53,843 nucleotides of DNA, taken from contig MHAY01000036.1 of NCBI GenBank assembly GCA_001804705.1, positions 236-54,078 of the forward strand, read 5' to 3'. A program made the translations under genes and the position numbers. A model generated the notes under the pieces. That model was not told the DNA's origin. It saw only the letters and a list, made by a program, of their open reading frames with translations, and did no database searches. Below are positions 1 to 53,843 of this stretch, in pieces. The DNA comes from Ignavibacteria bacterium RIFOXYC2_FULL_35_21. Its GTDB lineage: Bacteria > Bacteroidota > Ignavibacteria > Kapaibacteriales > UBA2268. Numbering within the stretch: position 1 is the first letter of the stretch; every line of letters begins with the position of its first letter.

Positions 1-86
1 CTTTTAAAAATAAATTTTTTCTAATTAAGAATTAGTAATATATTTAATCTCATATTTTCTTAACACTTTTTTCGGGGGTAAAAGTG

Positions 87-284
87 ATGAATACAACTGG
101 AACAATTGAAAAAGAAAAAAAACAATTATTAGAGGAATCAAAAGAATATTTAGGTAATGATTATTTAAATTGGCTTGATTCCGTTCTACAGGAATTCTTA
201 AATAATGAGGATGTTGAAAAAGAAACTCAACAATATAACATTTATACTACTTCAGTAGGTGCATTTTATGCCTGCCCGGAATGA
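87..284 (+). CDS. Small hypothetical protein coupled to the SDH-family protease
   Basis: This is a 65-residue, highly charged (Glu/Lys-rich), probably helical protein with no signal peptide or membrane segment. I do not recognise the family. I take the ATG at 87 as start because a G-rich stretch (positions 75-79) lies about 7 bases upstream; a GTG at 84 is the alternative. Its last 17 bases overlap the start of the next gene in another frame, which suggests translational coupling. Being co-encoded with a ClpP-fold protease, it could be a partner or adaptor, but that is inference from position only. A short spurious ORF is not excluded, although frame and spacing look gene-like. Confidence 0.55.
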   Translation: MNTTGTIEKEKKQLLEESKEYLGNDYLNWLDSVLQEFLNNEDVEKETQQYNIYTTSVGAFYACPE

Positions 285-1191
285 AATTCAAGAAGAAATA
301 TATAAAGCCAAAGCAACTGCACAGGATCAAATTCGCCGAAAATATATAAAAAATTTATCTGATTATACTCATAGAGATGTTATTGTATATATTACTGCTT
401 ATACAACAATAAAAATGATGAATGTTCCACCGAATTTGGTTGCTATTCAGGATAATGATATTCATGGGTTTATGTCTGCGCTACATGGATTAAAAAGTGA
501 TAATTTAGATTTAGTCATTCATAGCCCGGGTGGTTCAGCTGAAACTACAATACAAATTGTAAACTATTTAAGGAAAAAATATAAGCATATTAGAGTTATT
601 ATACCTCAAAGTGGTATGTCTGCAGCTACAATGTTAGCCTGTGCCAGTAATGAAATAATAATGTCAAAACATTCTGCTATTGGTCCAATTGATCCGCAAA
701 TTACTTTTCCAACTCCAAGTGGCTTGTTTACTGCTCCTGCTCATTCATTAATTAAAGAATTTGAAAAGGCTAAAGAAGAAATTCTTAAAAATAGAGATAT
801 TGCTCCTCTATGGATTAAAAAATTTGAAAATTTACCTCATGGAATTCTTGATATTTGTAAAAATAGTATAGAATTATCTAAAGAAACAGTTATTCAATGG
901 TTAACTTCGTTTATGTTCGAAAATGAAGTAGATGCACAAGAAAAAGCCAAAACAATTGGGGAATGGTTAGGTAATCCTGATAATCATAAATCACATGGTA
1001 AACCAATTCCGTATGATGATCCTGATTTGAAATTTTTAAAAATTAAATTATTAGAAGACGACCAGGAACTTCAAGAACATGTCCTGTCTGTATTCCATTC
1101 ATCTATTCTCACAATTGAAGTTACCAATTGCATAAAGATTATAGAAAATCAAAACGGTAATGGTTTATATATTAATTTCGAGAAGAAATAA
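268..1191 (+). CDS. SDH (serine dehydrogenase proteinase)-family ClpP-fold protease
   Basis: This 307-residue soluble protein matches the SDH_sah family of the ClpP/crotonase superfamily, which is related to SppA. Visible signatures are the glycine-rich HSPGGSAETT segment (oxyanion region), the nucleophile segment SGMSAATMLACASNEI about 30 residues later, and the GPIDPQI loop after it. The C-terminal half is Lys/Glu-rich and probably helical. There is no signal peptide, so it should act in the cytoplasm or on the inner membrane face. I prefer ATG 268, because an AGGT sits 7 bases upstream, over the in-frame GTG at 259. It overlaps the preceding small gene. Family members are often found in accessory regions and their substrates are mostly unknown; none can be inferred here. 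Confidence 0.8.
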   Translation: MPARNEIQEEIYKAKATAQDQIRRKYIKNLSDYTHRDVIVYITAYTTIKMMNVPPNLVAIQDNDIHGFMSALHGLKSDNLDLVIHSPGGSAETTIQIVNYLRKKYKHIRVIIPQSGMSAATMLACASNEIIMSKHSAIGPIDPQITFPTPSGLFTAPAHSLIKEFEKAKEEILKNRDIAPLWIKKFENLPHGILDICKNSIELSKETVIQWLTSFMFENEVDAQEKAKTIGEWLGNPDNHKSHGKPIPYDDPDLKFLKIKLLEDDQELQEHVLSVFHSSILTIEVTNCIKIIENQNGNGLYINFEKK

Positions 1192-1541
1192 ATATTTATA
1201 ATTTAAAAAAATTACTTGAAGAGCCAAATTGGCACTACAAGATGATAGCAACTCACTCCGTTTAATCCGCGGCAAAGACTTTTTCCCATAATAAATTTCA
1301 TATATCCTTTTTTCCTTCTCCCCCCGGGAGAAGGGCAGGGTTGAGGGCTTCTCCCTCTCCGCCTCTCTGCGTCCCTGCGGCTCTGCGTGAACCCAAAATT
1401 TCCCTTCCTATGAGGAATGGCAGTGTATAAGTAATGCCCCCTTTTTTAAGGGGGAACTTTTTTCGGACAACAATAATAATGAATGTTATTTGATTACGTT
1501 TATCTATTTTGTAAATTTAATTATATAATTTTTCATTTGTT
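1192..1541. other. Intergenic region with two GC-rich hairpins
   Basis: No gene is seen in this 350-bp gap. It contains a perfect 9-bp hairpin at 1314-1334 (CCTTCTCCC/GGGAGAAGG) and a CCCCCTT/AAGGGGG hairpin at 1437-1454. Between them lies a GC-rich stretch resembling a tandem of short 'ctctgcgt'-type units. Similar CCCCCTT hairpins recur in other gaps of this window, so these are probably dispersed genomic repeats rather than dedicated terminators. Confidence 0.6.
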
Positions 1542-1961
1542 ATGGCTAAAAGAAGACAAGAAAAAATATTAATCAAAGAACAGGCAATAGCAGAGGCTAA
1601 ACGATACCTCGCAAATGCCAAAGAGACTATAGCTAAAAGCCCGATTGACCCGTAAGGAAAAATCTATGAAGATTCCAAATATGTCAGTGAGGGTTCAGCA
1701 ATAGCATACCTTGCCGCACTGAAAGCGATAGATGGCTGGCTATTAGGCCGGGGTATTTCAAATGATAAACTTCCAAAATCAATTGAAGAATATTGGGCAA
1801 TCCGGAAACATATTCCTCATAATGGTAAATTTACTGCTGATTTAACAATTGCTTATCAAAATCTACATATTGGTGCTTATAATCATGGACAAGTTGATAT
1901 TAACATAATAAAAAACGGATTAAAAGCAGTTAAAGAAATAATTTCTATTCTAGAGAAATAA
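1542..1961 (+). pseudogene. DUF5618-like (HEPN-type) small protein interrupted by a stop
   Basis: Reading one frame from ATG 1542 gives a continuous 139-codon protein interrupted once by TAA at 1653-1655 (codon 38). Both sides read sensibly. The N-terminus resembles AEAKRYLANAKETIAK. After the stop come IYEDSKYVSEGSAIAYLAAL, a segment with KSIEEYW, and an amphipathic C-terminal helix. This resembles Bacteroidota DUF5618 proteins, small helical proteins often filed near HEPN/nucleotidyltransferase modules; the family call is from memory. No nucleotidyltransferase partner is adjacent. A single nonsense change in an otherwise preserved frame suggests recent inactivation, a sequencing error, or reinitiation downstream. 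Confidence 0.65.
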
Positions 1962-2002
1962 TTTCCTAAAAACCCATTATTTCCAAAATTAATTTTTATA
2001 TT

Positions 2003-2341
2003 TTATTCCGCCTGTTTGACCATCACAAGGAGCATCTTGAATTTTTTATTAGCCTTAACTGCATGTGGTATTCCCCCGGGCATGATGATTACATCACCGT
2101 TTTGGAGTTGATGCGGTTCTCCCCCGATTGTAATTTCAGCTTCGCCGTCAATAACATGAACAAAAGCATCATAAGGAGTTGTATGTTCGCTCAGGCTCTG
2201 TCCTTCGAAGAAGGAGAATAAAGTAACAGTGCCGGCTTTTTTGTTAATTAAGGTTCTGCTGACAACAGCACCCGGTTGATATGATATTAATTCATTAATA
2301 TTTGACTGACTGCCAATAATATTATCATTCTCATTGCTCAT
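2003..2341 (-). CDS. Small cupin-domain protein
   Basis: This 112-residue single-domain cupin shows the two conserved cupin motifs: a first motif around EHTTPYDAFVHVIDGEAEI and a second around NGDVIIMPGGIPHAVKA, with His residues placed as metal ligands. It is cytoplasmic. I start it at 2341 because GAGGT lies about 7 bases upstream; the longer frame to 2392 lacks cupin-like sequence. It is transcribed divergently from the Rrf2/nrfHA operon. Such stand-alone cupins are often stress- or anaerobiosis-linked in denitrifiers, so co-regulation with nrf is possible but unproven. The substrate or metal cannot be read from the sequence. Confidence 0.85.
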   Translation of the reverse strand: MSNENDNIIGSQSNINELISYQPGAVVSRTLINKKAGTVTLFSFFEGQSLSEHTTPYDAFVHVIDGEAEITIGGEPHQLQNGDVIIMPGGIPHAVKANKKFKMLLVMVKQAE

Positions 2342-2740
2342 AAGTACCTCAAAATAAAAAAAGGCTGGCAAACAACTGTTGCAAAATCTCATTCAAAGGG
2401 AGTGTGCATATATGAAATCGTGCAAAAAAAACAGCTACTATACCAGCCTAATGATTATAAACGAAATAACAAGCTTTCAATTTTCAAATATAATAGATTT
2501 CCAAATAATAGTAACTTTTAAATCCAATAACATACTTCTTTTTACAAATATTTTTTTTTCAGTGAACTTTTATAACAGACATATAAATCTGATATTAAAA
2601 TTATCATAATTCTTTTACATTTTCAAATATATTTTGGATTTGGACAAAAAAATCCTGATTTACCTTGCTTTATATGAATACAATAATTAAATTAGAATTT
2701 TGGTAGTTCTTTCTGACAATTATTCTTAGATGGTTACACA
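2342..2740. promoter_or_regulatory. Divergent promoter region between cupin and Rrf2/nrfHA
   Basis: This 399-bp AT-rich gap separates two divergent transcription units and must hold both promoters. A GGATTT/AAATCC inverted repeat lies at about 2636-2655. I see no copy of the 17-bp palindrome found upstream of the nos Rrf2 gene. A short frame across 2379-2609 has no recognisable content and I treat it as non-coding. No individual promoter element can be called with confidence. Confidence 0.4.
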
Positions 2741-3232
2741 ATGACAGTGATATTTTCAAAGAAGTGCGAGTTAGCCTTGCAAGCTGTCTTGTACTTATCG
2801 GTATTTAATGACAAAACCTATTTTACGGCAACCGACATCTCGAAAAGATTAAATATACCGAAGGAATTTCTTGCGAAAATCCTTCAGTCGCTTGCTGTGC
2901 ATAGTATCGTTATATCAAAAAAGGGAAAAACCGGGGGTTTCACTCTCGGCAAACCACTGAATGAAATTCGCTTGATTGATATTGTGATTGCAATTGACGG
3001 TTTGGAGATTTTTCACAAATGTGTTCTTGGCTTTAAGGGTTGTACTGTCGAAAAGCCTTGTCCTCTACATGAAAAATGGGGCAAGCTTCGCGACCTTGTT
3101 TATAAAATGCTTAGCGAAGAAACATTGCTTGAAATAAGGGACAAGTCCGTTGAAAAAATCAAAAGCATTCATTCTATTAATAATGATGCATTGGTTTTAG
3201 CACAATCATTTCAAAAGAGGAGATTGAATTAA
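2741..3232 (+). CDS. Rrf2-family (NsrR-like) Fe-S regulator of nrfHA
   Basis: This is a 163-residue Rrf2-family transcription factor. The N-terminal winged helix-turn-helix covers about residues 1-80 (FTATDISKRLNIPKEFLAKI, then the wing with KKGKTGGF). Three cysteines follow at the usual cluster-binding position (KCVLGFKGC and KPCPLHEKW), which is the NsrR/IscR arrangement for an Fe-S cluster. The stop codon is immediately followed by the nrfH ATG, so regulator and reductase share a transcript. Given the neighbours, an NO- or nitrite-responsive regulator of ammonification is the best reading. A paralogue with the same Cys spacing heads the nos locus at 45.6-46.0 kb. The effector itself cannot be read from sequence. 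Confidence 0.88.
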   Translation: MTVIFSKKCELALQAVLYLSVFNDKTYFTATDISKRLNIPKEFLAKILQSLAVHSIVISKKGKTGGFTLGKPLNEIRLIDIVIAIDGLEIFHKCVLGFKGCTVEKPCPLHEKWGKLRDLVYKMLSEETLLEIRDKSVEKIKSIHSINNDALVLAQSFQKRRLN

Positions 3233-3796
3233 ATGCACCCGAAGTCTTTTTTCGGCAGGCTTTCTCCTCCACCTGCGTGGAGAGTGCCTGTTATATTAAT
3301 ACTCGGAATAGCCTGCGGATTGTTACTGCAAATTTTTTATGTATCAAATGCCCTGTCGTACTTATCTGACGAGCCTGAAGCCTGTGTAAACTGCCATGTT
3401 ATGAGTTCCCACTTTGCTACATGGGAACACAGCAGTCACAGAAGAGTGACAACATGCAATGACTGTCATGTGCCTCACGATAATATTATCAGAGAGTATT
3501 ATTTTCATGCTATGGATGGCCTTCGCCATTCGACGATTTTTACTTTAAGGGCTGAGCCTCAAGTCCTTTTAATAAAAGAAGCAGGTAAAGCGGCAGTGCA
3601 GCAAAATTGCCTGAGATGCCATATAAACCAGGTTAATCCCGTGTCGGCAGCGAATGTTAATGGTGAAAATTATAAATTAGGTTATGGCAAGCCCTGCTGG
3701 GAATGTCACCGTGAAGTTCCTCACGGAAGATATAATAGCCAGGCTTCTACGCCTTATGCCCGTGTTCCTGTGAAAAGAATTGTGGTTTCTGATTAA
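3233..3796 (+). CDS. nrfH: Cytochrome c nitrite reductase small subunit NrfH
   Basis: This 187-residue membrane-anchored tetrahaem cytochrome of the NapC/NirT/NrfH family passes electrons from menaquinol to NrfA. One N-terminal transmembrane helix (about residues 18-38) is followed by four CXXCH haem sites: CVNCH, CNDCH, CLRCH and CWECH. The start follows the upstream stop directly, and its GAGGAG ribosome site lies inside the regulator gene, which implies tight coupling. nrfA begins 48 bp downstream. The protein faces the periplasm. The length and haem count are typical of NrfH. Confidence 0.95.
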   Translation: MHPKSFFGRLSPPPAWRVPVILILGIACGLLLQIFYVSNALSYLSDEPEACVNCHVMSSHFATWEHSSHRRVTTCNDCHVPHDNIIREYYFHAMDGLRHSTIFTLRAEPQVLLIKEAGKAAVQQNCLRCHINQVNPVSAANVNGENYKLGYGKPCWECHREVPHGRYNSQASTPYARVPVKRIVVSD

Positions 3797-3844
3797 ATTC
3801 AGAATAATGAAATATTCGTATTAAAATAAATTCAGAGGACGGTT

Positions 3845-5329
3845 ATGTCAATTCAGGAAAGAATTCAAAAAAAGCCATGGCTTGGATGGCTATTGTTTTT
3901 TGTTACTGTAATCATTGTTTTTCTCATAGGATTATTTTCTGCTTCCATTGTCGAACGAAGAGGAGAATCAGTTGCAAAGTTACTGGCAGTTAAGGATATT
4001 GCAGAGTGGGAGCCGCGAAACGAGGTTTGGGGTGAGAATTATCCACGCGAATACGAATCATACCTGAAAACTCTCGATACAAATTTTATGAGCAAGTACT
4101 GTGGTTCGACGATGATTAATTATCTTGATGAATATCCAAACCTGGTTATCATGTGGTCAGGTTATTCTTTTTCCAAAGAGTACAATCAGGGACGCGGGCA
4201 TGCTCATGCAATTAATGATGAAAGGATGACTCTGAGAACAGGGGGAGTAATGGAAAGTCCTCAACCTGCTACATGCTGGTCATGCAAAAGCACCGATGTT
4301 CCGAGAATGATGGCAAAACTTGGTGCGGAAAATTTTTACAAAGAGAAATGGATAAACATGGGCCCTGAAATCGTTAATCCTATAGGATGCCAGGACTGCC
4401 ACGACCCAAAGACGATGAACCTGCGAATCACAAGGCCTGCTCTGCTCGAAGCACTCGGAAGGCTTGGGAAGAAAATTGAAAATGTAACGCATAATGAAAT
4501 GCGTTCTCTTGTTTGTGCTCAATGCCATGTAGAATACTATTTCAAAAAACCGGATTCTTATTTGGCTTTCCCTTGGGATAAAGGATTCAGTGCCGATTCG
4601 ATGGAAAGTTATTACGATGAACTTCATTTTTACGATTGGGTACATAAGCTGAGCAAAGCACCAATGCTGAAGGCACAGCATCCGGATTATGAGTTATATA
4701 TGACCGGGGTTCATGCCCAGAGGGGTGTATCCTGCCCGGACTGCCATATGCCATATAAGGTGGAAGGAGGTATAAAATTTACTGACCATCATATTCAGAG
4801 TCCCTTGAATAATGTGTCTAATTCATGCCAGGTTTGCCATCGCGAAAGTGAAGAACAGTTGCTCAAAGATGTATATGAAAGACAGGACAAGGTTCTCGAA
4901 ATAAGGCAAATGGCAGAGGAATCTATAACTGCGGCTCATCTCGAATCAGAAGTAGCATGGAAGAGCGGTGCAACTGAAGAAATGATGAAGCCCGTTCTCG
5001 ATTTGCTTAGAAGTGCTCAATGGCGCTGGGATTGGGTTGCCGCTGCCAATAGTGTCGGATTTCATTCTCCTGTCGAAGCCCTGAGAGTTCTGGGTACATC
5101 AATTCAAAGAGCAGAAAAGGCCCGCGGCATTCTTCAATTAATTTTCTACAAACTGAATGTTGCACTGCCCGTCAAAATTCCTGATGTTTCTACAAAAGAT
5201 AAAGCACAGAAATACATAGGCTTGGACATGCAGGTACTAAGAAAAGACAAAGAGGAATTCATCAAAACAATCCTTATTGAATGGGATAAGAAAGCAAAAG
5301 CAAGACAGGGAACATTGAAAAAATATTAA
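3845..5329 (+). CDS. nrfA: Ammonia-forming cytochrome c nitrite reductase NrfA
   Basis: This 494-residue pentahaem enzyme catalyses six-electron reduction of nitrite to ammonium in the periplasm. The haem sites are the diagnostic CWSCK at 144-148 (catalytic haem with Lys ligand) and CQDCH 182, CAQCH 224, CPDCH 297 and CQVCH 328. The active-site residues are in place: Arg117 (QGRGH), Tyr231 after CAQCHVE, and His279 in KAQHP. Glu230, Lys276 and Gln278 fit the calcium site of known NrfA. The N-terminal hydrophobic segment (about 13-33) looks like an uncleaved anchor or signal. AGAGGA precedes the ATG. With NrfH it forms the membrane-bound ammonification complex, probably under the Rrf2 regulator upstream. 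Confidence 0.96.
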   Translation: MSIQERIQKKPWLGWLLFFVTVIIVFLIGLFSASIVERRGESVAKLLAVKDIAEWEPRNEVWGENYPREYESYLKTLDTNFMSKYCGSTMINYLDEYPNLVIMWSGYSFSKEYNQGRGHAHAINDERMTLRTGGVMESPQPATCWSCKSTDVPRMMAKLGAENFYKEKWINMGPEIVNPIGCQDCHDPKTMNLRITRPALLEALGRLGKKIENVTHNEMRSLVCAQCHVEYYFKKPDSYLAFPWDKGFSADSMESYYDELHFYDWVHKLSKAPMLKAQHPDYELYMTGVHAQRGVSCPDCHMPYKVEGGIKFTDHHIQSPLNNVSNSCQVCHRESEEQLLKDVYERQDKVLEIRQMAEESITAAHLESEVAWKSGATEEMMKPVLDLLRSAQWRWDWVAAANSVGFHSPVEALRVLGTSIQRAEKARGILQLIFYKLNVALPVKIPDVSTKDKAQKYIGLDMQVLRKDKEEFIKTILIEWDKKAKARQGTLKKY

Positions 5330-5465
5330 ACAATGGTTGTTACCTAATGAATGCAAAGGGTACTTTACAAAAATATTTGCAATTATTAAATAGCTGATTG
5401 TAACGAGAGATTTATTTTTTTTGTATTTTGCATTTTAAATTAAAATAAATTTAAGAGCCTGAAAA

Positions 5466-7118
5466 ATGAAAAAGTACAATTTGTGTATTTATGGAGCGGT
5501 ATTGATTCTGCTTAATTCATTATGTACCGCACAAAACGGAATTCTCGATTCACTCGAATTCAATCGTCTGAAGGGCTATAAATCGCTGAGTGAAGCGTTT
5601 AAGTCTCCTCTTGACGTTATCAGGCTCGACCTTAAAGACAGCAAACTGTCAATACTACCGGATAGTATTGATAAATTCAAAAATCTCAAATATCTTGATT
5701 TAAGATGGAACGAACTCGCATTCTTGCCAAATTCAATCGGCAATTTATCGAATCTTGTAACACTTGATTTAGGTTACAACCATCTAAAGACTTTACCTGA
5801 AAGCATTGGTAATTTGAAAAAGCTCGTCAGTCTCGAGATTGGAGATAATAAGCTGGTAGCAATTCCAAAAACGATTGGTGAACTCGAGAATCTCAGAACC
5901 CTCGATTTAATTAAGAATTTGTTAATCGAACTCCCGGCAAGTATTGGCAATCTGAAAAACCTGCATACCCTCGATTTGAGCGTAAATCCAATGCTGAATA
6001 TTAAGTCTGCAATTGAAAAAATTTCACGCCTCAACGAGCTGAATACCCTGAACCTCAGGTCCAACAGTATTTTTGAGCTGCCGGAAAACATAGGTACTAT
6101 GATAAATCTCAAGTCATTGTACATATCAGACAATAATATAAAATCTCTCCCATCTGCAATCGGTGACCTAAGAAACTTGCAGGACCTCGATTTATCCTCA
6201 AATCAATTATCTGTCCTGCCTGAGTCAATTGGAAAGTTGTCAAATCTTGTCGAACTGAACCTGCACTCGAACAATCTTAAAGCGCTTCCCAACAGTTTTT
6301 CGAAGCTGTCAAATCTTCATACATTGGCAATCGGAGATAATATCGAGCTTAACCTAAACGAGGTTTTTAATATTATATCGAAAATTCATTCACTGCAGGA
6401 ACTGGATTTATATTCAAACGATTTGACGACTCTTCCCGAAAGCATTGGGAAACTTAAGGGCTTGCATACACTTGTCCTCGATTTCAATCAGATACAAAAG
6501 CTTCCTTCTTCAATTAAGGAGTTGAAAGGCTTGCATACACTGGGCTTAAGCGGCAATCCAAACATCAATCTCGATGATACTTTCATTAAGTTAAAATCTC
6601 TTCCTAATCTAAATTCCCTGGTTTTGGGATTCAATCAATTGACTTCATTGCCCTTAAGCATAGCTTTGCTCGATAATATTAAATCAATCAGCCTGAATGA
6701 TAATATGCTAACTACATTGCCTGAGGAATTCGGGAACCTGTATAACCTGGAAGAACTCAAGCTCAGCAGGAATCAAATTAATTATTTACCAAATTCAATC
6801 GGTAACCTGAGAAGGCTGAAGACTATGGACCTAAGCTGGAACAAGCTTGCATCGCTGCCTGAAAGTATGAAGAAGCTTCAGAACCTCGAGACACTCGACC
6901 TGATGCGCAATTCACTCACCCGTGTACCCGATGGAATCGGTGACCTGAAATCGCTTAAGTCACTCGTACTGATGAAAAACGATTTAAAAGAAATTCCCGA
7001 AGCTTTGGGCAGACTGCGGAATCTCCAGTCACTCGTGCTTACCGACAGCGACTTCACACCTGCAGAAAAGAAAAAAATCGAAAGCTTTCTGCTGCCCGGC
7101 AGAGTTTTCTGGTGGTGA
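5466..7118 (+). CDS. Secreted leucine-rich-repeat protein
   Basis: This 550-residue protein has a signal peptide (about residues 1-22) followed almost entirely by about 20 leucine-rich repeats. Most are 23-residue units of the LPxSIGxLxxLxxLDL type, like those of Leptospira and Bacteroidota LRR proteins. Three units are longer and irregular (starting near NPMLNIKSAIEKIS, NIELNLNEVFNIIS and NPNINLDDTFIKLK), at roughly regular spacing. There is no T9SS C-terminal domain; the protein ends in PGRVFWW shortly after the last repeat. It is probably a periplasmic or surface protein for protein binding, with no enzymatic motif. It stands alone between nrfA and the convergent fliR. Confidence 0.9.
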   Translation: MKKYNLCIYGAVLILLNSLCTAQNGILDSLEFNRLKGYKSLSEAFKSPLDVIRLDLKDSKLSILPDSIDKFKNLKYLDLRWNELAFLPNSIGNLSNLVTLDLGYNHLKTLPESIGNLKKLVSLEIGDNKLVAIPKTIGELENLRTLDLIKNLLIELPASIGNLKNLHTLDLSVNPMLNIKSAIEKISRLNELNTLNLRSNSIFELPENIGTMINLKSLYISDNNIKSLPSAIGDLRNLQDLDLSSNQLSVLPESIGKLSNLVELNLHSNNLKALPNSFSKLSNLHTLAIGDNIELNLNEVFNIISKIHSLQELDLYSNDLTTLPESIGKLKGLHTLVLDFNQIQKLPSSIKELKGLHTLGLSGNPNINLDDTFIKLKSLPNLNSLVLGFNQLTSLPLSIALLDNIKSISLNDNMLTTLPEEFGNLYNLEELKLSRNQINYLPNSIGNLRRLKTMDLSWNKLASLPESMKKLQNLETLDLMRNSLTRVPDGIGDLKSLKSLVLMKNDLKEIPEALGRLRNLQSLVLTDSDFTPAEKKKIESFLLPGRVFWW

Positions 7119-7597
7119 GAATTCAATTTCGAATTACGAATTTTTTAGAATTAAGTTTTGAGTTTTGAGTGTTATGTGTTTAATGATGGGAATAATTTTT
7201 TTAACATAAAGAAACACAAAGGGAAGACATGAATGGCAAAAAGAATGTTATCCTGTGCTGATTGATGTGCCGCATTTTTTTTAATGGGGTTTGGGGGTTT
7301 CCTTGTTAATATCCACACTCAACCTTCACTCAACACCCAACACATAAAACATAAAATTCAGCATTTTAATTATATAACCACCATTCAAAATTTCTCCGTG
7401 CAACTCCGTGCAAAACTCAGTGCGACTCTGTGAAACTAATATTTATTCCCTACGGGAAAATATGGCTATTGTGATTCATTATGTTACTGATATGTAATCA
7501 CTACGTTATAAATTTGTTATACTATTTCCCAATTCCCATTTCCCCTTTCCAAATTGTTAATTGCTAATTGTTAATTCTTTCAGCAATTCGTAATTGA
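7119..7597. other. Non-coding gap between convergent LRR gene and fliR
   Basis: I find no gene in this 479-bp region. It is built of low-complexity fragments, including stretches such as AATTGTTAATTGCTAATTG and a run of 'ctccgtgcaactccgtgc'-like units similar to the GC-rich segment at about 1360-1390. The AATTGTTAATTG-type segment recurs in the fliQ-fliP gap. These look like degenerate dispersed repeats. No convincing hairpin with a T-run was found for either convergent gene. Confidence 0.5.
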
Positions 7598-8395
7598 TTA
7601 AACTCTTCCCGGATTAAGCGTCATTATGAATTTCATAATTTCACTTTCGAAGCCCTGGAGTGCATATTTGGCAACCATGACGATTAAAGCAGATGATGCA
7701 AACAACACAAGCAAACCGATAGCTATTTTCAATTGGAAGCTGAGTATGAATATGTTAGTTTGAGGTGCAACTCTTGCAAGCAGTGCAAGAGCAAGATTAG
7801 TGAGAAAGATTGCAACAATCACAGGAGCCGCCATCTTGATTCCAACGACAAGCACAACTGTTGCCACTTTAATTAGCATTGTTACAGTAGATTCGGTAAT
7901 AGCAAATGTTGTGATTGGCACAGCCCTGACACTTGCATAAATACCTTCGATAAGAAAATGATGCCCGTTAATAAAAAGAAAAAGCATAATGACAATCATT
8001 TCCTTAAATTCACCGACAATGGTGGGAGTGTCAGCATCCACATTGAACAGCATAGCTGTATGAAAACCGAGGTCGAAGTCAACAAAAGCCCCTGCTGTCC
8101 TTGCTCCCCAGAATACTGCATTAGCAACCCAACCAATGGCAACGCCGAGGAAAAACTCCTTCATCACGAGTAAAATCATATACCAGAGATGAAATTCAAT
8201 TTGAGGTTGTTCGGTCCAAAAAGCTGTTGTAATGGAAAAAGCAAGTAATACTCCGAGAAACACTTTCACCTGGTTCGGAATAGACCTACTGCGGAAGAAA
8301 GGGCTTGCGGCAACAAAACCCATAATTCTTATGAACAGGAGAGTGCCGATAATAAGCTTGCCGGTCAGTATATCCATTGATGAAGAATCAGGCAT
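7598..8395 (-). CDS. fliR: Flagellar type III export protein FliR
   Basis: This 265-residue polytopic inner-membrane protein of the FliR/SctT family is part of the flagellar export gate with FliP and FliQ. It has about six hydrophobic segments, and the family-typical MGFVAASPFFRSRSIPNQVKVFLG segment lies at residues 25-48. Length is normal. It starts 11 bp after the fliQ stop, so the two are co-transcribed. flhB, commonly next, is absent: the next gene downstream is the convergent LRR gene. It would work in a basal body whose other components are outside this window. Confidence 0.94.
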   Translation of the reverse strand: MPDSSSMDILTGKLIIGTLLFIRIMGFVAASPFFRSRSIPNQVKVFLGVLLAFSITTAFWTEQPQIEFHLWYMILLVMKEFFLGVAIGWVANAVFWGARTAGAFVDFDLGFHTAMLFNVDADTPTIVGEFKEMIVIMLFLFINGHHFLIEGIYASVRAVPITTFAITESTVTMLIKVATVVLVVGIKMAAPVIVAIFLTNLALALLARVAPQTNIFILSFQLKIAIGLLVLFASSALIVMVAKYALQGFESEIMKFIMTLNPGRV

Positions 8396-8406
8396 TTATC
8401 TCATCC

Positions 8407-8673
8407 TCATTTGAGATTTGGTATCATGTTGATTAACTCGATTGTAAACGTCTTCAGACTGCTAATCATAAAAGGAAGAATCAGCACAGTTACGATGAAG
8501 ACAGTCAGCAGTTTTGGTACAAATGTCAATGTCTGTTCCGATATTGATGTAGCAGCCTGGAAGATTGATATTACCAAGCCGACAATCAAAGATGCCAGCA
8601 GAAGCGGCCCGCTGACAATAAGCACATAGTAAAATGCTTCGCGTACAATCTGTAATATTAGCTGGTCTGTCAT
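8407..8673 (-). CDS. fliQ: Flagellar export protein FliQ
   Basis: This 88-residue protein has two transmembrane helices with the FliQ-typical loop containing FQAATSISEQTLTFVPK, immediately upstream of fliR. It belongs to the FliPQR export gate at the base of the flagellum. The size and hairpin topology are exactly those of the family. It is separated from fliP by an unusually long 250-bp gap, so fliQR may have its own promoter or rely on readthrough. Confidence 0.94.
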   Translation of the reverse strand: MTDQLILQIVREAFYYVLIVSGPLLLASLIVGLVISIFQAATSISEQTLTFVPKLLTVFIVTVLILPFMISSLKTFTIELINMIPNLK

Positions 8674-8923
8674 AATTTAATCAATTCACAATTCACAATT
8701 AATAATTAACAATTATTTTCAATTTTTCTATTTCAATAAACCTTAAATTTATAATTTAGTTTTTTAGCTGTTTAGGCTGCAGGCATTTTACTATTTAGCT
8801 AACGGCCCAACAGTCTATTACCTAATTTTTTTCAATCATTCAAAACTCAACATTCAAAACTTAAAACTAATTCCTATTTCCCAACTCCCAATTGTTAATT
8901 GTGAATTGTAAATTATTAATTGA
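8674..8923. other. Repeat-like spacer splitting fliP from fliQ
   Basis: This 250-bp gap lies between two genes that are normally adjacent. It is AT-rich and contains many AATTCACAATTAATAATTA / CCAATTGTTAATTGTGAATTG-like words on both flanks, resembling the filler sequence downstream of fliR. No gene or clear promoter was recognised. Confidence 0.45.
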
Positions 8924-9706
8924 TTACGGCGTAATTATACTTCTCATCATTGAATCAATCACAAGATACCAGCCGTCAACAAGTATGAACAACAGTATTT
9001 TAATCGGCATAGAAATCAACTGTGGCGGCAGAAGGAACATACCCAGCGACATCAATGTGCTGGCAATAATCATATCCAGCACAAGGAATGGAACGAAGAG
9101 CAGGAATCCAATCTGAAAAGCGATTCTCAGCTCGCTGATTGTGAATGACGGAATAATTGTCCAGGTCGAAACCTCTTTTATGTCCTTTGGCTTTTCTCCG
9201 CCGTTCAGCTTCAGGAACAAACCGAGGTCTTCCTCGCGTGTATGCTTAAGCATGAACTCCCTGAATGGCTGAACAACGTTGTCCAAAGCCTGCTGTTGTG
9301 TGATTTCTTCCCGCATATAAGGCTGAATGCCTTCGCGGTTTGCCTTATCCAAAGCAGGCTGCATCACGAAAAATGTAAGGAACAGTGCAAGCCCGGTCAG
9401 TACCTGAGCAGGTGGAGTTGTAGTCGTTCCAATAGCCTGTTTCAAGAAATGAAACACAATTATAATACGTGTGAAGCAAGTCATCATCACAAGAATCGAA
9501 GGAGCGAGAGCCAGAACCGTGATGATAGCAAGAATCTGCAAAGTCATAACAAGGTCGTTCCCGCTTTCGGTTTTGTCAACTGAAAGAGACACTTTCGGAA
9601 TGCTGATATTTGTCGGTGCCGGCTGTTGAGCCTGAAGCACAACAGATGACAATAACAAGAGCAGAAAAGCTGTTATGAATATTTTCTGTAACTTTTTATA
9701 TTTCAT
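8924..9706 (-). CDS. fliP: Flagellar export protein FliP
   Basis: This 260-residue FliP/SctR-family protein is the main ring of the flagellar export gate. It has an N-terminal signal sequence (about 1-26), then the conserved LMTLQILAIITVLALAPSILVMMT-like region and the TRIIIVFHFLKQAIGTTTTPP motif. A periplasmic loop with QPFREFMLKHTREEDL follows, then the C-terminal family signature around FVPFLVLDMIIASTLMSLGM. All expected parts are present. It is first in the minus-strand fliP-fliQ-fliR order. No other flagellar genes lie upstream. Confidence 0.95.
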   Translation of the reverse strand: MKYKKLQKIFITAFLLLLLSSVVLQAQQPAPTNISIPKVSLSVDKTESGNDLVMTLQILAIITVLALAPSILVMMTCFTRIIIVFHFLKQAIGTTTTPPAQVLTGLALFLTFFVMQPALDKANREGIQPYMREEITQQQALDNVVQPFREFMLKHTREEDLGLFLKLNGGEKPKDIKEVSTWTIIPSFTISELRIAFQIGFLLFVPFLVLDMIIASTLMSLGMFLLPPQLISMPIKILLFILVDGWYLVIDSMMRSIITP

Positions 9707-10204
9707 CCGCTTGAACGATTATTTTCTTAACTGATTATAGGAGGTGTTAAAATCCCCCTGAATCCCCCTTTTTCAAAGGGGGAAAGAATAATCGAAAAAG
9801 CATATGACAATAGATGTGCCAGAAGATATGATAATTATAAACATAGAGTAGTACTGCATTTACTAATAAAACGCTTTTTATCAATGTACAATTATCTTTA
9901 TATTTGTGTAGAATATAAGCCATTTGTTCAAATTCGGTCAAATATTAGGAAGTAAGTTAAAATAGTATTTACATGTATAAATTTGGTTTGTCTTGAGCTA
10001 ATAAAATAACTTATATTCTATTAGCAGTGATTTGTGATGATATTCATTATTTTCCTTTTTATTCTGCTGTGGAAAAATATGTATAACATAAAGAAAGTAA
10101 AAAAAATTTAATTTATTATTTGGATTTAAACATAATTCATTTTTTTTTAAAAACTGAATCATCATTCATATCTAATTCGATGTAAAAAAGTGGAAAGTAT
10201 CAAA
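9707..10204. other. Non-coding gap upstream of fliP
   Basis: This is a 498-bp AT-rich region between fliP and the convergent end of the membrane-protein gene at 10205. It contains a CCCCCTTT/AAAGGGGG hairpin at 9764-9782, one of the dispersed repeats of this window. A short minus-strand frame at 9747-9941 runs through that repeat and has no recognisable protein features, so I do not call it. The fliP promoter should lie here but cannot be pinpointed. Confidence 0.5.
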
Positions 10205-10999
10205 TTATTTATTTGATTCGCTTTGATCATGTTTATTAATCATTTTTTTGTAATTATGGCTGTTAATTTTACCCATATCAATAATTATATCAGATGAATC
10301 CCATAATTCTTGATAATAACTACTAAATAAATCAATCATAAGCTGGGGCGGTGATTGAATCAAAATATCTCTTTGTTTCCCTGGTTGCAAAGTTATAGGA
10401 TACATTAAAAAAATTTCAGAATTATCGTAAAGTTGGACACTCAATGGCTTAATATCATCTCGTTTAATATAGAATATTGAGAGACTATAGTTAGGAAAAT
10501 TATTATGTAACTCAACAAGTTGCCTTATCCATGGAAAATTAAAATTTGAAAATAATACTATTCTTCTTACTAGCACACTTATTTTCTTTTTTTCAAGCTG
10601 AAGAATGTTATTAAAATAATCTTTTTTCTCTTTCGGAGAATCAGCTGGAGGATGTGTATGAAAATAACAAGTATAAATTCTATTATTTGCAATAGATGAT
10701 GATTGAAAAATTCTATTATACATTTCTGAGCCAGTTAGTAAAAATATCCTAGCTTCGTGAGAATTTATATATTCTCGTTCAAAAGCACGTACTTGTTCAA
10801 CAATACTTTCTGCTTGTATTGAAGAAAAGTGAAAAACAAGATTCATTACCAATAAAATAACTAGGGCAAGTAAGCCAATCTCAATACGTATTAATAGCCC
10901 TTCCTCGAATAGATGATAAAACTTAGATAATACCTCTACTGATATTAATAGTAATACACCAATAATTGTTATAAATGTTAATGATTTAGTTTTCGTCAT
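10205..10999 (-). CDS. Two-helix membrane protein of unknown function
   Basis: This 264-residue protein has two N-terminal transmembrane helices (about residues 7-24 and 38-59), then a soluble alpha/beta-like domain of about 200 residues. Motif-like segments include RIFLLTGSEMYNRI, YTCYFHTHPP and RRIVLFSNFNFPW. I do not recognise the family. The domain has the feel of the PLD-like or effector-sensing domains seen in some conflict systems, but no catalytic HxK motif is visible. Its ATG overlaps the TGA of the ASCH-GNAT gene by 4 bases (ATGA), so the two are translated together and probably act together. Its base composition is more AT-rich than the neighbouring aldolase and fli genes, suggesting acquisition. 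Confidence 0.7.
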   Translation of the reverse strand: MTKTKSLTFITIIGVLLLISVEVLSKFYHLFEEGLLIRIEIGLLALVILLVMNLVFHFSSIQAESIVEQVRAFEREYINSHEARIFLLTGSEMYNRIFQSSSIANNRIYTCYFHTHPPADSPKEKKDYFNNILQLEKKKISVLVRRIVLFSNFNFPWIRQLVELHNNFPNYSLSIFYIKRDDIKPLSVQLYDNSEIFLMYPITLQPGKQRDILIQSPPQLMIDLFSSYYQELWDSSDIIIDMGKINSHNYKKMINKHDQSESNK

Positions 11000-12483
11000 G
11001 TAATTTCCTTTCCTATAACTAATACATCAATTCCTGGTTTATATGGTTCTTGCAATATTCCTTCTGGTTTATATCCTAAATTAATTGCATTTTGAATAGT
11101 AAAAGATTGAAGTATTGGAATGTGAATATAAGATTTGCGACTTAAGAATTCGATAAAACTTTTTGAAGCATATTCTAAAAGTTTCTGGAAACATACAAGG
11201 TTATTTTGATTTAAAATGAATGGGCTACATTTAGTAGCTCCACCTCGTTTAGGTGTAACAATTATGATACCAATTGGAATCTCGTTTTGTAATGCAATAC
11301 CAACTTTTTTACACTTTCTTGAAATATCCAAATTTTGTTTCATACCATTAATTAATCCATTAATAAATTCATTGTTTATATCATCATACCAAGGAGATAG
11401 AAGTAAATGTACTATTTCTTGTAAATTTTTATAATCAAGCTCATTACCATTCAAAATTCTAATTGAATTTGTATTTATATTTACAAAAGGTTGAAAAAGT
11501 TTTGGAATATTTGGTTTTATTAATTTTCCAAATACAAGTTCATTTTTCCCATTCCCATATTGATTTAATAGATGAGCTTCAATACGATAACCCGCTCTAA
11601 TATTACTTTTTATTCCGGCATAGTTTGTTTCTGGTACGGTACAATAAAATTTTCTTATATTTGGGTATTTTAATTCTACAAGTAATTTAAGTTTTGTACC
11701 TAGCCCTAATCCTCTTTTATCTGGCAATAATACAGTTGGTCCAAATTTAAGACTTCCTCCTCGTTTTAATGTAGAAACAGTAAATCCAATAATTTTTTTA
11801 TCTTGATGAAATGTCCAAATATCTTTCTTTTGAGTAAAATAACCAAAATTATCAAATCCATGTTTATTAACATCTAATAATCTATTAAAATAACCTTCAC
11901 ATCCATCATAATACGGAACAATATCTGTTTCATATAAATATCTGAATATTTTTTCTTCTTTGATATTAGTAATTGGTTTAATAAAAAGTGAAGATTCTGC
12001 TCGAGAAATCATTTTTGAATTTAGAGAATTATTTATAAAACTTTTTCTTGGTAAGTTATTAAGATATTTTATCACCAGTGAATTCTCATCAATTTGTAAA
12101 TAAGACCATGGATAATGAGGAAAAGAAAAATTCTGATCAATTTTTTTAATTTGATCTATTGTTACAGGATTTTTTAGCAGTTCCACTCTTTCAATGGATA
12201 GAGCTATTCCATACTTGATTCCTGTTCCATAATATTTAAAAAATCTTTCTTGTGTTGTAGCTAATACACCAACTTTATCCCAAAGTTCATTAATTGGTAA
12301 TTTAAAATAATTTTCAAAATAAAAGCATCCTCTAATAGCATGAATATCACCAGTATTATCTTTGGTTTCATAGAGATATACATTACCAGTTTCAGGAGGA
12401 ATAGATTTTCGTAATTCAAATTTTTTTATTCCTGAATAAATTCTTTGAGCTGGTTCAGGTTTTATGGGCATCATTAAAGTCAT
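10996..12483 (-). CDS. ASCH-domain protein fused to tandem GNAT acetyltransferase-like domains
   Basis: This 495-residue protein has three parts. Residues 1-130 look like an ASCH domain (IKPEPAQRIYSGIKKFELRK), a PUA-related RNA/nucleotide-binding fold. Residues about 165-320 are GNAT-like, with KRGGSLKFGP (240-249) followed by the acetyl-CoA loop region DKRGLGLG (255-262) and NIRAGYR. Residues about 340-495 repeat this plan (KRGGATKCSP at 412-421, NAINLGYKPEG), but the CoA loop is replaced by NQNNLVCF, so the second domain is probably catalytically dead. The gene overlaps the downstream membrane-protein gene by 4 bases. The acetyl acceptor is unknown; tRNA, nucleotides or protein are possible given the ASCH domain. 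Confidence 0.72.
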   Translation of the reverse strand: MTLMMPIKPEPAQRIYSGIKKFELRKSIPPETGNVYLYETKDNTGDIHAIRGCFYFENYFKLPINELWDKVGVLATTQERFFKYYGTGIKYGIALSIERVELLKNPVTIDQIKKIDQNFSFPHYPWSYLQIDENSLVIKYLNNLPRKSFINNSLNSKMISRAESSLFIKPITNIKEEKIFRYLYETDIVPYYDGCEGYFNRLLDVNKHGFDNFGYFTQKKDIWTFHQDKKIIGFTVSTLKRGGSLKFGPTVLLPDKRGLGLGTKLKLLVELKYPNIRKFYCTVPETNYAGIKSNIRAGYRIEAHLLNQYGNGKNELVFGKLIKPNIPKLFQPFVNINTNSIRILNGNELDYKNLQEIVHLLLSPWYDDINNEFINGLINGMKQNLDISRKCKKVGIALQNEIPIGIIIVTPKRGGATKCSPFILNQNNLVCFQKLLEYASKSFIEFLSRKSYIHIPILQSFTIQNAINLGYKPEGILQEPYKPGIDVLVIGKEIT

Positions 12484-12604
12484 ATAAATTTATATTTTAT
12501 GTTAATAATTTTGATATTATTTTTATAAATTTAAAATGTTAACAGAATATCATTAGAGTATCAAAGTTATTTGTTAAAATAAAATAAAAAGCAAAATTAT
12601 TTTT

Positions 12605-13279
12605 TCATATATTCAATATCTTCTGCCTTTCGGTTTGCATTTTATCGTAATCGGAAAGGAACTGCTCCAAACCTGAATCTGTAAGCGGATTTTTAAGCGA
12701 CTGCATAAGCACTTTGTAAGGTATAGTTGCAATGTCGGCACCTGCCTTAGCCGCTTCGATTATGTGCAATGGGTGGCGGATTGATGCCGCAATGATTTTC
12801 GATTCACATTCCTGCACGTCCCAGATTTCGCAAATATCGTTGAGGACATCACTGCTGTTTTGGGATATGTCATCTAAGCGTCCCATGAAAATGGAAACAT
12901 AGGTTGCTCCTGCATTGTTAGCCGCCAGTGCCTGTGTCGGTGTGAAAATCAATGTTACATTTGTAGGGATGCCTCTCTTTGATAATTCCTTTACAGCAGA
13001 TAAGCCATCGGGTATAATCGGAATCTTGATAGTTGCCTGCGGGAACCATGAAATGATTTCTTCGGCTTCCTTAAGCATACCTTTTGTTACGGTTGAAATA
13101 ACTTCAACCGAAAGATGTCCGCCGATTAGTTCATGTATTTCGAGTATTCTTTGCCTGACATCAATTGAAGGGTCTTCCTTTGCCAGAAGAGACGGATTTG
13201 TGGTTACTCCCGTTATACATCCGAGAGTTGCCGCATACCTTATATGTTCTATGTTCGCAGTGTCAACATAAAGTTCCAT
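12605..13279 (-). CDS. Fructose-6-phosphate aldolase / small transaldolase (FSA/TalC family)
   Basis: This 224-residue TIM-barrel class I aldolase shows the N-terminal MELYVDTANI and the GVTTNPSLLAKE motif. The Schiff-base lysine is Lys85 in ATIKIPI, and the C-terminal ADIATIPYKVL completes the pattern. The size fits the FSA/TalB-short subfamily that serves as the pentose phosphate transaldolase in many bacteria, so either transaldolase or fructose-6-phosphate aldolase activity is possible. GAGGT lies about 6 bases before the ATG. It appears to be a single-gene unit with a 226-bp divergent gap to the T9SS gene. Confidence 0.93.
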   Translation of the reverse strand: MELYVDTANIEHIRYAATLGCITGVTTNPSLLAKEDPSIDVRQRILEIHELIGGHLSVEVISTVTKGMLKEAEEIISWFPQATIKIPIIPDGLSAVKELSKRGIPTNVTLIFTPTQALAANNAGATYVSIFMGRLDDISQNSSDVLNDICEIWDVQECESKIIAASIRHPLHIIEAAKAGADIATIPYKVLMQSLKNPLTDSGLEQFLSDYDKMQTERQKILNI

Positions 13280-13505
13280 TTAATACCTCGATTTAAAGTT
13301 TTTTGTGATTGTAATTTTTTGTTTATCAAAATTTAAATAATGAAGCCCATATATAAAAATTTTATCTCTTGTGTGGAAAATAATAAATATTTTTATTCAA
13401 CTGTAACATTTTCCCATTTTTATTGTTATTACAATGGGTACATCATACAATTTGAAAAATATGACATAAAAATATAAATTTTTCAAATAAATCGAGGGTT
13501 AGGAA

Positions 13506-16500
13506 ATGAACAGGAAACTTACTTATACAGCCATTATGGTTGTCATATTCGTATTGTCTTTTCTGATGATTGAAGGAAAAGATTTCAACCTTACAGATTT
13601 TAAAAAACAAGCTCCTGAATTACTCAACTTAAATAATGCAGGAACAGAATTCTGGCTTACGTTTAATCCTGCACCTGAAACTGCAGGAGGGAAAAATGAA
13701 CTGAAGCTGTACGTTGTGTCAGGATTTACTACGACAGTTACAGCTTTAAATTACTCAAGGAATTATTTAGAACAAAAACAAATAAAACCATTTGAAATAA
13801 CCGAATTTACACTTACTCCTTATCAAGGTCAGTGTTACAGTAAAGCAGATACTGAACCACCGCAATCAGATGCAGTCTATGGCGGTTGTGGAGAACAATA
13901 TGCCATTCATGTGTATGCCGATATCCCCTTTATTTGCTTTGCTGTTACTCAATACCAGGATAAAGGCGAAGGATATCTTGCTATGCCCGTTCAATCACTT
14001 GGGAATGAATATATAGTTTCATCCTGGGCTGACGATTCTGACAATCTTACATCTTATCACCCAAGTTATATTTCTATCGTTTCAGCTTATGATAATAACA
14101 TTATAAGTTTGACTTTGGGGGGAACACCAGGAACTAAATCGAAAGGCGGTTTACAAACGGGGAATTCATGTAATTTCAATTTAGGAAAAGGCAACATTCT
14201 TTTGATTGCATCTGACGGTCAGGGAACTGATTTCTCCGGTACACGAATATTATCGTCAAAACCCATAGCTGTTATATCAAGTAATTACTGTGCTGATGTA
14301 CCGGAAAATATTGGAAACTGCAATTTTATTACTGAAATGGAAGTTCCCACTAATACATGGGGGCAGACATATTTTTATACTCCAATATACACGAGAAGGA
14401 ATAATTCTTATGTTAAAATCTTTGCAAAAGAAGCAGGAACAAATATTTTCCGGGACAGCAATCAGATAGCTTCTCTCAGTACAGGAGGTGGCTACATTGA
14501 CAGCGGCTGGGTAAAGCTCAGGGCGGCTGAAGGTTCACCACGACCTATCATATTTACAGGTGATAAACCAATTAATGTTGTTCAATATAATTGTGGGGAA
14601 TTTGACGACAGTATTCCTTTTAAACCGTTTATGATGAATCTTACATCTTTGGAACAATTTCAAAAGGAAATAATTTTCTGCACTCCTGAAAAATTAACAG
14701 GTGAAATATATAATACTCATTATGTTAATGTTGTTTATGAATCAAGTGAAGGAGAATTTTTTCCTGATGACCTTATGTTTGCGAAATATGAAGATAGTGT
14801 TTTCAATTGGAAAAAGGTTGGTAACCTGACAAATGTAAGAGGTGTTCAATTGATAGGAAAAATAAATGATAAATATTATTATTATACTTCCATACAATTA
14901 TATGAAAGCGGAGTGTATAAACTCAAAGCAGATAATCCGCTCACAGCTTATGCTTACGGATTTTCTGATAATCTATCGTATGGATTTACTGTAAATACTT
15001 CATTAAATGATGATACATTAGCGCCAAAGCCAACTTACGTGTTTTACCAATGTCTCGGTGAAACAAGTGACGAGCTTGTAGAGGATATGCCGCAAGATAA
15101 TTCACGTTCAAATCTGGGAGTTATTACCTATAATGCTGACCTGAGCTATAATTTCAGGTTTTCTTATGAAGATTTTGTTCCGGGTGAAGATTCATCTACC
15201 AGGTGGGACGCTTGGGTTATTGACCGGAATAATGATGCTCGTGCTGTTATTACATTTTCTGATTGGGCAGGTAACGATACGACAATAACTTTAAATTATT
15301 ATGCAAGAAAACTGGCAGTTAGACCAGAACTTGATTTTGGTGTTTTTCCAATTGGTGATGCAAAAGACATGACCACATGGATAATTAATGAATCAACAAC
15401 AGAGGCTGTTGTTATTGACAGCTTATCTTTAAAATATAATAACCAGGGTTTTGAATTGATAAATGCAAATCTGCCTTTTCTTCTTCAGCCACTTGATTCA
15501 ATTCCAATAACAGTAAGATTTACAGCCAATGAAAATGGAGAATATAAGGATTCCATAGGTGTGGGAGATACTTGTGGTAGATTTAATTTCGAGTCAAAAA
15601 TAATTGCAAAAGTCGGTATTCCAATGATAGATGTATCTTATTATGATTACTGTGATGTTCCTGTTAATTCTTCAGCAAGTGGTTCAATAGAGATAAGAAA
15701 CATAGGAACTACAGAACTGGTCATAACAGGATACACGGGACCGAGAAAGCAACCTGTAATATTTATACCCGATCTTGTCATTGAACCTTCAAATCCATTG
15801 AGACTCGCACCGAACCAAGTTTTCACGTATGAAGTTAGATTTTTGCCTACTGACACTATTGCATATACAGACTCGATGTTTTTTATAAGTAATTCGATTA
15901 AAAACGACAATGTTGACAGTGTCGGAGATTTAAATGGAAAGGGTTTAAATCCAATCCTATATGCAAATTGTTATGATTGGGGATATAAAAGAATAGACAG
16001 GCCTGAATTCCCGGCAGGTCCTTATGACCCGGATAATGGTTATGAGGTCATCAAACTATGGAATGGAAGTTCACAACCAGTATTCATAAATGACATAATA
16101 ATAAAAAGCGACATTAACGGAAATGCATTTCAATTTGACAGGTTCATGTTTTCAAACATTATATTATCAGAATCGAGTTACATATTAGTGCCTGTGAAAT
16201 TCCATCCTACTGTTCCGGGACCTCATGAGCTAATAATCGAATATGATAATTCTGCGGGAAGTACAACCCAAACAATTCTGAGGGGGTACGGAATTGTACC
16301 AAGAATATTGGCAGAAGATATTGATTTTGGTTCATCATTATTGAATGATTACACTAATCCTGTAAAAAAGAAAGTAAGGTTTACTAATCTCCCATTATAT
16401 GCCTGGCGCTATGGCGATACTTTGACGATATCGGATTTGTTGGTTAAACCTATTGGGGATGAGATTTCTACTGGCTCATTCTGGGGTACCGAAGGTTTCA

Positions 16501-16940
16501 GATTCAACAAAGGTTTTATCTCTTTTCCTGTGAAATTAGCACAAGGAGAATCTTTAGAATTTGAAGCAGAATTTGTAGCCGTAAAGGAATCGCAATCAAT
16601 AGCCAATTTAGAATCAGTAAGCGATGCAGAAACGGATGTATCATCAAAATGGACAGGCAATGGAATTATAGATGGAGTATTTGAAAATTTATCATCTGAT
16701 AATCAAATCGGATTGTATCCCAATCCCGCCGATGATTTTCTATTAATCAATTTCAAAGATGATGCCCGGAAGTCTGATTTTGTGCGGCTTTTCGATTATT
16801 ATGGAAATGTAGTTTATGAAAATAGAAATATCAATGATATGAATTTGAAAATCAGAACAAGCGAGCTTGCGAGCGGGATGTATTTCCTTCAGATTGGAAA
16901 TGGGAGGATGATTACAAGGAAGGTTGTGGTGGTGCATTGA
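13506..16940 (+). CDS. Large T9SS-exported surface protein with IgGFc-binding-like N-domain
   Basis: This 1144-residue protein has an N-terminal signal/anchor (about 1-24). A domain resembling the IgGFc-binding family follows (GTEFWLTFNP near residue 45, then YLAMPVQSLGNEYIVSS and SSKPIAVISSNYC). Then come several HYDIN/ASPM-SPD-2-like immunoglobulin repeats (LDFGVFPIGDAK, VDIDFGSS-type starts). It ends in a type A T9SS sorting domain of about 75 residues (IGLYPNPADD ... LASGMYFLQIG, ending KVVVVH). It should be exported by Sec, then by T9SS to the cell surface or medium, with an adhesive or structural role. It is followed by a shorter paralogue. AGGA precedes the ATG. Confidence 0.88.
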   Translation: MNRKLTYTAIMVVIFVLSFLMIEGKDFNLTDFKKQAPELLNLNNAGTEFWLTFNPAPETAGGKNELKLYVVSGFTTTVTALNYSRNYLEQKQIKPFEITEFTLTPYQGQCYSKADTEPPQSDAVYGGCGEQYAIHVYADIPFICFAVTQYQDKGEGYLAMPVQSLGNEYIVSSWADDSDNLTSYHPSYISIVSAYDNNIISLTLGGTPGTKSKGGLQTGNSCNFNLGKGNILLIASDGQGTDFSGTRILSSKPIAVISSNYCADVPENIGNCNFITEMEVPTNTWGQTYFYTPIYTRRNNSYVKIFAKEAGTNIFRDSNQIASLSTGGGYIDSGWVKLRAAEGSPRPIIFTGDKPINVVQYNCGEFDDSIPFKPFMMNLTSLEQFQKEIIFCTPEKLTGEIYNTHYVNVVYESSEGEFFPDDLMFAKYEDSVFNWKKVGNLTNVRGVQLIGKINDKYYYYTSIQLYESGVYKLKADNPLTAYAYGFSDNLSYGFTVNTSLNDDTLAPKPTYVFYQCLGETSDELVEDMPQDNSRSNLGVITYNADLSYNFRFSYEDFVPGEDSSTRWDAWVIDRNNDARAVITFSDWAGNDTTITLNYYARKLAVRPELDFGVFPIGDAKDMTTWIINESTTEAVVIDSLSLKYNNQGFELINANLPFLLQPLDSIPITVRFTANENGEYKDSIGVGDTCGRFNFESKIIAKVGIPMIDVSYYDYCDVPVNSSASGSIEIRNIGTTELVITGYTGPRKQPVIFIPDLVIEPSNPLRLAPNQVFTYEVRFLPTDTIAYTDSMFFISNSIKNDNVDSVGDLNGKGLNPILYANCYDWGYKRIDRPEFPAGPYDPDNGYEVIKLWNGSSQPVFINDIIIKSDINGNAFQFDRFMFSNIILSESSYILVPVKFHPTVPGPHELIIEYDNSAGSTTQTILRGYGIVPRILAEDIDFGSSLLNDYTNPVKKKVRFTNLPLYAWRYGDTLTISDLLVKPIGDEISTGSFWGTEGFRFNKGFISFPVKLAQGESLEFEAEFVAVKESQSIANLESVSDAETDVSSKWTGNGIIDGVFENLSSDNQIGLYPNPADDFLLINFKDDARKSDFVRLFDYYGNVVYENRNINDMNLKIRTSELASGMYFLQIGNGRMITRKVVVVH

Positions 16941-16955
16941 AAACCTCACCCCCGC

Positions 16956-16979
16956 CCCCTCTCCTAGCGGGGAGAGGGG
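16956..16979. repeat. GC-rich hairpin between the T9SS paralogues
   Basis: A perfect 9-bp inverted repeat (CCCCTCTCC/GGAGAGGGG, loop of 6) lies 16 bp after the stop of the 1144-residue gene. No T-run follows, so it is not a classical terminator. A degenerate relative (CCTCACCCCCGTTGCCTCTCC) follows the second paralogue at about 18322, consistent with a dispersed or co-duplicated element. Confidence 0.65.
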
Positions 16980-17039
16980 AGAAAGTGAATAGTTGTGGAT
17001 ATATATAAATAAATTCTCTCATAAATGGGAGGTTGAAAG

Positions 17040-18317
17040 ATGAAAAAGCTTATTTTATTGTTGTTAATTTTGACTGTCTTTGTTGGATTAACATGTATAG
17101 CCTTTTCTGCAAAGGATACACTGCCGCCAAATCCGAGTTGGACTTGGGATTGTGATGGAAATGTTGAAGGAATTGTTGAGGATATGCCCATTAATTACGA
17201 CAGGTCAAAACTTAAATCAATTGTTCTTGACTCGGCTAACAGCTACAATTATATATTGTCTTATGAAGAATTTATTCCGGGTAAAAAATTCTGGTGCAAA
17301 TGGTTTGCTCATGTTGAAGATATTAAAAAAGATGCACAGGCAACGATAATATTTACCGATATGGCAGGTAATGATACAACAATCAAAATCTTTTTTTATT
17401 CATACAAACTTACGATAAGACCAAGTCTTGATTTTGGAACAGTAAGTCTTGGGCAAGTCATAGAGATGGATTGTTGGTTGGTGAATGAAGATTATATTCC
17501 TGATACAATAATAAATGTTAGTTTAAAATATCAGGAACAGGGATTTGAAGTAAATTCAACAACATATCCTTTCATTTTAACTCCACATGATTCAGTTAGA
17601 ATATCAGTTTCATTTAGAGCTGCCATGGTTGGCAATTATTTTGACTCAGTAGGTGTAATAAGTATTTGTGGTTGTTATATGCGATATTTTAATTCGGTAA
17701 AGGCAACTGTAAATGCTCCAAAAATCGAAGTAACATCTTGCAACTTTGGAGATGTTGAAGTATATAATTATAAATCAGCCATGGTTTCAATAAATAATAA
17801 AAGTGATGCGGAGCTTTTGATTTCAGATTATAAACCACCTAATAATTCAATAAATTTTAGTTCGGATTTATGGAGTTTTACGGAATATCCAATAAGTGTT
17901 CGAGCATGGGAAAGCGTTTCATTCCAGGTCAATTTTTTTCCTACAGAAGAAAAGGAATACAAAGACTCTATTATTTTTATAAGCAATACAATTAAGGAGG
18001 GAGCTATTGATAGTATTGTAGAATTGACAGGCAGAGGGATAATACTTGAAGATGTTAATAATTTGAATAATGAATACGATATTAAACTTTATCCTAATCC
18101 CGCTGATGATATTCTTTCAATAAATTTCAATTTAGATACCCGAATTCCTGATTTTGTGCGGCTTTTCGATTATTATGGTAATGTTGTTTATGAAAATAGA
18201 AATATTGATTTACAGAATTTGAAAATCAGAACAAGCGAACTTGCGAGCGGGATGTATATGCTGCTAATCGGTAATGGTAGCGAGATGATGAAAAGGAAAG
18301 TAGTGGTTGTGCATTGA
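17040..18317 (+). CDS. T9SS-exported paralogue of the upstream surface protein
   Basis: This 425-residue secreted protein has a signal peptide (about 1-22), one or two HYDIN-like Ig repeats and a type A T9SS sorting domain. It aligns with the middle and end of the upstream protein. Shared landmarks are VEDMP, the (Y/F)SYE(D/E)F(V/I)PG segment, AGNDTTI and RP(E/S)LDFG. The sorting domains are nearly identical (DFVRLFDYYGNVVYENRNI, TSELASGMY). It lacks the IgGFc-like N-domain. GGAGG lies upstream of the ATG. It is a tandem duplicate, probably displayed with or instead of the larger protein. No function can be assigned. Confidence 0.87.
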   Translation: MKKLILLLLILTVFVGLTCIAFSAKDTLPPNPSWTWDCDGNVEGIVEDMPINYDRSKLKSIVLDSANSYNYILSYEEFIPGKKFWCKWFAHVEDIKKDAQATIIFTDMAGNDTTIKIFFYSYKLTIRPSLDFGTVSLGQVIEMDCWLVNEDYIPDTIINVSLKYQEQGFEVNSTTYPFILTPHDSVRISVSFRAAMVGNYFDSVGVISICGCYMRYFNSVKATVNAPKIEVTSCNFGDVEVYNYKSAMVSINNKSDAELLISDYKPPNNSINFSSDLWSFTEYPISVRAWESVSFQVNFFPTEEKEYKDSIIFISNTIKEGAIDSIVELTGRGIILEDVNNLNNEYDIKLYPNPADDILSINFNLDTRIPDFVRLFDYYGNVVYENRNIDLQNLKIRTSELASGMYMLLIGNGSEMMKRKVVVVH

Positions 18318-18774
18318 AAAACCTCACCCCCGTTGCCTCTCCGAAGAAGACTTATCATTACCCACAAGTATAGGTGTAATGATAAGCTCCAAGTGGCGAG
18401 GAGAAAAAAAGCAAGTCCTTACTGTGCGGTTCCTTGGGTACATCGAGGCAGTCGCCGAAATAAAAAGTGTTCATTGATTTGCTTCTGATTGTTTATATAT
18501 TTAATTAATAAGTTTAAGAAGAAAAAGGGGAAAAGTCAAGTGTTTTTTTACACATCCCCTAAAAGGAAATACCCGAACCCCCTTTGAATGAAAGGGGGCT
18601 TTTGATGTGGGTTGTAGTTATGGAAGCTTCGACAGGCTAAGCATGACAATCTTCCTGCTTCTTATTCAGCTTTCGTAATTCGTAAATCGTAATTGAGTTT
18701 CTTGCTCATTTACATAATATGCCTTAATTTACATTTAACTATTCAAAATATTTTAATTTTTTTGAGGCTTTATA
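18318..18774. other. Intergenic region with long hairpin and possible structured element
   Basis: This 457-bp gap has no protein gene. A perfect 11-bp hairpin is at 18351-18386 (CTTATCATTAC/GTAATGATAAG). It is followed by GGCGA (18395-18399) pairing with TCGCC (18452-18456), enclosing a small stem CCTTG/CGAGG. A CCCCCTTT/AAAGGGGG hairpin lies at 18578-18598. The first cluster looks like a compact folded RNA or a short mobile repeat, but it matches no RNA family I recognise. The remainder is low-complexity AT-rich DNA. Confidence 0.5.
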
Positions 18775-19884
18775 ATGGAAATGAATAAAAGGATTCAGGG
18801 TTTGTCACATTTGATTGGCAACACACCTCTCCTGGAAATAGATTTTAAATATAAAGGAAAACCGAGGAGAATATTCGTAAAAGCGGAAAACCTGAATATG
18901 ACAGGCAGTATCAAGGACAGGATGGCATATCACATTTTATATAAAGCATATGAAAAGGGAATTTTAAAAGATAAGACACATATAATCGAAGCGACAAGCG
19001 GCAACACAGGAATTTCATTCTCTGCTTTAGGAAAGGCTCTCGGCCATCACGTAACGATTTTCATGCCAGACTGGATGAGCCTCGAAAGACTGAATCTCAT
19101 TAAAAGCCTTGGTGCTTCGATAAAACTCGTCAGCCGCGATGAAGGAGGATTTCTCGGAAGCATACAGCAGTCTAAGGAACTTGCTGACAAAATCGGCGAT
19201 GCTTTTCTCCCCTGTCAATTCTCAAATGGAGACAACGTGGAAGCACATTATAACACTACAGGGCCTGAGATCTGGTGGCAATTGTCTTTCCGAAGCATAA
19301 AGCCTCATGCTTTCGTTGCAGGTGTCGGTACTGGGGGAACTATAATGGGAGTCGGAAAATTTTTCAAAGAGAAAGATAAAAATATTTATATTCACCCTCT
19401 CGAACCGGCAAACTCGCCAACTCTTACAACAGGGCATAAGGTTGGCAAACACAGGATACAAGGAATATCCGATGAATTTATACCTGCAATATTAAAACTC
19501 GATGAACTCGATTCTGTCGTTTCGGTTGACGATGGTGATGCAATAATCATGGCACAAAAGCTTTCCTCCGAACTCGGCATTGGTGTCGGAATTTCAAGCG
19601 GAGCTAATTTCGCCGGTGCTTTGCAAATCCAGAACGAGCTTGGAGACGATGCAGTTGTTGCAACGGTGTTCCCGGATGACAACAAGAAATACTTAAGCAC
19701 GGATTTACTCAGGGAAGAGCCTGTCAAAACCGGTTTCTTATCGGTTGATGTAGAACTTGAGGGTTTTCGTTCGCACAAGAGGGTATGCCACACCTGCTGT
19801 GACCCTGCCGACTGCCTCGAAACGTATTATGATGATGTCAATAATGAAATCACTCTGCCGCCCTGCCCGAGGAGGTTGAGATAA
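18775..19884 (+). CDS. PLP-dependent cysteine synthase-family protein with Cys-rich C-tail
   Basis: This 369-residue fold-type II PLP enzyme resembles cysteine synthase / cystathionine beta-synthase. The landmarks are GNTPLLEI, the PLP lysine Lys47 in [15 protein letters not shown], the phosphate-binding GVGTGGT and a C-terminal GISSGAN. After the catalytic domain an extension of about 40 residues carries five cysteines ([11 protein letters not shown] ... PPCPRR), absent from ordinary CysK and suggestive of a metal or thiol site. GAGG precedes the ATG. The substrate could be O-acetylserine or another activated serine; the sequence does not decide. It seems monocistronic. Confidence 0.85.
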
Positions 19885-19970
19885 TTTGATTGATTCATAT
19901 GGAGTAGAATATTTTTTTTTGTTAAATTAATGTCCGAAATAATAGATATCAAATCCCATTTGGCCTGGCA

Positions 19971-19993
19971 GGGACGGAACATTGTTCTGTCTC
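19971..19993. repeat. Dispersed palindromic repeat (GGGACGGAAC type)
   Basis: The inverted repeat GGGACGGAAC/GTTCTGTCTC (with G-T pairs, 3-base loop) lies in the gap before the WG-repeat gene. It shares its ends (GGGAC...GTCTCTAC) with palindromes at 22388-22416 and, more weakly, 43049-43070. It looks like a dispersed REP-type element rather than a gene-specific signal. Confidence 0.55.
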
Positions 19994-20066
19994 TACAATT
20001 TCTTCATCATAAATCCATACCATATTCGTTTTGTGATTTAGTGTTTTGTGAATGTTAGGAATTTGT

Positions 20067-21161
20067 ATGAAATTAAAATTTTTGCTTTCGGCTTTTATAT
20101 CTTTAATCATAATTACTACTACTTTCAGCCAAGTAAAGAAAAGCGATAAATCGCCGCTCGCAGCCTACAAAGTTGGCAATCTCTGGTATTTTATTAATAA
20201 CAGCGGAGAGCAGATTTTTCCTGCCATTGAATTAAAGGAAGTCGGTGGTTATAGCGAAGGATTTTTCCGTGTGAAGAAGCTCATTGAAGGCAAAGAAAAA
20301 GTCTGTTTTTTGAATATGAAAGGCGAAACTTCTATTATCTGCGATTGCGACAAAGCAAAAGATTTTTCAGATGGAATGGCAGTGATAATGAAATACACAA
20401 CAGATGCACATGATGACATGGTTTATGGATATATTAATAAGGAAGGTAAACAAGTCCTGCCGCCGAAATTCATGGATGCAACAGGCTTTGTTCGTGGAAT
20501 GGCTTATATACTCGACAAAGACAAACGCGGCTACATAGATAAAACGGGAAATTATTTGATACTACTCCAAAATGCAGTCGGAAGCCAGTTCTACGAAGGC
20601 ATGGCAACTGTATCAAATGAACATTACAAGAGTGGATTCATTAATAAAAACGGGGATTTGGTGATTGACTACAAGTTCGACGAAGCAGGGTATTTTTCCG
20701 AAGGACTTGCTGTTGTTGGCTTGAACGGGAAATACGGTTACATTAATAAAAAAGGTGATTTAGTCATCAGTCCTGTATTCGATTATGCAATGCCTTTCAG
20801 GGAAGAAAGAGCGGCTGTGGGCAAGCTTGACAACAGCTTCATGATTCACTGGGGATTTATTGATAAAACCGGAGCAGCAACCGTTATAACTCTCTTTGAT
20901 GAGGCTTTCGATTTTTCCGAAGGATTGTCTGCCGTCAGGAAGGACAGGAAATGGGGCTACGTTGATAAATCGGGAGAATATGTACTCGAATCAAAGTACA
21001 GTTCAGCGGGCAGTTTTATCAACGGGCTTGCTTGGGTGTCAAACGATGACACAAAAGAATATGGATTCATTGACAGGCAGGGAAATATTAAAATCAAAAT
21101 TCCCGAGCCAGAGATGCTGATTGATTTAAGGTTGAATAAATATGTCTTTGACTCGAAATAA
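20067..21161 (+). CDS. Secreted WG-repeat protein
   Basis: This 364-residue protein has a signal peptide (about residues 1-21) followed by about eight WG repeats. These are units of the type (W/Y)G(Y/F)I(N/D)KxG followed by a beta-rich YxxAxxFSEGLA segment, for example YGYINKKGDL and WGFIDKTGA. I start it at ATG 20067, since AGGA lies 6 bases upstream; the ATG at 20052 has no such site. WG-repeat proteins are abundant in Bacteroidota and are probably binding scaffolds, but none of this type has an assigned role I can name. No T9SS domain is present, so a periplasmic or outer-membrane-associated location is likely. Confidence 0.88.
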   Translation: MKLKFLLSAFISLIIITTTFSQVKKSDKSPLAAYKVGNLWYFINNSGEQIFPAIELKEVGGYSEGFFRVKKLIEGKEKVCFLNMKGETSIICDCDKAKDFSDGMAVIMKYTTDAHDDMVYGYINKEGKQVLPPKFMDATGFVRGMAYILDKDKRGYIDKTGNYLILLQNAVGSQFYEGMATVSNEHYKSGFINKNGDLVIDYKFDEAGYFSEGLAVVGLNGKYGYINKKGDLVISPVFDYAMPFREERAAVGKLDNSFMIHWGFIDKTGAATVITLFDEAFDFSEGLSAVRKDRKWGYVDKSGEYVLESKYSSAGSFINGLAWVSNDDTKEYGFIDRQGNIKIKIPEPEMLIDLRLNKYVFDSK

Positions 21162-21256
21162 TTTTACTCTTTTTCTAAAGATTTGAAAAATATTAGAAGA
21201 AATAATAATTTTTCATAAATTGAAAATAAAATAAATGAAAAATATTTGAGGTTATT

Positions 21257-22207
21257 ATGAGAAAAGTATTACTAATCGCGTTTATCCTGCTTCTTGCAAT
21301 AATGGTATATAGCTGTAACGAAGCAACAGGACCGGCATGCAATACCAAACTGCCATCTACAATAGCACAGCTTTATGACTGCGGCCCAGACGTTGACAAC
21401 TGCTATGAAGGCACACTAAAATCAAACGAGAAAATCAAAGTGATGGCAAAGCTGAATTTGATTCGCTCACTTCACGGATTGCAGGAAGTGTCATATAATC
21501 CCGATGATGAGAAATACGTACAGGAAGCAGCATTGCTCACATGTGCAAACAAACAGATGAATCATCAACCGGCAAACGATGCAAAATGCTTTACCCAGGA
21601 CGGATATAAAGGATGTGACGAGAGTAACCTGTGGTTTGGTTCTGCATCCCAAGTCTGGGGCTGGCAGTCTGATAATATGATTATTGACTGGCTGATTGAC
21701 GACAGTGTTGAAACGCTCGGACACCGCAGATGGCTGCTGAATCCATTCATGAGAAATGCTTCTTACGGAAGAGTGGATAAAGTGGAAAGTGACGGCAAAC
21801 ATTTTACAGCAGGTGTATTAAAAGTATTTGACCGTCTGGTTTACTGGCCTCCTTTTGTTTCGGACATTGAATATGTTGCCTATCCCGATGGTGATTATCC
21901 TGCGTATGCTTTCAAAACCGATTGGTTCCTATCGTTTTCGCTTGTTGCCGATAAAGAAACTTTCTGGAATAACAAAAATGTGGACTTCTCCAACTCTGTA
22001 ATTCAGATGGCCGATGAAAACGGCAATCCTGTAACTGTGAACTCAGCACAGTATAATACCGAAGGCTATGGCTTGCCGAATATTATCCAATGGAAAGCCG
22101 ATGGTTTACAGGCCGGAAAGAGGTATAATGTTACGGTAACAAGAGTAAAATATAACAATCAGGAAAAAGATTACAACTACTGGTTCAAGCTGGTAACAAC
22201 GATATAA
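21257..22207 (+). CDS. CAP-domain lipoprotein
   Basis: This 316-residue lipoprotein has a lipobox ending at Cys20 (AIMVYSC). A CAP/SCP-like domain follows: NLIRSLHGLQEV at the first helix, a run of alanines and cysteines in QEAALLTCANKQMNH, and GHRRWLLNP, the usual CAP histidine region. The C-terminal part (about 200-316) appears to be a beta-rich domain. Several Cys residues in the first 130 residues may form disulfides. It is anchored in the outer membrane or periplasm. CAP proteins in bacteria have varied, often unknown, roles. AGG lies before the ATG; it is transcribed alone or after the WG-repeat gene. Confidence 0.85.
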   Translation: MRKVLLIAFILLLAIMVYSCNEATGPACNTKLPSTIAQLYDCGPDVDNCYEGTLKSNEKIKVMAKLNLIRSLHGLQEVSYNPDDEKYVQEAALLTCANKQMNHQPANDAKCFTQDGYKGCDESNLWFGSASQVWGWQSDNMIIDWLIDDSVETLGHRRWLLNPFMRNASYGRVDKVESDGKHFTAGVLKVFDRLVYWPPFVSDIEYVAYPDGDYPAYAFKTDWFLSFSLVADKETFWNNKNVDFSNSVIQMADENGNPVTVNSAQYNTEGYGLPNIIQWKADGLQAGKRYNVTVTRVKYNNQEKDYNYWFKLVTTI

Positions 22208-22319
22208 AATCAATTGCGAATTCTTACAAAATGTCACCCTGAGTTTATCAAAGGGGGAAAGATGCTTGGACTTCGCTGATAATGACACATTACAAAAAAA
22301 GTTGATATTTTATGAATAG

Positions 22320-22339
22320 CCACGACTTTTAAGTTGTGG
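22320..22339 (+). repeat. Single copy of the nos-array hairpin family
   Basis: This 20-bp near-perfect inverted repeat, CCACGACTTTTAAGTTGTGG, is preceded by GAATAG. That matches the core of the seven-copy array between nosL and nosD read on the minus strand. The repeat family is therefore dispersed and not specific to the nos locus. Confidence 0.7.
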
Positions 22340-22387
22340 TGTGGTTCCTCGCCACAATTCGGAATTTATGCCCTTTAGAGAAAGAAT

Positions 22388-22416
22388 GTAGAGACAGGTC
22401 TGAGACCTGTCTCTAC
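22388..22416. repeat. Perfect 29-bp palindrome
   Basis: The inverted repeat GTAGAGACAGGTCT / AGACCTGTCTCTAC is perfect around one central base. It belongs to the same family as the repeat at 19971. It could form a strong hairpin in either transcript of the convergent genes, but no T-run follows. Confidence 0.7.
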
Positions 22417-22616
22417 TTCAGAACACTGTGGCTATAAACCTCTACTATCCGAAGATAGTGGGTATTCAAAAAAAATAAAGCAAGAATTTATTTTGTCATA
22501 TTTTTGTTTTACCGTCGCTTCGGCGGTGGCCATAGACTCAGTATGACATTGAATAATACGGTTTAAATTTCTATATTTAATATCTATAATTATTTCAGGG
22601 TTTGAGTGTGTGTAGT

Positions 22617-23756
22617 TCAAATAATTTGGTAAAGTAATTCTTTGACTTTTTTTGCTGAAATATTCCAATTTAATCTATTCTTAAATTCATTAAATGAGCT
22701 TAAAGCAAGTTCAGTATATTTATTGGAATCAGAAAAAATTTCTGAAAATGATTTCACTATTGATTCTACAGCTTTCTCATGCCGGATTAAATATCCGTTT
22801 ATACCATCTTTTATTATTGTTGGAACACCTCCAATATCGGGGCCTAGTGCAGGCAATCCAAAAGCATTTGCTTCACAAAATACTATGCCATAAGCTTCGG
22901 CTCTTGTCGGCATAATAAATATGTGTGAACTTTTATACAAGTCTAAGATTTTTTTGTTTTCCTGGGGTATCCACTTTCTTAAAAAACCATGAATTATTGT
23001 GAACTTATAATCTTCATCATTTAATTTTGGATTTGTGCCGATAACATTCAATTCGATTTTAAATCCTGACTTAATAAGTTCTTTTACGGCTTGTAGTAAT
23101 ATATCTCCACCTTTTCTATACCAATTAACTCCAACAAAAAGAATTTTAAGAATATCATTTTTTCTCGATTGAACAATTGTTTTCATTTCATCATAAGTAA
23201 GTTCAGTTTCAATATTGGCACCAAATGGTACGACATGAATTTTATTTTTATCAACGTTATAGTTTTCTAAGGCGGTTTGAACTGCCCAATCAGAAGAAAA
23301 AATTATTAGTTTTGACCTGTCATAAGCCGATTGTTCAAGTTTATTCCCATAGATGATAGAACTCTTATTTAGGTTAGTGTAATCTTTATAAAAGTTCACC
23401 AAGCCGGCAAAGGTTGCATCCGACCAGAAAACGATAGGCTGTTTACATTCGAGGCTGGAAATTTCCAAAGCACCCGGCGAAAATATTAAATCGGGATTAA
23501 TTGTTCTTATTTTTGTTTCAATTTGTCTTGCTATGCTTTTATTAATAAAAGGTTCTCTAAACCTTTGGTATTGTTTGTTTATTAATTTGTAATACAATGA
23601 TTTATATCTAAAAAGGTAATGGGAGAACTTTTTTAGATTATCAAGGTATTCTACCTGAAATCCCTGTTGAGCAAGTGCTAAAGCAATATTATATATAGTT
23701 CCGGACCAGGCTCCAACGTCATGAGCATCAAAATAAGTAGTATAACCAATCTTCAT
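22617..23756 (-). CDS. GT4-like glycosyltransferase (GT-B fold)
   Basis: This 379-residue protein has a GT-B architecture. The N-terminal acceptor domain begins MKIGYTTYFDAHDVGAWSG. The C-terminal nucleotide-sugar domain has ILFVGVNWYRKGGDILLQAV and the family E-x7-E-like region AEAYGIVFCEANAFGLPALG, followed by GGVPTII. This fits family GT4 retaining glycosyltransferases. It is cytosolic or peripheral to the inner membrane and probably builds surface polysaccharide or glycosylates a surface protein, but no other glycan genes are adjacent. The donor and acceptor cannot be inferred. It is 57 bp downstream of the 933-residue T9SS gene on the same strand, possibly co-transcribed. Confidence 0.87.
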   Translation of the reverse strand: MKIGYTTYFDAHDVGAWSGTIYNIALALAQQGFQVEYLDNLKKFSHYLFRYKSLYYKLINKQYQRFREPFINKSIARQIETKIRTINPDLIFSPGALEISSLECKQPIVFWSDATFAGLVNFYKDYTNLNKSSIIYGNKLEQSAYDRSKLIIFSSDWAVQTALENYNVDKNKIHVVPFGANIETELTYDEMKTIVQSRKNDILKILFVGVNWYRKGGDILLQAVKELIKSGFKIELNVIGTNPKLNDEDYKFTIIHGFLRKWIPQENKKILDLYKSSHIFIMPTRAEAYGIVFCEANAFGLPALGPDIGGVPTIIKDGINGYLIRHEKAVESIVKSFSEIFSDSNKYTELALSSFNEFKNRLNWNISAKKVKELLYQII

Positions 23757-23813
23757 TTCTTATCCATATTTAACAGATGTCACTTACTAAAGACATCGCG
23801 CGATAATCATTTC

Positions 23814-26615
23814 CTAATGCACTACATTCACAGAGCGGGTCTGTGTGTATCCATCGGCTGCGGCACGGTAATAATATATTCCATCGGGTAGATTATCTAC
23901 ACTGAATGATAATGTAAAATAACCTTTTTCAACATTTTTCTCAAATAATGAGCTGATTAATTTCCCGTTCATGTCATACAGTTTCACACTGAACATACAT
24001 GATTTCGGTATCGTATAATTGAAAGACGTTATTTTATCGCAGGGATTGGGATAATTCTGCTCGATGTAAAACAGAGCAGGATTTTGAATTTCATCGGCGG
24101 ATGAAGGAATTGTTGTCGTATAAACACCGTTTGCATGTGTGCCTACTGCAACGAATCCGTCAGACTGGCGAGTCTTTATCATCTGTATCATAACATTGCC
24201 GATTGAGTTTGCACCTTCCTGCACCCACACAGTCTGACCGCCGTTCAGTTGAGTCGTAGAGAACAATCCAATACTTGTACCGACAAAATAAATCGTTTGA
24301 TTACCTCTGTGAAGAAAAGCGGCTGTGCGGCATGAAGGGCCAATTCCCGAACCGTCGGGATTCTGTTCGAGGTTGCCGCTTATGTTTTCAAAGCTAACTC
24401 CGCCATCGCTTGAATAAAAGAGGCTTTGAATCTCATAGTTCGAGAACACGACTATCACATTATTAGCATCTGCAGGGTCAATTGCTATGCAGTCAATGTA
24501 GCCGCCCTGTGGAAAATTCTGGCTTGTTATATCATAAATTGTAAGATTATTCCCATCCACATTGTCAACCCTGTAGAGCTGACCTTCTTTTGTTCCAATA
24601 AAAAGATAATTTGCAGGATTTTTTGAAATTGCGAGAGTAGAAAAATAAGAACTTGCATTTGTATTGACAATCGGCTCCCAAAGCGTGCTGGCATTATCGC
24701 CCGTTACATCATTGTTTCGCCAGATATTATGGTATGAAGCAAAATACATCATTGAATTGTTGTTAGGGTCTAGAACAAATTGTGAGATAAAATCATTTGT
24801 ATCAAGTTTGCTTGTAATTGCACTGTAAACCATTCGGTTTGTATTAAAGTTATTATCAACATAATCCCTGAACAAGGTACCACCCTGTGAGGAGACATAA
24901 TAGTAATTATTATTATCGGGAATGGCACAGAATGAACCGTCGCCTCCGGTCAGCCATTTCCAGTCATCACCCGGATTTTTTGAGCCATAAGTGCCGTTGT
25001 CCTGCATTCCTCCTATGATAGTATTGTCGCCGGCTACTGATTCATTGATTGCTATGCAATAAAAATTCGTTGTCAGGTAGCCATTATCGAGGTTCTCCCA
25101 TTGCACATTTCCAGCCATGCAGTTGGACGTCTTTTGCACTCCGTGGTCGCTTCCGGTAAACATAATGTTCGGATTTGAGGGATGAAATGCGATTGTATGG
25201 TAATCCCATCCGCTGTTCGGATATGTCATGTTTTTCCATTCGAGATAATCACCATTTTCGAATGAATTAGGGTCATATTGAGGATTATAGCCTCCTATCC
25301 AATAGGTGGGATTAAGTGTATCTCTTGTATCAATCCGGTAAATATTCGTCCCTGCAAAAAACACGGAATACTCATCGTCAGGCTTGACCTTAATTGCCAT
25401 GTCATAACTCAATTGTGTATTGTAAGAACCGAATGGACCTTGGTCAACAGGTATCATACTGCTTAAATCCACCCAACCATAATTTAGAGTACCTTCATCT
25501 ATCACCAATGCGGCAAGCACATACCATTCTAATTGATTATTTTGATTATAAACACCTGAACCAAGGTTTTCAGCAAGAATATAAATCCAGTTTTCCTTTG
25601 AAGGTGCAATTCCGATAACACATCTGCCAAGAATTGTGCTATTGAGGGCAGGCCAGCCTGAACCTGATCCTGATAAATCGGCCCATTGCTGAGTCTCTGT
25701 CCGGTAACAAAAAACGCCGTAAAAATCCGCTACCTGAAAGGGATTTTCAAAACTGCAAAAACTGCTTAATGTTGCATAAACATTCCCTCTGGAATCCACT
25801 GCAACATCGGTGAAGAAGGACTGGTTGGTTTCAAGTCCGTTCCAAGCCCAGAACCAGCTTGCACCACCGTTAGATGAAATAACGATTCCTCCCTTGATTG
25901 CGGCATAAACAAAACCGTTCTTATCAACTGCAATGTTCCATACATAATCAAATACGTCATCTGTCTGCGGTGTACCCGACACTGTTGCCGAAAGCGGGGA
26001 CCAACTCGCTCCGTTATCCGTTGATTTATAGATGCCATCGCCCCTGTAACTTTTACCGCCGCCGCCGGCAACCATAGCATTTCCCCATCCTTCGCCGGTG
26101 CCGAAATACCAGGTGTTTGTCTGTCCTGCACGAGGGTCTTGTGCAATACAGCTTACGTTTGGCTGTTGCTCGGGACGCGTGGTACGCACCCACGACTGTC
26201 CTCCGTCGAGTGAACGCCACATACCGCCTGCAATAGCCCCTGCGAGCATAATGTTCGGATTTGATTGGTCAATGCCTAATGCCCTTGTTCTGCCGCCAAT
26301 ATTATGTGGCCCACGGCTTTGCCAGATAGAACTCTGTATCGAGTTGTCATTATTTTTAATATTCCCGAAACTTCCCTCTTTTTTCGGTAGAGTACGGGCA
26401 TACTCCATTTCCCTGAGTTTAATACCATCCGGAATAAAACCTGTCTTCGGATTTATTAATTTCTGCATATCATATTGTTGGCGCAGAGATGGATTGTCTT
26501 TTATTTTTTTTGATAAATTATTTGAATTATCATTAGCAGATAAAAGCTGAATAGATAAGAAAAATAATATAAGCAAACTTACAGAATATAAACTGTGATT
26601 TTTCATTGTATTCAT
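23814..26615 (-). CDS. T9SS-exported BNR/sialidase-fold beta-propeller protein
   Basis: This protein of about 933 residues has a signal peptide. It has many propeller blades with Asp-box-like turns (SLDGGQSWVRT, STDNGASWSPL, SSNGGASWFW, SSDGGVSFEN), as in sialidase and VPS10-type propellers. It ends in a type A T9SS sorting domain (YPNPCDKITSF ... LPDGIYYYRA, ending SVNVVH). No sialidase catalytic Arg triad or FRIP motif was recognised, so it is likely a binding propeller. I prefer ATG 26615 (GGGG about 8 bases upstream) over a TTG at 26627; ATG 26606 is also possible. It is surface-exposed or secreted. It shares strand and theme with the next propeller gene. Confidence 0.86.
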   Translation of the reverse strand: MNTMKNHSLYSVSLLILFFLSIQLLSANDNSNNLSKKIKDNPSLRQQYDMQKLINPKTGFIPDGIKLREMEYARTLPKKEGSFGNIKNNDNSIQSSIWQSRGPHNIGGRTRALGIDQSNPNIMLAGAIAGGMWRSLDGGQSWVRTTRPEQQPNVSCIAQDPRAGQTNTWYFGTGEGWGNAMVAGGGGKSYRGDGIYKSTDNGASWSPLSATVSGTPQTDDVFDYVWNIAVDKNGFVYAAIKGGIVISSNGGASWFWAWNGLETNQSFFTDVAVDSRGNVYATLSSFCSFENPFQVADFYGVFCYRTETQQWADLSGSGSGWPALNSTILGRCVIGIAPSKENWIYILAENLGSGVYNQNNQLEWYVLAALVIDEGTLNYGWVDLSSMIPVDQGPFGSYNTQLSYDMAIKVKPDDEYSVFFAGTNIYRIDTRDTLNPTYWIGGYNPQYDPNSFENGDYLEWKNMTYPNSGWDYHTIAFHPSNPNIMFTGSDHGVQKTSNCMAGNVQWENLDNGYLTTNFYCIAINESVAGDNTIIGGMQDNGTYGSKNPGDDWKWLTGGDGSFCAIPDNNNYYYVSSQGGTLFRDYVDNNFNTNRMVYSAITSKLDTNDFISQFVLDPNNNSMMYFASYHNIWRNNDVTGDNASTLWEPIVNTNASSYFSTLAISKNPANYLFIGTKEGQLYRVDNVDGNNLTIYDITSQNFPQGGYIDCIAIDPADANNVIVVFSNYEIQSLFYSSDGGVSFENISGNLEQNPDGSGIGPSCRTAAFLHRGNQTIYFVGTSIGLFSTTQLNGGQTVWVQEGANSIGNVMIQMIKTRQSDGFVAVGTHANGVYTTTIPSSADEIQNPALFYIEQNYPNPCDKITSFNYTIPKSCMFSVKLYDMNGKLISSLFEKNVEKGYFTLSFSVDNLPDGIYYYRAAADGYTQTRSVNVVH

Positions 26616-26733
26616 ATTTAACCCCAAGTAAAATTATTTTAAGGACGGATTAACTTTTTGAAAATTAAGCATTAATTTTTTAAAATAAAAGACAAATTAG
26701 AATTATTAGCTAAATGTTATTACAATAATATTT

Positions 26734-28716
26734 CTATTTCACTACTACTGTCTTTAGGGCTACCACTCCATATTTGCTCGATAACATGATAAAGTAAATT
26801 CCCGATGGAATTGATTCTCCGTTCATGTCGTTGCAGTCCCAATCAATGTTTTGAGTGCCTTCATGGAGTAAAATATTACCAAAATTATTAATCTCGCTTC
26901 CATAAGAATTGATAATCTGAATATTGGCATTAACTGTTTCGACTGCAGTTATTTCGATTTTAGCTTTGCCGTTCACAGGATTTGGAATTATCTTTAAGAG
27001 CAAATTATAATGAATTGTTTCCTCCTGAACCGAGTTTACATGTAATGCTACGGTTACTTCAGATGAATCTGTGCATTCATTAGAATTTGTTTCAATGACC
27101 TTCAATTTTCCCGAACTCAACTCCCCCCAGTGAATATCAACTTCGGATAGGTTATCCGAACCGATAAATGTTCCTCCTTCGACAATCCATTTATACACCG
27201 AACCGGGATTATTGCTGACGGAATAATGTACATCGGCATTATTCAGAGCAGAAATAGGGCCATTGATTATTGGAGTTGGCAAAGTATCAATTGTAATATC
27301 GTTACCGTTATCCGTACCTGATATTCCGGGATTAGAGCTTACGACACGAATCCGGTAACCTGTGCCAGCACCTGAGTTTTTTGGTATTTGAGCAGAAATT
27401 GTACCTGAGCCTACCGAATTTATACTCCCAATTTCCGTCGGATTTATAAAACTTCCGGCTGTATCACTTAATTGAGCGGTAAAAATATTGTCAGGTAAAA
27501 ATATTCCAGTAATTTGATATGGGAGAGAAAAGTTTGTCCCTGCACAAAATTGAGAAGAAACAGAGCTTGTAGTAATAGTATTTGTTATACCCGAACCGGG
27601 ATTACCAGTAGGATTGCGTTTATAGTAAATCGCCTTATGTCCGTCCCGGCTGTCTGTCCAAATGACATGGACAACGGTACCTGTAACAGCAATAAAAGCA
27701 GTAAAGGGCTGCGAGGAAGAGCTAACCAGCTTAACTGTACTATCCCAAGTTGTTCCGCAATCCCTTGAGTGCAAGTAAAAGATTCCACTGCCGCACCAAA
27801 CGACATGTACATTGGAATCACTACGGACAATATTGGGATAAATCGAGCTTAAAGCATCGGAAGAAAGCCGCTCTTCGGAGCCCCAGTTTGAACCGTAATC
27901 CGAAGAATGAAGGTGATAAATGTCAAAATCGCCATTGCGGCGGTCTCCCCAAACGAGGTCAACATCGGAAGCTGAGACTGAAAGCACAGGGCAATAAGCA
28001 AAAGCAGAAGAATTAGTTCTTTGAATTTCGAGTCCCCAAGTTATACCCAAATCAGTTGAACGCCGGTAAAAAGTTTGCATTGTATCTGTCCGGTTATCGT
28101 TCCATGCTAAATGCACATAACCTCCGCCGGCGGCAATTGAAGGGTCTTCAGAGCGTCCGCTCGCATTGGAAATCTGAGAGGCAGGGCCCCAGCTTGTTCC
28201 GTTATTAGTCGAGCGGCGGCACCACACTTCCGAATTGTCAGAGCTGTTACTGTTAAGAGCAACAAAAACAATGCTGTCCGAAGCTGCGATAGATGGCCAC
28301 CAATAATAGCTGCCAAGCGAAATCGGACTTCCCCATGTGTTCCCGCCGTCGGTTGAACGAATATAATTTGATGTTCTGCTTCCGGGGATGCTGTCCCGGT
28401 ATGCAACATGAACATTATTTCCGGCAACAGCAATCGAACAATAATCCGAAATGCTGGGAATTCCTGTGAGCCTTGTATCGGGTCCCCAGGAAACACCGGC
28501 ATCGGTCGAGCGTTTATAGTAAATGCCATTGCCATTATTACCAATGTCTATCCATACTACATGTACTACATTGCCATTGACGGCAATGCACTGCCCCATG
28601 TTTTCGTTTGTCTGAGCGTTGACTTCACCTGTCGAAAGCTTGCGGTCAGGCTCCCACTGTGAATATATGTTTGAACACAATAAAATTAAAACAAGAAAAA
28701 GTATATAATTCTTCAC
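26734..28716 (-). CDS. T9SS-exported sialidase-fold propeller protein
   Basis: This 660-residue protein has a signal peptide (about 1-19). Repeated propeller blades carry Asp-box-like motifs such as RSTDAGVSWGPD, RSTDGGNTWGSP and RSTNNGTSWGPA, alternating with VHVVW strands. A PKD/Ig-like region follows (about 380-560), and the T9SS sorting domain ends in VALKTVVVK. The repeats are very regular, suggesting recent internal expansion. The start codon is GTG at 28716, with GGGTGG just upstream. No catalytic residues of true sialidases were recognised. It lies upstream of, and in line with, the 933-residue propeller gene; both are probably surface or secreted proteins of related use. Confidence 0.85.
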   Translation of the reverse strand: MKNYILFLVLILLCSNIYSQWEPDRKLSTGEVNAQTNENMGQCIAVNGNVVHVVWIDIGNNGNGIYYKRSTDAGVSWGPDTRLTGIPSISDYCSIAVAGNNVHVAYRDSIPGSRTSNYIRSTDGGNTWGSPISLGSYYWWPSIAASDSIVFVALNSNSSDNSEVWCRRSTNNGTSWGPASQISNASGRSEDPSIAAGGGYVHLAWNDNRTDTMQTFYRRSTDLGITWGLEIQRTNSSAFAYCPVLSVSASDVDLVWGDRRNGDFDIYHLHSSDYGSNWGSEERLSSDALSSIYPNIVRSDSNVHVVWCGSGIFYLHSRDCGTTWDSTVKLVSSSSQPFTAFIAVTGTVVHVIWTDSRDGHKAIYYKRNPTGNPGSGITNTITTSSVSSQFCAGTNFSLPYQITGIFLPDNIFTAQLSDTAGSFINPTEIGSINSVGSGTISAQIPKNSGAGTGYRIRVVSSNPGISGTDNGNDITIDTLPTPIINGPISALNNADVHYSVSNNPGSVYKWIVEGGTFIGSDNLSEVDIHWGELSSGKLKVIETNSNECTDSSEVTVALHVNSVQEETIHYNLLLKIIPNPVNGKAKIEITAVETVNANIQIINSYGSEINNFGNILLHEGTQNIDWDCNDMNGESIPSGIYFIMLSSKYGVVALKTVVVK

Positions 28717-28823
28717 ACACCACCCTTTATTAAACTAACTTTTATAACTACAAAATTAATTATCAAATCACGTTACGCAAAAATTATTATTTCTATATTA
28801 AATAATTATTAATTTTAAATTTT

Positions 28824-29132
28824 TCAATTTTCAATCATTTTTTCAATTTTTAAAAAAATAGATTTTTCAAATTCAACTATATCTTGAGTAGAACAATCAA
28901 TATGAAATCTCAACATTTTTAAATCAATCGTTTTAAAACTATAATCATTAAAATTAATAATAAATGATAACTTTTGATAATGTTGATAATTTGTTATATA
29001 AATATCATCTATGTCAAATTTCAACATATCTTTTTTAAAAGGATATATCCATTTTATTATACGTGGCATTAATAACCTCACAAAATCATAAATTCCCAAA
29101 ATAATCTTAATTATTAAACCTGCTTCTGCCAT
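28824..29132 (-). CDS. Small hypothetical protein
   Basis: This is a 102-residue frame with an amphipathic/hydrophobic N-terminus (LIIKIILGIYDFVRLLMP) and a beta-rich remainder (LSFIINFNDYSFKTIDLKMLRF). I do not recognise it. It could be a small membrane-associated protein at the edge of the restriction-modification locus, whose AT-rich composition it shares. It is 187 bp downstream of the methyltransferase stop. Because the region is so AT-rich, a chance ORF is possible. Confidence 0.4.
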   Translation of the reverse strand: MAEAGLIIKIILGIYDFVRLLMPRIIKWIYPFKKDMLKFDIDDIYITNYQHYQKLSFIINFNDYSFKTIDLKMLRFHIDCSTQDIVEFEKSIFLKIEKMIEN

Positions 29133-29319
29133 TTCAAACTCATTTTATTATGAATATTTTTATGTCAAGTTGCATATAACAAAAAAACTCAACAAAAGTT
29201 ATAAAAAAATCCTGATTTATTTAATATTAATGTTTTAAGTTCATTAAATATGCAGGATAAAGATTTTTTGAAGAATTACTTTTTTTTCAATTTTTCTTAA
29301 ACTATGATAGAATAAATAT

Positions 29320-30225
29320 TTAAAGTTCAAATGATTGCTGACTGATAAAATTCTTAATTCTTTTATCAGCATTAGTTTTATATTCAGGATTAATGTCATA
29401 TCCAACAAAGTTACGATGTGATTTTAGCGCGGCTATGGCTGTTGTTCCACTTCCCATGAATGGGTCAAGAATAATATCATCTTTAAATGAATATAATTGA
29501 ATTAGTCTGTATGGAAGTTCTTCAGGAAATGGGGCAGGATGATTAACTTTCTTAGCTGATTCGGGATTCATTGTCCAAACTGATTTTGTCCACTCCATAA
29601 ACTGCTCACGAGTTATAGTATTTTCTTTTACACCGTTTTTTCTTTGGTAATCGCCCTTTGAAAAAATCAAAATGTATTCATGAACATCCCTTAGAACGGG
29701 ATTTGTTGCGGATTGCCAGCTACCCCAAGCCATAGAAGTACCTGCACCTGCTCCTTTGTTCCATATTATTTCGCCACGCATGTTGAATCCAATTTCAATC
29801 ATAATCTTAGAAATTAAATCCGATAAGGGGATATATGGCTTTCTTCCTATGTTTGCTACATTTATACAGGCTCTGCCTCCATTTACTAATACACGATAGG
29901 TTTCAGAGAAAACATTTTTTAATAAATCAAGGTATTCAACAAGAGATAAATCTTCGTCATAGACTTTTGAAACGTTGTAAGGAGGTGATGTAATCATTAG
30001 ATGAATCGAATTATCAGGAATTAAATTCAAATTTTCCGAACTTCCAAGAACTATGGTGTTTAATAATTCTTTTGGAAATTTATTTTCGAACACTTCGTTT
30101 GAATTATTTTTACTTAATTCTGAATATAATTTCGAATTGTAGAATTTTGAAGAATCGTGATTAATTCTACCATTAGTCCCAAAAGAGCATGTTGTTGTTC
30201 TATTTTTAGTTTTTTTTAGTTTCAT
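29320..30225 (-). CDS. DNA methyltransferase of a ThaI-like RM system (probable N4-cytosine)
   Basis: This 301-residue beta-class DNA methyltransferase has the catalytic TSPPYN motif (about residue 80) before the C-terminal AdoMet motif DPFMGSGTT. The order identifies the beta class of m4C/m6A enzymes. Ser in SPPY is typical of N4-cytosine enzymes. That agrees with the adjacent ThaI-like endonuclease, since ThaI's known site CGCG has no adenine. The gene overlaps the small CxxC gene by 20 bp, which in turn overlaps the endonuclease gene. The start at 30225 gives a Lys/Thr-rich N-terminus of 15-20 residues that may be unstructured. The methylated base is inference. Confidence 0.88.
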   Translation of the reverse strand: MKLKKTKNRTTTCSFGTNGRINHDSSKFYNSKLYSELSKNNSNEVFENKFPKELLNTIVLGSSENLNLIPDNSIHLMITSPPYNVSKVYDEDLSLVEYLDLLKNVFSETYRVLVNGGRACINVANIGRKPYIPLSDLISKIMIEIGFNMRGEIIWNKGAGAGTSMAWGSWQSATNPVLRDVHEYILIFSKGDYQRKNGVKENTITREQFMEWTKSVWTMNPESAKKVNHPAPFPEELPYRLIQLYSFKDDIILDPFMGSGTTAIAALKSHRNFVGYDINPEYKTNADKRIKNFISQQSFEL

Positions 30226-30622
30226 TGTAAATAAAGACCTTTGCTATTATTGGGATTATATTCTGTGAATTAAACTTTCGTAATTTAATGTCATCGAAAG
30301 AAAAATATTGAGACCATTGGCAACAATTTAAAGACTTTACCCATAATGTAGCGATTTTTTTTAAATAATTAAAGGTTATACCATATGTAAAAGGTCCTGG
30401 CTCCATATGATGAGGCCTTTCACATACAGGACATATATACTTTTCTACTCCATATACTTCCCAGTCTGGAGAAAACTCCCAACAGATTTTCTTGATAGGA
30501 GTATCATTTATTACTAGTAGAGCATCGATCTCATTTGAATGAGATACTGTATTTGTTTTTTCTCGTTTGTTTCGAGATGAAATTTTTATAGTTTCCTTTA
30601 TCATGTCTAATCCTGTTGCCAT
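30206..30622 (-). CDS. Small CxxC protein between endonuclease and methyltransferase
   Basis: This 138-residue protein of unknown family contains a zinc-knuckle-like CPVCERPHH motif at about residue 65 and a further CC pair at about 105, so a metal site is plausible. It overlaps the endonuclease stop by 16 bp and the methyltransferase start by 20 bp. That arrangement argues that all three are translated as a unit. It lacks a helix-turn-helix of the usual controller (C) protein type. It might be a specificity or control accessory, a structural part of the nuclease, or an unrelated gene captured in the operon. Confidence 0.7.
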   Translation of the reverse strand: MATGLDMIKETIKISSRNKREKTNTVSHSNEIDALLVINDTPIKKICWEFSPDWEVYGVEKYICPVCERPHHMEPGPFTYGITFNYLKKIATLWVKSLNCCQWSQYFSFDDIKLRKFNSQNIIPIIAKVFIYNETKKN

Positions 30623-31239
30623 AATTCAACCCATCGGTCAAAAGCATTATAGTTTATTATTTCTTTTATCCATTCAATTGGGATTTTCAAAGTACTTTTT
30701 TGCTGTGTTAGCGCCTTTAAACCTTTTGCTGTTAATTCGACACCTCTTGGGTTTGTACCTGCTTTCGGAAGTTTTATATATTCATTTTTACCTAAACTTT
30801 TAAAAACATCTAATTGGATTTCTTTGGTGATATAATACAAAAAGCCTCCATTATTCCAATTAATCTGAGCAAGCATCATGTCATATTTTGGTTTGTAATT
30901 TTCCCGAAAAGATAATGCACTATCAGCATCCACTGTCCATACAAGTTTAACACCTGATAAATTTTTTCCTGTTATTGTTTTAATTGAAATGGGATTGTTA
31001 AATACAAGTACATCAATCTCAGGTTCGGTAATCGGAATATCAGTTTTAACATTCTTATCTCCAAATTTGTATATTAATAAAGCTACTAATATTCTTTCTC
31101 TCAAGCTACCAACTTCCATACCTACTCTACCTGCTCTTGAGCTTTCAAGCTCAGCCATATAAAATAACTTTGGGAGTTTGTTTTGTATTTTACTCACAAT
31201 TTTATCATCTGTAAACAAAGTCTTGATTTGTTTATCCAT
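30607..31239 (-). CDS. ThaI-family type II restriction endonuclease
   Basis: This 210-residue protein resembles the ThaI family of type II endonucleases, which includes the CGCG-cutting enzyme. It carries the segment GMEVGSLRERILVALLIYKF and then a PD-(D/E)xK-like core, EPEIDVLVFNNPISIKT, with Asp and Lys placed as catalytic residues. It is cytoplasmic and acts on unmodified DNA. It is first in a three-gene overlapping minus-strand operon ending in the methyltransferase. The family assignment is from memory of the pattern, and the recognition site of this member is not visible in the sequence. Confidence 0.8.
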   Translation of the reverse strand: MDKQIKTLFTDDKIVSKIQNKLPKLFYMAELESSRAGRVGMEVGSLRERILVALLIYKFGDKNVKTDIPITEPEIDVLVFNNPISIKTITGKNLSGVKLVWTVDADSALSFRENYKPKYDMMLAQINWNNGGFLYYITKEIQLDVFKSLGKNEYIKLPKAGTNPRGVELTAKGLKALTQQKSTLKIPIEWIKEIINYNAFDRWVELWQQD

Positions 31240-31321
31240 GCTGATTTACAAATAAAGTTTAATATAAAAAGTAATATACAAAATTACATCAATTCATCAA
31301 TTGTGAAAATAATTTTAATTA

Positions 31322-32383
31322 TCATTTTTCCTTCAGTGAAATCAACTCCGATACATATTGTACGAGTGAAATCATCTTTGAATAGTGCATTCGCTTGGGA
31401 CCTATTAATCCGATTGCTCCGGAGGCAGAGCCAATGCGGTAATTGGTAACTATGAGGCTGTAATCGTCCAAAGGCTTGGTGCGGATTTCCTTACCTATCA
31501 AAACTTTCACACCATTTGTATCCTCATATTTATCGAGCAGGTGAACGATTATTTCTTCGTTTTCTACGAGTTCAATGACGCCGCGAACCTTTTCCAGGTC
31601 TTCAAATTCCGGATTTTTCAGCAGGTTCTGAGTTCCTGCAATATGTATTCTGTCCTTCGTACCCTGGCTTTCGAAGATTTTATCAATCGAGCCGAGAAAT
31701 AATCTAATCAGCGGTGTGTCATAATGACTGATGTCGCTGACCATCTCATAGAAATTATCCCTTATGAACTTCAAAGTCTTCCCTGCTATCCTCTCGTTTA
31801 AGTAGCTTGTTATTTCGTCGAGAAGCTTCAGGTCAATCTGAATTTCCGATTCGAGAGTTACAGTACGCACAATGTTTGAATCGAGTGCAAGTACAACCAA
31901 GAGCTTGGTAGAAGAAAGTGCAATCAGTTCGATTTTCAATACAATCAATTCGGTTAGATGTGGAATTTCCACGATGCCAAGGTAACGGGAAATCATTCCC
32001 AGCAGACGGGAAGCGTCCTTCAACACTGTATCGCTTGTACTTGTCGAAAGGTTTTGTTTCAGAGTCAGAATTTCCCTGCCGGTTAGTTTTTCAATATTCA
32101 TCAATGAATCAACATAAAAGCGATAGCCTTTGTCGGTCGGGATTCTTCCGGCAGACGTATGTGGATGGCTGATGAACTGCATTTCTTCTAAGTCGGACAT
32201 TACATTTCTGATTGTTGCAGGACTGAGCTTCATCTCCTTCTCAAGATATTTAGCCAGATGCCTCGAACCTATTGGTGCGGCTTTCAGAATGTAAAGGTGA
32301 ATGATTGAACGTAAAATATCCCTCTCGCGGGATGTAAGGTCCCGTCCATAAGAATCATCCGATATAATTACTTTAGAAGTCAT
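31322..32383 (-). CDS. hrcA: Heat-inducible transcription repressor HrcA
   Basis: This 353-residue HrcA has the N-terminal winged helix (LTSRERDILRSIIHLYI ... LSPATIRNVMSDLEEM) and the HPHTSAGRIPTDKGYRFYVD signature. The C-terminal GAF-like domain includes GASGAIGLIGPKRMHYSKM-type sequence. HrcA represses groESL/dnaK operons through CIRCE operators. Here it stands alone, with neither grpE nor dnaK beside it, and I see no CIRCE inverted repeat (TTAGCACTC...GAGTGCTAA) upstream. Autoregulation is therefore not evident. Length is normal. Confidence 0.95.
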   Translation of the reverse strand: MTSKVIISDDSYGRDLTSRERDILRSIIHLYILKAAPIGSRHLAKYLEKEMKLSPATIRNVMSDLEEMQFISHPHTSAGRIPTDKGYRFYVDSLMNIEKLTGREILTLKQNLSTSTSDTVLKDASRLLGMISRYLGIVEIPHLTELIVLKIELIALSSTKLLVVLALDSNIVRTVTLESEIQIDLKLLDEITSYLNERIAGKTLKFIRDNFYEMVSDISHYDTPLIRLFLGSIDKIFESQGTKDRIHIAGTQNLLKNPEFEDLEKVRGVIELVENEEIIVHLLDKYEDTNGVKVLIGKEIRTKPLDDYSLIVTNYRIGSASGAIGLIGPKRMHYSKMISLVQYVSELISLKEK

Positions 32384-32471
32384 ATTTTTTCTTTACAATT
32401 TAAGCCAGAAGTTTGTTTTTGACAAATACAGTCTGTTTATATTACTGCTTATCGGATGTGAGGATTATTCC

Positions 32472-32771
32472 CTAAAGTATTTTTTTAATCTCATCAGGAT
32501 TCTTGCGACAGTCCCAAATAGAGAGAATTGAAATTGTATCTGATTCTTCTTTGTAAAATATTCTATAATCTTTCAATGTTTTGCATCTCACATCTTCAAA
32601 ATCGGTAGGAATTCCTATTTTCGGAAATATTGAAATCTGTATAACTGCATTTTTTATTAATTCATTCAATTTTCGGCTGTATTGATTGGATTTATTTCTT
32701 TCGTTCCAGTATTGGAGGATTTCTTTTCGATTAATATGTGCCTGATGAGACCAGATTACACGTTTAGCCAT
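32472..32771 (-). CDS. RelE/ParE-family toxin
   Basis: This 99-residue protein has the RelE/ParE fold pattern: WSHQAHINRKEILQYWNERN at helix 1, a middle helical pair, then VRCKTLKDYRIFYKEESDTISILSIWDCRKNP. The KDYRIFYK and SIWDCR strands are typical. It is encoded 3' of a small antitoxin with a 16-bp overlap, the standard antitoxin-toxin order. Targets of the family are ribosome-bound mRNA (RelE) or gyrase (ParE), and which applies cannot be told from sequence. Confidence 0.88.
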   Translation of the reverse strand: MAKRVIWSHQAHINRKEILQYWNERNKSNQYSRKLNELIKNAVIQISIFPKIGIPTDFEDVRCKTLKDYRIFYKEESDTISILSIWDCRKNPDEIKKIL

Positions 32772-32992
32772 TCCTCTATTTCCTTATTTGCCTGGTCATT
32801 AGTAAGGTAATTACCAACTTCAATTTCTTTTATTCCTTTGATTATAGCTTCACGTTCTTTTTCATTGAGTTTATAAATATCTACATTTTCATTTTCAGGG
32901 TCAAGCAGGAGAATGGCTTCACGGAGTAAGAAAGCGTCCGTTGTCAGACGAACTTTATCAATCAATTTTTCTTTTAATTCGGCATTTGACAT
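32756..32992 (-). CDS. Unstab_antitox-type antitoxin (ParD-like)
   Basis: This 78-residue acidic helical protein matches the small putative addiction-module antitoxins that pair with RelE/ParE toxins. It has the characteristic C-terminal pattern LNEKEREAIIKGIKEIEVGNYLTNDQANKEIEEWL. It overlaps the toxin gene by 16 bp downstream and the preceding AF2212-like gene by 19 bp upstream. It neutralises the toxin by inference from order and family. Confidence 0.85.
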   Translation of the reverse strand: MSNAELKEKLIDKVRLTTDAFLLREAILLLDPENENVDIYKLNEKEREAIIKGIKEIEVGNYLTNDQANKEIEEWLNV

Positions 32993-33204
32993 TTATTGAC
33001 TCCATATAAATATTCATCAACTCTTTTGGACCAATCAGAAGGAGCATCAAAGTCAAGCTCAACCGCTTGCTCTAAAAATGATTTTTTTTCATCTTTTGCA
33101 GGTAAATCAATCGTAATCTTGACTTTTGTCTTGGGCTGCAAGGGCAAATCCTTATCTAATAATAAAGCACGATTCTTATATGTTGCTATTAAAGTTGTTA
33201 CCAT
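32974..33204 (-). CDS. AF2212/VapB-like antitoxin without a PIN partner
   Basis: This 76-residue protein has the compact beta N-terminus of DUF104/AF2212-type antitoxins (LIATYKNRALLLDKDLPLQPKTKVKITI) and the usual tail, ending SDWSKRVDEYLYG. Such genes normally precede a PIN-domain VapC toxin. Here the next gene, overlapping by 19 bp, is instead a ParD-like antitoxin with its ParE toxin. It therefore looks like an orphan antitoxin fused by position to another module, or a third regulatory component. About seven extra residues after DEYLYG probably reflect the junction. Confidence 0.75.
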   Translation of the reverse strand: MVTTLIATYKNRALLLDKDLPLQPKTKVKITIDLPAKDEKKSFLEQAVELDFDAPSDWSKRVDEYLYGVNKCQMPN

Positions 33205-33313
33205 CGTATATCCTATTTAATAAAATTTTTTTAATAAAAACGTATTGGACTTATTTACATTTTATAATATAAAGATGGATAATTTTCCTAAATATAATTA
33301 ATACAATTATTAC

Positions 33314-33796
33314 TCAATACTTAAACTTCTCTTTCAATTTCTTATAAACAACATCAGGAACAAACTCGCTTACGTCCTGCTTGTATTTTGCAAGTTCACG
33401 GATGATGCTTGAGTTAAGATAAGTATATCTTTCATGCGGCATCAGGAAAATAGTTTTGATTTCCGGTACAAGCTTACGGTTCATTAGTGCTAATTGAAAT
33501 TCATATTCAAAATCGGAAACAGCACGAATACCGCGAATAAGAGCCACAGCATTTTTCGAGCGGGCAAATTCTATTATCAAACCTTTATGCATTTCAACCT
33601 CGACGTTCGGAAGTTGTTTCAATGACTGGACTGCCAATTCGCATCGCTCTTCATCGCTGAATAGCACTTCCTTCTTCGAGTTAACTGCAATTACAACAAT
33701 GATTTTATCGAACATCTGTGATGCACGCTCGATTACGTCCACATGCCCGTTGGTAATCGGGTCGAATGTTCCGGGATATACGGCAATTCTTTGCAT
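33314..33796 (-). CDS. coaD: Phosphopantetheine adenylyltransferase CoaD
   Basis: This 160-residue enzyme of coenzyme A biosynthesis transfers AMP from ATP to 4'-phosphopantetheine. Landmarks are YPGTFDPITNGHVD with the nucleotidyltransferase T/HxGH motif, GIRAVSDFEYEFQLALMN, and the ISSTxxR-like YLNSSIIREL. I start it at ATG 33796, because the extra 13 upstream residues are not CoaD-like. A second, truncated copy of its first 20 codons lies at about 35308-35367, and the intervening toxin-antitoxin module ends 49 bp upstream of this start. That suggests the module was inserted at the coaD 5' end. Confidence 0.95.
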   Translation of the reverse strand: MQRIAVYPGTFDPITNGHVDVIERASQMFDKIIVVIAVNSKKEVLFSDEERCELAVQSLKQLPNVEVEMHKGLIIEFARSKNAVALIRGIRAVSDFEYEFQLALMNRKLVPEIKTIFLMPHERYTYLNSSIIRELAKYKQDVSEFVPDVVYKKLKEKFKY

Positions 33797-33845
33797 AATG
33801 TATAAATAATATTTATTAATTTTAAAAAGAATCAATTCAATTATT

Positions 33846-34910
33846 TCAATTCATTTTTTCTCTAAATCTTGAAATTGATTTCCAATCTCTATAACCTTCA
33901 AAAGCTAACCTGCCTGCAACTATACCTTCAGGAATTGAGATTTCATTTGAAAATGATATTATAGATTCATCTGAATAATTGTGCTTTTTTAGAAATATTT
34001 CATATTCGTTTTTAGGTATTAAAACATTTCTTGCAAATTCATCAGCTTCCTTTTCATCATCTGATACATTCTTATATTTTTCTTCGAAATCAATGAAAAT
34101 GTTCTTCTTACTATGTTTCAGTATATGGCATATTTCGTGAAATACAGTAAACCAGAAGATGTCGGTATATTTATTTCTGTCACTTATTTGTATCACAGGA
34201 TTGTCCTTTATCCATCTAACAACTCCATTTATATATGTATTTTCAAAATAGGGAATGAAAACAAAATAAACACCAATATCAAAAAGATATTCTTTTAATT
34301 TTCTTATAGATTCTTTAAAGTCAATGTGAGTTAATTTTCTGATATCAGATATACTATTAATTAAAGTTTTTCTGCTAAATTGGCCTATATTTTCTTTTCT
34401 GAACTCAATTTCTCCGCATCTCAACCAGGCTATTAATGACTCTTTATTAGGTTCCTGAAATGATTTTCTGAATTGTAAAGAATAAGTTTTGGGAATATTT
34501 AATAAAGATGATACAGCATAAAACTTATGCAATTCAAAAACTTTTTCTTCTCGAACATCTGTTCTTTTAACATATCCGAGATGAGCAAGTTTATTATATA
34601 TTTTAAATTTTGGCAGGTGTTTAATTTCTTCATTTATTTGCTTTACAAAATTCAGTCTTGTTCTGTTTTCATCATACAGTTTTTGTAAATTATTCCAAAA
34701 GATAGCTGAAATATCAAAAACAGTTTCCAATTTTAAGGCTGTTTCAGTAGTTATTGGTGAATATCCCTTAATTATTGCAGTTATATGCTTTTCAGTCATA
34801 GATATTCTGATAGCAAGCTGTTTTTGACTCAAACCATAAGCATCAAGTGTTTTTTTTAGTGTCAGTCCGGGATGCTCGATAAAGTTCGGATAATATTTTA
34901 AATTTCTCAT
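33846..34910 (-). CDS. HigA-type HTH fused to ImmA/IrrE metallopeptidase
   Basis: This 354-residue protein has an N-terminal Xre/HigA helix-turn-helix (LTLKKTLDAYGLSQKQLAIR ... TETALKLETVF, about 15-80), a helical middle, and a C-terminal ImmA/IrrE zinc peptidase domain. The zinc motif is HEICHILKH (about residue 255), with a downstream Glu in DEKEADEFARNVLIP. Such fusions serve as antitoxin-repressors that may be relieved by proteolysis. It starts 2 bp after the HigB-like toxin gene, giving toxin-first HigBA order. It probably represses its own operon. It lies inside the segment flanked by the coaD 5' repeats. Confidence 0.88.
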   Translation of the reverse strand: MRNLKYYPNFIEHPGLTLKKTLDAYGLSQKQLAIRISMTEKHITAIIKGYSPITTETALKLETVFDISAIFWNNLQKLYDENRTRLNFVKQINEEIKHLPKFKIYNKLAHLGYVKRTDVREEKVFELHKFYAVSSLLNIPKTYSLQFRKSFQEPNKESLIAWLRCGEIEFRKENIGQFSRKTLINSISDIRKLTHIDFKESIRKLKEYLFDIGVYFVFIPYFENTYINGVVRWIKDNPVIQISDRNKYTDIFWFTVFHEICHILKHSKKNIFIDFEEKYKNVSDDEKEADEFARNVLIPKNEYEIFLKKHNYSDESIISFSNEISIPEGIVAGRLAFEGYRDWKSISRFREKMN

Positions 34911-34912
34911 TC

Positions 34913-35227
34913 TTAATGATAATCAATTATTTCTAAAATTTTTATTTTATTTATATTTTTAAAATCCTTCGATTTTGTTTCTAAAGGTTCAATCAGCAAT
35001 CTTTTCGGATGCTCCAAATATATTGCACATTGACTTTGTCTGCTAACTTTTAGCCAGTGTAAATGTGGAAATCTTAAATTCTCAATATCTTTCAAACTAT
35101 CTGCAGCTATCAAAAAATTTATATTTTCCAATAATAATTTCGCACAATTTTTACCGTAGCTTTTTGTCGATGCTTTTAAATCATTACATTCTTTTTCTAA
35201 TTTTGTTGACTTATATTCAATTTCCAT
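34913..35227 (-). CDS. HigB/RelE-type toxin
   Basis: This 104-residue basic protein of the plasmid-killer/HigB kind within the RelE superfamily has the closing pattern WLKVSRQSQCAIYLEHPKRLLIEPL. It is encoded immediately 5' of the HTH-ImmA gene with a 2-bp gap, which is the usual HigB-HigA order. It is predicted to be a ribosome-dependent mRNA interferase controlled by the downstream partner. The similarity is moderate, so the biochemical activity is inferred. Confidence 0.78.
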   Translation of the reverse strand: MEIEYKSTKLEKECNDLKASTKSYGKNCAKLLLENINFLIAADSLKDIENLRFPHLHWLKVSRQSQCAIYLEHPKRLLIEPLETKSKDFKNINKIKILEIIDYH

Positions 35228-35561
35228 TTACAATCTAATTATTATTGACGAGAAATACAAAAATATAATTTACCTATTAGGTTAATAATATATCGAATAA
35301 TTTTGGATCCACCTGCCCGTTGGTTATAGGATCGAATGTTCCGGGATATACGGCAATTCTTTGCATATAGTACCAAAATAGTGTTAATGTATGATAATTA
35401 AATACGATTTCAAATATAATGAAATGTTTAGATAAAAGGGAATTATTAAATTTAATCTTTGTGACAAATTACTTATTTTGTATTTTAGATATCATTTTAT
35501 AAAATAATTTTTGTTGTTCATCATCACTTAAAAAAATAATAGGTTATAGTTTATTTTATAT
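35228..35561. other. Gap holding the coaD remnant and the DUF488-operon promoter
   Basis: This 334-bp AT-rich region lies between the divergent toxin and DUF488 genes. The only recognisable sequence is the coaD 5' fragment at 35308-35367. The rest is strongly AT-rich and should contain promoters for both directions, but no element can be fixed. Confidence 0.6.
35308..35367 (-). pseudogene. Truncated duplicate of the coaD 5' end
   Basis: Read on the minus strand from ATG at 35366, about 20 codons match coaD. The first 33 bases are identical. The next 27 carry five differences, four of them synonymous and one His-to-Gln in the TNGH motif. Homology stops abruptly after the GTGGAT codons. Together with the intact start at 33796 it flanks the HigB/HigA-ImmA module as a direct repeat of about 58 bp. 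The mostly synonymous divergence implies that one copy came from a related genome. Confidence 0.88.
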
Positions 35562-36179
35562 ATGGAAAAAAGTACACAAAAAATAGTATATACTATTGGA
35601 CACTCTAATCATTCTATTGATTACTTTATTGAAATACTTAAAACATTTAATATAACATGTATCATTGATGTGAGAAGTGTTCCTGCCAGTGCCTATAATC
35701 CACAGTATAATCTTGAAATTTTACAGAAAGCACTTAATAAGGAAAATATTTCATATTTACACTTTGGGGAAGAATTTGGAGCTAGACATACAGAGAAAGA
35801 ATTGTTAAATCCGTTTGGAAAGGTAGATTTTGATAAGGTAAGAAAAACAAAAACATTTTTATCTGGCGTTGAAAGACTTAAAAAAGGATTAGAAAAAGGA
35901 TATACCATTTCATTAATGTGTTCTGAAGCAGAACCATTTGATTGTCATCGGTTTTCAATGATTTCTTATTATTTAGCTAGAAATGGTTTTAATGTTCTTC
36001 ATATCTTAAAAGATAAGACAATTATCACAAATGATGAACTTGAAAAAAAACTTTTAACCAAGTATGTTAAGCAAATTCCAAAAACAAATCTTTTTGAAGT
36101 TTTCAGCGAGAATGATCAAATCAATTTAGCCTATAGACTACGAAATATAGATGTGGCATATGATACAATAAACACATAA
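35562..36179 (+). CDS. DUF488 protein (first of pair)
   Basis: This 205-residue DUF488-family protein has YTIGHSNHSIDYFIEILKTF at the N-terminus, the IDVRSVPASAYNPQYN motif, and the cysteine-centred LMCSEAEPFDCHRF motif (about residue 125). These are the hallmark residues of the family. DUF488 has a Rossmann-like fold with a suspected nucleotide- or nucleic-acid-related role, unproved. The gene is first of three closely spaced genes (8 and 11 bp gaps) with a second DUF488 and a dual-OB protein. Composition is very AT-rich, as in the other accessory genes here. Confidence 0.87.
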   Translation: MEKSTQKIVYTIGHSNHSIDYFIEILKTFNITCIIDVRSVPASAYNPQYNLEILQKALNKENISYLHFGEEFGARHTEKELLNPFGKVDFDKVRKTKTFLSGVERLKKGLEKGYTISLMCSEAEPFDCHRFSMISYYLARNGFNVLHILKDKTIITNDELEKKLLTKYVKQIPKTNLFEVFSENDQINLAYRLRNIDVAYDTINT

Positions 36180-36187
36180 TATATAAT

Positions 36188-36628
36188 ATGATAAGATTAT
36201 TAACAATTGGGTTTACAAAAAAAACAGCACAGCAGTTTTTTGAGTTACTAAAAAAAAATGGAGTAAATAAACTGATTGATATTAGAATTAATAATACAAG
36301 TCAATTATCAGGTTTTGCAAAAGGTAAAGATTTAGAATATTTTGTGAAAGAAATAATTAACATACCCTACATTCATATTAAGGACTTTGCGCCAACAAAA
36401 GAACTTTTATCCGATTATCAAAATAAAAAGATAGACTGGGCAGGTTATCAATTAATATTTCGTCAATTAATTGAACAGAGAAATATTGAAAAAAAATACG
36501 AAATCAAAGAGTTTGACGATGCTTGCTTTTTATGTAGCGAGGAATCACCTGATAAATGTCATAGGCGATTATTAGTTGAATTTTTCAAAGAAAAGAATCC
36601 TGATATTAATATTGTTCATCTTAGATAA
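36188..36628 (+). CDS. DUF488 protein (second, short form)
   Basis: This 146-residue, shorter DUF488 protein starts LLTIGFTKKTAQQFFELLKK. It has LIDIRINNTSQLSGFAKGKD where the first has IDVRSVPASAYNPQ, and the conserved cysteine motif FLCSEESPDKCHRR. It differs enough from its neighbour that the two are distinct subfamilies, not a recent duplication. Pairing of a long and a short form suggests a heteromeric enzyme. It lies 8 bp after the first DUF488 gene and 11 bp before the dual-OB gene. Confidence 0.87.
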   Translation: MIRLLTIGFTKKTAQQFFELLKKNGVNKLIDIRINNTSQLSGFAKGKDLEYFVKEIINIPYIHIKDFAPTKELLSDYQNKKIDWAGYQLIFRQLIEQRNIEKKYEIKEFDDACFLCSEESPDKCHRRLLVEFFKEKNPDINIVHLR

Positions 36629-36639
36629 TATTTAAGATT

Positions 36640-37341
36640 ATGACAACAAGGTTTGTATGTTCAGCTAATTCTTATAAAGAAGGAGGAAGATGCCTTGCTG
36701 GTATTGAAATTGATAAGAACAACCAACCAATATTTAAATATGGATATCCAAAATGGATACGACCAATTTGCAATACACCGCATGGCGAAATTCCAACCAA
36801 TTTAGTATCTCATATAAAAATTTTAGACATAATTGAAATAGAAATAACCAGTTATCCTAATATAGCTGATTATCAATCTGAAAATGTTTTTTTTGATACA
36901 AATTCAATAAATATTCATGGTAGATTTAATATTGAAAATCTTGGTGAACTATGTGAAAATAGAATAGTAATTTTTGGTAATAAGAGTAAATCTGTTTCAG
37001 AGGAAGATATTTATAAACTTACATATTCATTACTGTTGATAAGAACAAACAAATTTGAAGTTGAAGTGAAAACTTATGATGATAATCCAGAATATCCAAA
37101 GTATAGATTGGTGTTTTCATATAAAGGAAATAATTATAATTTTCCTATAACAGATCCTGATTTCTTATATAATTATAAAAAATATCCGAATTTTATTGAA
37201 AATTTTAATGAGATTTTTCTATGTTTATCTTTAGGAGTTAACTATATGGATCGGTATTGGAAACTTGTCGCAGGAATTATTCCAATTAATAAATCAGAAA
37301 TTATTAATCCTAATAAAATATTTGATGACATTCCTTTTTAA
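36640..37341 (+). CDS. Dual OB-domain-like protein partnering DUF488
   Basis: This 233-residue cytoplasmic protein is beta-rich, beginning RFVCSANSYKEGGRCLAGIEI and containing a second strand-rich half (LVFSYKGNNYNFPITDPDFL). It resembles the dual-OB-domain proteins annotated next to DUF488 pairs; that recognition is from memory and uncertain. OB folds suggest nucleic-acid or nucleotide binding. A Cys-rich N-terminus (VCSANS, GRCLAG) and RPICNTPHGE could form a metal or catalytic site. The trio is probably one functional unit, perhaps sensing or processing modified nucleic acid. Confidence 0.65.
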   Translation: MTTRFVCSANSYKEGGRCLAGIEIDKNNQPIFKYGYPKWIRPICNTPHGEIPTNLVSHIKILDIIEIEITSYPNIADYQSENVFFDTNSINIHGRFNIENLGELCENRIVIFGNKSKSVSEEDIYKLTYSLLLIRTNKFEVEVKTYDDNPEYPKYRLVFSYKGNNYNFPITDPDFLYNYKKYPNFIENFNEIFLCLSLGVNYMDRYWKLVAGIIPINKSEIINPNKIFDDIPF

Positions 37342-37342
37342 T

Positions 37343-38442
37343 CCTAATTTGAAAAGTTATATTGATATATTAAAGTGATTTATCCCAACTATAGAAGTGA
37401 AGGATTTAGAAATTCCAATTAAAGAAACTGGAATTGATAGTATTGATCTTGTGACAATCCGCGTTGGTCTTGAAAAGTATTTTAATTTTGAAGTAAACGA
37501 TGCTGATTGGTATGGGTTTAATTCTCTAACTGAAGTTTTATATTTTTTTCATAAAAACAAACGCAATTCAGAAAGTGTAATAGACATATCAAAACCAATA
37601 ATGACAGAGAGAACTCTCGAGATTAGAATGCCACAAATGGCGAATAGTGCATTATCTGAAAATTGGTTTCTAAAAGAAATTGGAGATATTCATTGGGAAT
37701 TACTTAGTTTGGGTTTAGTACAAAAATCTTCTAAATTTAAGGATGATGTAGGGAACAGACTTTATGCTACATTTGTAAGAATTAATTACTCAATTAGACC
37801 ATTAAATTATTTTCAAGAAAATGAAATAATTGAACTATCAGGTGAAATTTCAAGATTTGGTAGTAACACCTATTTTACATCTATACATGGAAATTGCAAT
37901 GACAAATCAATACATGCAGAATTAATTTCAATTTTTGCAATCAGAGAATTAAATTATAATTCAATGATTTCAAAATCTAATCCCCAAACAAAAATAAATC
38001 ATATTAAGCAATTAGATTTTTGTCCTGATATTTTAAATCAGTATAAACTATTAAAAAAGGAGCTTTTGGATGAATTATCATTTCAGAATTATAAATTTCA
38101 ATTATCAAATAATTCTATTTATTCGATTGATTACAAAATAAATCCCTATTATGAAATTAATGGTGTTGGTTTATTATATTTTGCTTGCTATCCGATAATT
38201 TTGACAGTTGTACTGACTCTTTTCTTTGTTCTTCAACTGAATTAAAAAAATATTGTAATTGTTATCACACGATTAATCGAGATATATTTTATTTTGGAAA
38301 TTGTAATGTGGACGATCAATTAATTATTAAGCTTAATAATATTGAAATATTAAATGAAAATACTTTTCAAACTTCTAGTTCTATATATAGAAAAAATGAT
38401 AATAAACACATAGCAAGTATATTTTCTGTTAAACAAAAATAA
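37343..38442 (+). pseudogene. Decayed ACP-hotdog (LnmK/Pnap_2097-like) gene
   Basis: An acyl-carrier-protein segment with the phosphopantetheine site GIDSIDLV (Ser codon near 37438) is followed by a hotdog-type domain resembling LnmK/Pnap_2097 proteins. Two lesions are visible. A TGA at 37376-37378 interrupts the ACP helix I region (NPNLKSYIDILK, stop, FIPTIEVKDLEI). A frameshift near 38200 moves the ending (YFACYPII, then DSCTDSF ... NRDIFYFGNCNVDD ... SSIYRKNDNKHIASIF) into another frame. A GTG at 37397 could still start a truncated protein. No polyketide or fatty-acid genes are nearby. It follows the DUF488 operon on the same strand, but a functional link is doubtful. Confidence 0.72.
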
Positions 38443-38498
38443 CTTTGCATAAAATTAATAAAATTAAAATCACAACTTTTGAAAACGATAATTGTAGA

Positions 38499-39290
38499 TT
38501 AAAAATCCTTCCTGACAAATATTCTCTTTCCTATCAGGTACGGGACTATAATCCATAACATTAGCATACCTGATGATAATAGCATACCATAAGGACTTCC
38601 GAAGAATTTTTTGAATACAGCACCTGTGTAACCCATCAAAGCAGACATGTCAAATTTCAACATCAGTAGTACGCGGGCGAGGTCAATCGGATTGAGCATT
38701 GTCATGCCGAGCATTGGTTTTTCGAGGGGGTATTCCGAAAGCAAATAAGAGCCGAAAAGCAAGGCTCCGTCATATACGACAGCCATAAACAGCCATACGA
38801 ATATTCCTATGCCGAGTCCTTTCACCTTGTCATCTGAACTAAGAGAAATGAGAACAGCAAGGGATGTAAACACAAAACTCAGTGCCACACCCGACATTAG
38901 AAGTATAAGCAAAACTGTAAATTGCCCAGATTCATCAACACCATGAATGATGAATGGAATTCCTACTCCTCCGAGATATGCTAATGATAGGGGTAGTGCC
39001 AATCCAGAATACAAGCCCGTATAAAGTGTTTTTCTTTTTATCGGTTGGGCTAACAGCATCTCTGTGAACTCACGTGAGCTGTACATGTAAATGATTCCAT
39101 AGCTGATTGTTATTATTGGAATCAGGATGAGCACAATGTTAATCATACTCAACAAAACCTTTGAACTGCTGCCGCTGAATTGAAACATGCCTTCAGTGAT
39201 GAGGAATAGAAATGCAAAATATATCAGTATCCATTTGCTCCTGATGACGTCCCTCAATTCGTACTTTATGATTTTAAGAATTGTGTTCAT
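38499..39290 (-). CDS. nosY: NosY-type ABC transporter permease
   Basis: This 263-residue polytopic membrane protein of the ABC-2/NosY family has about six hydrophobic helices and the starting pattern IIKYELRDVIRSKWILIYF, followed by MLLAQPIKRKTLYTG. Its ATG overlaps the nosF stop by 4 bases. NosDFY supplies sulphur or copper for maturation of the CuZ centre of N2O reductase. It is last in the nos cluster as seen here. Length is typical. Confidence 0.92.
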   Translation of the reverse strand: MNTILKIIKYELRDVIRSKWILIYFAFLFLITEGMFQFSGSSSKVLLSMINIVLILIPIITISYGIIYMYSSREFTEMLLAQPIKRKTLYTGLYSGLALPLSLAYLGGVGIPFIIHGVDESGQFTVLLILLMSGVALSFVFTSLAVLISLSSDDKVKGLGIGIFVWLFMAVVYDGALLFGSYLLSEYPLEKPMLGMTMLNPIDLARVLLMLKFDMSALMGYTGAVFKKFFGSPYGMLLSSGMLMLWIIVPYLIGKRIFVRKDF

Positions 39291-39997
39291 TTCCCATTTG
39301 ACTCCATGAGTGAGGCAATAGTCCTTTCAAGATTGATTTTCCCTTTATCCTCGATTAAACCTTTGACAGTACCATTGTAAATAATTTTTCCTTCGAGAAT
39401 GAAAATAAGATTTTCTGCAAGTTCTTCTATATCACTCATTATATGAGAAGTGATTATAACAGTCTTTTCTTTCTTCTGCTCCTTTAAAATTTTATCTTTA
39501 AGCTTACTGCTCGAGATAGGGTCGAGTCCTGCAGTTGGCTCGTCGAGAATAAGAATGTCAGGCTGGAACATGAATGCAAGTGCGGCATTCACTCTTTGAC
39601 GCGTACCACCCGAAAGAGTTCGCATCATTTTATTAAGTTCATTATTGAGATTATAAGAATCAAATAATTCCTTGTCAACTCCATTTTTTCCTGCCCTTAA
39701 ATCGTTGAGCATGTTTATAAGTTCGACAACTCGTAAATTTTCCGGAAAGCGTGCAATCTGGGGCATGGAGCCAATGTGATTCTTGTATTCAACTTCTTTG
39801 CTGATATCTTTATTATCAACAAAAATTTTTCCTGAGTCAGGCTTCATTAATCCGAGTATGATTTTAATCAATGTAGTCTTACCTGAGCCGTTAGGCCCTA
39901 TTATAGCAGTAATTTTACCTTTCTCAATCTCAAGATTAATATTCTTCAACACATGAAGCTTGCCGAAACTTTTATTTAAACCTTCTATTCTTATCAT
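39287..39997 (-). CDS. nosF: NosF ABC transporter ATPase
   Basis: This 236-residue ABC ATPase has Walker A GPNGSGKTT (about residue 34), signature LSGGTRQR, Walker B ILILDEP and the switch His in ITSH. It overlaps nosD upstream and nosY downstream by 4 bases each, the canonical nosDFY arrangement. It powers the NosY permease during assembly of the CuZ site. Everything expected is intact. Confidence 0.94.
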   Translation of the reverse strand: MIRIEGLNKSFGKLHVLKNINLEIEKGKITAIIGPNGSGKTTLIKIILGLMKPDSGKIFVDNKDISKEVEYKNHIGSMPQIARFPENLRVVELINMLNDLRAGKNGVDKELFDSYNLNNELNKMMRTLSGGTRQRVNAALAFMFQPDILILDEPTAGLDPISSSKLKDKILKEQKKEKTVIITSHIMSDIEELAENLIFILEGKIIYNGTVKGLIEDKGKINLERTIASLMESNGK

Positions 39998-41250
39998 TTC
40001 ACTCTTCTCATCAATGGCTGAACATCTTCAAGTTTAACAGGGGTTATTGCAGGAACAACTTTTTCTGCTACTTCAAGAATTTGAATGAACAGGCTTCTCA
40101 GCAGAATCATTGCAGGTGAATTATTCTCGACAATTGCGGAGAACAAGCCTACAGGTTTATACGGGACATCGCCGTATCCGTCATGGTTAAGGTCGTAACC
40201 TGAATATTTACTCCAGTAATTTTTTCGGAATGTATTAAAATTATGCTTACTGCCGGTTGATACATCAAATGTATTATCAATAAAATTGTTGTCAGTAAAA
40301 TCATTATCCATCGAATTTGACCTGATTTTCAATGCCCATCCATTATCAATAAAATTATTCTTTTCAAGTTTCACTCTCATCGAATTTTCAAGATATATGC
40401 CTGTTGAATTTTCATGGAATAAGTTAAATTTTATCTCGCTGTCGTTAATATCTTTAAGAAGTAAACCGTAGGATGCGGGCCCCCAGTTATTCTCAAATTT
40501 GTTATTGTACATGTGAATGAATTTGGTGTACATAACGGCAACACCTCCGACATTTCTTCTGAATATATTTCTCTTATATACACATCTGTGAGAAAACATA
40601 AAATGCAGGCCGTAACGGAGGTTGTCCTCGCTTATATTATTTTCAATTGTCGAATTTTCTGAGAATTCAAGATAGATACCATCTCTTTGCTTACTGATTT
40701 TATTATTTATAATTGTAATATTTTTACTGTACCACAGATGCACACCGTTTCCTGAAGTTGTCTCCGACTTGCTTGTTCTCCCAACAATAGTATTGCTATC
40801 AATTATGCAATCAGCACCAAAAGCTATGTAGATTCCAAAATAATTATACAATATTTTATTTCCTTTTATTATACAATTCTTTGCACTGTCAATTTTAATA
40901 CCCGCATATTCCGAAACAAAGCTCATGGCTGAGTTTTTTATCACAAGACCTTCTATTCTTACTCCATCAGCCCTGATGTGGAATAAACCGGATTTGAATT
41001 GGGCATCAACTACAGGGAAATCCTCTCCGATAATTTGCACACTCTTATTAATTTCAATATCTCTTTCCTTATAATAACCTTTTTTTACAATTAATCTGTC
41101 TCCGATTTGACACAGTCTCAGTCCCTTTTTTATACTATTTACATTCCCGTTTTTATCAACGATAATATCCCTTGCTGAAAGGCTTGTTTGCAGAAGGGTT
41201 ATTGTTGCTAATAAAAAAGCTAATATTAAAATTTTATATTCTGATTTCAT
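39994..41250 (-). CDS. nosD: NosD, periplasmic N2O reductase maturation protein
   Basis: This 418-residue protein has a signal peptide (about 1-26) and a right-handed parallel beta-helix made of repeated CASH/PbH1 turns (NSTIENNISEDN, NNKFENNWGPASYGLLL, NFIDNGWALKIRSN and similar). It ends with the nos-typical YWSKYSGYDLNHDGYGDVPYKP segment. It works with NosF and NosY in the periplasm for CuZ maturation. It begins immediately after the hairpin-repeat array that separates it from nosL, so its expression may be tuned independently of nosZ. Confidence 0.94.
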   Translation of the reverse strand: MKSEYKILILAFLLATITLLQTSLSARDIIVDKNGNVNSIKKGLRLCQIGDRLIVKKGYYKERDIEINKSVQIIGEDFPVVDAQFKSGLFHIRADGVRIEGLVIKNSAMSFVSEYAGIKIDSAKNCIIKGNKILYNYFGIYIAFGADCIIDSNTIVGRTSKSETTSGNGVHLWYSKNITIINNKISKQRDGIYLEFSENSTIENNISEDNLRYGLHFMFSHRCVYKRNIFRRNVGGVAVMYTKFIHMYNNKFENNWGPASYGLLLKDINDSEIKFNLFHENSTGIYLENSMRVKLEKNNFIDNGWALKIRSNSMDNDFTDNNFIDNTFDVSTGSKHNFNTFRKNYWSKYSGYDLNHDGYGDVPYKPVGLFSAIVENNSPAMILLRSLFIQILEVAEKVVPAITPVKLEDVQPLMRRVK

Positions 41251-41284
41251 TTAAAATATTCTTAGTTATTTTTCCCATGAATAG

Positions 41285-41366
41285 CCCCTATCTTCAGTTA
41301 GGGGAAAATGGCACAAATATAAAGTGACTTTAGTCACTTAACTATATTTTAAGGGGATAAATCCCC
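41285..41366. repeat. Three different hairpins at the nosD-proximal edge
   Basis: Three inverted repeats lie in tandem: CCCCTA/TAGGGG (41285-41304), AAGTGACT/AGTCACTT (41322-41339) and GGGGAT/ATCCCC (41353-41366). The last leads straight into the seven-unit array. They are read through on the nos transcript between nosL and nosD. Confidence 0.75.
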
Positions 41367-41833
41367 GTTGGATTTTTTCTTCATACTCCAGGACTTAAAA
41401 GTCGTGGCTATTCATTTTCAAAGATGGATAAATCCCTGTTGGATTTTTTCTTCATACTCCAGGACTTAAAAGTCGTGGCTATTCATTTTTAAAGATGAAT
41501 AAATCCCTTCGTTTTTTCTTCATACTCCACGACTTAAAAGTCGTGGCTATTCATTTTCAAAGATGGATAAATCCCTGTTGGATTTTTTCTTCATACTCCA
41601 GGACTTAAAAGTCGTGGCTATTCATTTTCAAAGATGAATAAATCCCTTCGTTTTTTCTTCATACTCCACGACTTAAAAGTCGTGGCTATTCATTTTCAAA
41701 GATGGATAAATCCCTTCGTTTTTTCTTCATACTCCACGACTTAAAAGTCGTGGCTATTCATTTTCAAAGATGAATAAATCCCTTCGTTTTTTCTTCATAC
41801 TCCACGACTTAAAAGTCGTGGCTATTCATTTTA
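41367..41833 (-). repeat. Seven-copy tandem hairpin array between nosL and nosD
   Basis: Seven units alternate between 71-bp and 68-bp versions. Each contains a 20-bp inverted repeat at 41388, 41459, 41527, 41598, 41666, 41734 and 41802 (first base of each). Four copies (41527, 41666, 41734 and 41802) have the perfect palindrome CCACGACTTAAAAGTCGTGG. Three have CCAGG in place of CCACG, giving one mismatch. Units share TTTTTTCTTCATACTCCA before and CTATTCATTTTCAAAGATG after. The array abuts the nosL stop codon. A single relative is at 22320, so this is a dispersed REP-like family that expanded here. Confidence 0.9.
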
Positions 41834-42301
41834 ATTATCCAGCCAATTCTTTTTTACCAAAGATTTAACTTCATTCCAATTAAGAATGTTTCCACCATGT
41901 TGATTCATACTCTTCTTGGCTTCATTAATGTTTGAATAACCTGAAAGGAACTCACCCATCGGGCTTCTGAGATTTTCGCTGTGAAGATAGAAGGATTCAT
42001 CAGCTTTCAGAAAGTTTCCCGGATGATAATAATCCGTAATCCAGCAAGAAAGTATATCCCCGCTTGAAATTACTCCGCTTTGCAAAAAAGCAGCGAGACA
42101 TTCTATGGAATCGAACTTTTCCAATTTTCCTTTTTTGGTAATTAATTCAGTTCCGAACTGCTTTTCGACTATTGACATCTTGCAGTATGAGCACATGTCT
42201 TTGCCATAATCAATCGGCTCCGGTTCACGGCTGCAAGCATTAATAAGGGTAGCGGATAATATCAGTGATAACATTAATATTATTATTTTATTTATTCTCA
42301 T
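41831..42301 (-). CDS. nosL: NosL copper-chaperone lipoprotein
   Basis: This protein of about 156 residues has a lipoprotein signal (lipobox near INAC) and the NosL metal motif DMCSYCKMSI, followed by FDSIECLAAFL. It delivers copper to the N2O reductase apo-enzyme in the periplasm or outer face. I prefer ATG 42301, because it directly follows the upstream gene's stop with GAGG about 9 bases before. The ATG at 42316 would overlap that gene. The stop is the first base of the hairpin array. Confidence 0.92.
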   Translation of the reverse strand: MRINKIIILMLSLILSATLINACSREPEPIDYGKDMCSYCKMSIVEKQFGTELITKKGKLEKFDSIECLAAFLQSGVISSGDILSCWITDYYHPGNFLKADESFYLHSENLRSPMGEFLSGYSNINEAKKSMNQHGGNILNWNEVKSLVKKNWLDN

Positions 42302-42302
42302 T

Positions 42303-42893
42303 TTACACAGCCTCATCTTTTTTACTTTTAAAAATTGTCATTATTACAACAAATAATCCTATTGCAAATACAGCGAAAATTATCCACCCTGCAATGTCAG
42401 GCATTGATGTCGCATAAAAATTCATTATCTGCTTTGAGCCGATTAGAGGAGGCTGATATGACATTCCGGGAATTTTCAGTGCTGCATCGGGATTGAGATG
42501 ATGCCCGTAATCGTACTCCCATTGCCAGAAATCATACATGCCTGCAACTCCAATAATAAAGAATATAATCATCCATATATATAATAATATTTTCTTACCC
42601 GATATTCCTGCTATTAAGCCAAGTAGTATTAATGCACCCATAATAAATGGCATGTATGTTAATTCTGAAATCGAATCAGGTATGATTTTATTCATTCCAA
42701 TATAATGGTTCAATGCGTTTATATTTTTCAAATCATGTTCTTTCTCTCCCCTGATGTCATTGATATAAATCTGCATTCCCATTCCTTCTGGATATTGCGG
42801 GGCATCGAGCGATATGTACCATATAGGTAGAAAATATGATGATATCAATAATAAAGAGGAAATGACTATCAAAATTCTGAGATTCTTTTTCAT
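42303..42893 (-). CDS. NosB-like membrane protein of the nos cluster
   Basis: This 196-residue integral membrane protein has about four helices (near 5-25, 78-96, 100-120 and 165-187). Two loops look conserved: YPEGMGMQIYINDIRGE with LNALNHYIGM-like sequence, and FWQWEYDYGHHLNPDAALKIPG. It occupies the NosB position of clade II clusters, directly after nosZ. Its role is unknown but essential-looking by conservation, perhaps electron transfer or maturation. nosL starts at its stop. I leave the symbol blank because NosB homology is by position and topology. Confidence 0.78.
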   Translation of the reverse strand: MKKNLRILIVISSLLLISSYFLPIWYISLDAPQYPEGMGMQIYINDIRGEKEHDLKNINALNHYIGMNKIIPDSISELTYMPFIMGALILLGLIAGISGKKILLYIWMIIFFIIGVAGMYDFWQWEYDYGHHLNPDAALKIPGMSYQPPLIGSKQIMNFYATSMPDIAGWIIFAVFAIGLFVVIMTIFKSKKDEAV

Positions 42894-43048
42894 TTTATTT
42901 GCCTATTCATATTTTTTTATCCGGTTAATCACTCTTCGACAAACTCAGAGTGACAAACGTAATACAGAGCTTAGTCGAAGTATAAACATGTATCATTAGA
43001 TTCAGTATTTATTATTTAATTTAATTATAATTTAATTTAAATCATGTA

Positions 43049-43070
43049 GGGACACAACATGCTGTGCCCC
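43049..43070. repeat. Dispersed palindromic repeat between nosZ and nosB-like gene
   Basis: The imperfect inverted repeat GGGACACA/TGTGCCCC around ACATGC resembles the palindromes at 19971 and 22388. It lies in the 195-bp gap between nosZ and the nosB-like gene and would form a hairpin in the nos mRNA. Confidence 0.55.
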
Positions 43071-43088
43071 TGCCATAAAAAATATTTA

Positions 43089-45050
43089 TTATTTCGAGCC
43101 ATTATAGCTTATAGGTACATTCGTATTTGAAACACGAATGTATCCTGACATTTCCTGGTGCAATGCAGAGCAAAAATCTGTGCAATAGAAGGGATAAACC
43201 CCCACTTCTTTTGGTTTCCAGACTAAAGTTCTCGTTTGTCCGGGCATCACAAGAAGTTCGGAAAATTCCGCTCCTAATATTGCAAAACCATGTGGAACAT
43301 CCCAGTCCTGCTCGAGATTTGTCGTGTGTATATATACATTATCACCGACTTTGACACCCTCGATATTATCAGGTATAAAGTGGCTTCGGGTCATTGTCAT
43401 ATAGACATGGACATTATTTCCTTCACGCACAACCTTAGCTTCCTTCTCGCCTTTTGCGGCATACGGATGTTTATTCTGTTCTATTGGGAAAATCTTTTGT
43501 GAATTTTTCATCAATAATTCAGCCGGAATAGCCTGCGCATAATGTGGTTCGCCGATAGTCGGGAAATCCAGTAAGAGCTTCATCTTATCACCGCTGATGT
43601 CAATCAACTGTGCCGACTGGCACATCTCGGGACCAGTTGGTAAATACCTGTCCTTTGTGATTTTGTTTAATGCGACTACATATTTTCCCCATGGTTTGGC
43701 GCAATCTCCCCCGGGAATCATCAGGTGGCCGATTGAATAATAGGAAGGAATTCTGTCAACAACCTGCCAAGTTCCGATTTTCCATTTAACTATTTCCGAA
43801 GAAATAAATGCAGAAGTATAACCATATCCTTGGCCGTCAAATTCCGTGTGTAATGGGCCTAAACCGCAATCCTTAACTTCACCGGCAATAACTGCATCAT
43901 ACTTTAATATCGGTATGCCTTCGGCTTCGCCGTCGAATTGCTTGTTCTCGATTGCTTTGAGCATTTTTGAGAATGAGTGAACAGGTATCATTGCCGCAAG
44001 CTTTCCTCCGCAGGCAATGTATTCACCAGTCGGGTCAACATCAACTCCATGAGGTGATTTTGGTGTTGGTAAATAGTAAATTAAGCCGGGGACATCCTTT
44101 GGGTCAATAACTTTTACACTTCGGAGTTTCTCGGATGTAGCAGATTGTGTCTCTTCATTATAAATATTATGAAAATAATTTGCCGGTATAGTCTTGAACT
44201 TACCGGCGGCAACTGCTTCTTCGGCTTTTTTCCAATTCACGGCGGCAATAAAATCCTTGTCATTCTTGGAGGCATTGACTTCAAGCAGAGTAGTAGCCTG
44301 TTCCGAATTGTAGCAAGTGAAGAATGACCAACCGTTTGAGGGGCCCCTGCCGGAATGTGCCAAATCATAATTAAAACCAGGAACAATAATCTGAAAAGCT
44401 ACTGACATTTTGCCTGAACCCTGGTCAACCTTTATATAAGATAATGCGCCTTTAAAATACTTTTTATATTCTGCTATAGGGACATCGCTTTGAGGATAAG
44501 GAACGCTGAATCTCGTTGCGGCAACGACATACTCAGTGTTAGGAGTTGTAAAAGCCGAAGCATGATTGCCGCCTGTATTTGGGATTTCAATTATTTCGGC
44601 AGTCTCAAAAGTTTTCAGGTCAATTCTCGCAATTCTCGGAGTATTATTACCATTAATAAAAATCCACCTTCCGTCAGGCACTCCGTTGGTTTGTGAAAGT
44701 TCCGGATGGTGGGCATCGTCCCATGGAATGAAGCCATGGCTTGTCATAAGCATTGGTTTGGTTTCCTCGGTATAGCCGTATCCGTTTTCCGGATTCTGTG
44801 AATACACGGAAATAACCTTAAACAATCTACCCGAAGGAAGCCCATAAACAGAAACCTGTCCGCTGAAGCCGCCCGACATGAAACAGTAGAACTCATCATA
44901 AGTTCCGGGTGCTATATAGACCTTGCCTGCGGCATCACTTTCGACCATGCCTCTGTTTCTGCCTGATTTACTGCATGCAGAAATAATAACAACTAATGCA
45001 ATGATACTAAGTGCGGCTAACCACATTTTGGTATTACTCAATCTTTTCAT
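43089..45050 (-). CDS. nosZ: Nitrous-oxide reductase NosZ (Sec/lipoprotein, clade II-like)
   Basis: This 653-residue two-copper-centre enzyme reduces N2O to N2 in the periplasm. An N-terminal lipoprotein-type signal (about 1-26, ending ISAC) replaces the Tat signal of clade I. A seven-bladed propeller carries the CuZ histidines (DAHHPELSQ, NHASAF, YFHNIY, SPHGVDVD, PLHTEFDG). The C-terminal cupredoxin has the CuA motif with Cys623, Cys627, His631 and Met634 (CTDFCSALHQEM). AGAGGA precedes the ATG. It follows the cytochrome c gene and precedes nosB-like, nosL and nosDFY on the minus strand. Confidence 0.97.
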   Translation of the reverse strand: MKRLSNTKMWLAALSIIALVVIISACSKSGRNRGMVESDAAGKVYIAPGTYDEFYCFMSGGFSGQVSVYGLPSGRLFKVISVYSQNPENGYGYTEETKPMLMTSHGFIPWDDAHHPELSQTNGVPDGRWIFINGNNTPRIARIDLKTFETAEIIEIPNTGGNHASAFTTPNTEYVVAATRFSVPYPQSDVPIAEYKKYFKGALSYIKVDQGSGKMSVAFQIIVPGFNYDLAHSGRGPSNGWSFFTCYNSEQATTLLEVNASKNDKDFIAAVNWKKAEEAVAAGKFKTIPANYFHNIYNEETQSATSEKLRSVKVIDPKDVPGLIYYLPTPKSPHGVDVDPTGEYIACGGKLAAMIPVHSFSKMLKAIENKQFDGEAEGIPILKYDAVIAGEVKDCGLGPLHTEFDGQGYGYTSAFISSEIVKWKIGTWQVVDRIPSYYSIGHLMIPGGDCAKPWGKYVVALNKITKDRYLPTGPEMCQSAQLIDISGDKMKLLLDFPTIGEPHYAQAIPAELLMKNSQKIFPIEQNKHPYAAKGEKEAKVVREGNNVHVYMTMTRSHFIPDNIEGVKVGDNVYIHTTNLEQDWDVPHGFAILGAEFSELLVMPGQTRTLVWKPKEVGVYPFYCTDFCSALHQEMSGYIRVSNTNVPISYNGSK

Positions 45051-45103
45051 AAAATCCTCTTGATATTATTTAAACACAATTAATAAAGAATAACAAACAA
45101 AAA

Positions 45104-45523
45104 TTATTTGTCCTCACATGTACGGAAGTATTCAAGTATAGCCCTTGCATCATCCTTTGTTACATTCTGGAATGTCATCGGAACGCTGTATTCAGCAAGA
45201 AGTTTTTTAGTTTCAGGGTGCTTCTGAATCATCTCAGCAGGATTCAAAATCATGTTCATGATGTATTCGGGTGCTCTTCTCTTGGTTATGCCTCCAAGCT
45301 TGGGAGCAACATATCTCGTTTCGATTTTGTGGCATGCTGTACATTTGATTTCAAATATTTTTTTTCCTTTTTCTACTAATGCCTGGTCAATAGGCCCTAT
45401 ATCAACTTTAGTAATCGGGCCAAAACCATATTTTATATGGTCGAATTCATCTTCTTTCGAACCGCCGCCGCAGGCAATTAAAAAAAACATCATTACGATA
45501 GTAAATAATATTAGCTTTTTCAT
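45104..45523 (-). CDS. Lipoprotein cytochrome c of the nos cluster
   Basis: This 139-residue monohaem cytochrome c has a lipobox near residue 18 (FLIAC) followed by a Gly-rich linker. The haem site is CTACH (about residue 60) and the likely distal Met ligand is in SVPMTF. It is anchored in the periplasm and probably donates electrons to NosZ, as clade II clusters carry such cytochromes. GGAG precedes the ATG. It lies between the Rrf2 regulator and nosZ and is probably co-transcribed with both. Confidence 0.92.
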   Translation of the reverse strand: MKKLILFTIVMMFFLIACGGGSKEDEFDHIKYGFGPITKVDIGPIDQALVEKGKKIFEIKCTACHKIETRYVAPKLGGITKRRAPEYIMNMILNPAEMIQKHPETKKLLAEYSVPMTFQNVTKDDARAILEYFRTCEDK

Positions 45524-45552
45524 ATAAACTCCATTTTTTTATAAAAAATCAT

Positions 45553-45978
45553 TTATTTTATTCTTAAGAATTCTCTGTTTTCTATTAAATAATTTAGTGA
45601 TGAACTTTTCAGCATTTCACTCAGGTTTACTCTGAATTCCTTCCAGTTATCATGCAGTGGGCAAGGTGTTTCTTCACTGCATTCTTCTAAACCCAAAAAG
45701 CACTTTCTAAAAATATTATCGCCGTCAATTGCCTGAATGATGTCATAGAGAGAAATTTTACCCGGTGGTTTGCCAAGTTTGACACCACCTTTTACACCTC
45801 TTAACGAATTCATTAACTTTTTCCTGGTTAATTTTTGTAAAATTTTTGCGAGAAAGTCAGGGGGTATTTCAAGTTCTTTTGCAATTTCTGAAATAGGGAT
45901 ATACCCGTTTTCAGTGTGTTTGGCAAAGTAGATTGCTGTCCTCAAACCATACAAACAAGATTTTGATAATAGTGCCAT
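45553..45978 (-). CDS. Rrf2-family (NsrR-like) regulator of the nos operon
   Basis: This 141-residue Rrf2 regulator has a winged helix (ISEIAKELEIPPDFLAKILQKL, wing RGVKGGVKLG) and the three-cysteine cluster region KCFLGLEEC and TPCPLHDNW. That is the same spacing as in the nrf regulator at 2741. It is first in the nos transcription unit. A perfect 17-bp palindrome lies 16 bp upstream of its ATG, where self-binding would repress the operon. NO sensing through an Fe-S cluster is the best reading from the nos context. Confidence 0.9.
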   Translation of the reverse strand: MALLSKSCLYGLRTAIYFAKHTENGYIPISEIAKELEIPPDFLAKILQKLTRKKLMNSLRGVKGGVKLGKPPGKISLYDIIQAIDGDNIFRKCFLGLEECSEETPCPLHDNWKEFRVNLSEMLKSSSLNYLIENREFLRIK

Positions 45979-45994
45979 AATGTTTTAATAAAGA

Positions 45995-46011
45995 ATAAAA
46001 GACTCTTTTAT
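45995..46011. promoter_or_regulatory. Perfect 17-bp palindrome, candidate Rrf2 operator
   Basis: ATAAAAGACTCTTTTAT is a perfect inverted repeat around one base, placed 16 bp upstream of the Rrf2 ATG at 45978. Position, symmetry and length fit an autoregulatory operator of an Rrf2-family dimer. I saw no second copy upstream of nrfHA or of the cytochrome gene. Confidence 0.6.
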
Positions 46012-46196
46012 CCGAAATTAAATAAAAAATCATATTTATGCAAATATAAATTATTATATTTTTAATAATTGAATTTTTATTAAGTTATTTAATACACATT
46101 AAGACTATAACAGACATGACTTTGATAAGTTTAGCTTTAACTAAAATAATTTTATTATTATTTTCGTAATATGTCTAAAGATTATGATGACAAACT

Positions 46197-46808
46197 ATGG
46201 AAAAACTATTTCAATCAAATAAGGATGAGACAATAAGGCTTTTTAAAAGCAATTTTATTGAAGCCTTTTCACGAATTCACTGGTCAGTACCTTTGTTCCT
46301 TTATATACCTGTTGTTTCATTCTTTCTCATTAAAAGTATATTCATAAATCATTTGTCTTTTGTAATAATTACTTCTCTTTATTTATCAGGTATATTTTCA
46401 TGGTCTGTGCTCGAATACTTTTTACACAGGTTTGTATCCCATTTTGAGCCAAAAAGCAAAACCGGAAAAAAACTCAGCTTCATAATGCACGGTATTCATC
46501 ATGCCTATCCAAATGATTCTAAGAGGCTGGTAATGCCGCCATCAATCAGTGTGCCTTTGGGATTTATTTTTTATTTCCTGTCGTTATACTTATTCGGAAA
46601 TCTGTACGTACCGCCTTTTTATGCAGGGCTGGTATCCGGTTACCTCTGCTACGACATGATGCACTATGCTGTCCACCACTCTGCAATCAAGAACAAATTG
46701 TTCCTGAAAATCAAAACAAACCACATGAAGCATCATTACCAGGCACCGGAAAAAGGATACGGAGTAAGCCAACCCATATGGGATTATGTATTCAGGACGA
46801 GGATTTGA
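46197..46808 (+). CDS. Fatty acid hydroxylase/sterol desaturase-family membrane protein
   Basis: This 203-residue polytopic membrane protein has the di-iron histidine boxes of the fatty acid hydroxylase superfamily: HRFVSH, HGIHH, HYAVHH and HMKHH. The spacing suits a 2-hydroxylase of sphingolipid- or fatty-acid-type lipids. It has about four membrane segments. It is transcribed divergently from the nos Rrf2 gene and appears monocistronic. The lipid substrate cannot be inferred, although fatty acid 2-hydroxylation is common in sphingolipid-making Bacteroidota. Confidence 0.88.
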   Translation: MEKLFQSNKDETIRLFKSNFIEAFSRIHWSVPLFLYIPVVSFFLIKSIFINHLSFVIITSLYLSGIFSWSVLEYFLHRFVSHFEPKSKTGKKLSFIMHGIHHAYPNDSKRLVMPPSISVPLGFIFYFLSLYLFGNLYVPPFYAGLVSGYLCYDMMHYAVHHSAIKNKLFLKIKTNHMKHHYQAPEKGYGVSQPIWDYVFRTRI

Positions 46809-46853
46809 TATATAAATCTATTATTATCAATAGATTATGTACATAATTATAAA

Positions 46854-46965
46854 ATTACGATAATTTCGTAATGAAATACTCGTAACGATAATTTCGTAAT
46901 ATTTCTTGTTTTTATCAAGATATTTTATTATTATTGCGATAATTTCGTAACGATAATTTCGTAAT
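46854..46965. promoter_or_regulatory. Four palindromic repeats upstream of the ATPase gene
   Basis: Four copies of the core CGATAATTTCG start at 46858, 46886, 46937 and 46951. The first is fully symmetric as TTACGATAATTTCGTAA (46855-46871), extended by A...T on the outside. Copies 2 and 4 read TAACGATAATTTCGTAAT, and copy 3 is truncated on the left. Spacings are 28, 51 and 14 bp. They sit within 120 bp before the ATG at 46974. They look like binding sites for a dimeric DNA-binding protein, possibly the ATPase's own winged helix. Confidence 0.75.
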
Positions 46966-46973
46966 AAATAGAT

Positions 46974-48101
46974 ATGAAACAAGAAAATCCCTTTTTAATA
47001 ACAGGTTATCAATCACCTGAATTTTTCTGTGACAGGAAAAAAGAGATTGAATTGCTAAAGTCTTATGCGCAAGATTCAATGCATACAGCGTTGTTTTCGT
47101 CACGGCGTCTCGGAAAAACTGCTTTGATATATCATTTGATGTATCATCTCAGGAAGGAAAAAATAAAATGTATGTACTTTGACCTTATGCCAACAACTTC
47201 TATTGAAGACTTCGCATATCATTTTGCCAAATCATTTTTCAATCAAAGAGCAAGTATATCACAAAAATATCTGCACAAGATTAACCAAATGCTGAAAGCT
47301 TTTGTGCCTTCATTAGCTGTTGACCCGGCTACAGGGCAACTAAGCTTTGAATTTAAGTTGAACAAAGCCGAAGAAATATATAATGACATTGAAGTAATTT
47401 TTGACATAATAAAAAAATCAAAAGAAAAATATTTAATAGCATTGGATGAATTTCAACAAATTCTGAATTATCCCGCACAAAATTTTGAGGGTTTTCTGAG
47501 AACACACATTCAATTTATGAAAAATGCCTCTTTCATTTTCTCGGGTAGTAAGAAACATCTTCTTCTATCAATATTCGGTGATTATTCAAAACCTCTGTGG
47601 CAAAGCTGTGCTTTCATTGAACTTAAACCGATTGACAAAATAATATATTCGGATTTTATACAAAATAAATTTAAAATTTTCGGAAGAACAATTGAAAACC
47701 CGGCATTGGATTTTATTTATGATTCAACAAGAGGAATCACATACTTTGTCCAGCTTTTCTGTAATTTTTTATTCAAGGAAACAAACGGAAAAATAAATTT
47801 AGAGACTTCGAAGAAAACCCTCGATAAAATTGTAACAGAGAGAGAAAGCTATTTTATTAATTTGCTGGAATTGCTAACACAGAAACAGATTGATGTTTTA
47901 ACGGCAATATCAATTGAAAATGGAATTGACAAGCCTTTGGGTAATAAATTCATTAGTAAGCACAAGCTTGGTGCGGCAAGTACTGTGAAATCCGTTTTGG
48001 ATGTACTTGTAAATAAAGAAATCATCAATCATGATAACGGTAAATATCATGTAGCCGACGTACTTTTATCTGTATGGCTCAAAGGAAGGAAAGGATATTA
48101 A
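46974..48101 (+). CDS. ATPase_2-family (archaeal-type) STAND ATPase with C-terminal winged helix
   Basis: This 375-residue P-loop ATPase of the archaeal-type ATPase_2 family has the phosphate loop in SSRRLGKTALIYH (about residue 42) and Walker B YLIALDEFQQIL (about 155). A sensor-like SGSKKHLLLSIF follows. The C-terminal winged-helix region (about 300-370) ends KYHVADVLLSVWLKG, typical of these proteins. No effector domain is attached. The gene is preceded by four palindromes, pointing to autoregulation. Family function is largely unknown; links to mobile elements and defence have been suggested. A large methyltransferase gene follows 210 bp downstream. Confidence 0.87.
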   Translation: MKQENPFLITGYQSPEFFCDRKKEIELLKSYAQDSMHTALFSSRRLGKTALIYHLMYHLRKEKIKCMYFDLMPTTSIEDFAYHFAKSFFNQRASISQKYLHKINQMLKAFVPSLAVDPATGQLSFEFKLNKAEEIYNDIEVIFDIIKKSKEKYLIALDEFQQILNYPAQNFEGFLRTHIQFMKNASFIFSGSKKHLLLSIFGDYSKPLWQSCAFIELKPIDKIIYSDFIQNKFKIFGRTIENPALDFIYDSTRGITYFVQLFCNFLFKETNGKINLETSKKTLDKIVTERESYFINLLELLTQKQIDVLTAISIENGIDKPLGNKFISKHKLGAASTVKSVLDVLVNKEIINHDNGKYHVADVLLSVWLKGRKGY

Positions 48102-48311
48102 GATAATTGATTTTTTGGCATATTTCTGCTGTTGGATTAAGTTTTCAGTGGTGGGGTTGCGATAACATAAAATATAAATATAATACATATTGCATATTAT
48201 CATTAATAAATCTAATTTTGAATTATATATTAATTTTAATTCAAACCAAAAAATTAATTAATTAATTTGAGTAATTATCAATTAAATTCACAATAATAAT
48301 TTCTGATAAAA

Positions 48312-51300
48312 ATGAAAGAAGAAAAATTAATAGATATAGCAGAATTTACCCTCCAAACTATAGCTGATAAAATTGTCAAAGAGACATCCGAAATCATGGG
48401 GACAGCTTATTCAGAAGAAGATTTAAGAATTGGCTTTGAAAAAATACTTGAAAAATACCTGAAGCAAATCAATGTTAAGTCTTATCCTAAATATGAAAAG
48501 TCAATATTTGAAGTTGGTAAAAGAACAGATGCTTTACATGGCCAGGTTATAATTGAATACGAAAAACCTTATGCTTTTAAGTCTCAGCAATGGATTAATC
48601 ACGCCTATGAACAATTGGTTGAATATATATGCGGTGTAGCAGAAGAAAATAAAGATACATTATATCTTTTCAAACCAAAATATATAGGAGTCGGTTTTGA
48701 TGGCAAACAAATATTTTTTGTTCAATACAAAGGCGAAAAAGAAAAAGCTAAGACTAAATTTGATAGAAAAGACTTTGCTTTAATTGGACCTTATGATTTT
48801 GAACAAGAGACTGCTCGTACCTTATTAACATATTTCAGGGCATTATCAAAACTATTATTAACATCAGAAAATCTTACTCAAATTTATGGGCCATCAAGTA
48901 AAATAGCCCATAATGCTGTAACTGCTTTGGTAGATGCACTGAAAAAATGGAGTAATCCAAAAACAGAAGTATTCTACAATGAATGGAAACGCCTCTTTGG
49001 TATAGTTTATGGAGAACAATTCAATAACCATACGAATGATGATTTTAAGGAATTAAGTAATTTATATAAAACCAAAGAAGCTGATTTCCAAGAGTTGCTA
49101 TTTTGTGTTCATACTTACTTTGCTTTTTTAATGAAAATAATTGCTGTTGAATTGTTGGAATTAAAAGAAAGCACTTTAGTTTCTTCATATAGTCATCGAA
49201 TGGTACATTTGTCAAAGGCTGATTTTGAGAAACAACTTATTGATATTGAAGAAGGTGGAATTTATGCTAAAAGAGGTATAACAAATTTCTTAGAAGGTGA
49301 TTTTTTTCGCTGGTATTTAAATGCGATTGAATCAACTCAATTATATGATGTTTTAAGAGAAATAATACGAGCTTTATCAGAATTTGAACCTGCTACTTCG
49401 ATTATAACACCTGAAGCGACCAAAGACCTTTTAAAGAAACTCTATCAATATCTTGTCCCAAGAGAAGTAAGACATAAATTAGGTGAGTATTACACTCCTG
49501 ATTGGTTGGCTGAATTAACAATAAATGAAGTAGGATTCGATGGAAACACGCTAAAAAGGGTATTAGACCCTGCATGTGGCTCAGGAACTTTTCTTGTACT
49601 TGCTATCCAGAAAGCGAAAGAATTTGCAAAGAAAAATAAAGAAAAAAGATTAGAGACCGCAAAGAGAATAGTTAATAATATTTGGGGATTTGATTTGAAT
49701 CCTTTAGCAATTATTGCGTCGAGAACCAATTATCTTTTTGCATTAGGAGATTTGGTTGAATCACTCCCGCAAATTGAAATCCCTGTTTATCTCGCAGATT
49801 CTGTTCTATGGCCCGAAAGGACAAGCGGTCAACTTGAAATAGAACCACAATTTGGAAAGCATGTAAAAATGCACACCTCTATTAGGCCATTTCATGTACC
49901 ACACATTTGGATAATTGATAATGGAATATTAATGCATAAGGCGGCTCCTTTAATTGAAAAAATGGTAAAGGATAATTTTGAGAGTGAAATTGCTCTTAAA
50001 CATTTAAAAGAAGCAGGATGTGTCTTTCCTCCGCATGAAAAAACTGTGGAGAATTTTTATAATGAAATTCTTACTTTGGAGAAAGAAGGGAAAAACGGAA
50101 TTTGGGCACGTTTTCTGAAAAATGCTTTTGCTCCAATGATGGCAGGAAAATTTGATTTTGTTATTGGTAATCCGCCGTGGGTGAGATGGGGATATTTATC
50201 AACTGAATATAGAAAAGCGACTTTGGAACTTTGGAAAAATTATGGACTATTTTCTCTAAAAGGTCAAGCTGCTTTACTCGGTGGGGGAGAAAAAGATTTT
50301 TCTATGCTGTTTGTTTATGCTGCTTCTGATTATTACCTTAAAAATGGTAGTAAACTTGGTTTTTTAATAACACAGGAAGTTTTCAAATCAAAAGGAGCTG
50401 GTGAAGGTTTTAGAAAATTCAGCTTTGGTAACAATGGTAAAAATAACACTTATCTCAAGATTCTAAAAGCGCATGATTTAGTTTTAATCAAGCCTTTTGA
50501 GGGAGCAGCAAATAAAACAGCAGCCATTTTTATTAAAAAAGGAGAAAAAACTAAATACCCTGTGCCTTATTATTTATGGACAAAGAAAAAAGGTGTTGGT
50601 AAAATACCAACTGATATGCCTATTGAAGAAGTGCTTTTAAGATTGAATAAAAGTAAATTATCTGCTAAGCCTATTGATTCAGAATTTGGTTCATGGCAAA
50701 CAATAAATGAGAAGCAAAAAAAATTAGTTAAAATTTCAGGTAATAATTATTATAAAGCTAGGAGAGGGGCAAGCACTGAACCATACGGTGTTTATTGGAT
50801 TACTTTAAAAAACATCTTTTCTGACAACACTATTTTAGTTAACAATTTATTTGACAGAGGAAAAAGAGAGATACCTTCTGTTGAGGAAAGAATTGAATCT
50901 GATTTGATATTTCCTATTGTGAGTGGGCGTGAAATTGAGCGATGGAAGGCAGTGCCAATAAATTATATTATCATGACCCAAGATCCAAAAACAAGTGAAC
51001 CGTATCCTGAAACAATAATGAAAAAGGATTGGCCTAGGACTTTCAACTATTTTGTTAAATTTAAAAACATTCTATTAACAAGGGGATCAAATACGGTAAG
51101 ACACCTTGCCGAAAGAACTTCATTTTACGCTATGTTTGGTATTGGAGAATATACTGTTGCTAGATATAAGGTTGTTTGGAAAAGAATGGCAAATGATATT
51201 TTTGCTTCTGTAATTTCTCAATTTAAAACTCCATTTGGTTATAAAAAAATTATTCCATCAGATACAACTTCACTGTTTGCAACTACTAATAATAATGAAG

Positions 51301-51566
51301 CACATTACATATGTGCTATAATAAATTCAACTACAATACGGGAGTTTATCAAATCTTTTTCTTCTGCCGGTAGAGGCTTTGGTGCTCCTTCAGTTATGAA
51401 CCACGTTGGTATCCTGAAATTTGACCCTAATAATAATATTCATAAAAAATTATGTGATTTATCAAAACAACTTCATACATTAAAAGAAGAAGACAAATAT
51501 TTTAATATTGAAAATTTAGAAAAAGAAGTTGATGAATGGGTTTTTAAGCTTTTTGGTATATCTTAG
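48312..51566 (+). CDS. Type IIG-like restriction-modification enzyme / large DNA methyltransferase
   Basis: This 1084-residue protein has an N-terminal region with a possible PD-(D/E)xK-type nuclease core (Asp73, then IIEYEKP at 81-86), and a helical connector. A gamma-class methyltransferase domain carries AdoMet motif DPACGSGTFLVLAI near 417 and catalytic NPPWVRW near 618. A C-terminal target-recognition region (about 750-1084) follows. This architecture fits single-chain type IIG enzymes, which methylate adenine. A stand-alone methyltransferase is possible if the nuclease core is inactive. It is AT-rich and stands alone downstream of the ATPase gene. The recognition sequence is unknown. 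Confidence 0.87.
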   Translation: MKEEKLIDIAEFTLQTIADKIVKETSEIMGTAYSEEDLRIGFEKILEKYLKQINVKSYPKYEKSIFEVGKRTDALHGQVIIEYEKPYAFKSQQWINHAYEQLVEYICGVAEENKDTLYLFKPKYIGVGFDGKQIFFVQYKGEKEKAKTKFDRKDFALIGPYDFEQETARTLLTYFRALSKLLLTSENLTQIYGPSSKIAHNAVTALVDALKKWSNPKTEVFYNEWKRLFGIVYGEQFNNHTNDDFKELSNLYKTKEADFQELLFCVHTYFAFLMKIIAVELLELKESTLVSSYSHRMVHLSKADFEKQLIDIEEGGIYAKRGITNFLEGDFFRWYLNAIESTQLYDVLREIIRALSEFEPATSIITPEATKDLLKKLYQYLVPREVRHKLGEYYTPDWLAELTINEVGFDGNTLKRVLDPACGSGTFLVLAIQKAKEFAKKNKEKRLETAKRIVNNIWGFDLNPLAIIASRTNYLFALGDLVESLPQIEIPVYLADSVLWPERTSGQLEIEPQFGKHVKMHTSIRPFHVPHIWIIDNGILMHKAAPLIEKMVKDNFESEIALKHLKEAGCVFPPHEKTVENFYNEILTLEKEGKNGIWARFLKNAFAPMMAGKFDFVIGNPPWVRWGYLSTEYRKATLELWKNYGLFSLKGQAALLGGGEKDFSMLFVYAASDYYLKNGSKLGFLITQEVFKSKGAGEGFRKFSFGNNGKNNTYLKILKAHDLVLIKPFEGAANKTAAIFIKKGEKTKYPVPYYLWTKKKGVGKIPTDMPIEEVLLRLNKSKLSAKPIDSEFGSWQTINEKQKKLVKISGNNYYKARRGASTEPYGVYWITLKNIFSDNTILVNNLFDRGKREIPSVEERIESDLIFPIVSGREIERWKAVPINYIIMTQDPKTSEPYPETIMKKDWPRTFNYFVKFKNILLTRGSNTVRHLAERTSFYAMFGIGEYTVARYKVVWKRMANDIFASVISQFKTPFGYKKIIPSDTTSLFATTNNNEAHYICAIINSTTIREFIKSFSSAGRGFGAPSVMNHVGILKFDPNNNIHKKLCDLSKQLHTLKEEDKYFNIENLEKEVDEWVFKLFGIS

Positions 51567-51715
51567 AAATATCCATCCAAAAAATGAAAAAGTATCAATT
51601 TTTTCACTATTTTAAATTTTTATGTCATGTATTTTCATTAATATATACGAAACTATATTAAATATTAATCGTATAGAGTAAAAGCAATAGTTAAACAAAT
51701 CAGGAGATAAACGTT

Positions 51716-53650
51716 ATGGCGACAAATCAGACACAGGCTCCGCCGCCTATTCCGCCGGGTTTTTACCCGCCGTATCAGCCTAAGAAATCCCGCTGGTGGA
51801 TTCCTGTGGTGATTGTGGTTGGAGTGCTTGCTATATTCTTTTTTGTGATAATTGGAATATTCGGAGCTATCGGCTCATCATTTTCAAAAGAGCCTTATGA
51901 AGTTAAATCTAACTCTGTCCTATATCTGGATTTCGGTAAAGTTGTCGGTGAATCTCCCTCAGACAATCCGTTCAGCTTTATGACGGGACAAACAAGCATA
52001 ACATTTTTTGATATTCTCACAGCGATTAAAGCTGCAAAGGATGACAGCAGGATTAAAGGTATTTACTACAAAGCCACACCGAATAATATGGGCTTAGCCC
52101 GTGCTAATGAAATTCAGGATGCTATAAAGGATTTCAAAACATCGGGTAAATTTGTTTACGCCTTCATAGAAACAGGAAGAGAGCAGGATTATTACTTTGC
52201 CCTTCCGGCTGATAAAATCTACATGCCCAGCGAAGGTATTTTAGAGTTGAACGGTTTTGGCGGTGCGTCAATGTTCATGAAGGGCTTTTTAGAAAAAATC
52301 GGCATTGATTTCTATGTTCTTGGTTTCGAGGATTTCAAATCGGCAGGTGAATCAATCTCACGCAAGAATTTCAGTGATTCTTCACGTTACCAGATACAGG
52401 TCATATTGAACCAGCGACTGAAAATGTTTGTCGATGCTGTTGTTGATTACCGCAAGATGGACCGAAAGCTTGTCAATGATGTGTTGAATCGCGGCGTTTA
52501 CACTGCGGATTCTCTCAAAGCACTCGGCTTTATAGATGAATTCATGCAGGAAGCCGATGTCAGGGATATGCTCAAAGAAAAAATATTCGGAAAGACAAAA
52601 CCTGATGATAAAGACAAAAAACTCAGATTGGTCGGCATTTCCAATTATGTTGATGACATACCTGAAGTAAAGAAAGAAAATCTTGCATCTGAGAAAAACC
52701 AGATAGCAATTATCTTTGCAGAAGGAGCTGTGATGGACGAAGGCGGCAATCCTTTCTCATCAGAAAAAGTAATCTGCACAAAAGATATGGTGAAGTATCT
52801 TAAGAAAGCCCGCGAAGATAAAGAAGTAAAAGCAATCATACTGAGAATCAACAGCCCGGGCGGTTCTGTCATTACCTCGGATGCTATTCGCGATGAAATA
52901 ATAAAGACGAAGAAAGTTAAACCTATATTTGCCTCGATGAGCGATATAGCAGGCTCAGGCGGGTATTATATACCTATGGCTTGCGATACGATTATTGCAC
53001 ATCCGGCGACTATCACCGGCTCAATCGGTGTCATTCTTGCTGTTCCGAATATTCACGGATTGCTCAATAATCTCGACATAACCGTTGATACGGTATCGTC
53101 AGGACCTGCCGCAAATACATTAAACGGAATGCTCCCCTATACGGATTTAGAAAAGAAAAAACTTTACAATATCGGCAAATCAATTTATGACAGGTTTGTG
53201 CAAAAAGTAGCTGAACACAGACACAAAACATTCGATGAAACAAGAGCACTCGCAAAAGGCAGGGTCTGGACAGGCGAGGATGCCTTGAAACGCGGACTTG
53301 TTGACGTCAACGGCGGCTTGCTTGATGCTATTACTATTGCGAAGAAGAGAATCGGTGTTCCTGAGAAATTGAAAGTAAGAGTTAAAATATACCCCGAACC
53401 GGAGGATGAAATAGAGGCACTTCTGCGTATGTTCGGTTTCGACAGAGGAAATGATGATGCAGGGTCAGGCAGTTGGTTCAAGCGTACATTTGCTGAGATG
53501 TTCGGATTAAATCAGGACAACATATATTACTTCTATAATTCATTGCCCGACGGAATGAAACAGCAGGTGAATTATATGCTCGACATTCTCGGCATATCGA
53601 AAAAAGAAAAAGCGATGATGGCAATGCCGTATTATATTGATGTGAACTGA
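51716..53650 (+). CDS. sppA: Signal peptide peptidase SppA (67-kDa type)
   Basis: This 644-residue membrane-bound protease of the SppA 67K type has a Pro-rich cytoplasmic start, one transmembrane helix (about 30-52), and two tandem ClpP-fold domains. The likely catalytic Lys is in EDFKSAGE (first domain, about 205), and the nucleophile Ser is in IAGSGGYYIPMA (second domain, about 415). SPGGSVITSDAIRDE and HPATITGSIGV are also present. It cleaves residual signal peptides in the inner membrane. GGAG lies 9 bases upstream of the ATG. A terminator follows at 53705. Confidence 0.95.
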   Translation: MATNQTQAPPPIPPGFYPPYQPKKSRWWIPVVIVVGVLAIFFFVIIGIFGAIGSSFSKEPYEVKSNSVLYLDFGKVVGESPSDNPFSFMTGQTSITFFDILTAIKAAKDDSRIKGIYYKATPNNMGLARANEIQDAIKDFKTSGKFVYAFIETGREQDYYFALPADKIYMPSEGILELNGFGGASMFMKGFLEKIGIDFYVLGFEDFKSAGESISRKNFSDSSRYQIQVILNQRLKMFVDAVVDYRKMDRKLVNDVLNRGVYTADSLKALGFIDEFMQEADVRDMLKEKIFGKTKPDDKDKKLRLVGISNYVDDIPEVKKENLASEKNQIAIIFAEGAVMDEGGNPFSSEKVICTKDMVKYLKKAREDKEVKAIILRINSPGGSVITSDAIRDEIIKTKKVKPIFASMSDIAGSGGYYIPMACDTIIAHPATITGSIGVILAVPNIHGLLNNLDITVDTVSSGPAANTLNGMLPYTDLEKKKLYNIGKSIYDRFVQKVAEHRHKTFDETRALAKGRVWTGEDALKRGLVDVNGGLLDAITIAKKRIGVPEKLKVRVKIYPEPEDEIEALLRMFGFDRGNDDAGSGSWFKRTFAEMFGLNQDNIYYFYNSLPDGMKQQVNYMLDILGISKKEKAMMAMPYYIDVN

Positions 53651-53659
53651 CCTCAATTT

Positions 53660-53688
53660 CCCCCTTTCCTAAAGGTGGACTAAGGGGG
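53660..53688. repeat. CCCCCTT/AAGGGGG dispersed hairpin
   Basis: CCCCCTT at 53660-53666 pairs with AAGGGGG at 53682-53688. It is the same type as the hairpins at 1437, 9764 and 18578. It lies 10 bp after the sppA stop. Confidence 0.6.
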
Positions 53689-53704
53689 ATTATTATATAA
53701 ATAC

Positions 53705-53742
53705 AAATCCTCTTCTGATTGTTCGGGGGAGGATTTTTTTTT
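53705..53742 (+). terminator. Rho-independent terminator after sppA
   Basis: An 8-bp stem AAATCCTC/GAGGATTT (53705-53712 with 53729-53736) and a 16-base loop are followed by a run of nine T's counting the stem end. It lies 55 bp after the sppA stop and is the clearest intrinsic terminator in the window. Confidence 0.7.
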
Positions 53743-53808
53743 ATTTCACACAAAATTGTCTGAACTTGGATTAAGCTGATTAATCGGATTTCGCTGATTT
53801 GATTAACC

Positions 53809-53824
53809 CCACACTTTAGTGTGG
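53809..53824. repeat. CCACACT/AGTGTGG hairpin at window edge
   Basis: A perfect 7-bp inverted repeat with a TT loop, preceded by TTAACC, resembles in style the CCACGACTT hairpins of the nos array. It probably belongs to a related REP-like family. The window ends 19 bases later. Confidence 0.5.
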
Positions 53825-53843
53825 AGGCTGGGATGAGGTGGTG

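Follow-up and report, generated by a model that had tools for sequence, protein, structure and literature searches.

A hairpin array in a nos operon as a probable tandem expansion of a REPIN/MITE-like element with a likely new kind of transposase partner

Why should a nos operon carry a dense array of hairpins between nosL and nosD? The window analysed here (the whole stretch of DNA, 53,843 nt) holds such an array, for which the original prediction offered two explanations: that it sets the ratio of the enzyme to its maturation factors through RNA processing or termination, or that it is simply a REP expansion. Its position between nosZ/nosL and the maturation genes nosDFY, as had been claimed, agrees with the Pfam matches of the surrounding genes:

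43089..45050, minus strand: nosZ (PF18764 nos_propeller, E 3.5e-34)
41831..42316, minus strand: nosL (PF05573, E 4.4e-13), upstream of the array in the operon
39994..41250, minus strand: nosD (PF05048, E 7.6e-40), downstream of the array in the operon

The two genes after nosD match an ABC ATPase and an ABC-2 permease in Pfam, as expected for nosF and nosY. Between nosZ and nosL there is a 196-aa ORF (window 42303-42893) that apparently encodes a membrane protein and has no Pfam match at E 1e-5. Elsewhere in the window (46857-46964), two short repeats with a 14-bp period (ACGATAATTTCGTA) are found directly before the ORF at 46974-48101.

The array occupies 41277-41829 and adjoins the end of the nosL ORF at 41831. 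It is composed of one complete palindromic element of ~139 bp, followed by six extra tandem copies of the right half of this element:

41277..41415, plus strand: complete miniature element (covariance model R1, 109.9 bits, E 3.8e-19; sequence)
41285-41304, plus strand: hairpin L (sequence)
41322-41339, plus strand: hairpin A (sequence)
41353-41366, plus strand: hairpin B (sequence)
41388-41407, plus strand: hairpin R (sequence)
41355..41833, plus strand: seven tandem right-half units (TRF, unit split and R1 scores)

The complete element reads TGAATAG tag, hairpins L, A, B and R, and CTATTCA; unit 1 is its own right half, units 2-7 are extra, and the last bases of the final unit overlap the end of the nosL ORF. 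The units are, in order, 71, 71, 68, 71, 68, 68 and 62 bp long. The array had been described as three distinct hairpins followed by seven units of 71 or 68 bp, starting at 41285 and leaving nothing but hairpins in the gap. The array, its units and its place stand, with some corrections: the true start is 41277, where the ATGAATAG tag begins (41285 is the first base of the first hairpin); the three leading hairpins exist (CCCCTATCTTCAGTTAGGGG, with one mismatch, AAGTGACTTTAGTCACTT and GGGGATAAATCCCC), but the third itself opens unit 1; the two lengths hold for six units, but not for the last; and 26 bp beside the nosD start lie outside the array. The hairpins counted as up to ten stem-loops are likewise present, but those of all three units of type A (1, 2 and 4) are imperfect, each with a G-G mismatch.

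By two linked differences, TTGG/CTTCG and CCAGG/CCACG, the units fall into two types in the order A A B A B B B; in units 2-7 their starts alternate between GGAT and GAAT. TRF reports a 68-bp period (6.9 copies, 94% matches) as well as a 139-bp period (3.3 copies, 97% matches). The alternating starts and the 139-bp period support duplication of pairs of units, so the proposal of two unit types duplicated together holds up, and dimer duplication inside the nos array is likely, judging from its sequence. R1, a model of 26 copies with those of the window left out, gives 45.7-47.1 bits for each of three half-unit pairs of the array; together with the 109.9 bits above, these scores identify the nos array as a single whole element with six further right halves, and the array is not a chance pattern. 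Could the number of units be an artefact of assembly? The genome of the window (G000) is a draft (4.15 Mb, 105 contigs), its relatives named below are MAGs, and near-identical units of 68-71 bp are such that assembly could affect their count. But the linked, alternating differences are not what an assembler would invent, and two half-units occur independently at the same site in a related genome (G001, see below); we consider an artefact highly improbable.

The array is one member of a dispersed family. When used as a query against G000, it gave 41 matches, 34 of them within its first 138 bases; the extracted copies show that the common element is mostly 130-137 bp long, with the layout TGAATAGCC, hairpin L, spacer, hairpin A (GACTTTAGTC), AT-rich middle, hairpin B (GGATAAATCC), spacer, hairpin R, GGCTATTCA. 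The consensus fold of the 26-copy alignment is a 7-bp terminal inverted repeat (TGAATAG/CTATTCA) closing around four hairpins. Its terminal stems covary: 98.4% of the cells are standard pairs, seven pairs are changed on both sides, and the covariation is 0.115, against 0.043 for shuffles and at most 0.038 for slid controls, while the number of further standard pair types is not above that of shuffles (10 versus 10.0). The first seven of the eight consensus tag positions are invariant in the 26 copies. As six of its seven pairs are invariant, the closing stem is supported by complementarity and not by covariation.

The window holds a second element of the family:

22312..22469, minus strand: second family element (R1, 73.2 bits, E 4.5e-12; sequence)

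This bears out the suggestion that a related copy at 22320 marks a dispersed family, as do the matches to the right-end hairpin in G000: 93 with at most three mismatches (none for the reversed control), of which seven are in the nos array, one at 22.3 kb and 85 elsewhere; no two of these 85 form a same-strand pair within 220 bp. In the 22312-22469 element an unrelated palindrome (GTAGAGACAGG...CCTGTCTCTAC) sits between the end hairpins in place of the inner hairpins, and a second element (L028 1414-1528) carries a similar exchange (GTAGGGACACAG...CTGTGTCCCTAC); it looks as though a GTAG-tagged repeat was inserted or swapped into both. A segment of up to ~75 bp (L215 7227-7302) is found again next to several G000 elements, suggesting a further repeat family that is often a neighbour of this one.

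Comparison with the same site in relatives bears on the first explanation. In the closest relative, G001, whose nosL is 87% identical, the nosL-nosD gap (~238 bp, estimated) contains the same element with two half-units. In the two other congeners, G002 and G003, the gaps are about 101 and 90 bp and hold no element. Among 17 more distant genomes with both genes in the locus (two loci lacking a nosD match were left out), the estimated gap is at most 32 bp in 14, so that nosL and nosD nearly abut, and 89, 143 and 225 bp in the other three. The comparison of copy number that had been proposed thus yields seven units in G000, two half-units in G001 and none in G002 or G003; the element is kept at nosL-nosD in one of three congeners and is not a conserved regulatory element of nos. 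An element variable among congeners, in a gap between genes that abut further off, indicates insertion and tandem expansion, not a conserved operon device, although G002 and G003 could have lost a nos copy instead of never having had one. Half-unit expansion is not special to nos, as another G001 element has its left half tandemly repeated (72-bp spacing).

A regulatory role would have the stem-loops stall 3'-to-5' decay or end transcription, such that nosZ and nosL exceed nosDFY; the malE-malF REP sequence is a precedent. The array does lie inside the operon, between nosL and nosD, the transcript would carry up to ten stem-loops, and some units fold better than their shuffles (z -3.0 for unit 41495-41565). 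But units 1 and 2 do not clearly do so (z -1.2 and -1.7), the hairpins of units 1, 2 and 4 are mismatched, and the same family occupies many other intergenic places, in addition to the empty site in two of three congeners and the abutting genes further off. As for termination, between 41.1 and 42.0 kb the nos strand has a single, weak terminator-like site and the opposite strand has six, and the terminator role on the nos strand was rejected. Rfam has a single hit in 39900-43200, at E 0.69, whose 19.9 bits fall far below the gathering score of 230; it was rejected. The array is probably not a built-in control switch, and we regard the proposal that it sets the enzyme to maturation factor ratio through RNA as unlikely; an incidental effect of the array on the nos mRNA is possible, but unlikely as the reason for its presence.

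All 32 elements found in 367 kb of G000 lie between ORFs (391 of 4000 random placements, 9.8%), as do 24 of 26 in G001 (381 of 4000, 9.5%); the stretches were picked for holding elements, so these figures gauge placement and not density. Like the nos copy, 21 of the 32 G000 elements are between co-directional genes. R1 matches number 135, 116, 64 and 63 in G000-G003, which belong to one genus (both strands, among the matches listed, hence not exact copy numbers), and 4, 5, 23 and 22 in G005, G006, G007 and G009, from other genera of the family; there are none in 16 of the 24 genomes searched, including all nine order-level ones and seven of the 11 family genomes outside the genus. An exact hairpin scan of a genome collection found 59 stretches, whose MAG titles name Ignavibacteria, Ignavibacteriae, Candidatus Kapaibacterium, Bacteroidetes, one Saprospiraceae and one 'bacterium BMS3Abin03'.

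Six other sites, again in stretches picked for holding elements, are comparable on both sides between G000 and G001, and five are filled in both genomes, so they do not demonstrate recent movement; the sixth (C44:16823) is filled in G000 and empty in G001, with edges that can be placed only roughly. Such shared occupancy, the high copy number and the intergenic placement are also what one would expect if a chromosome-level role (e.g. binding gyrase or nucleoid proteins) kept the family, the nos array being one such site. We find this very doubtful, as R1 matches vary about twofold within the genus (among the matches listed), the family is absent from the seven family genomes mentioned above, and the stem differs between genera. 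The reading we favour, and judge likely, makes the array a miniature mobile element of the REPIN/MITE kind that is non-autonomous and has had one of its halves tandemly expanded. The alternative 'simply a REP expansion' is supported by the dispersed intergenic family, its mobile-element anatomy, the variable presence and copy number in close relatives, and a transposase-bearing relative.

This relative is found in G003: a unit of 585 bp whose ends and subterminal hairpins are the same and whose centre holds an HUH/Y1 tnpA gene, the only Y1_Tnp match of that genome. Read on the tnpA strand, it consists of TGAATAG, hairpin, spacer, GGCTTTAGCCACTTA, tnpA, TAAGTGGATAAATCC, spacer, hairpin and CTATTCA. 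The arms of the unit score 29.5 and 37.5 against the consensus of the short elements (maxima of 2000 shuffles: 9.5 and 10.0), and in sequence the short elements look like the 585-bp unit minus the gene between hairpins A and B. The TnpA protein (147 aa, TTG start) passes the IS200 model NF033573 of NCBIfam (65.4 bits, cut-off 55) and fails the RAYT model NF047646 (31.2 bits, cut-off 80); its best solved relative by sequence is ISHp608 TnpA (E 2.5e-06). It has the motifs DHIH, WQ and YIKNQEEHH (Y---Q--HH, class 1 core), and its motifs and length, rather than a tree, suggest subclass 1.2 of TnpA(Y1).

The search for REP-associated tyrosine transposases that had been recommended gave a mixed result in G000: PF01797 finds six Y1_Tnp matches, but none is flanked by this exact hairpin. 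There is no GAATAGCC hairpin at the examined loci of the six, and we rejected the G000 genes as direct cognates; the nearest is an GAATAACC hairpin beside a tnpA gene at C72; the TnpA of this gene is 59% identical to that of G003, and its tag is related while the stem differs. A cognate tnpA gene may be present in G001 or G002, where three of seven and three of five Y1_Tnp places, respectively, were examined.

Inverted hairpins flank tnpA not only in G003 but also in G007 and G006, and the stem differs by genus. With at most two mismatches, the stem of the genus is matched 83, 42, 27 and 22 times in G000-G003 and never in G006 or G007; the stem beside the G007 gene is matched 25 times in G007, once in G006 and nowhere in the genus; and the stem beside the G006 gene has two matches in G006, both at that gene, so G006 is no example of a dispersed family. 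The stem next to tnpA is that of the dispersed copies in two of the three genera tested. The stem beside the C72 gene is both dispersed and tandem in G000, with eight places ~140 bp apart at C7:40045-41085, which exceeds the nos array in length. In this bacterial family, arrays of short hairpins occur on either side of many IS200-like tnpA genes (e.g. at L032, L188 and L189), each of which has its own stem.

We also compared the flanks of 34 distinct TnpA homologues, selected among the collected loci for their similarity to the protein of G003 (every one has Y---Q--HH), with those of 473 control ORFs, which come from G000 and G001 only; some flanks end at contig ends. A 13-mer is common to both flanks in 28 of 34 (controls: 17 of 473). 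A stricter test of hairpin recurrence gives 12 of 34 (controls: 8 of 473); because it passes over the clearest cases, the genes of G003 and G007, the 13-mer test was added.

A plausible history would run as follows. Two inverted TGAATAG-tagged terminal hairpins enclosing two more would be what is left of an IS200-like unit after loss of its transposase gene. The enzyme that moves copies in trans, or once did, would be an HUH/Y1 TnpA bearing subclass 1.2 motifs, and it would recognise the hairpins at the ends while the DNA is single-stranded. The nosL-nosD gap may have received one copy, most simply before the window species and G001 split, and the right half of that copy, with about ten flanking bases, could then have multiplied by slippage or unequal exchange to two units in G001 and seven in G000. 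The nos placement looks incidental, which warns that a hairpin array in a greenhouse-gas operon, however striking, should not be read as regulation. A REPIN-like family is also given a concrete partner among the transposases, with a form in which the same ends enclose the gene, so that the origin of REP-type repeats from IS200-like elements becomes testable. Titles and abstract openings from the literature (few from subscription papers) include no recognised account of this repeat family or of repeats of subclass 1.2 TnpAs, which is weak evidence of absence.

How does the family compare with known systems? MITEs are non-autonomous derivatives of insertion sequences, and the short elements keep both ends of a transposase-bearing unit (the 585-bp unit of G003) while the gene is missing. 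They differ in their tandem half-units and in stem-loop ends that are more REPIN-like, and no target duplication was seen in the one filled/unfilled pair (C44:16823 of G000 versus G001, with its roughly placed edges). The Pseudomonas REPINs with their RAYTs, as described in the part of PMC3116915 consulted, are also inverted pairs of tagged hairpins around a spacer, extragenic and dispersed, with tandem clusters whose units include flanks and, in some genomes, a single-copy Y1 transposase nearby. Our elements likewise consist of two inverted palindromic units in one hairpin-rich element (26-copy alignment and consensus fold) and are numerous and extragenic (93 matches versus 0; 32 of 32), but their tag is TGAATAG, there are two further central hairpins, only one half is tandem, and the transposase fits the IS200 model and not that of RAYTs. 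The GTAG/CGTC-tagged REP families and TIRtrons (PMC3733652, in the portion available) share with them tagged stem-loops, head-head dimers, structured spacers and a tyrosine transposase flanked by repeats; the tag here is neither GTAG nor CGTC. We lean towards the view that, in this bacterial family and perhaps in wider Bacteroidota, the IS200-class Y1 TnpAs that show subclass 1.2 motifs are a second lineage besides RAYTs that builds dispersed, REPIN-like hairpin families, each TnpA with its own stem, often behind a GAATA tag, and with copies that can become tandem arrays, here in a respiratory operon. The TnpA of G003 resembles subclass 1.2 as far as the sections of PMC6006769 at hand describe it: 147 aa (148 aa in the table there), DHIH, WQ, YIKNQEEHH and a Bacteroidetes-related group. 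That subclass is reported there as generally without terminal secondary structures, whereas the genes described here are flanked by inverted hairpins (G003, G007 and G006; shared 13-mers in 28 of 34 versus 17 of 473) and, in two of the three genera tested, accompanied by a dispersed family, which would therefore be a new and likely substrate for this group of transposases.
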